Below, piece by piece: positions 1-26,945 of a stretch of DNA of 26,945 bases (the stretch's first letter is position 1; every line of letters begins with the position of its first letter). A program made the translations under genes and the position numbers. The stretch covers positions 1 to 26,945 of the IMG/VR virus record IMGVR_UViG_3300042516_001420, one strand, 5' to 3'. The notes under the pieces were generated by a model. That model worked only from the letters and a program-made list of their open reading frames with translations, searched no databases and was not told the origin of the DNA. Source of the DNA: a virus.

Positions 1-958
1 CATAGTTATTTGCAACATATAGCATCTTGTCGCACAGGTCATCAAAATCTGGTTCTGCCCATTCACCAGCATTTTCGTACAGTCCGAACATCTTATGTGT
101 ACCCCATCTAAAATTAAGAGGTACAGACATGTCAGCAAACTCTGTACATGCCAGAGCATTTGTGCAAATGGTTGGAATTCCTTTTCCAATTCCTTGGAAT
201 GGTATATTTCCCCAACCTTCACCGCTCGTTGGGTAAATCAGGCAGTCTGCCATGTCATAAATCTCGCCCAATCCTTCATGTGAAACTTCATCGTCAATAA
301 CCTGAATCTGTCGGTGTTTGAGCGGATACATTGTTCCATCTCTATAGATTCTTCCGTCAGGCTCTCCATTTGATTTAAAGATCAAACGGTAATTGTCATT
401 GCCCTCAAATAATTTTAAGAAAGCATCTACCGCCATTTGGGAGTTCTTACGACTGGAAGGTGAGCCAATGGATAGGAATGTAAATGTAGAATGAGGCGTT
501 CTCAATTTGGGATAATAAATCTTCGGGTCAACACCAAGCTTAAACTCATAAACGGGTTTATAAACCCCTGATTGAACAAACACCTTCCGCATCGCTTCGG
601 TACATGTCCATATCTCATCCATCTTGTTACACAGTTCAACCCAATGGTTTGGCAATCGGTTTGTTTCCCAGAAGGTGTAGCCAACGCTATACATCCGTGA
701 CCGTACAAATGCCTCCGGCACGGAATGATTGATTACAATCTCATCGGTGCAATCATCCTTTTCGTAATAACCAACTCCCAAACCTTCAAGAGCAGCCATT
801 TCAGGTGGCATTTGAATTCGACCAATATGCCTCCAGTCGGCGGGTTTACTTCTTCGAATCGGCAATCCACTCGTTCCGATAAAATCCCATAAGCGATCAG
901 GTGTGTAGCCGTAGCCTTCACTAAATTTTGGCACTTGGTTGTCAGACCAAACTATCAT
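1..958 (-). CDS. GT4-like glycosyltransferase (incomplete, runs off the window)
   Basis: About 319 residues are visible and the C-terminus lies beyond position 1. The frame is open throughout and starts at an ATG at 958, inside the last codons of the polymerase gene (17-base overlap), with a GAAAGGG-type ribosome binding site upstream. The protein has the GT-B glycosyltransferase layout. A hinge strand FLSIGSPSSRKN is followed by a helix (QMAVDAFLKLF), and the nucleotide-sugar site has the shape EGWGNIPFQGIGKGIPTICT, with the glutamate and the G-x-P turn typical of family GT4. Such enzymes move a sugar from a nucleotide donor to an acceptor. In phages the acceptor can be DNA, a virion protein or a host glycan, and nothing here decides which. 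The lack of a signal peptide suggests a cytoplasmic enzyme. Family is fairly sure; substrate is unknown. Confidence 0.8.
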   Translation of the reverse strand, partial: MIVWSDNQVPKFSEGYGYTPDRLWDFIGTSGLPIRRSKPADWRHIGRIQMPPEMAALEGLGVGYYEKDDCTDEIVINHSVPEAFVRSRMYSVGYTFWETNRLPNHWVELCNKMDEIWTCTEAMRKVFVQSGVYKPVYEFKLGVDPKIYYPKLRTPHSTFTFLSIGSPSSRKNSQMAVDAFLKLFEGNDNYRLIFKSNGEPDGRIYRDGTMYPLKHRQIQVIDDEVSHEGLGEIYDMADCLIYPTSGEGWGNIPFQGIGKGIPTICTNALACTEFADMSVPLNFRWGTHKMFGLYENAGEWAEPDFDDLCDKMLYVANNY

Positions 959-3900
959 TCTTTAACCCTTTCATCTCGATGTATTTTTCGACAGGAATCA
1001 TCGCCCTTTCATTCTCAATTTTGTAAGAGTCAAGTCTTGTCAATGTTTTCTTATCTTCAATTTTAGCAAGCTTCGCAGCAAACCATTGATCCTTTTTGAT
1101 GATATTTTTCAACTTACCGAACACACCAGGAAATACCACGATCTTAAAGATTTGTTTTCCATCCCAGCCATAGACATTTGCCATATCTTTGCCAGTCTGT
1201 GTCGTAAAGAATCTCGTGTGCAAGATATACAAAAGAGTCTTTTCCGAATCCACATCTCCCAGACCCGATGGGTACAGCCACGCATAGTCATGCTCTAATC
1301 CCTTGGCTCTCAACTGCGTGAACTTATGCAAGGGGGTATCAATATAATTAAAAGCGTCACTGAAAGCATGAAGCGTTCTGTCACCGATAAGGGCATAGAG
1401 ATAGTCTCTTACGGCCACCTCTGTGTCACGCTCTGCAAAGACCGTAGCGGAGCCTGAAGCGTCTTCAAATTCAATACGGAGGTATTGTGGTGTTTTCTTA
1501 GTTGAACGCACCACAGCCCTAACCAGCGTCAATGGAGAGGTGATTTCATGGAAGTTAGCAATGTCTTCTACGAAGTCATCCATTTCATTCTTATCTGAAG
1601 CAATAGTGATAGGGAATCCTAGAATGGGTAGATAGTATCTTTCGTGCTCAAATTGAGACTCAAACCCCAAAGATTTGAAAGCTCCTACCTTTTCTAAGTT
1701 TTCTTTAACATTGGATCTTACTGCTCTCTTTGAACATTTGTTTATGAATTCATCGTATGAGTTAAATGGTCTCTTATCAATAATTTCTTGAATAGCGGTC
1801 TTACCACAAGCCTGAACATTGCTTAATCCGAAACGGATACCTTCTTCACTGCCCTCTTTGCCGATTGTAAAGAATTCATCTGACTCGTTCACATCAGGAG
1901 GAAGAATCTTAACCCCAAGTCTTTGCGCTTCCATGAGGTAAGCGGTGATCTTATCTGTTGAGTCTTCATTAGATAGAAGTGCCCATGTAAATTCGACAGG
2001 ATAATAAACCTTTAACCACATTGTCTGATACGAGAGCATTGAATAAGCAACAGCATGAGACTTGTTGAACATATAGAGAGCAGCCATTTCAAACTCAGAC
2101 CAAATCTTTTCAGCCTTTTCTTTTGTAATGTATTTGTTATTAACAAACTTCTCTCTGTACTCATCAAATCCGGCAGAGTCTCTCTTCTTACCGATGATTT
2201 TTCTAAGTTTGTCAGCCTCTGACCAAGTAAAATCAGCAAGAAGCACAGCCATTTGCATTAACTGCTCCTGAAAAATTACAGTGCCGTAAGTTTCACGAAG
2301 AATATCTTCAACAAGAGGATGAGGATACTTTGGCTTCTTCTCTCCCTTTTTACATTCAATGTATGTTTTACCTTGTGACAACAATGCACCGGGGCGAACA
2401 AGAGCGTTACTAACCACAAGGTCGTTAAAGTCATCAACGCCCATTCTCTCAATCAAGTTGCGATAAGCAGCGGCATCAGCTTGGAATACACCGACAGTAT
2501 TACCTTCTGCGATATTCTTATACACAGCAGTATCATCTAGGCTCAGTGATTTGTCCGTTACATCTACACCCGTTCTCTCCTTGATCTTACTGATGCAGTC
2601 TTTGATAACAGATACCGTTTTAAGACCAAGTACGTCAATCTTAATAAGACCAACTGCTTCAGCATCTTCCATGTCAAAAGCAGTTACGACAGAGCGAACA
2701 TTGTTATTAACATCTTTTCTTGTCTCAACAGGACATACATCAGTCAATGGAATTGCAGACACAACCATTCCAGCAGCATGAATTCCGGCATTACGAATGC
2801 GACCTTCAAGCCTCTTAGAGAGGTTCGCTACATCTGGATATTTTGAGCAGAAGATTTTGCCCTTTTCAGATGTTTCAAGTTCTTCAAGTGTTTCAAAGTA
2901 TGGAGTGATTGCATTAATCTCCTGAAAAGGCACTTGGTAAACTCTGGAAACATCTTTAACAGCAGATTTAGGTTTGTATGTACCATAAGTTGTGATAGCC
3001 GCTACATTGTCATGTCCCCATCTATCACGAAGATAATTACGAACCTCATGTCTTCTCTTATCTTCAAAGTCCAAGTCAATGTCAGGATAGTCGTTTCTGT
3101 CTGGGTTGATAAAGCGAGCGAATAGCAGGCTGTACTTAATTGGGTCAACCTTTGAAATATCCAAAAGGAAAGCAAGGATGCTCCCGCCAACTGAACCACG
3201 ACCTGTACCACGACCAATATTATTTTGATCGGCCCATTTAACCAAGTCCCAAACGATTAGGAAGTAGTCTGCAAAACCGAGTTGCTTAATGATTCCGAGT
3301 TCCTCATCAAGTCTGTCCTTGTACTCTTGACCATACCCTCTGTTTTGCAATTCAAACTCGGTTATCTCACGCAGGTATTCATTTGAGTCAAACATCTTTG
3401 AATACTTGGGAAGAAGATTACTTCTCTTAACAATTCTCGCAGAACACTTTTCTGCAACTTCAATTGTGTTTTCTAAGTAAGAAGTATTGGCGTATCCGGC
3501 TTCTTCAAACCAAGAATACACGGTGTCTGCATTAGCGATGTACGGATTGATTTCATCAAACCTAAGACTTCTGTTGGGGTACATCTTATTAATCTTGTCA
3601 ACGATTGAAACATGAGGATCGTTGATTATCCCGCTATTTTCTTTTGCCAATCTTTCTTCAGCAGCACCTAGACTTGGGTACTGTGAAACCATTAGAAGAA
3701 CTTCTTCACAGCCCCTGTCTTCATGTGTAGGGAAATGGCAGTCTGCTGTTGCAACAACTTTCTTGCCAAAGTGTTCTGCTAAGTCAATTAATCCATCATT
3801 AATATGCTTTGGATTCCACGCTTGGATTTCAAAATAGAAATCATCTTTGAATATCTTTACAAATCTTTCTGATAACTGCTCTGCTCGTGCATAGTTCTTA

Positions 3901-4343
3901 TTATCAATTGCTTTGGATATCGCACTACCCATGCACCCAGATAGAGCAACAATGTCGTTGTCTACCAGTTCCTCTAAAAGATCAAAATCCATTCTTGGCT
4001 TGTAATAGAAGTTATTAGTCCAGCCCATCTTTGAGGCCTTGAACAACTTCTGCAAACCCTCGTTGTTCTTTGCAAGAAGAATGAGGTGATACCTTTCATG
4101 TTTCCCATCTCCGTCTGAATTGACCGATGGAACAAAGTAGGCTTCAATGCCAAACAATGGTCGCACATCTTGCTTATCGCAAGCATCTTGGAATTTTAAA
4201 ACTCCACCCATTGTTCCGTGATCAGTGATTGCTGAGGCAAACTGACCATTGCGACTTGAGGTCTTTGCAATCTCTTCTGGAGTTGACATACCGTCAAGCA
4301 ATGAATACTCAGAGTGACAGTGTAAGTGAACGAAATTAGTCAT
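942..4343 (-). CDS. dnaE: DNA polymerase III alpha subunit (DnaE-type, C family)
   Basis: The 1133-residue protein is about as long as bacterial DnaE and would be the phage replicative polymerase. An N-terminal PHP domain (about 1-230) keeps the metal-binding pattern: H6-x-H8, D41-H42, E67, H86, C137 and D201-x-H203. The palm holds GRGTGRGSVGGS (about 378-389), the catalytic PDIDLDF motif with D421 and D423, and the third aspartate at D570 in IKIDVLGLK. The fingers carry FNKSHAVAY (about 759-767). A helix-hairpin-helix region lies near 835-890, and an OB-type segment follows near 935-970. The start overlaps the end of the HAD gene by 8 bases (ATGACTAA), so the two are probably translated together. 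No separate DnaQ-type proofreading gene is seen in the window. The intact PHP site may supply a 3'-5' exonuclease, as known for mycobacterial DnaE1; this is inference. Confidence 0.97.
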   Translation of the reverse strand: MTNFVHLHCHSEYSLLDGMSTPEEIAKTSSRNGQFASAITDHGTMGGVLKFQDACDKQDVRPLFGIEAYFVPSVNSDGDGKHERYHLILLAKNNEGLQKLFKASKMGWTNNFYYKPRMDFDLLEELVDNDIVALSGCMGSAISKAIDNKNYARAEQLSERFVKIFKDDFYFEIQAWNPKHINDGLIDLAEHFGKKVVATADCHFPTHEDRGCEEVLLMVSQYPSLGAAEERLAKENSGIINDPHVSIVDKINKMYPNRSLRFDEINPYIANADTVYSWFEEAGYANTSYLENTIEVAEKCSARIVKRSNLLPKYSKMFDSNEYLREITEFELQNRGYGQEYKDRLDEELGIIKQLGFADYFLIVWDLVKWADQNNIGRGTGRGSVGGSILAFLLDISKVDPIKYSLLFARFINPDRNDYPDIDLDFEDKRRHEVRNYLRDRWGHDNVAAITTYGTYKPKSAVKDVSRVYQVPFQEINAITPYFETLEELETSEKGKIFCSKYPDVANLSKRLEGRIRNAGIHAAGMVVSAIPLTDVCPVETRKDVNNNVRSVVTAFDMEDAEAVGLIKIDVLGLKTVSVIKDCISKIKERTGVDVTDKSLSLDDTAVYKNIAEGNTVGVFQADAAAYRNLIERMGVDDFNDLVVSNALVRPGALLSQGKTYIECKKGEKKPKYPHPLVEDILRETYGTVIFQEQLMQMAVLLADFTWSEADKLRKIIGKKRDSAGFDEYREKFVNNKYITKEKAEKIWSEFEMAALYMFNKSHAVAYSMLSYQTMWLKVYYPVEFTWALLSNEDSTDKITAYLMEAQRLGVKILPPDVNESDEFFTIGKEGSEEGIRFGLSNVQACGKTAIQEIIDKRPFNSYDEFINKCSKRAVRSNVKENLEKVGAFKSLGFESQFEHERYYLPILGFPITIASDKNEMDDFVEDIANFHEITSPLTLVRAVVRSTKKTPQYLRIEFEDASGSATVFAERDTEVAVRDYLYALIGDRTLHAFSDAFNYIDTPLHKFTQLRAKGLEHDYAWLYPSGLGDVDSEKTLLYILHTRFFTTQTGKDMANVYGWDGKQIFKIVVFPGVFGKLKNIIKKDQWFAAKLAKIEDKKTLTRLDSYKIENERAMIPVEKYIEMKGLKNDSLV

Positions 4344-4863
4344 TAATTTCCAATTCTAATAAGCTCCCAATTGAGGGTAGCGTTTCCCAATATTTTTTAT
4401 TGTACCATGCTCTTCTAAGAAAAGCGTTGTATCCACTGTCCAAAAGACTGATTACTTCATTCGGATTATCCTCAATGATGAACTCTGGATTCAAGTTTGC
4501 AATCGCCTCATGCTTCTGCCCCATTTGGCAGAATATAGGGTTCATAGTATTGATCTTCCATTCATCCAGCCATCTATGAGTTGCTGTTATTGCACCCTCT
4601 GTTCTTCTTGCTGTCACGATGTATACATCATGTCCTTTTGAAAACCATTTATTGACTTGATGCCAAGAGTCATGGAATGGCTTTAGATTTCTCCAAAACA
4701 ATTCAGGTGTCATGATTTCATCGGACAGTTCACATTCGTGATATGTCGTTAACCAATCTGTGAAGTCATAATCCGGATAACCTCTTTGCTCTAGTTCAAT
4801 CCGCAAACCTTCATCAATATCTGCGATGACACCATCTAGGTCTAATGCAATTACTTTTCTCAT
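4336..4863 (-). CDS. HAD-family phosphatase, probable 5'(3')-deoxyribonucleotidase
   Basis: The 175-residue protein has the haloacid dehalogenase motifs in order. Motif I is DLDGV (residues 8-12), with the nucleophile D8 and acid/base D10. Motif II is the threonine in IVTARR, motif III probably the lysine of QKHEA, and motif IV the acidic IIEDNPNE. Size and layout fit the small NT5C-like deoxyribonucleotidases found in many phages, which dephosphorylate nucleoside monophosphates and adjust nucleotide pools. A kinase-phosphatase partner cannot be excluded. The start is certain because motif I begins at residue 8, yet no ribosome binding site lies in the 20 bases upstream. That stretch is the U-rich tail of a terminator hairpin. 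The gene overlaps the polymerase start by 8 bases. Confidence 0.82.
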   Translation of the reverse strand: MRKVIALDLDGVIADIDEGLRIELEQRGYPDYDFTDWLTTYHECELSDEIMTPELFWRNLKPFHDSWHQVNKWFSKGHDVYIVTARRTEGAITATHRWLDEWKINTMNPIFCQMGQKHEAIANLNPEFIIEDNPNEVISLLDSGYNAFLRRAWYNKKYWETLPSIGSLLELEIND

Positions 4864-4906
4864 AAAATAAGAAAAGTAGGGAGTGATTAAAAACCACTCC
4901 CTACTT
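4864..4906 (-). terminator. Strong intrinsic terminator behind the SSB-like gene
   Basis: A perfect 12-base-pair stem pairs 4895-4906 with 4874-4885 around a 9-base loop. On the minus strand the stem is followed by TTCTTATTTT. It lies between the SSB-like stop codon (4921) and the HAD start codon (4863). The plus-strand side lacks a T-run, so it should act on minus-strand transcription. The upstream arm contains AGGGAG, the only Shine-Dalgarno-like sequence near the HAD gene, about 35 bases before its ATG. Confidence 0.85.
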
Positions 4907-4920
4907 CTACGCCTTTCTTA

Positions 4921-5568
4921 TTACCACTCGTCTTTTGAAATTTCGCCAGTTGTGTAAAAGCGTTCCTGCTTTTCATATGGCAAAGTCAAGTAAGTGTTTT
5001 CAAGTTCGTGCAATGGCAAGTCCTTGATCTCCTGTGATGTTTCAGAAACAGAAAGAGGAATCAGGCTGTAGTTCGTATCCGAAGCACCAGAGCCTTGGCG
5101 AGAATACTTGTAATCTCGGTCTGTGATGGTTCCAAATTCTTTCGCATACTCAATCAAGATTGCACCGATATGGCGCTGATTAAATGTAGTGTCAATAATG
5201 CGTGGTTCCCAAACACCTGGCTCTACTTCAACAGCAACATTGATAACCAAATGTGTCTTAGGCTTCCATGCCTTATCCTTATGAACCTGCTCAGAACCCC
5301 AACAACGGAAATTGAATTTCTCAATTGAAGCAGTTGATGCTGCTCTCCACTTCCAATTGATTGGCGATGTAATGACTGGAACCATCATTCCTGTTCCATC
5401 TTTTTCATCATAGCCTCTTGCATCTTCTGTCAACTCTTGACGAAAACGAACCTTTACAGATTCCCCTGCGCCAATTGTCAAATATTTCTTTGTACCAGTC
5501 TTAGCAGCGCCAGCAACTGGCGCAACTGTTTTTTCTAATTCTGATAGTGTTTTTACTGATTTAAACAT
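4921..5568 (-). CDS. Probable phage single-stranded DNA-binding protein
   Basis: The 215-residue protein has a basic, beta-rich core starting with KKYLTIGAGESVKVRF. It continues with RCWGSEQVHKDKAW followed by a hydrophobic strand pattern (THLVINVAVEV), an arrangement I associate with annotated actinophage ssDNA-binding proteins. The C-terminus ends in an acidic stretch closed by an aromatic residue (SKDEW), as is common in SSBs that recruit partners through their tip. It sits between primase and polymerase and has a strong ribosome binding site (AAGGAAGGT, 7 bases before the ATG), which fits the high level such a protein needs. It does not look like a bacterial OB-fold Ssb, so the call rests on motif memory and context. 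A strong terminator follows the gene. Confidence 0.55.
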   Translation of the reverse strand: MFKSVKTLSELEKTVAPVAGAAKTGTKKYLTIGAGESVKVRFRQELTEDARGYDEKDGTGMMVPVITSPINWKWRAASTASIEKFNFRCWGSEQVHKDKAWKPKTHLVINVAVEVEPGVWEPRIIDTTFNQRHIGAILIEYAKEFGTITDRDYKYSRQGSGASDTNYSLIPLSVSETSQEIKDLPLHELENTYLTLPYEKQERFYTTGEISKDEW

Positions 5569-5581
5569 TGTTATACCTTCC

Positions 5582-6526
5582 TTATATGTGTATTTGTTTG
5601 TTTGTTAATGTATTTGTAATTTCCTCATCCGACATTTCACCTGCGTCCTTTCGGTCTTCAGGCAATTTGACGGTATAGAGTTCCTTACCTCTACAGGCAT
5701 TTAGTATATCACTCCTCATCTGATTTCCAGCATCATCATTGTCGGAAAAGATAATAATTTTGTCAAAATATCTTCTCAACATTTTGTACTGAAAATCGGA
5801 GATTTTGGAGCCTAGAGTCGCTACAACATTGGGGTAGCCAGCTTGATGAATAAACATTGCATCAACACTTCCTTCCACAACTATGCATGAATCATACTGT
5901 TTTGCATTTTGTATGTTGAATAAAACATCTGCTCTTTTGAAACCCCTGTTATACAGGTAGCGAGGTTCTTGTTCAGAACTTGTCGCACGACCTATGAATC
6001 CAACTAACTTGTATTGAGCATCCCTAACCGGAATGACAACTCTTTCTTTTGCTTTTGAATATCCGATTTCGAAATGTTCAAGAGTTTCATAACACAACCC
6101 TCTTTCCACAAAGGTTGACAGATCCTCAAGGCTTGCATCATCATCGTAATCAATTTCAATATCTGAAATATTTAACTGATCTTTCTCGCCCTCTTCGTAA
6201 TTGAGTTCTCTATCAATCACATTTTGAAGAGCGACATGATCAAGTTTTACATCCTTAGTAAAAGGCTTGCCAGTCACCTGCTTATACAGTTGACGAAAGT
6301 TACCTTTTTTACCGCATGATGGATTGAAGCATTGCCATAAGCCTGTTTTTATGTTTATATAAAATGCAGGGCTGTGCATGTTCTTATGAAAAGGGCAAAA
6401 GATATTTAACTCATTCATACCCTCACTTGCGATATGGATATTGTAGTTATCAAATAACTCTCTAATATTTTTTTCAAGGTTACTTGATGAAATGTAACTG
6501 GAATTTGAATATGTCTGTTTTTGCAT
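5582..6526 (-). CDS. DNA primase with CHC2 zinc finger and TOPRIM domain
   Basis: The 314-residue protein would make RNA primers for replication. The zinc finger is CPFH...C....C with C44, H47, C66 and C71. A TOPRIM catalytic domain follows, with E218 in IVVEGSVDAM and the metal pair D262/D264 in FSDNDDAG. It has no helicase domain; helicase is a separate gene just upstream, so the two likely act together. The first ATG (6526) is the only possible start, because an in-frame TAA lies four codons upstream and later starts would cut into the zinc domain. The ribosome binding site is weak. The first 47 bases overlap the preceding small gene. Confidence 0.93.
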   Translation of the reverse strand: MQKQTYSNSSYISSSNLEKNIRELFDNYNIHIASEGMNELNIFCPFHKNMHSPAFYINIKTGLWQCFNPSCGKKGNFRQLYKQVTGKPFTKDVKLDHVALQNVIDRELNYEEGEKDQLNISDIEIDYDDDASLEDLSTFVERGLCYETLEHFEIGYSKAKERVVIPVRDAQYKLVGFIGRATSSEQEPRYLYNRGFKRADVLFNIQNAKQYDSCIVVEGSVDAMFIHQAGYPNVVATLGSKISDFQYKMLRRYFDKIIIFSDNDDAGNQMRSDILNACRGKELYTVKLPEDRKDAGEMSDEEITNTLTNKQIHI

Positions 6527-6656
6527 TGTAATCCGTTACTAATTTTGTTCTAGAGAAGTTTCCGTGAACAGCCTTCCATTCATCCTCAATCCAAGGTCTA
6601 AGCCTTGCAATAGTCTCAATGTCTTGCGCTTCTCCAGCAATATATCTCTTAGGCAT
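6480..6656 (-). CDS. 58-residue protein of unknown function between helicase and primase
   Basis: A small frame begins MPKRYIAGEAQDIETIARL at an ATG that shares one base with the helicase stop (TAATG) and runs 47 bases into the primase gene. It is mixed-charge and probably helical, rich in W, R and E near the middle (RPWIEDEWKAVHG), without a signal peptide or cysteine cluster. The stop-start coupling is typical of real translationally coupled genes. Without this frame the helicase-primase gap would be about 130 bases, unusual for this compact genome. I do not recognise the family. A role with helicase or primase is only a guess from position. Confidence 0.6.
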   Translation of the reverse strand: MPKRYIAGEAQDIETIARLRPWIEDEWKAVHGNFSRTKLVTDYNAKTDIFKFQLHFIK

Positions 6657-7873
6657 TATAGTTCCCATTCTTCTGTCCACTTTCCTGTTTCTAAATTCCA
6701 TCTTAGATAAAATCCAAAATGGGTTGATCTTCTTACTTTTCTTGATACGACTTGAAAAACATCCGAGTTGTACTCACGATGAATTGCAAGCACTAGGTCT
6801 GCGTCATACGCTAATTGCTTACTCCATGCAACTTCTTCCAATTCAGGTGGTCGCTCAGAGTGCCCCTCATTCATTGTTACAGCAGCAACATCGATAATGG
6901 GAATACCATTCTTCACAGCAATTCTTTTAAAAGCTTTTGACAGGTTCTTAGCCTTTTCAGTTTCATTCTTTGCACCACTGGCATCATCAAACAAGCCGTG
7001 ATAGTCAAGGATAACCATATCGGGATGATATTGATCAATCTTTGCCTGAACCATGTTTTGGTCTGCTGTCTCAAGCCCCTCTGATGTTACGAGATAAATA
7101 GGATGCTTTCCCTCAAAAGTTCTTTCAGCCCATCTCTCGTAATTGTCAACGATACTTTTATTCGCTTTTACAAGGTCCGTGTTGGTAAAGTGCCCCTCAC
7201 CATTGTTTAACAATGTATCAAGCCTCTGCCCCTCTTGCTGTTTGTTCATCTCAAGAGAGATGATTAAAGGCCTGTATCCCGCTCTCCAAGCATTGGCAGC
7301 AAATAGTCTCGCAATAAAACTTTTACCAACACCTGTCCAACCTAGAAGAACAACAAAGTCACCGGGTTGCCAACCACCAAAAGACTTATCAAGAACATTA
7401 ATTCCGCTAGGAATTCCTGGGATATCTCTAGACTCCTGCATTGAACGATTTCTTAAATCTCCTGCACGATCTTTCCACTCACTAACTAAGTCAGTATCTT
7501 TAAGACTGCTAGAAAACTTGTAGAGTTGAGAAGTTGATTGCATAAGATATGCCATCGCTTCTTTTGGTCCCATATCCTTAAGCATCCCGTGAGCTTTTGA
7601 GATGATCTGTCTAGTTTGATAAGACAGAGACTCCCTCTTTGCTTCGTCAATGTAATAAGTCAAAGGCTCAGGAGTATTGATAAATTCAAAATCCGGATAG
7701 TGATGCTTTACAGTATCTTTAGATGGTGTCTTTTTATATTCATCGTAGTGTTGCACTACAAAGTTCCAGATGTCCCTGTATTCAACAAAGACATTTTCAA
7801 TGCCCTCGTTGACAGAGGTTACATAATCTCCTGAATTAAGTAGGGAATTGATAACCCTCAATTCATAATTCAT
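6656..7873 (-). CDS. Replicative DnaB-type DNA helicase
   Basis: The 405-residue protein (from the ATG at 7873) is a RecA-fold hexameric helicase that unwinds DNA at the fork. An N-terminal helical part (about 1-130) is followed by the ATPase core, with Walker A GWTGVGKS (lysine near 184), a conserved glutamate in LIISLEM, and Walker B MVILDYHG (aspartate near 290). A C-terminal segment (WSKQLAYDADLVLAIHRE, then VSRKVRRSTHFGF) supplies the arginine-rich interface. A longer frame opens with TTG at 7936, but that start lacks support. The ATG chosen overlaps the preceding stop by 11 bases, giving a natural coupled start. The zinc primase is downstream. Confidence 0.93.
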   Translation of the reverse strand: MNYELRVINSLLNSGDYVTSVNEGIENVFVEYRDIWNFVVQHYDEYKKTPSKDTVKHHYPDFEFINTPEPLTYYIDEAKRESLSYQTRQIISKAHGMLKDMGPKEAMAYLMQSTSQLYKFSSSLKDTDLVSEWKDRAGDLRNRSMQESRDIPGIPSGINVLDKSFGGWQPGDFVVLLGWTGVGKSFIARLFAANAWRAGYRPLIISLEMNKQQEGQRLDTLLNNGEGHFTNTDLVKANKSIVDNYERWAERTFEGKHPIYLVTSEGLETADQNMVQAKIDQYHPDMVILDYHGLFDDASGAKNETEKAKNLSKAFKRIAVKNGIPIIDVAAVTMNEGHSERPPELEEVAWSKQLAYDADLVLAIHREYNSDVFQVVSRKVRRSTHFGFYLRWNLETGKWTEEWEL

Positions 7874-8171
7874 CTGCCATTCGCTTTCTTGTCTCTTCCA
7901 ATATTGATTGGAATCTGCTTTCTGATTTGCTATCAAACTTTACTTTATCAATATATGTCTTAGATTCCACAGCAAAATCAAAAAGAAGTACTGGACCATT
8001 TTTTGATTTTATAAAGGATTCAATTGCCTTGAACAAAAGTTCTGACTCATAGAATTCCGATATAGCCTTTGCAACAGGTTCCTGTCTTGGGGAATCTGGA
8101 ATGAATAGTTTACTGTGCTTTTTGCAACAGTCCTCGAAGTACTGAATCGTCTGTTCTCCAGTTACTTTCAT
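7863..8171 (-). CDS. 102-residue protein of unknown function upstream of the helicase
   Basis: The protein starts MKVTGEQTIQYFEDCCKKH and is mostly charged and helical, with two adjacent cysteines (CC) near residue 15 and a central hydrophobic strand (GPVLLFDFAVES). Its start lies 62 bases inside the WhiB-like gene, and its end overlaps the helicase start by 11 bases, so it belongs to the same operon. Phage helicase loaders are often encoded next to the helicase and are poorly conserved. This makes a loader a possible role, but no motif shows it. Confidence is moderate that the frame is expressed, low for any function. Confidence 0.6.
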   Translation of the reverse strand: MKVTGEQTIQYFEDCCKKHSKLFIPDSPRQEPVAKAISEFYESELLFKAIESFIKSKNGPVLLFDFAVESKTYIDKVKFDSKSESRFQSILEETRKRMADEL

Positions 8172-8412
8172 CTTCTGTCACCGCCCTCTTCCATTGAAGT
8201 TCAAGATAATCATACTCTGAAATTCCTGCTACAACACCGACAAATGAATCATTCATCAGTGCTGTAGAAAGACACGGTACTCTTACTGAACACTTACTGC
8301 ATCCATCTTTTGCATATTCAATATCTGCAAGATCATAAGATACCCATTTTTCTGGGTGGTAATTATCTGTGCAGACCGCCATGCTTTTCCAATTATTTCG
8401 AGTTACCATCAT
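8110..8412 (-). CDS. WhiB-like iron-sulfur transcription factor
   Basis: The 100-residue protein has the WhiB cysteine layout: C14, then C38-x-x-C41 and C47 (CSKCSVRVPC), the ligands of a [4Fe-4S] cluster. A turn at about residues 58-62 (GVVAG) stands where cellular WhiB proteins have GVWGG, so the tryptophan is replaced. WhiB proteins bind the principal sigma factor and redirect transcription, and actinophage versions (mycobacteriophage TM4 is the known case) can repress host genes. The start at 8412 (two adjacent ATGs) overlaps the previous gene by 20 bases. The basic tail after the turn is short, so DNA binding may be weak. This gene is the main clue to an actinobacterial host. Confidence 0.85.
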   Translation of the reverse strand: MMVTRNNWKSMAVCTDNYHPEKWVSYDLADIEYAKDGCSKCSVRVPCLSTALMNDSFVGVVAGISEYDYLELQWKRAVTEDESNWRTDDSVLRGLLQKAQ

Positions 8413-8596
8413 CTAACTCTTTGAGCTTAGCTTCAATCTGAGTATCAATTGAATCCCATAATTTCTTCCAAGCATCTTCATCATCAAGTGATGGAGCCAT
8501 TGTTTTTGCACCAGCGTCAAGTCTTAATGACTCATAGTTGCCGAGATTTTTTGTAATCCCTAGTGATGCCCATATTTCTACTTTTTCTTCTGACAT
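8393..8596 (-). CDS. 67-residue conserved-looking phage protein, function unknown
   Basis: The protein begins MSEEKVEIWASLGITKNLGN. It contains the block ITKNLGNYESLRLDAG, which resembles a short motif I recall in small uncharacterised phage proteins. The rest is an acidic helical tail (DDEDAWKKLWDSIDTQIEAKL). A clear ribosome binding site (GAGGT, 5-6 bases before the ATG) and its place between two regulators support expression. No catalytic or metal-binding residues are visible. It could be a small adaptor or inhibitor, but I have no evidence for that. Confidence 0.7.
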   Translation of the reverse strand: MSEEKVEIWASLGITKNLGNYESLRLDAGAKTMAPSLDDEDAWKKLWDSIDTQIEAKLKELDDGNSK

Positions 8597-8603
8597 AATT
8601 ACC

Positions 8604-9038
8604 TCAGAGTTTTAATTTTACTTTCTCTTGAATTGACTTGATTTTTGAATTCAAATCAATGTTTTTGTTTTTAACTGGTCTACCCGGAACTCTATCATTA
8701 AAGAATTCAATCATCTCGTAGATGTCTGATTCTTCATAATATCTCCAATTTTTGTAGCCTCCATACTTTTCACCAAATTTACTTGGCTCAGGTATTAGAT
8801 TTTTTTTCTCATACTTGCGAAGAGTGTCTGTTCTTTTCTCAACAATCTTAGCAACCTCTCCAACAGTGTACAACCGTCTTAGAAGTATTTCTGATTGCTC
8901 ATAGGGAATTACTATTGAATCCCCATTGTCCAATTTTTCAGCAAAGATCTTATTTGAATTCTTGCTAATCTTTTTAATTTTTATAATGGTATCAGAGTAT
9001 CGATAAAATTTATTAAGAACGGGTTTTCTTGTTATCAT
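8604..9038 (-). CDS. MerR-type DNA-binding protein with an extra N-terminal domain
   Basis: In this 144-residue protein, residues about 56-115 form a winged helix-turn-helix of MerR type. YTVGEVAKIVEKRTDTLRKY supplies the helix-turn-helix, and the wing ends in WRYYEESDIYEMIEFF. Before it lies a small lysine-rich beta domain (about 1-54, with IKIKKI and DSIVIPYEQSE) that classical MerR proteins lack, and after it a basic tail. There is no metal-binding cysteine, so it is not a metal sensor. It could be a phage transcription regulator or an excisionase-like architectural protein. The ribosome binding site AAGGTGAT is good, and the start overlaps the zinc ribbon gene by 26 bases. Confidence 0.75.
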   Translation of the reverse strand: MITRKPVLNKFYRYSDTIIKIKKISKNSNKIFAEKLDNGDSIVIPYEQSEILLRRLYTVGEVAKIVEKRTDTLRKYEKKNLIPEPSKFGEKYGGYKNWRYYEESDIYEMIEFFNDRVPGRPVKNKNIDLNSKIKSIQEKVKLKL

Positions 9039-9222
9039 TTACAATCACCTTATCCTGCTTAAGTTTTTCTAAAAACTTATTTAATTTTTCTACCTCAATG
9101 TCCTTACTGTCACTACAAATAACACAAGTAACATCTACATAGTATGTACCATAAGCATAGTATGGATCTCCAATAAATTTAACTCCACCGCAAATAGCAC
9201 ATTTAAGCCTCAGTGTGTTCAT
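9013..9222 (-). CDS. Small zinc-ribbon protein
   Basis: The 69-residue protein carries two CxxC pairs, C8-AI-C11 and C33-VI-C36, spaced as in a zinc ribbon, followed by a charged helix (EVEKLNKFLEKLKQDK). Zinc ribbons of this size usually bind nucleic acid or RNA polymerase; which one applies here cannot be told. I chose the ATG at 9222, six bases after the stop of the preceding gene. A TTG three codons upstream is possible but less likely. It overlaps the MerR-type gene by 26 bases and is probably co-translated with it. Confidence 0.72.
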   Translation of the reverse strand: MNTLRLKCAICGGVKFIGDPYYAYGTYYVDVTCVICSDSKDIEVEKLNKFLEKLKQDKVIVNDNKKTRS

Positions 9223-9227
9223 GTTTA

Positions 9228-10406
9228 TCAATCCAGCCAGCAGATGTATTCAGCAGTTACGATACCCTTCTCTGGATGAACGAACATCAACGGTTGTGAT
9301 GGTCTACCAACAGCAGCAAGGCTTTCCATTGCATATGTATTATTAGATTCTGGACTTCCGGAGATACGACATTGAACAGTGTTGAATGTCATCTTTGTTG
9401 GAGTATGGAAATGACCCAGATAGACATCATCAAAATGTTCTTGAATAGCACCGACTTTCCATCCAAAAATCTTCTTTTGGAATGCATAAAGAGTGGAGAG
9501 ACCATTGAACTGATCTCCATGAATCAACAATGAACTGTAATTACCAATCTTGTCAATTGCATACCAATTTCTTTCACCTCTTCCGTCTGGGATGATGAAC
9601 TTGACTCGTGGTTCATTTTCAAACATCAACTGGATGATGCGATAAAGCATTCTATCACCATTAGTTTCTGGGTCATGGTTTCTTCTTGCACGACCACCAA
9701 TACTTCCATGATTGCCAATAACACCTACGAATGTAACTGTTTCAAAGTTTTCTAGCATTCTCTTAACGAAGTTCTTGATAATTCTTGGACCATTAATTGT
9801 AATTTGTCTATAAAGACCACCGTCAATTAAAAACTCTTGACCGGGAAAAATCATTTCACCTTCAATGATGTCTCCGAGTGCCCAAATTCGAACTTCACGA
9901 ACTGGGTGATCTGCTCTCTGAATTTCTGTTAGTTCAATAATCTTGTCAGCGTACTTGTTAATCCTTTGCTCACAAATCTGAGAGTCATAAGAGATGGTCG
10001 TACCATCTGCTTCCTTTGTAACCTTAGAAAGTTGCCAGTCTGCAATTACAGCAACTGCTACTTCTTCACCCTTCTTCCTCTTATCCTTCTGAGGGGGTTT
10101 TACAGGCACATACTTGTGTTCAACAATATCCTCTTTAACGGCACGATAGATGGCCTCAACCATGACATCTTGCTTTGTTTTTACTTTGTCATATTCTTTA
10201 AGTAGTTTTAGATATGCGGTTTTAACATCTGAATCTGATGATAGATCTGAATCGATATTTGGAACTTCGACCAGACCATTTTCTTTTCTAAACTTACACA
10301 AGCCAAGAGAATCAATTGATTTTCTACAACTTGCATCTGCGTATTTTTGGTTTTGTGTATTTGGTTCAAAGGTTTGATTACAACCTTCTGCTGCACATTT
10401 TTTCAT
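9228..10406 (-). CDS. Calcineurin-like metallophosphoesterase with N-terminal zinc motif
   Basis: The 392-residue protein has the two-metal phosphoesterase motifs: D123-W-Q125, GD(179)IIEG, GNH(233)GS, H296 in LLIHGDQ, and GHFH (H332, H334). In the first motif the usual DxH has become D-W-Q, so one metal ligand is altered. In front sits a small cysteine motif (C4, C9, C27, possibly C37) and a charged linker. Relatives include Mre11/SbcD nucleases and many phage phosphoesterases. A nuclease or phosphatase acting on DNA ends or nucleotides during replication is likely, but the substrate is not proven. It has a strong ribosome binding site, AAAGGAG, which lies inside a small hairpin right before the ATG. 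It is the first gene of the replication side after the HNH gene. Confidence 0.88.
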   Translation of the reverse strand: MKKCAAEGCNQTFEPNTQNQKYADASCRKSIDSLGLCKFRKENGLVEVPNIDSDLSSDSDVKTAYLKLLKEYDKVKTKQDVMVEAIYRAVKEDIVEHKYVPVKPPQKDKRKKGEEVAVAVIADWQLSKVTKEADGTTISYDSQICEQRINKYADKIIELTEIQRADHPVREVRIWALGDIIEGEMIFPGQEFLIDGGLYRQITINGPRIIKNFVKRMLENFETVTFVGVIGNHGSIGGRARRNHDPETNGDRMLYRIIQLMFENEPRVKFIIPDGRGERNWYAIDKIGNYSSLLIHGDQFNGLSTLYAFQKKIFGWKVGAIQEHFDDVYLGHFHTPTKMTFNTVQCRISGSPESNNTYAMESLAAVGRPSQPLMFVHPEKGIVTAEYICWLD

Positions 10407-10425
10407 GGGACTCCTTTACAGTCCC
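10407..10425 (-). promoter_or_regulatory. Hairpin holding the ribosome binding site of the phosphoesterase gene
   Basis: GGGACT pairs perfectly with AGTCCC around the 7-base loop GTAAAGG, directly before the ATG at 10406. The Shine-Dalgarno sequence AAAGGAG spans the loop and the start of the second arm. The hairpin could shield or present the ribosome binding site, or protect the mRNA 5' end. The pairing is seen in the sequence; its function is inference. Confidence 0.45.
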
Positions 10426-10429
10426 GAAT

Positions 10430-10438
10430 ATCATACCA
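10430..10438 (-). promoter_or_regulatory. Candidate extended -10 promoter for the replication operon
   Basis: TGGTATGAT fits an extended -10 element (TGn plus TAnnnT). It lies just after the HNH stop codon, and the predicted transcript start falls within the first bases of the GGGACT hairpin. No convincing -35 is present. The core CTATGGTAT recurs in front of the small gene at 25867. Confidence 0.35.
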
Positions 10439-10446
10439 TAGGATAT

Positions 10447-10893
10447 TTACAAGTTAGGTCTTTTCAACCTGTTTTCTATAGGTTTGTTTTGAGCATAATT
10501 TCTTTTTTTAGTATGAGGCTTTGTGTTCTTAACAGTGTTCCTCATCTTCTCTTTTCTCTCTGCCGATGCCCTATGTCCTTCTTTATGAATTGCACTATGC
10601 TCAGAGTGAGTACATAGAAAAAGATTATCTAATCTATTGTCAGTTTTTATCTCATTAATGTGATGAACAGTTTCCCATGGCTCTAGATAGCGGCCAATGT
10701 ACTCTTCCATCACAATACGATGCTCATATGCATATCCACGAATATTGCGAGGGTGATCAGTTTTTAGAACTCTGACATAGCCTTTATCATCAATGTATTT
10801 TCCACCATTGTAATTTGCACTATCTTCACCGGCAGGTGCGCTATCGGACCATTTAACATCTTGTCTCTGAGATGCTAGCCCTCTTTTAGCCAT
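10447..10893 (-). CDS. HNH endonuclease (probably a homing-type mobile gene)
   Basis: The 148-residue protein has a HNH fold: EHRIVMEEYIGRYL, then the H77-H78-I-N80 pair, N86/N90 in TDNRLDNL, and the closing H96-x-x-H99 and H103. An N-terminal strand pair (GKYIDDKGYVRVL) resembles the DNA-recognition part seen in free-standing phage homing endonucleases. The C-terminal tail is very basic. It cuts DNA and may spread itself between phages. It lies exactly between the structural and replication modules, 3 bases after the preceding stop, with only a weak ribosome binding site (GGCGGGA). A packaging role, known for some HNH genes next to terminases, is unlikely this far from the packaging genes. 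Confidence 0.88.
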   Translation of the reverse strand: MAKRGLASQRQDVKWSDSAPAGEDSANYNGGKYIDDKGYVRVLKTDHPRNIRGYAYEHRIVMEEYIGRYLEPWETVHHINEIKTDNRLDNLFLCTHSEHSAIHKEGHRASAERKEKMRNTVKNTKPHTKKRNYAQNKPIENRLKRPNL

Positions 10894-10896
10894 GGT

Positions 10897-11562
10897 TTAT
10901 GCAATCCCGCCGATGTCCTCAATATAAAATTGCATGCGACCTGACGCTGCAAGAACTGTCCATCCAGATGCAAGGTTTGCATTACCAGTAGGTGGAGTTA
11001 CTCTTTCAAGTTCGGCAATATGACTTTGATTTGTAACTGTATTGCCTCTAAACACATAAGTATATGTGCCTCCTCCAAAAATAATAGGACTCATAAAAGC
11101 TAAACCATTTGATATATTTGTATTTGCAACAAGAGTTCTATAAACTCCAACTTGGGGAGCCAGAACAAATGTTGTAAGGATGTCACCAGTGTTAGCAGTA
11201 TTGCCAGTTCTAAATCTTAGATAATAAACACTGTCTTCACCGCCTCCTTGATCTTGCTGAATAGCTGGTAAAGATAGTGTTAACTTATAGTAACGAGATG
11301 AATCAAGAGTTACTCTATTATCTACACCAACATTGCCAATTGTTTCTTGCTCAAGACCAGCAATCTTTGTTGGAACAAATTTGTTATTACCAGTTGCAAC
11401 AGGGTTAGAGGTAACATCTCTTAATTTTAGAATACCCTTTGGCTTGTCATCATTAACAATTTTAACTTGATCAATGTTGACAGACATCTGATTAAGTCTT
11501 ACGCTAGTTATGGGGGTGGAATCTGTCCAAGAGACAAAGGAGTAATTTGTATAATCAGCCAT
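10897..11562 (-). CDS. Probable tail/virion-associated protein
   Basis: The 221-residue protein begins with the module WTDSTPITSVRLNQMSVNID, of the W-x-D-x-TPI-x-x-x-RLN type often found at the start of phage fibre and decoration proteins. The rest is beta-rich, with threonine, glycine and asparagine repeats and alternating hydrophobic strands (YYKLTLSLP, YYLRFRTGN, TYTYVFRGN, MQFYIEDIGG), suggesting a beta-sandwich. It has no cysteine, signal peptide or enzyme motif. It is the last gene of the structural block, directly after the self-cleaving fibre, so a fibre-associated or receptor-binding role is likely. The ATG has no near ribosome binding site but lies 8 bases after a perfect TATAAT, so the mRNA may be leaderless. 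Confidence 0.65.
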   Translation of the reverse strand: MADYTNYSFVSWTDSTPITSVRLNQMSVNIDQVKIVNDDKPKGILKLRDVTSNPVATGNNKFVPTKIAGLEQETIGNVGVDNRVTLDSSRYYKLTLSLPAIQQDQGGGEDSVYYLRFRTGNTANTGDILTTFVLAPQVGVYRTLVANTNISNGLAFMSPIIFGGGTYTYVFRGNTVTNQSHIAELERVTPPTGNANLASGWTVLAASGRMQFYIEDIGGIA

Positions 11563-11570
11563 ATCTATCT

Positions 11571-11578
11571 ATTATACA
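11571..11578 (-). promoter_or_regulatory. Candidate -10 promoter for a leaderless transcript
   Basis: TGTATAAT contains a perfect -10 hexamer that overlaps the TAA stop of the fibre gene. The ATG of the next gene follows after exactly 8 bases. That spacing would place the transcript start at or next to the ATG, the arrangement seen for leaderless genes in Actinobacteria. No -35 at a good distance is seen. Confidence 0.4.
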
Positions 11579-13101
11579 TCCTCTAGGGTCTGCAATCTAA
11601 CTTCAATACTATCCATTTTACTGGCAAGATCTTGAATTTTTTTATCAATTTCTTTAATTGCTTGAACAACTGGTGCAATTAGCTGAGTGTAGTCTAACAT
11701 CTGGAAGGAATCCGGATCGTTTTTATCTGCCATTGACCACAGATTATAGTCACCTACATCTTCAGAAATTAGAGCCTCTTGAACATTTTGCGCTGTAAAA
11801 CCTGCTCGCAATCTTGAGCCAATATCCCATTCAAATACATCTTCTTCTTGCTCCTCACCTTCTTTTGCCAATCTTGCTTTTATCACTCTTGGCGCAAGAT
11901 TTGTATACTCAATCGGTTGTAGTTTATTTATAAAAGATAAACCTAAAGGTAATTCTTTTTGATTATCTTTAAATCTTCCATCTGAAGCGGTGAAAAAATT
12001 ATAACTAGCGACAAGATTCCAAGCACTAAATGTAGGTGGAGGACCACCTATAGCTCCAGTATTGTTTCCGCCCCTTGGAAAACCACCAGCAAAAAAAACT
12101 ACGTTAGCATCTACAGTTCCATCAGTTATATTAACATAGTTAAGTGCTGCGCTTGTGTCGTCTCTACTTTCAAGCTGTAGTCGCCCACGAGTTCTTTGCT
12201 CCCCAGTAGTGTCAATTCTTTCTGTTGCAAGATATACTATGCCATTCGAGTAAGAAGTGCCCAGCGCACGTCTAGCATCCATATAAATAGCATTTGTCTG
12301 ATACACAACTCGTTCTCGAACAGAAGTATCTGCTAAGTTACCTGTGCCTACAAAGTATCCAGAGTGATACAGTGCGGTTGATCCTATCTCAAACACAGCG
12401 AATGCATTAAGGGAACCGTCATACCATTCATTTCTATAACTAGCATTTGTCAATGTTGTTGTGTAGATATTTGAGCCAGAAACCAACCTTGATCTTAAAA
12501 CTCCACCGGAACTTACTCGAAAAGGCGCAGAAGTAAATGTTGTAGCACCAAGCCACATATTTCCATTGTTATCGACACGGAATGAGCCAGATCCTACTGT
12601 TGCAACGATATCAATCGTGCCAGCCTGGATAGAGCCTCTAATTATAGAGTTATTAAAAACAGACGAACCAGAATGGCTAATTGCCCATCCAGCAGTACCA
12701 GAATCATTAATCACACCGTTTGCATGGAATGTGCCATTAAAAGATCCACTCCTGATAATATTATTAACAAGAACAACATTTGAACTTAATTCATTTGCAC
12801 TTATTGTTCCAGCAACTATTTCTCGTGCAGTAATTGCATTAGCCTGAACACGGATACCTTGGGGATTTAAAACCCTTTCCTCAACTGCACTGACAATAAA
12901 GGACTTAAAACTTCTTATATTATTATCTTCAAAAACCCTTCTTGGAGAATTAGGTGCAGCAACAGGAAAAGGAACAAAATCGAAAATAGAATACTTTTTA
13001 TAATCAATTAGTGATGATGTCAGACCATCATGATTATGACCAACATCTCTTCTAAAAACCACTTGGTTTTCATTGATATTTATTTTTGGGTCAATAGCCA
13101 T
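11572..13101 (-). CDS. Tail fibre with C-terminal S74 self-cleaving chaperone domain
   Basis: The 509-residue protein opens with a GHNHDG motif common in phage fibres. A stretch at about 80-190 (ITAREIVAGTISANEL, then TAGWAI and FNNSIIRGSIQAGTIDI) resembles the C-terminal fibre part of lambda gpJ-like proteins. A beta-rich shaft or receptor-binding region follows (190-360). The C-terminus from 373 is a peptidase S74 intramolecular chaperone domain. It has the SDGRFK signature with S373 and K378, then GFTAQNVQEAL, a DYTQL segment, and a final coiled coil (IKEIDKKIQDLASKM). In this family the domain helps three chains trimerise and then cuts itself off before the serine, here between A372 and S373. 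It probably forms a trimeric tail fibre. The start (TAATG) is coupled to the tail-tip gene and preceded by AAGGAAGGT. Confidence 0.9.
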   Translation of the reverse strand: MAIDPKININENQVVFRRDVGHNHDGLTSSLIDYKKYSIFDFVPFPVAAPNSPRRVFEDNNIRSFKSFIVSAVEERVLNPQGIRVQANAITAREIVAGTISANELSSNVVLVNNIIRSGSFNGTFHANGVINDSGTAGWAISHSGSSVFNNSIIRGSIQAGTIDIVATVGSGSFRVDNNGNMWLGATTFTSAPFRVSSGGVLRSRLVSGSNIYTTTLTNASYRNEWYDGSLNAFAVFEIGSTALYHSGYFVGTGNLADTSVRERVVYQTNAIYMDARRALGTSYSNGIVYLATERIDTTGEQRTRGRLQLESRDDTSAALNYVNITDGTVDANVVFFAGGFPRGGNNTGAIGGPPPTFSAWNLVASYNFFTASDGRFKDNQKELPLGLSFINKLQPIEYTNLAPRVIKARLAKEGEEQEEDVFEWDIGSRLRAGFTAQNVQEALISEDVGDYNLWSMADKNDPDSFQMLDYTQLIAPVVQAIKEIDKKIQDLASKMDSIEVRLQTLEDV

Positions 13102-16100
13102 TAATTTACCTTCCTTAATGTCAAAGATTGAGACAGTGATTCTCCATATGATATATCCTGAGAAACCACCCAGTAGTCATTATTAATTATATCAAGAGAA
13201 TCCAATGAGGATATACGAATTTTATCACCAAGTTGAATCTTTGGCACACACATTGTATTAATGTTTATAATAGGAACAGGGTCAGCCATCTTTTCAATTA
13301 AAAAACTAGCCATTCTTTGGGCATGGTCTGTGCTTGTTATATATTGACTTTCTATTGTTATCTCTTTTAATCCATATTTGCGAATACTGTCAGAGAGGCT
13401 CTCTTTCTGCTCAGTCACCCTCTCTGCCGATTCCGTAACCACAACTGGAACTCCGTAAATACCTGTTCCATATGAAATATTGCTTCGAGGGTCTTCTCCT
13501 TGTATATAAATATGATTGTCGTACCCAATATTCGCAGAAGCTGACAGGATTAATTTTGCGGTGTATGGTGTACTCTCAAATTTAAGAACATTTAAACTAT
13601 CCGGTTCATCATCAATAATCCCTGTTGAGATAGGGGGCAAAATAGAAACTGCTGGTTTCTTATCGTATGTAATTTCATAATATCTAGCCTCCCTAATATG
13701 GGTGTCAACAGGTACTTCATCTAAAATTGGAGTTCCAAACTTTCCTCTTTCAAGATTTAAGAAACTAGATACTGATTTTGAATTGTATTTAACAATTTCA
13801 GTTTGAAGAACACTATTGGCATCTAATTTACTAAAGGCTAAGTACCCAGAGTTTGCAAACACCGGTCTTGTGGTTGTTGAAACAAGCATTCCAGTATCGG
13901 AAGACATCAGTGTTGCCGTAAGGCGAACTGCCCCAAGAGATGACTTGTCTTCAGCAGTCCATAGCTGCTGTGGTTCTGTTGACAATCTTGCTACGGATGC
14001 AACCTTTACAATTACCTTGTTGGCTTGCAATTGAACATTTAAACTTCCATCAATTATGTTTGTAACGTCACTAAATGTATATTGAACATTTGAATGCTGA
14101 TCAATAGATGATTCATAAAATCTGTTGTAATGTTCATAGCGGCCCATGTTTTCTTCATCAATATAAAAACGCCCAAGGTCGGCTAATGATATATTATCTA
14201 TCGCGGCTCTCAAGTGTTGATCCTCTGAATAGAGGAACGGAAACTTAGGGATATATTGAACAGTTGATGCAATATATCTATCCAGTATTTGTTCACTTGA
14301 TAAAGTGGTTTTATATATAATAAATTCATCAATAGACATCTCTCTAGTGACCGCTGGTGCGTTCTCTGTGAAAGCAGTAAAAGAAGCACCACGACCACCG
14401 ATTGTGATATCAGAAGTATTTGTAACTATATTGCCAACAATTTGCTTTTCATTCTCAAGCCTGCCATTCAGGTAGTATGAAAGTGTTTTTGAGCCAGAAT
14501 CATAAGAGACAGCAATATGATGAAAATCTTGTGATGATAAAGCAGTGTTTGATTGAACAAATTCAGATGATGGAGTATCGGTTCTTATTTTGAAGCCATG
14601 AGTGCCACTAGAGACATGAAAAAATTCAAAACCAGATGTAGGGCTGCTATTTGCCCATGATGATAAATACTGCCCATCACCGTTGTATCCACCTTGATTA
14701 AATCTAGCAATGACCTCAAATGAAAAATCTGATTCAGTCAAGGCAATTGATGAATGACTTGGTATTCTTGCATATGCGCCATCAATTAAGAAGATACCCC
14801 TATTCTCAGGATCAGACTGGTAACTCGTAGAATAGTTCAGTTGCGTGTTTGGATCTAGGTAAGCATCGTTCTGATGATGATTCTCTTGAATAGTATTTAT
14901 GGAATAAGTAGATGGGACTACGGATGTGAGATTTCTAGAACCAAGGCCATCTCTTGCAACAATAGGTCTTACATTGTTTTTAGAAAGAAGTGTTTTTACA
15001 TACTGATCAGTAGATACATTATAAATATAAGAATGTAAAGACATTGAAAAGTTAGAATCACCAGGACCATGGAAAAATTCAATTCTTAACTTATAAGGAA
15101 CACCGGCTTGTAAGTTCATATATATTGACTGAATTGAAACAGCTGGACTTTCCATTGTTGACTGACCAACTAGCAAATCATCTATGTATATTCTTGCTCC
15201 TCCATTATTTATGTCAAGAATAATTGCTTGATTTGCATCAGTTACGCTAGGAATATAGTAACCATCCACTACCCCGTTGTAATATTTAGTAAATGTCTCA
15301 GATGTAATATTGCTAGAAAATGTATGATTAACAAGTTTAAGAGCATCATTTTCAGAGCCAATTATCGATGTGGAGAGGACGACATCATCTGGAGCTGAGT
15401 AAAGTTCAACTCCTTTAATTCGATCTTCAAGAGATATAAATTTTTCTAATACATTTGATTTGATTGTTTTATATGTTGATTCAAAACCAGATCTCATACC
15501 CCATAGGCGAATTCTAAGACCGGGCTGAAGAGAGGTTAGATTGCCGTTGTTATCAATTGAGTCCTCACTAAAAGAATATCTGGCAACTGCTCCAAGTTCT
15601 CTTGTTCCACTTGAGTACGGAAGTATCTGTTTATAATCGGCTCTTGGAAAGTTTCTCATCATAAGCAGATGAAGAACTGCATCACCAACTGTTTTGTCCT
15701 CTAACAAGAAACCATTTTCCAATTGCTTCTCTAGAAGGAATTTTGTCCAATCACTCGCATTTATTGAAACCGTCATGTCATTAGAATTTGATGACCATTC
15801 ATCGACATAAAATGTCCCCATTGGTACATATTCATATGGGTCAAATAAAACAGTAGAGCCGACAGCATGCTCTACTGCATCCGTTTCTAAAAGGCCTCTA
15901 CGACTTATTGACAGGGTATTGGTACTGCTCACATGGCTACATAAAACAATTTCTCTATTATCCTTTTCTGGATTAATTATGGCAATAAAATTATTATTAA
16001 CGCCCCCTTCTGGAAAAATTGATGAATCATCAACTGACATTGTTGTTGCAGAGTTGGAAAATGTGCTACGTAATTTTGTTTCCAGAGTCACTGCATTAGT

Positions 16101-17036
16101 TTTTTTAATTCTCCATCCTGTTGATATATTTATTTTCAAGTCCTTTTTCATATATTTTCCAAATAATGAAGAATTATTAAATATGTTCCAATCTTTATTG
16201 GTATTATCAAGTTTTATTGTTACTTTCGGGCTTTGACTACCTCCAATTGGAACACTTGACTCATGAATATCTCTGGCTCTAGAAACATTATAATCAACAA
16301 CATAGTCAGTTATGTCATACTCGTAGATAGGTGACACTTCATGTATTCTCGCATAATCAAGACCATTTTTTGTTGATATGACAGTAAGTTCAATTCTTAC
16401 AGCATCAAATTGAGCCGCTACTGCGTTGTCACTTTTTAGATAAATATCTTTATAATATTCGTCATCTTCAAGAGTGATTGTCTTATCCAAGATATTGATG
16501 AGAGTTTCGCTTTCAACTTTTATGCGGAAAGACTTAACTTGACCATAATATTCAGATGTAGTAATTCTTATTTTATTGACCTTGCGTGGTTGAAAAGCAA
16601 TTGTGACAATTGGGGATGAAGCAAAAGAACCATTAGCCAAACTTCTAGTTCTAGACCACCATCCAAATTCAAAATCTCCTTCAAGATTATTGTCTTTATC
16701 CACGCTTGTTGGCATACAGTGCCAACTTCCATCGGCTGTAATGATCTTGCCATTTTTATCTAGTGCGTCTGTAACTGCCCATGTAAAAGACTGTCTTTCG
16801 TAACCGTTAATCATTTGCTGTTCAGAAAAGTAAAAACCAAGAGAACCCTCTGACGAAACAGTATGGGCATCAGTATTTGTTATTGCAACATTTCCAGTCA
16901 GTACTGGGTTTAAATCTACATGGCGACTATCTAATAAATCTATAGTTATTTTTGGTTTTACATTTTGTGCAGGGGCATTAATTGCATTATTAAAATAATT
17001 AGATAATGTTACTCCATATGTATTTTTAGTTAACAT
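13101..17036 (-). CDS. Large tail-tip/adhesin protein with PA14-like and LamG-like domains
   Basis: This 1311-residue protein is likely the tail-tip or host-contact protein. N-terminal beta domains (1-300) include VVDYNVSRARDIHES. Next is a module at about 318-398 ending in the pattern SISRRGLLETDAVEHAVGS, which recurs in looser form at about 1036-1118 (LNLERGKFGT). Between the two copies lie a PA14-like domain (about 570-690; YYNGVVDGYY, IYIDDLLVGQS, AGVPYKLRIEFFHG) and a LamG/concanavalin-like domain (about 740-925; DFSFEVIARF, HHIAVSYDSGSKTLSYYLNG, MSIDEFIIYKT). Both domain types commonly bind sugars. The C-terminal part (1240-1311; IQLGDKIRISS, YWVVSQDIS) resembles siphovirus tail-hub ends. 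It probably recognises cell-surface glycans. The start shares one base with the upstream stop (TAATG), with GAGGT before it. Confidence 0.85.
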   Translation of the reverse strand: MLTKNTYGVTLSNYFNNAINAPAQNVKPKITIDLLDSRHVDLNPVLTGNVAITNTDAHTVSSEGSLGFYFSEQQMINGYERQSFTWAVTDALDKNGKIITADGSWHCMPTSVDKDNNLEGDFEFGWWSRTRSLANGSFASSPIVTIAFQPRKVNKIRITTSEYYGQVKSFRIKVESETLINILDKTITLEDDEYYKDIYLKSDNAVAAQFDAVRIELTVISTKNGLDYARIHEVSPIYEYDITDYVVDYNVSRARDIHESSVPIGGSQSPKVTIKLDNTNKDWNIFNNSSLFGKYMKKDLKINISTGWRIKKTNAVTLETKLRSTFSNSATTMSVDDSSIFPEGGVNNNFIAIINPEKDNREIVLCSHVSSTNTLSISRRGLLETDAVEHAVGSTVLFDPYEYVPMGTFYVDEWSSNSNDMTVSINASDWTKFLLEKQLENGFLLEDKTVGDAVLHLLMMRNFPRADYKQILPYSSGTRELGAVARYSFSEDSIDNNGNLTSLQPGLRIRLWGMRSGFESTYKTIKSNVLEKFISLEDRIKGVELYSAPDDVVLSTSIIGSENDALKLVNHTFSSNITSETFTKYYNGVVDGYYIPSVTDANQAIILDINNGGARIYIDDLLVGQSTMESPAVSIQSIYMNLQAGVPYKLRIEFFHGPGDSNFSMSLHSYIYNVSTDQYVKTLLSKNNVRPIVARDGLGSRNLTSVVPSTYSINTIQENHHQNDAYLDPNTQLNYSTSYQSDPENRGIFLIDGAYARIPSHSSIALTESDFSFEVIARFNQGGYNGDGQYLSSWANSSPTSGFEFFHVSSGTHGFKIRTDTPSSEFVQSNTALSSQDFHHIAVSYDSGSKTLSYYLNGRLENEKQIVGNIVTNTSDITIGGRGASFTAFTENAPAVTREMSIDEFIIYKTTLSSEQILDRYIASTVQYIPKFPFLYSEDQHLRAAIDNISLADLGRFYIDEENMGRYEHYNRFYESSIDQHSNVQYTFSDVTNIIDGSLNVQLQANKVIVKVASVARLSTEPQQLWTAEDKSSLGAVRLTATLMSSDTGMLVSTTTRPVFANSGYLAFSKLDANSVLQTEIVKYNSKSVSSFLNLERGKFGTPILDEVPVDTHIREARYYEITYDKKPAVSILPPISTGIIDDEPDSLNVLKFESTPYTAKLILSASANIGYDNHIYIQGEDPRSNISYGTGIYGVPVVVTESAERVTEQKESLSDSIRKYGLKEITIESQYITSTDHAQRMASFLIEKMADPVPIININTMCVPKIQLGDKIRISSLDSLDIINNDYWVVSQDISYGESLSQSLTLRKVN

Positions 17037-18025
17037 TAGACCTCTTCTAGAACCAAACTGCAGTCATACAAGTATACACCTTCTGCTATATATCTTCTAA
17101 TCAGGCTTTCTGAATAGGATCTGATAAAGACTTGATATGTCGTTTCTGTATACGGTGTTAGCCCAGATTCATTCTGATTTAGTATTTTCAACTCATGAAT
17201 GTCGGGGTCTTCCGCTACCGTGTGTAAGAAGTCTCTGGCATTTCTTTGATCAACCGTATCTTCCATGCCGTTTGGCAGCATCGTCCAGTTGAATGAGAAA
17301 GTCTTGCGACCAGATGTTGATGCTCTTTTATAATATCTATTACGCCTATTATTCCAATTTATAATCTCTGTATTTATTGGGGATAGTGAAATATCAAATT
17401 GTCGATTATGATTAGTTAAAGGTTTGTCATCTAAAATAACTAAAGATCGAATAGATGTTTGATCAATATAATTTGGAGAAAATCTTATAGGGGGTTTTAC
17501 AATCGCCCTCAATCCAAAAGACAATGAATTATTAATCAAAGTAATAAGAGCAGTGGATACGCCAGCGCTAGAGGCAATGCTTGAAGATGAAAGTGCCAAT
17601 GCTATCCTGATAGCGCGCGGAGAAGATAAGGATGAGATTGAGACACTACTTGAAGCAGTAGTTATTCTTTCTGCATCTGCAGTGTTTGTTAATAATACTG
17701 ATGAAGTTGAGCTAGAAAATGCAATTTTACTAGAATTAGAGGATACATCTGCAGATATGTGTATAGAGGAAAGAATATTAAGAATCTCTACACTAGAAGG
17801 TTCCTTAGTAAGCGACAAGAACACTTCAGACTGCGCATTGGCAAACTTAATAGAATTTATTTGATTAGATAAAGATATTGCAATAGATGATGAAGCAAAA
17901 GCTATTTTAGATGATGCTGCCGAAGCGCTTGATTCAATATAAATATCAGAACTGCCGAGAATACCACCTCTGTAGAAATCAATATCTGATAATTCCGGCC
18001 CTATGCTGTAATATTCATCTGCCAT
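17036..18025 (-). CDS. Tail protein with 20-residue repeat domain fused to a duplicated tail domain
   Basis: This 329-residue protein has two parts. Residues about 15-174 are serine-, alanine- and isoleucine-rich and form consecutive units of exactly 20 residues. Residues about 190-329 are clearly paralogous to the whole protein encoded just upstream. They share HNR, K-x-F-x-F, LPN, DxxVD-x-R, RDFL, SYxExLIRRxI and a final YD, at nearly equal spacing. The tail domain probably builds a ring or tip element. The repeat part may form a stacked beta structure projecting from it. Position after the tape measure is where siphoviruses encode distal tail proteins, but the family is not recognised. The start shares TAATG with the upstream stop and follows GGTGAG. 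Confidence 0.8.
   Translation of the reverse strand: MADEYYSIGPELSDIDFYRGGILGSSDIYIESSASAASSKIAFASSSIAISLSNQINSIKFANAQSEVFLSLTKEPSSVEILNILSSIHISADVSSNSSKIAFSSSTSSVLLTNTADAERITTASSSVSISSLSSPRAIRIALALSSSSIASSAGVSTALITLINNSLSFGLRAIVKPPIRFSPNYIDQTSIRSLVILDDKPLTNHNRQFDISLSPINTEIINWNNRRNRYYKRASTSGRKTFSFNWTMLPNGMEDTVDQRNARDFLHTVAEDPDIHELKILNQNESGLTPYTETTYQVFIRSYSESLIRRYIAEGVYLYDCSLVLEEV
17504..17983 (-). repeat. Eight consecutive 60-bp (20-residue) protein repeats, first one degenerate
   Basis: Aligning residues 15-174 of the tail protein at a period of 20 gives no gaps. The sixth column is K40, K60, E80, K100, R120, R140, L160, and the next column is I, F, I, I, I, I, I. Column 12 is serine in six of the seven clear units (S46, S66, S86, S106, S126, S146), with aliphatic residues mostly at columns 14 and 16. 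The DNA units have diverged strongly, so the repeats are old and kept at protein level. Residues 15-34 form a weaker eighth unit. Confidence 0.88.
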
Positions 18026-18444
18026 TATTGCTCACCAAGATCAATTGTAACATCGTAGTAAGAACAAGCCTCTCCAATTTCTCTTCTGATTAATCTTTCA
18101 GTATATGAATTAATATAACAAATATAAGTTTCATACTCCTCAGTAGGAGACATTTTTACGCTTAGAGTTACAGTTCCTTTTGTTAAGGATAATGTATTGA
18201 GAAAATCACGCCCAGCTCTACCGTCAACGGTCTTGTCAGTTGTATTTGGCAAATATGTAAAAGAAAAATTAAATGATTTTTTATTTTTACGAATATATCT
18301 ACGGATTACACCTCTTGCAAGTTCTACATCTGCGCCTGACTGCTCAACCGTAACGGATACTTTTCTATTATGCTCCGTTATCTCAGTTCCATTGATTTTG
18401 GCAATATGAAGCAATCCGGTTTGTTGATTCTGAATCACCGCCAT
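18025..18444 (-). CDS. Small tail protein, paralog of the next gene's C-terminal domain
   Basis: The 139-residue beta-rich protein carries HNRKVSV, SFNFSFTYLPN, DKTVDGRAGRDFL and INSYTERLIRREIGEACSYYD. The same landmarks occur in the downstream protein at matching distances: K56 to L65 and K241 to L250 are both 9 apart, L65 to R79 and L250 to R264 both 14, and S113 to D131 and S303 to D321 both 18. It directly follows the tape measure gene, the usual place for the distal tail (Dit-like) protein, and may form a ring at the tube end. It is shorter than most Dit proteins, so this role is inferred. A ribosome binding site (AGAGGT) precedes the coupled start. Confidence 0.75.
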   Translation of the reverse strand: MAVIQNQQTGLLHIAKINGTEITEHNRKVSVTVEQSGADVELARGVIRRYIRKNKKSFNFSFTYLPNTTDKTVDGRAGRDFLNTLSLTKGTVTLSVKMSPTEEYETYICYINSYTERLIRREIGEACSYYDVTIDLGEQ

Positions 18445-21400
18445 TATAAACCTCTATTAATTCCGCTATAGGTTGATATTGTTGTATTGTTCAATCCAGC
18501 TGATTTTTGATTTTGTGGTGCAACCTTGACATTATAATCTTTCATCATTGACTCAAACCAAGCTCTTTCGCCAATGAAATTGTCAACATATATGTTGACA
18601 TTTGAGGTTGAATTTACTTGAGATCCTGTTGGGGGACTGTATGGTTTCGATGATGGATTTGCAAATCTCATATTGTTCATAGCCTGCAGTGTTGCGAATC
18701 CAATATTTTTGACAGCCTTGGCATTTACAACATATTCACCTCCATGAAGCATGGTTGGTACTGATTGTGAATCAAATCTTGGAACAACACCACCCATAGA
18801 CATTTTAGGAATGTAACCTCCATAGGCACGAGTCGTGAATGTTTTTCTATTTGCGATAATAAAATCATATATTGCTCTTGAAGATGACCTAACTGCGTCT
18901 GGGTATCTGTTTCTGTTAATTGCGACATTCAAATCTCTCTGCGCAGCCCCATAGTCGTTCAAAATAAGTGCAGAACTTACGAAGTCTGTAACAAGACTAC
19001 GAATAGAACCAGGAATTTGTCTTGTTGCTGAATCCTGACCAAATGTGTTACTAAGATACTGACCTATAATCCAGTTAACTTTGTCTCTTACAAAACCACC
19101 AACAAATGTACCATCTGTTCTTGGAGTACCACCACCAGCACCACCACCAGTACCTCCTCCACCACCACCAGAGCCTCCACCACCGCCAGCGCCTCCACCA
19201 CTATCTTCATCAACCATCGCCTTATATTTCTTATAAGTTTCAAATAATTGCTTAAATGCAGAACTCTTATCATCAATAACAATTGATAATGTATTCATCA
19301 ATCCTTGATATTTACGAGTAAGGGCATCTATTGAGTCATCAATTGTCTTATTCCAAATACCATCTTCTCCAAATGGATTATTATCAATAAGAGTTTGACT
19401 AATGGCAGAAAGCGAGGATGTAAGAGGACCAGTTGCATCCACGCCAAGATTTGCTAATACTCCATTAAAACTGTCTGAGAAATTAGTTCCGATGTTGTTA
19501 GCAGCCGTTGTTGCTATACCAATCAATGAATTCAATTGGGTATTAAATTCTTCTGCTGTTGTAGGAGGGAATTCAGTAATAGTTCTTGCAGCATCTGTGA
19601 AGTTTTTAATCATTTCATCAAAGTAATCTTGAGCAATTTTCTTTGCCTCTTTTATAGATTCAATAAGATTTTTTCTATTTTCATCAGCAACTTCTCTTGC
19701 CCTCTCCTGCTGAATTTCAGCAATCGATCTTGTATCGAGAGTTTCTTGTCTTGCCCCTTCGTCAGCAATCGATCTTGCTTCGTCAATCTGACCTGCATAT
19801 ATTGCAAGTAAATAATTTCTGCGATTATTCATACGGTTAAGCACTCTTTGCTCTTCCGCTTCTCTCAATTTGTTTTGATATGCCTGCTCTTTTGTTAGCC
19901 TATCTTCGGCTTTTTCAACATCTTCAATTTTTTTAATTTCAGCATCGTATACTGCAAGTGATGCTTCTTTCTGGCGAACAAGACCGTCTTTAAGACTATC
20001 AACGACATCCTTAATCTGATCCTTTATTCTGTCTGCAATTTCTTGCTGAAGTTCGTTCTTAATCTCTTTAAGTTGCTGAGCAAGTTTCTTTGCCATTGCC
20101 TTTGCGCCCTCTTCTGCGCCTTCCGAAAGACCTTCACCAGTTGCATTAGCAATTTGTTCTTGAGCAAGATCTGTATTAATATCCAAGTCTGCTTCAGGAT
20201 TTTCGACCTCAGGTCTTTTAACTTTTGGTTCAGACTTCATTGATTTTGTGTCTTCAATAAACTTAATTGTTGATTCAATACCTTTGCTTGCTGACTTGAA
20301 CATTCCACCAACAAAAGGCAATTTTGCTAAACCATCAACAACGAACTTGATTCCTTTAAGAATAAAAGTAAATACGCTGGAGAATGGACCCATTAATCCA
20401 ATTGCAATTTGGGCAATACCTTTGCCAATCTTCTTAAAACCTTCAACAATCGCACCCCAGTTGAATGTAAAGATGCCCTTAATAACTTTGAATAAACCAG
20501 ATAGGAAATTACCAATACCTCTAAGAGTTGCAAGCAACCAACTCAAAGCTGATCTTAGCAATCGTCCTAAAACTTCAACTAATAAAAACTTTAAAATAAT
20601 TGCAAGAAATTTTACTATTTCTGCAAGAACATTGAAAGCAGTAGCGATTGCTCCGACAACTGCATTCCCCTTTTCTCCATCTCCAGATAGAGCATTGAAA
20701 AATTCCATAACTGGCGCTACCAATCCCATAATGGCATCTTTTAGTATGTCAAAAGTTTCTTTAAAAGTTTTGATACCTGGCTCTATTGCCTCCAGGAATT
20801 GCTCCCAATTTCTTGCAAGAACAATAATTATTGCAACCACTCCTGCAATAATTAAGCCAATACCAGTGACCATTCCAAAGCCAGCAACGAAACTTCCGAC
20901 TGCTGTAACGACTCCCATGATTGCACCCTTGAGGGCACCAAACATTAATGTTGGGCTTTTTATTAGTCCAACAAATTTTCCAAACATTGGTCCAATTTTT
21001 CCAAACATTCCAAATAAGCCTTTGAAACCTTTAGAGAACATTCCAAAAAAATCACCAACGGCTTTGCTTGGTTGTGTAAATAGATCTTTACCAAATGTTG
21101 CCAACCCTGAGGCAGCAGCCATTGCTTGCTTACCGCCCAGGAATTTTCCTGAAACTTTGGGGACAAGTTCTTTTGCTTTTCCAGCAGCGGATATAGTTCC
21201 TAGACGACCTGTCTCTAGACGACCTTTAATTCCTCCACCCATGATTCTGGAATAGGCGGCTTCATCAATTTGAGTTCCCTTAAAGAATCTATCTTTAGTA
21301 ACACCTCCAGTTCCACGACCCAATTTTGTCTCTATGCCCTTGGACGCTTCTCTTGCTTGTCTTTCAGCAAACCTTGTCTTTGTTTGCTCCTGTCTAGATG

Positions 21401-24266
21401 TAAGATCAGCAAATAGAGCGTCACTCTCTGCAACACCTCTTCTTTGTCTTGCTGGTCCCAGAAGTGTCTCTCTTGCATCAAAATCGCTTTGCGCTCTTGT
21501 TACTCTAACAATTTCGCCCATCGCTTCTTGAACATTCTTTCTTGCCTGGTCACTGGCAGGACCAACTATGGTTCTTGTTAGTGGAGTAGGTGTCTTAAGC
21601 AGAGCGCCAATGCCAGCCTTTGTAAAACCGGCTTCTTCAAGTATTCTTACAGTTTCCTCTCTAACTGCCTTGTTAAAGTTCTTTACTGCTGCTGGAGAAC
21701 CTGAAGGACCGGTTGCTCCTCTTAATGGTTTATCACTTCCAAATCTGGCTAATATATTTTTTGCAGTTGCACCAAATTCAGGTCTTGGTCCAGCAGCAGG
21801 AATTGGAGAACCTAAACCAGCCAGTGGAGCAGCGCTTAATGCTTTAAAACCTTTTGGCGTTTTACCAGTTCCAAATATTTCACCAGCGCCAATTGCATCG
21901 TCTAAGCCAAATCCTACTTCTGCTCTTCTTGCATTTACTGCAGTAGTGAGGGCTATTTGAGCAGTGGTTTGTTTCTGTAATTTTCCAGTTACTATTCCAA
22001 TTTTTTCTGCAAGTTTTCCAAATGGACCACCACCGCTTGCCACTGTTGCAAGCATTGTTGCAAACTTTCCATTCGTGTTAACAACTGTGTCGCCCATTGT
22101 AATAAGTGGTTTTGTAAGATTTAACATCTTTGATCGGGCAGCTAGAGCGTCAATTGACATTGTTTTTAATGATGGTAAGAATTTAAAAAGAACACCAGCA
22201 ACGCTTCCCATTGCCAATCTAAACTGACCAAATACGAAGATTAATGGACCAATCGCTGCTGTAAGTCCAGCTATTGCAAGGACGATTGTTGAGATTCTTT
22301 TTTTCATCTCAGGAGAAAGTTGCTGCCATGCTTCATACAACTGTGTTGTAACTTCAGATATTTTTTCAAGAGCAGGTCTTATACCCTTTAATAACTCAGC
22401 AGCAAACATCTTAAAGTTATTTCTAAGAATTGCTAATTTAACATCAAGGGATTGCAATGCATTATCTAATTCTCTCTGCGCAACACCGGCAGCGTTTGCG
22501 GCACCAGCTAACTGAATAAACATAGCCCTTCCAGCCTCTGTTGAAACTTGTCCAATAAGGTCTACACCTTCTGATTGTTGAGCTTTAAAAATTTCACTGG
22601 CTACAGTGTTGCGAACTTCCCTAGCGGCCTTGACTTGTGCTTGAGTAACTTTTCCAAAGCCATCAACAATTGCTGTTTGACCCGCTTCAACTCTCGTTGT
22701 TGCAATTCTTGCAATAATTCCAATATCTGAAAAACTTTTTATAACAGGAAGACCTGCATTCTGTGTTTTATTTAATCCTTCAATTGCAGTATTAGCAAAA
22801 CCTTGCAATTGCTTTTCTGCACTATTTGCGCCAGTATCAGCACTCTTGAGAATTTTATCAAAAGTTGCCATCTGCGCAATTGCAACTTCCATTCTTGGAC
22901 CTTGACGAACTCCAAAGACTTTAGCAAAGAATTCCATAGCCCCTTCTTGACCAGCAGCACTATCTCTTAATTCGTTGAAGGCATCGATTAATTGCTGAAT
23001 GGCATCAAGACCAATACCTTTTACTGCGTTAAAATTTGTATTGTATTCTTCACTTAATCTTTTGAATAATTCAGAGTTTTGTTTTGTTGGAGCAGTAAGT
23101 CTTTGCAATGAGACTTTAATAGAGTTAGCAGAAGCACCAACTTCAAAACCAGCAGCCTTCATTGGTGCAAGCATCGCAGCAAGTTCAGTCATTGACAAAC
23201 CAAAAGAGGAACCAGCAGCTGCTACTTCAGGGAAGGCATCTCCAAGATCTTTGAGTGTAAGAGCAGTTACGTTTTCAACTGCGTTAAACATATTTAACTG
23301 AGTGGTCGCGGCTTTAATTGCAGCAATTTCTCTTTCTTCAAAAGTTAAACGATTAGCTTGACCAGATTGCTGCATTGCTCTTTGGGCTTGAAAATATAGA
23401 GACTGGACTAAATCTTTAGCATTAGAAATATCCATACCGCCAAGTTTTTCAGTAACAGCAGTAAGTTCGGTAATCAGTGCAATATTTTCAGTTGATTGAA
23501 TACCTAGTTCAGCAAACTCGCCAGCAAGGCCGACTGTTAAACTCTTTGAAAGACCAAATTTTGTACTTGTTCTTGTCAATGCTTGATCTAATTTATTGTA
23601 GTTATCAACCATCTTATTAAGTTGAGCATTTTGAGAAGCTGTAGCATTAGCCAAATCAATGCCCATTTTCTTAGCAGCAGATTCAATATTTGGAGCAACA
23701 CTCTCAAGAACTTTATTTAATCTAACGAATTCTCTGTCTATGGCGACAAGTGATTGCAAACCAACTCTACCGAAAGACATTATTGGAGTGGTTAAACCAA
23801 TAATAAGGCTTCGACCTACGAATTGTGCATCCTTGCCAAGACGCTTTTGCTCTTGCGCTACTGTTCTTAAATCTTCAATAAGAGCTCTTAATCTGACTCC
23901 TTTCAAAGCAGATTCATATGCTTTAAGATCAGAAATAGCAGCTCTTCTAAATTGAGAAGATGTACCGGTAGCAAATTTAAAAGATGTGCCTAAGCCAGTA
24001 ATTTCTTTTTGAACCTTTCTTAACTCATCGGATAAAACAGAGTTATTAGTTGCAAGTTGAGAAATAGTCCTAGCGTGATTTTTCAGTGATGAGTCAGAGG
24101 CTCCAACCGCTTTGGATAGAGCTCGGCTACGGGCATCGAGGTTTTTTATAGGATTAGCAACACCCTGAACAGTTCTGTTCAGTTGTTGCATAGCATTGCT
24201 TAACTTATATACATCCTGTACGCCGTTAACAGCAATATCTAATATAATATCTACATCACTAGCCAT
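18444..24266 (-). CDS. Tail tape measure protein (TP901-like)
   Basis: This 1940-residue protein sets tail length and is the longest gene of the window. After an N-terminal coiled coil comes a TP901-type core (about 190-400; ELTAVTEKLGG, FGLSMTELAAMLAPMKAAG). Hydrophobic helices lie at about 655-685, 1110-1150 and 1210-1245 and could enter the host membrane during DNA delivery. A long charged coiled coil (about 1390-1550) is followed by a nearly pure glycine linker (about 1689-1716). The C-terminus has the recurring tape-measure ending GGYIPKMSMGGVV...VPTMLHGGEYVVNAKAVKNIG. By the usual 1.5 angstrom per residue, the tail would be roughly 290 nm. No lytic transglycosylase or peptidase domain is evident. 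It starts 48 bases after the chaperone gene, behind AGGT and a promoter-like sequence. Confidence 0.96.
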   Translation of the reverse strand: MASDVDIILDIAVNGVQDVYKLSNAMQQLNRTVQGVANPIKNLDARSRALSKAVGASDSSLKNHARTISQLATNNSVLSDELRKVQKEITGLGTSFKFATGTSSQFRRAAISDLKAYESALKGVRLRALIEDLRTVAQEQKRLGKDAQFVGRSLIIGLTTPIMSFGRVGLQSLVAIDREFVRLNKVLESVAPNIESAAKKMGIDLANATASQNAQLNKMVDNYNKLDQALTRTSTKFGLSKSLTVGLAGEFAELGIQSTENIALITELTAVTEKLGGMDISNAKDLVQSLYFQAQRAMQQSGQANRLTFEEREIAAIKAATTQLNMFNAVENVTALTLKDLGDAFPEVAAAGSSFGLSMTELAAMLAPMKAAGFEVGASANSIKVSLQRLTAPTKQNSELFKRLSEEYNTNFNAVKGIGLDAIQQLIDAFNELRDSAAGQEGAMEFFAKVFGVRQGPRMEVAIAQMATFDKILKSADTGANSAEKQLQGFANTAIEGLNKTQNAGLPVIKSFSDIGIIARIATTRVEAGQTAIVDGFGKVTQAQVKAAREVRNTVASEIFKAQQSEGVDLIGQVSTEAGRAMFIQLAGAANAAGVAQRELDNALQSLDVKLAILRNNFKMFAAELLKGIRPALEKISEVTTQLYEAWQQLSPEMKKRISTIVLAIAGLTAAIGPLIFVFGQFRLAMGSVAGVLFKFLPSLKTMSIDALAARSKMLNLTKPLITMGDTVVNTNGKFATMLATVASGGGPFGKLAEKIGIVTGKLQKQTTAQIALTTAVNARRAEVGFGLDDAIGAGEIFGTGKTPKGFKALSAAPLAGLGSPIPAAGPRPEFGATAKNILARFGSDKPLRGATGPSGSPAAVKNFNKAVREETVRILEEAGFTKAGIGALLKTPTPLTRTIVGPASDQARKNVQEAMGEIVRVTRAQSDFDARETLLGPARQRRGVAESDALFADLTSRQEQTKTRFAERQAREASKGIETKLGRGTGGVTKDRFFKGTQIDEAAYSRIMGGGIKGRLETGRLGTISAAGKAKELVPKVSGKFLGGKQAMAAASGLATFGKDLFTQPSKAVGDFFGMFSKGFKGLFGMFGKIGPMFGKFVGLIKSPTLMFGALKGAIMGVVTAVGSFVAGFGMVTGIGLIIAGVVAIIIVLARNWEQFLEAIEPGIKTFKETFDILKDAIMGLVAPVMEFFNALSGDGEKGNAVVGAIATAFNVLAEIVKFLAIILKFLLVEVLGRLLRSALSWLLATLRGIGNFLSGLFKVIKGIFTFNWGAIVEGFKKIGKGIAQIAIGLMGPFSSVFTFILKGIKFVVDGLAKLPFVGGMFKSASKGIESTIKFIEDTKSMKSEPKVKRPEVENPEADLDINTDLAQEQIANATGEGLSEGAEEGAKAMAKKLAQQLKEIKNELQQEIADRIKDQIKDVVDSLKDGLVRQKEASLAVYDAEIKKIEDVEKAEDRLTKEQAYQNKLREAEEQRVLNRMNNRRNYLLAIYAGQIDEARSIADEGARQETLDTRSIAEIQQERAREVADENRKNLIESIKEAKKIAQDYFDEMIKNFTDAARTITEFPPTTAEEFNTQLNSLIGIATTAANNIGTNFSDSFNGVLANLGVDATGPLTSSLSAISQTLIDNNPFGEDGIWNKTIDDSIDALTRKYQGLMNTLSIVIDDKSSAFKQLFETYKKYKAMVDEDSGGGAGGGGGSGGGGGGTGGGAGGGTPRTDGTFVGGFVRDKVNWIIGQYLSNTFGQDSATRQIPGSIRSLVTDFVSSALILNDYGAAQRDLNVAINRNRYPDAVRSSSRAIYDFIIANRKTFTTRAYGGYIPKMSMGGVVPRFDSQSVPTMLHGGEYVVNAKAVKNIGFATLQAMNNMRFANPSSKPYSPPTGSQVNSTSNVNIYVDNFIGERAWFESMMKDYNVKVAPQNQKSAGLNNTTISTYSGINRGL

Positions 24267-24280
24267 TTAATACCTATTTA

Positions 24281-24309
24281 ATTATCCCATTTTATATGAG
24301 AAAACGCAA
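24281..24309 (-). promoter_or_regulatory. Candidate promoter before the tape measure gene
   Basis: TTGCGT (24304-24309) and GATAAT (24281-24286) are separated by 17 bases, with TGG directly before the second element as in an extended -10. The tape measure ATG follows 14 bases after the -10. It sits in the only gap between the chaperone and tape measure genes. It is plausible but untested. Confidence 0.35.
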
Positions 24310-24314
24310 TGTGA

Positions 24315-24958
24315 TTAAGAAGAAAATTCAAAACCGATTCCTATCGGCAAACTTCCGTAATTTTTGCTGTCGATGTAAGGCTCTTCTTCTGGAGGTAGGG
24401 GGTCATACCAGTCATCAGAGAAGTCAACCTCTCCGCCAAATGCAACAGCGGAGGCCTTGATTGTCTTTGTATACTCATTACCGCAAGCACGATATAAAAG
24501 GAACAACTCATGCAAAAGCAAGGAGTCTTCCATTTCTTCAATATTTCTCCAAGCGCCTACTTGGACAAATACTTCAGATAAAAATTTTAATAGGGGAAGA
24601 TCATCCCAAGCAATATTTTCACTGGGAGCTCCTGACCCTCCCTCTACTGGTTTGGGTCGCCACCCATTGCAACTGACATTAGTTCCTGAAAGGAGCGAAG
24701 GTCAAGTGCATCCTCCAAAGCCTCATCATCAGCAGCCAACTCTGGGTCTACTTTCTTGAGTGCAATTTTTGCTGCAGCAACCATTTTGTCGATATCTTCA
24801 TCTGTCAGATTACCTTCATCAGTTGTTTTCATATCATTTGCAACCTTCATGAATTCTCTCAATGCACGAATCGTGAGTGGTTTAATTGTGCGAACTTTTC
24901 CATCCGCAAAAACAATCTCTGTCCCCTTGTACATATCAACATTCTTACTATTAGCCAT
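24315..24958 (-). CDS. Tail assembly chaperone gpGT, made by -1 frameshift
   Basis: Ribosomes that slip back one base at the CCCAAAC heptamer (24650-24656), just before the gpG stop, continue in a frame that stays open to 24315. The product is about 214 residues: 103 of gpG plus 111 of the T part. The T part begins PVEGGSGAPSENIAWDD, has a hydrophobic helical stretch (LPLLKFLSEVFVQV) and LLLHELFLLY, and an acidic end (DDWYDPLPPEEEP). In lambda-like tails gpG and gpGT together hold the tape measure and recruit tube subunits. The T frame has no good start of its own; its first ATG at 24533 lies 39 codons into the open frame. Position directly upstream of the tape measure gene fits. Confidence 0.88.
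24624..24656 (-). promoter_or_regulatory. Programmed -1 ribosomal frameshift signal
   Basis: The slippery heptamer C-CCA-AAC lies two codons before the gpG stop (CAG TAG follows). After a 7-base spacer comes a hairpin: GGGAG (24638-24642) pairing with CTCCC (24624-24628) around a 9-base loop. A slip re-pairs CCA-AAC with CCC-AAA. Slippery site, spacer and stem match the classic design of frameshift signals in siphovirus tail chaperone genes. Confidence 0.88.
24644..24958 (-). CDS. Tail assembly chaperone gpG
   Basis: The 104-residue, mostly helical acidic protein contains IKPLTIRALREFMKVANDM and an acidic helix (DPELAADDEALEDALDLRSF), as expected for gpG-type chaperones. It lies between the major tail protein and the tape measure gene. 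It coats the tape measure protein during assembly and is not part of the finished virion. Its end carries the frameshift site that produces gpGT. It follows a terminator, so its level should be lower than that of the tube protein. The ribosome binding site is AAAGGTAGGAT upstream of the ATG. Confidence 0.88.
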   Translation of the reverse strand: MANSKNVDMYKGTEIVFADGKVRTIKPLTIRALREFMKVANDMKTTDEGNLTDEDIDKMVAAAKIALKKVDPELAADDEALEDALDLRSFQELMSVAMGGDPNQ

Positions 24959-24983
24959 TTTAAAATATCCTACCTTTATGTGT

Positions 24984-25033
24984 AAAAAGGGGAAATCCCC
25001 TGTGCAATATCATATCACACAGAGGACTTCCCT
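24984..25033 (-). terminator. Intrinsic terminator behind the major tail protein gene
   Basis: A long imperfect stem pairs 25018-25033 with 24988-25004 (about 14 pairs, two mismatches and one bulge) and is followed on the minus strand by TTTTT. The second arm contains its own small hairpin GGGGATTTCCCC. It stands between the tube gene and the chaperone gene, so it would cut down transcription into the tape measure region and keep tube protein in excess. Confidence 0.8.
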
Positions 25034-25057
25034 AAGTATTAAAGCTAATGCTTTTAT

Positions 25058-25654
25058 TTAGATTTGATCAATAATCTTGCCATACTCGTAGCCAACATCG
25101 TCAGATGCTGGAAGAATACGGAACGAGACAGCGAAGACCGTAGCCTCTGCTCTCTTCATGCTGATTGTTGAAGATTCCATAGAGATTGCTCTCTTAGTTC
25201 TGAACTTACGAGACTTGGTTGTTGACGCATCTGAGCCAGGTGCGTTACCTTCAATCTGTACTGCTCTTTCGTATGGATATACGCTTTGTCCACCGAACTT
25301 AAATGTTCTGGTGTTAGCGCCATCAAGGGTGTTGACAATATCGGTGCTTGCCGAGTCTGTGTTCGAGACATCGGAGTTATAGCTCCATGCAACTGCCAAG
25401 TTCTGAAGTGTTCCTTCTGCCATGGTTGTCTTAACCATAACTTTTACCTTGGACTGGATGACTTTTGCAGCGTCTCCAAACTGATCAACTTCAATGTCAA
25501 CCATGTCTGGTTCCCAAGAAATTTCTACACCGCCCTGTGTGTATCCCACATGACGGAGGGCATCGAAGTCAGTTCCAGTCATTGTCAAGTTGGATGCACC
25601 AACTCTAACAACGGCTTCACCAACTACGATATTCGCGGCTGTTGTATCTGCCAT
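25058..25654 (-). CDS. Major tail protein (tail tube subunit)
   Basis: The 198-residue protein has the look of siphovirus tube subunits: an early beta part (VGEAVVRVGASNLTMTG), then YTQGGVEISWEPDMVDIEVD and FGDAAKVIQSKVKVMVKTTMAE, which form the conserved tube-protein core. It polymerises into the tail tube around the tape measure protein. It has the best ribosome binding site in the window (AGGAGG, about 9 bases before the ATG) and is followed by a strong terminator, both expected for a very abundant structural protein. Only one such gene and no sheath gene is present, which argues for a non-contractile tail. Confidence 0.9.
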   Translation of the reverse strand: MADTTAANIVVGEAVVRVGASNLTMTGTDFDALRHVGYTQGGVEISWEPDMVDIEVDQFGDAAKVIQSKVKVMVKTTMAEGTLQNLAVAWSYNSDVSNTDSASTDIVNTLDGANTRTFKFGGQSVYPYERAVQIEGNAPGSDASTTKSRKFRTKRAISMESSTISMKRAEATVFAVSFRILPASDDVGYEYGKIIDQI

Positions 25655-25672
25655 TTTAGTTTTCCTCCTAAA

Positions 25673-25867
25673 TTATTCAAGAAAAAAGATTTTCTTTCCT
25701 CTTTTATCACGCCATTTAGCGATCTTTTTTACATGGTCTGGGTGAACCTCATCTTGTTTCCTACCAATTCCCAAGCCTTTTTGCCATTCAAATTCATAAG
25801 ATTTGGCACCCATTCTGACGATATAACCTTCAGTTTTGCCAATGTATGTAATAGTAGTATACTTCAT
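25673..25867 (-). CDS. 64-residue protein of unknown function before the tube gene
   Basis: A short basic protein with two parts: a small beta sheet (YTTITYIGKTEGYIVRMGAK) and a lysine-rich helix (DEVHPDHVKKIAKWRDKRG). The DEVHPDHVKKIAKW segment looks like the small peptide-binding helices of head-tail or L12-like adaptors, but I cannot name the family. There is no Shine-Dalgarno sequence near the ATG. Instead an extended -10-like element ends 8 bases before it, so the gene may be read from a leaderless mRNA. Position between the tail-completion gene and the tube gene suggests a virion or assembly role. Confidence 0.68.
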   Translation of the reverse strand: MKYTTITYIGKTEGYIVRMGAKSYEFEWQKGLGIGRKQDEVHPDHVKKIAKWRDKRGKKIFFLE

Positions 25868-25875
25868 ATATTATT

Positions 25876-25884
25876 AGGATACCA
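25876..25884 (-). promoter_or_regulatory. Candidate extended -10 promoter, leaderless arrangement
   Basis: TGGTATCCT fits TGn-TAnnnT and ends 8 bases before the ATG at 25867. The same 8-base spacing occurs at 11562. The core CTATGGTAT is shared with the site at 10430. It would drive the small gene and the major tail protein, the gene with the strongest expression signals. Confidence 0.4.
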
Positions 25885-25888
25885 TAGA

Positions 25889-26305
25889 TTAGTAAGAAGT
25901 TGAATAAATTCTAAAGTCTAAATCCATTTGATACCAGCCAGCCTTCTCCAGAGGCTCAAGAAGTGTTGAACCGACAAACATAGAAGCTTTAAACCTATGG
26001 TCTTGGCTAGTTATACCACCAGTTTGTGAGACAGTATCGCCTCTTCCTAGTAGAAATATAAACCTTTCAGAAATCTTAAAAAGACGATCAACATCGCTAT
26101 CGTAAATTGAATATCTAATATTGTCATACCTATTCCAAAAAGCCTCAACAGAGGGGATGGATGGAAAAAAGAAATAAACAACAAATGGAGGAGTCTCCTC
26201 ACCGTATCCAATAACAGGGAAAAAACTCATTTCCTTACCCGCTATGGATGTCAGTGTTGCATCATTTTTCAGGAAATCATTTACATCGTAAACACTTATT
26301 GTCAT
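25889..26305 (-). CDS. Probable tail terminator/tail-completion protein
   Basis: The 138-residue protein begins MTISVYDVNDFLKNDATLTSIA and has alternating strands (PPFVVYFFFPSIP, IRYSIYDSDVDRLFKISERF) and a strand-rich end (WYQMDLDFRIYSTSY). This is the alpha-beta layout of phage tail terminator proteins, which cap the tube and join it to the head. Its place between the gp10-like neck protein and the tube gene is the usual one for this function. The start overlaps the previous stop (ATGA) with GAGG before it. The role comes from position and fold pattern, not from a recognised signature. Confidence 0.65.
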   Translation of the reverse strand: MTISVYDVNDFLKNDATLTSIAGKEMSFFPVIGYGEETPPFVVYFFFPSIPSVEAFWNRYDNIRYSIYDSDVDRLFKISERFIFLLGRGDTVSQTGGITSQDHRFKASMFVGSTLLEPLEKAGWYQMDLDFRIYSTSY

Positions 26306-26847
26306 GTGTTCCTCACCCTTACTGTTGTTAAATCTTCGAGACCTCCAGAACCACCTCTTGGCCCAAAGCCAAATCTCTTAATTGCGTATTCAAGATTCTT
26401 AATAATTTCCTCTCTAGCCTCTCTTTTGATCTCTTCACTGCGCCCTGCCATTCTTGGAATCCTAGCCTGTTTAAGATAAGCAGGATAAGGGGGTACTGAG
26501 CCTTCTCTTAAGGCCATGTATCTAGATGTTTTTGCTCTCACCATATAAGATTTTCTACCTCTTAAAAATACAGAAGCAGCGGCATAAGCACTACTTCCGT
26601 CTGATGTTCTAGCCTTTTTGTCGGGAGTTATTGTCATTCGATACCCAAGATTTCCACTTATTGATATTTCATAATTAAGATAGTAAGCAGCAGGGAATTT
26701 TCTAGTAAGTTTGCCATGAAGAGTATTACCGCTACGGTGTAAAGCAGATTGCTGAATAGAAGCAATTCTGTTTGGAAAAGTTTCAATCTTCGCTACAACA
26801 TTTTCCATTTGCTTTGTTGCATTTGAGTTTATTTGCATCTTAAGCAT
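26302..26847 (-). CDS. HK97 gp10-like neck/tail-completion protein
   Basis: The 181-residue protein (from the ATG at 26847) has the pattern of HK97 gp10-type neck proteins: an N-terminal helix with a small-residue turn (IQQSALHRSGNTLHGKL), a central strand and loop region (YRMTITPDKKARTSDGSSAY), the block VFLRGRKSYMVRA, and a final basic helix (EEIKREAREEIIKNLEYAIKRF). Such proteins join head and tail. The frame can be read from a TTG at 26856, but the ATG has a ribosome binding site (AGGCGAG, 9 bases away) and overlaps the upstream stop by 8 bases. A second ATG lies three codons on. Confidence 0.72.
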   Translation of the reverse strand: MLKMQINSNATKQMENVVAKIETFPNRIASIQQSALHRSGNTLHGKLTRKFPAAYYLNYEISISGNLGYRMTITPDKKARTSDGSSAYAAASVFLRGRKSYMVRAKTSRYMALREGSVPPYPAYLKQARIPRMAGRSEEIKREAREEIIKNLEYAIKRFGFGPRGGSGGLEDLTTVRVRNT

Positions 26848-26945
26848 TTTCAACAACTCGCCTAGTAGTTAATAAAAGATGATGTAATCTTCCCTTATAC
26901 CCAATATACTTTCTAACACTGATAATTTCTAATGGTCCGGCTTCA
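26840..26945 (-). CDS. C-terminal end of a connector/neck gene (incomplete)
   Basis: Only the last 34 residues are in the window, in an open frame ending EIISVRKYIGYKGRLHHLLL and a TAA at 26840-26842. They are basic with a hydrophobic strand pattern. The stop overlaps the start of the neck protein gene by 8 bases. Order suggests a head-completion (stopper or connector) protein, but the fragment is too short to identify. Confidence 0.6.
   Translation of the reverse strand, partial: EAGPLEIISVRKYIGYKGRLHHLLLTTRRVVENA

Follow-up and report, generated by a model that had tools for sequence, protein, structure and literature searches.

Phage parts that serve adsorption are the fastest to change, and most of the known changes swap whole domains. 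In the tail tip of phage T5 an extra tube-like ring, p140, arose by gene duplication and lies between the tube and the rings of the distal tail protein (pb9), where it is encircled by a collar (p132) that anchors the side fibres (PMC10038345). Rings with additional parts have also been described in lactococcal and Bacillus siphophages, whose evoDits are distal-tail ring proteins with extra parts that bear on host adsorption, namely carbohydrate-binding modules (PMC10688798, PMC9128512). In the mycobacteriophages Douge, Claus, Corndog and Mysterious a hexameric distal-tail ring lies between the tube and a trimeric hub, and variable accessory parts surround a conserved core; the accessible text of the two accounts presents these parts as separate proteins or galectin/CBM domains and describes no repeat arm (PMC13033339, PMC13252515). 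A shaft of short repeated beta strands is found in the pentameric delta fibre on the head of Orsay virus, whose beta-bracelet, built from an 8-residue unit (L/V)x2Vx4V, was first described as a new repeat fold (PMC7565637).

The locus described here lies in a window of 26,945 bases, which is the whole of an IMG/VR record from an uncultured virus of bacteria and possibly a genome fragment. Like p140, its 329-aa protein would form a duplicated extra ring next to the distal-tail ring, at the base of appendages that presumably project outward; unlike the decoration-less p140, which derives from the tube protein (PMC10038345), it duplicates the small gene that follows the tape measure and has its appendage fused to it as a repeat arm. 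The likeness to the evoDits and to the mycobacteriophage tips lies in a ring protein or conserved core with extra parts, but the part added here is an N-terminal array of 20-residue units in which no binding module was recognised. The array also differs from the Orsay bracelet in the length of its unit and in its position on a tail ring. Accessory domains on ring proteins and repeats in fibres are both known already; a distal-tail paralogue with a modular arm of 0 to 28 units appears to be new, and no published description of such an arm was found in the literature searched, which lay mostly outside subscription journals.

Gene order and the ring domain

On the minus strand the tail genes follow one another in the order major tail-like, tape measure, 139-aa, 329-aa, 1311-aa (LamG) and then tail-fibre/spike (S74), and the order from the tape measure to the 1311-aa protein is kept in the window and all near relatives (Table 1). 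The 139-aa protein is a probable distal-tail or tube-end ring, and the 1311-aa protein a probable baseplate hub or tail-associated protein. In the hub-like protein a LamG-like lectin domain was found at residues 754-917, together with a weak PA14-like match at residues 590-667, and these two regions are candidates for carbohydrate binding at the tail tip.

Table 1. Tail genes of the window and the parts of the repeat-arm protein
Feature	Coordinates	Strand	Evidence
Gene of the 329-aa repeat-arm tail-tip protein	17036..18025	-	ORF; gene order common to all near relatives
N-terminal cap, residues 1-19	17969..18025	-	conserved [IV]DF[YF] motif
Arm, residues 20-179, eight gap-free 20-residue units	17489..17968	-	autocorrelation, unit identity, family consensus
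C-terminal ring domain, residues 180-329, tail-tube/distal-tail fold	17039..17488	-	32% identity to the 139-aa protein, AlphaFold2, Foldseek
First copy, 139-aa minor tail protein, PHROG 1194	18025..18444	-	phrog_1194 E 3.1e-6; Streptomyces/Rhodococcus phage minor tail proteins
1311-aa hub-like protein with LamG-like domain	13101..17036	-	phrog_10359 (minor tail protein), phrog_1887 (tail protein), Laminin_G_3 E 1e-14
Tape measure protein, 1940 aa	18444..24266	-	13 tape-measure PHROGs, PhageMin_Tail
Ig-domain/major tail protein-like gene	25058-25654	-	
Tail-fibre/spike protein with S74 chaperone domain	11572-13101	-	

Over its last 150 residues the 329-aa protein shares 32% identity with the 139-aa protein, which marks its gene as a duplicate to which an N-terminal region was added. 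Neither protein had a match in Pfam, and the 329-aa protein had none among the PHROGs, though its C-terminal domain is the paralogue of a member of PHROG 1194, a family that contains the 139-aa first copy and is represented in Streptomyces phages Faust, BillNye and Peebs. The nearest cultured relatives of the 139-aa protein come from phages that infect Streptomyces and Rhodococcus. Unlike the window, the phages Faust and Peebs and the Rhodococcus phage NiceHouse carry a single copy of the small gene, directly followed by a large minor tail gene, and lack the repeat arm; this indicates that the window's relatives gained the arm gene as an addition.

AlphaFold2 models of the ring domain, computed for the window protein with 37 relatives, had a pLDDT of mostly 70-93 and showed a tail-tube beta-sandwich with a helix. 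Foldseek gave the domain matches of probability 1.00 among tube, distal-tail and initiator proteins, including those of pyocin R2, PVC/AFP and phages Milano, 812, Sf11 and 80alpha (best E against the PDB 6.8e-3 for the window and 1.5e-4 for the relative L052), and among the predicted viral structures of BFVD, where the best E was 1.4e-9, it matched a small protein of Streptomyces phage Yaboi. We therefore regard the C-terminal domain with high confidence as a tail-tip ring protein. A sequence-only reading of the window had joined the repeats to a tail-ring domain, and the matches to tail-tube, distal-tail and baseplate-initiator proteins bear it out.

The 20-residue repeat array

That reading had described seven to eight exact 20-residue repeats at residues 15-174. 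Over these residues the autocorrelation (BLOSUM62) peaked at lags 60, 20 and 40, with z of 5.6, 5.45 and 4.5, which is the signal at 20 that a self-alignment had been expected to give. None of 2000 composition-preserving shuffles reached the observed value at any lag (top shuffle z 4.3), ruling out chance or composition as the source of the period, and the C-terminal 150 residues gave no periodic signal in the same test. The repeat was thus confirmed as real, and its spacing is indeed exact and gap-free, with a period that beat 2000 of 2000 shuffles; its letters are not exact, the mean pairwise identity of the window's units being 24% (range 5-40%; shuffles 13.2 +/- 1.3%), and the eight units are degenerate in sequence. 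The register proposed was off by about five residues, a better one across the family being residues 20-179, in which eight gap-free units can be counted and the last is followed at once by the C-terminal domain's conserved I-R-F-S. Columns 6, 7, 14 and 16 of the first description were right and become columns 1, 2, 9 and 11 in the corrected register. The cap residues I15 D16 F17 Y18 ("IDFY") were invariant in alignment A1. A plus-strand ORF across the repeat (17553-17864) is taken as a chance ORF.

The repeat had been described as lacking a named phage counterpart, and it was in none of the family libraries searched. For five relatives, neither Pfam nor NCBIfam gave a repeat family at the curated cut-off (the best repeat model, TIGR03807, stayed below it at E 0.059), and no PHROG covered the repeat. 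There was no match in 50,697 phage records, searched with BLAST, which filters low complexity, and no profile match to the known beta-solenoid repeats of the filamentous haemagglutinin, hexapeptide and pentapeptide kinds. The triple beta-spiral of adenovirus-type shafts is a 15-residue repeat, and it was rejected on the arm's period of 20 and on lag 15 not being among the autocorrelation peaks. The beta-bracelet was likewise rejected, the arm's period of 20 standing against a bracelet repeat of 8 residues (PMC7565637).

Unit number and evolution of the arm

Relatives were found through the neighbouring genes and alignments, as the window protein alone retrieved none from viral contigs or phage records. 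A search of viral contigs with the 139-aa and 1311-aa proteins gave five loci of the same gene order, and alignment-based scans gave 16, 70 and 80 overlapping loci, which together yielded 90 distinct proteins of the second-copy type, among them a few truncated at the 5' end and a lone Rhodococcus copy. Two scans of cellular genomes and a search of plasmids returned no relatives, and phage records queried with the 28-unit relative gave no matches. Throughout the family the architecture is a cap ([IV]DF[YF] or xxFYG), n x 20 residues and the ring domain, a cap-like motif preceding the arm in nearly all armed relatives. The unit consensus, from a position table of 314 tiled units, is KIAYASSSISIESSVTVSAT, with hydrophobic columns 2, 4, 9, 11, 15 and 17 and a column 1 that is charged in 91% of the tiled units. 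The repeat is confined to the arm-ring gene and was absent among the 1014 other ORFs of these loci.

It had been suggested that the number of units could vary between related phages and set a length or reach. The variation is there, from 0 to about 28 in whole units: 0 units (166-171 aa; L071, L083, L087 and L088), about 4 (248 aa), 6 (291 aa), 8 (329-333 aa, the window's class), 9 (352-367 aa, the commonest class), 13 (434 aa), 14 (451 aa), 18 (534-537 aa), about 20 (599 aa) and about 28 (738 aa). In L043 and L031 the spacing is exactly 20 across all 18 units, and in L021 a run of 21 consecutive units is followed by a 43-residue step. Over all distinct length classes the quantisation of arm length was only moderate because some lineages carry indels of 2-4 residues; period 20 scored best among periods 8-40, with R = 0.55 and p about 0.014. 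The cleaner proof of change by whole units is therefore a close clade whose members share one cap and have nearly identical last units, in which L100 has 9, L052 has 13 and L043 has 18 units and members differ by whole units only.

That unit number sets reach is no more than a possibility. There was no trend with the tape measure, complete ORFs of about 1870-2320 aa occurring with 0, 4, 8, 9, 13, 18 and 28 units, and the idea that unit number mirrors tail length was dropped; nor did unit number track hub length, the hubs being mostly about 1300 aa beside 0 to 28 units. In the closest relatives (L003:179-9001, L006:478-7587 and L007:361-7593) the tape-measure ORFs are much longer and carry long inserts; that of L003 has 2940 aa, compared with 1940 aa for the window.

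A tree of the ring domains set all the second copies apart by a branch with support 95 and required at least 14 changes in unit number. Forms with 0 units were among its deepest branches, the deep order being unsure since some branches are long. These 0-unit lineages retain the ring domain, which shows that the arm is an accessory to ring assembly and is not needed for the ring. Among pairs whose ring domains are 60-95% identical the arm was less conserved than the C-terminal domain in 85-100% (pairs not being independent), as in one pair with 92% identity in the ring and 63% in the arm. L006 and L007 share 96-97% identity in each of the two flanking genes, yet their arms diverge from about residue 61 to 180 (45-70% DNA identity); residues 121-180 of L007 match L003 at 90-97% identity, while the flanking genes of L003 reach only about 75%. 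An arm segment of this kind between divergent flanks indicates that part of the arm was exchanged by recombination. The fast evolution of the arm could reflect relaxed constraint instead of host-driven change, and the 9 units held by a large clade despite wide sequence divergence suggest a constraint on length, of whatever kind.

Two departures from the common layout were seen. In L104 (4724-10602, plus strand) the small first copy is separated from the arm-ring gene by four extra genes of about 220, 120, 220 and 280 aa, an arrangement that other relatives do not share. The 1039-aa protein of L114 (7762-10878, plus strand) has about 740 residues N-terminal to the cap, which fits a distal, exposed N-terminus. 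In these a non-repeat stretch of about 230 residues is followed by a second kind of 20-residue repeat (RTASATGTGSQSASAIKKKL type, phrog_23524) and by more units that resemble those of the arm. This extension is possibly a distal receptor-binding part. A related extension occurs in L085, and phage records queried with the extensions of L114 and L085 gave no matches.

Structure and possible role of the arm

With 37 relatives in the alignment, AlphaFold2 modelled the window arm at a pLDDT of about 30-48 (residues 1-190 mostly below 50), with strands that recur every 20 residues at 28-32, 48-52, 68-72 and on to 148-152. The 13-unit arm of L052 was modelled with two strands of about 8 residues per unit at a pLDDT of 50-62 over most units. 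A Foldseek search of the arm against the PDB and predicted viral structures gave no confident match. A beta-solenoid or stacked beta fibre had been suggested from the sequence: two in-register strands per 20 residues in two relatives, at low pLDDT of about 40 and 50-60, weakly favour beta structure, and the solenoid found no matching PDB fold. AlphaFold2 has been reported to yield false solenoids from repeat sequences (PMC11795689), and we therefore claim no solenoid for the arm, while holding that it is probably a folded beta-rich structure. Pairing of opposite charges at column 1 of adjacent units was rejected as a sign of stacked coils; it looked strong under a crude register (124 opposite pairs against 98.9 +/- 6.5) and came to z 1.4-1.7 after correct tiling and removal of close relatives.

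Taking these results together, we lean towards reading the gene as a duplicated tail-tip ring with a modular, beta-rich, host-contacting arm. The small gene, probably for a distal-tail or tube-end ring, was duplicated, and its copy would be an extra tail-tip ring protein with an N-terminal arm. Judged by its position and computed fold, the C-terminal domain would assemble into a ring that separates the tail tube from the hub, possibly as an additional ring of the kind that p140 forms beside the distal-tail ring of T5 (PMC10038345). The eight units would make an elongated arm on this ring, projecting outward with the conserved cap at its end, and the arm may reach for or grip the host surface during adsorption. 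Its length is set by whole units gained, lost or swapped by recombination, as the changes in unit number and the one exchange show. That the arm is an external host-contacting element, with unit number tuning its reach, we rate at even chances.

The conserved N-terminal cap, as if docking on a partner, and the 9 units held in a large clade while arm sequences diverge, as for a fixed surface to be spanned, would both suit a structural belt stretched along the tube, the ring or the hub, which would stabilise the tip without touching the host itself. We consider such a belt rather unlikely, since no fixed distance fits arms of 0 to 28 units beside hubs of mostly about 1300 aa, ring domains with 0 units persist, and tape-measure length is not tracked. 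The serine content of residues 15-174 (29%), the low AlphaFold2 confidence and the low identity between units would agree with a serine-rich linker that is intrinsically disordered, serves perhaps as a flexible spacer, and owes its periodicity to duplications in the past. Drifting linkers usually lose register, whereas here strict gap-free spacing of 20 runs over up to 18-21 consecutive units, the hydrophobic columns and the charged column 1 are kept in diverged units, and in-register beta strands are predicted in two relatives; the linker is accordingly improbable.

A specific form of the favoured host-contacting arm, and not one exclusive of it, is that the arms come together, for instance in threes, as true fibres with a repeat fold of their own, one comparable to triple beta-spirals or beta-bracelets but built on a 20-residue unit. 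A poor monomer model would be expected of an obligate oligomer, and viral fibre shafts typically show short strands in which hydrophobic residues alternate (PMC7565637). Six copies normally make up a distal-tail ring (PMC13252515), a number that offers no direct route to a single threefold fibre, and we put the association forward only tentatively. Similarly doubtful, if possible, is the fuller proposal that the unit is a new repeat fold forming a homo-oligomeric beta fibre on the duplicated ring, with length steps of one unit and a recombined middle that follow changes in the host surface.

The 20-residue repeat could provide a new fold for fibres. Across the 57 dereplicated ring domains the arm changes in countable 20-residue steps while the ring that carries it stays fixed, which opens the influence of arm length on adsorption to direct testing. 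The repeat arm is also a recognisable annotation signature for tail-tip genes in a large phage group that had no sequenced isolate in the collections searched. Elsewhere in the window an HNH endonuclease, perhaps a homing endonuclease, is encoded at 10447-10893 (minus strand) between the tail genes and the replication genes, and the latter include a phage-encoded bacterial-type DNA polymerase III alpha, a primase and a DnaB-like helicase (942-4343, 5582-6526 and 6656-7936, minus strand).
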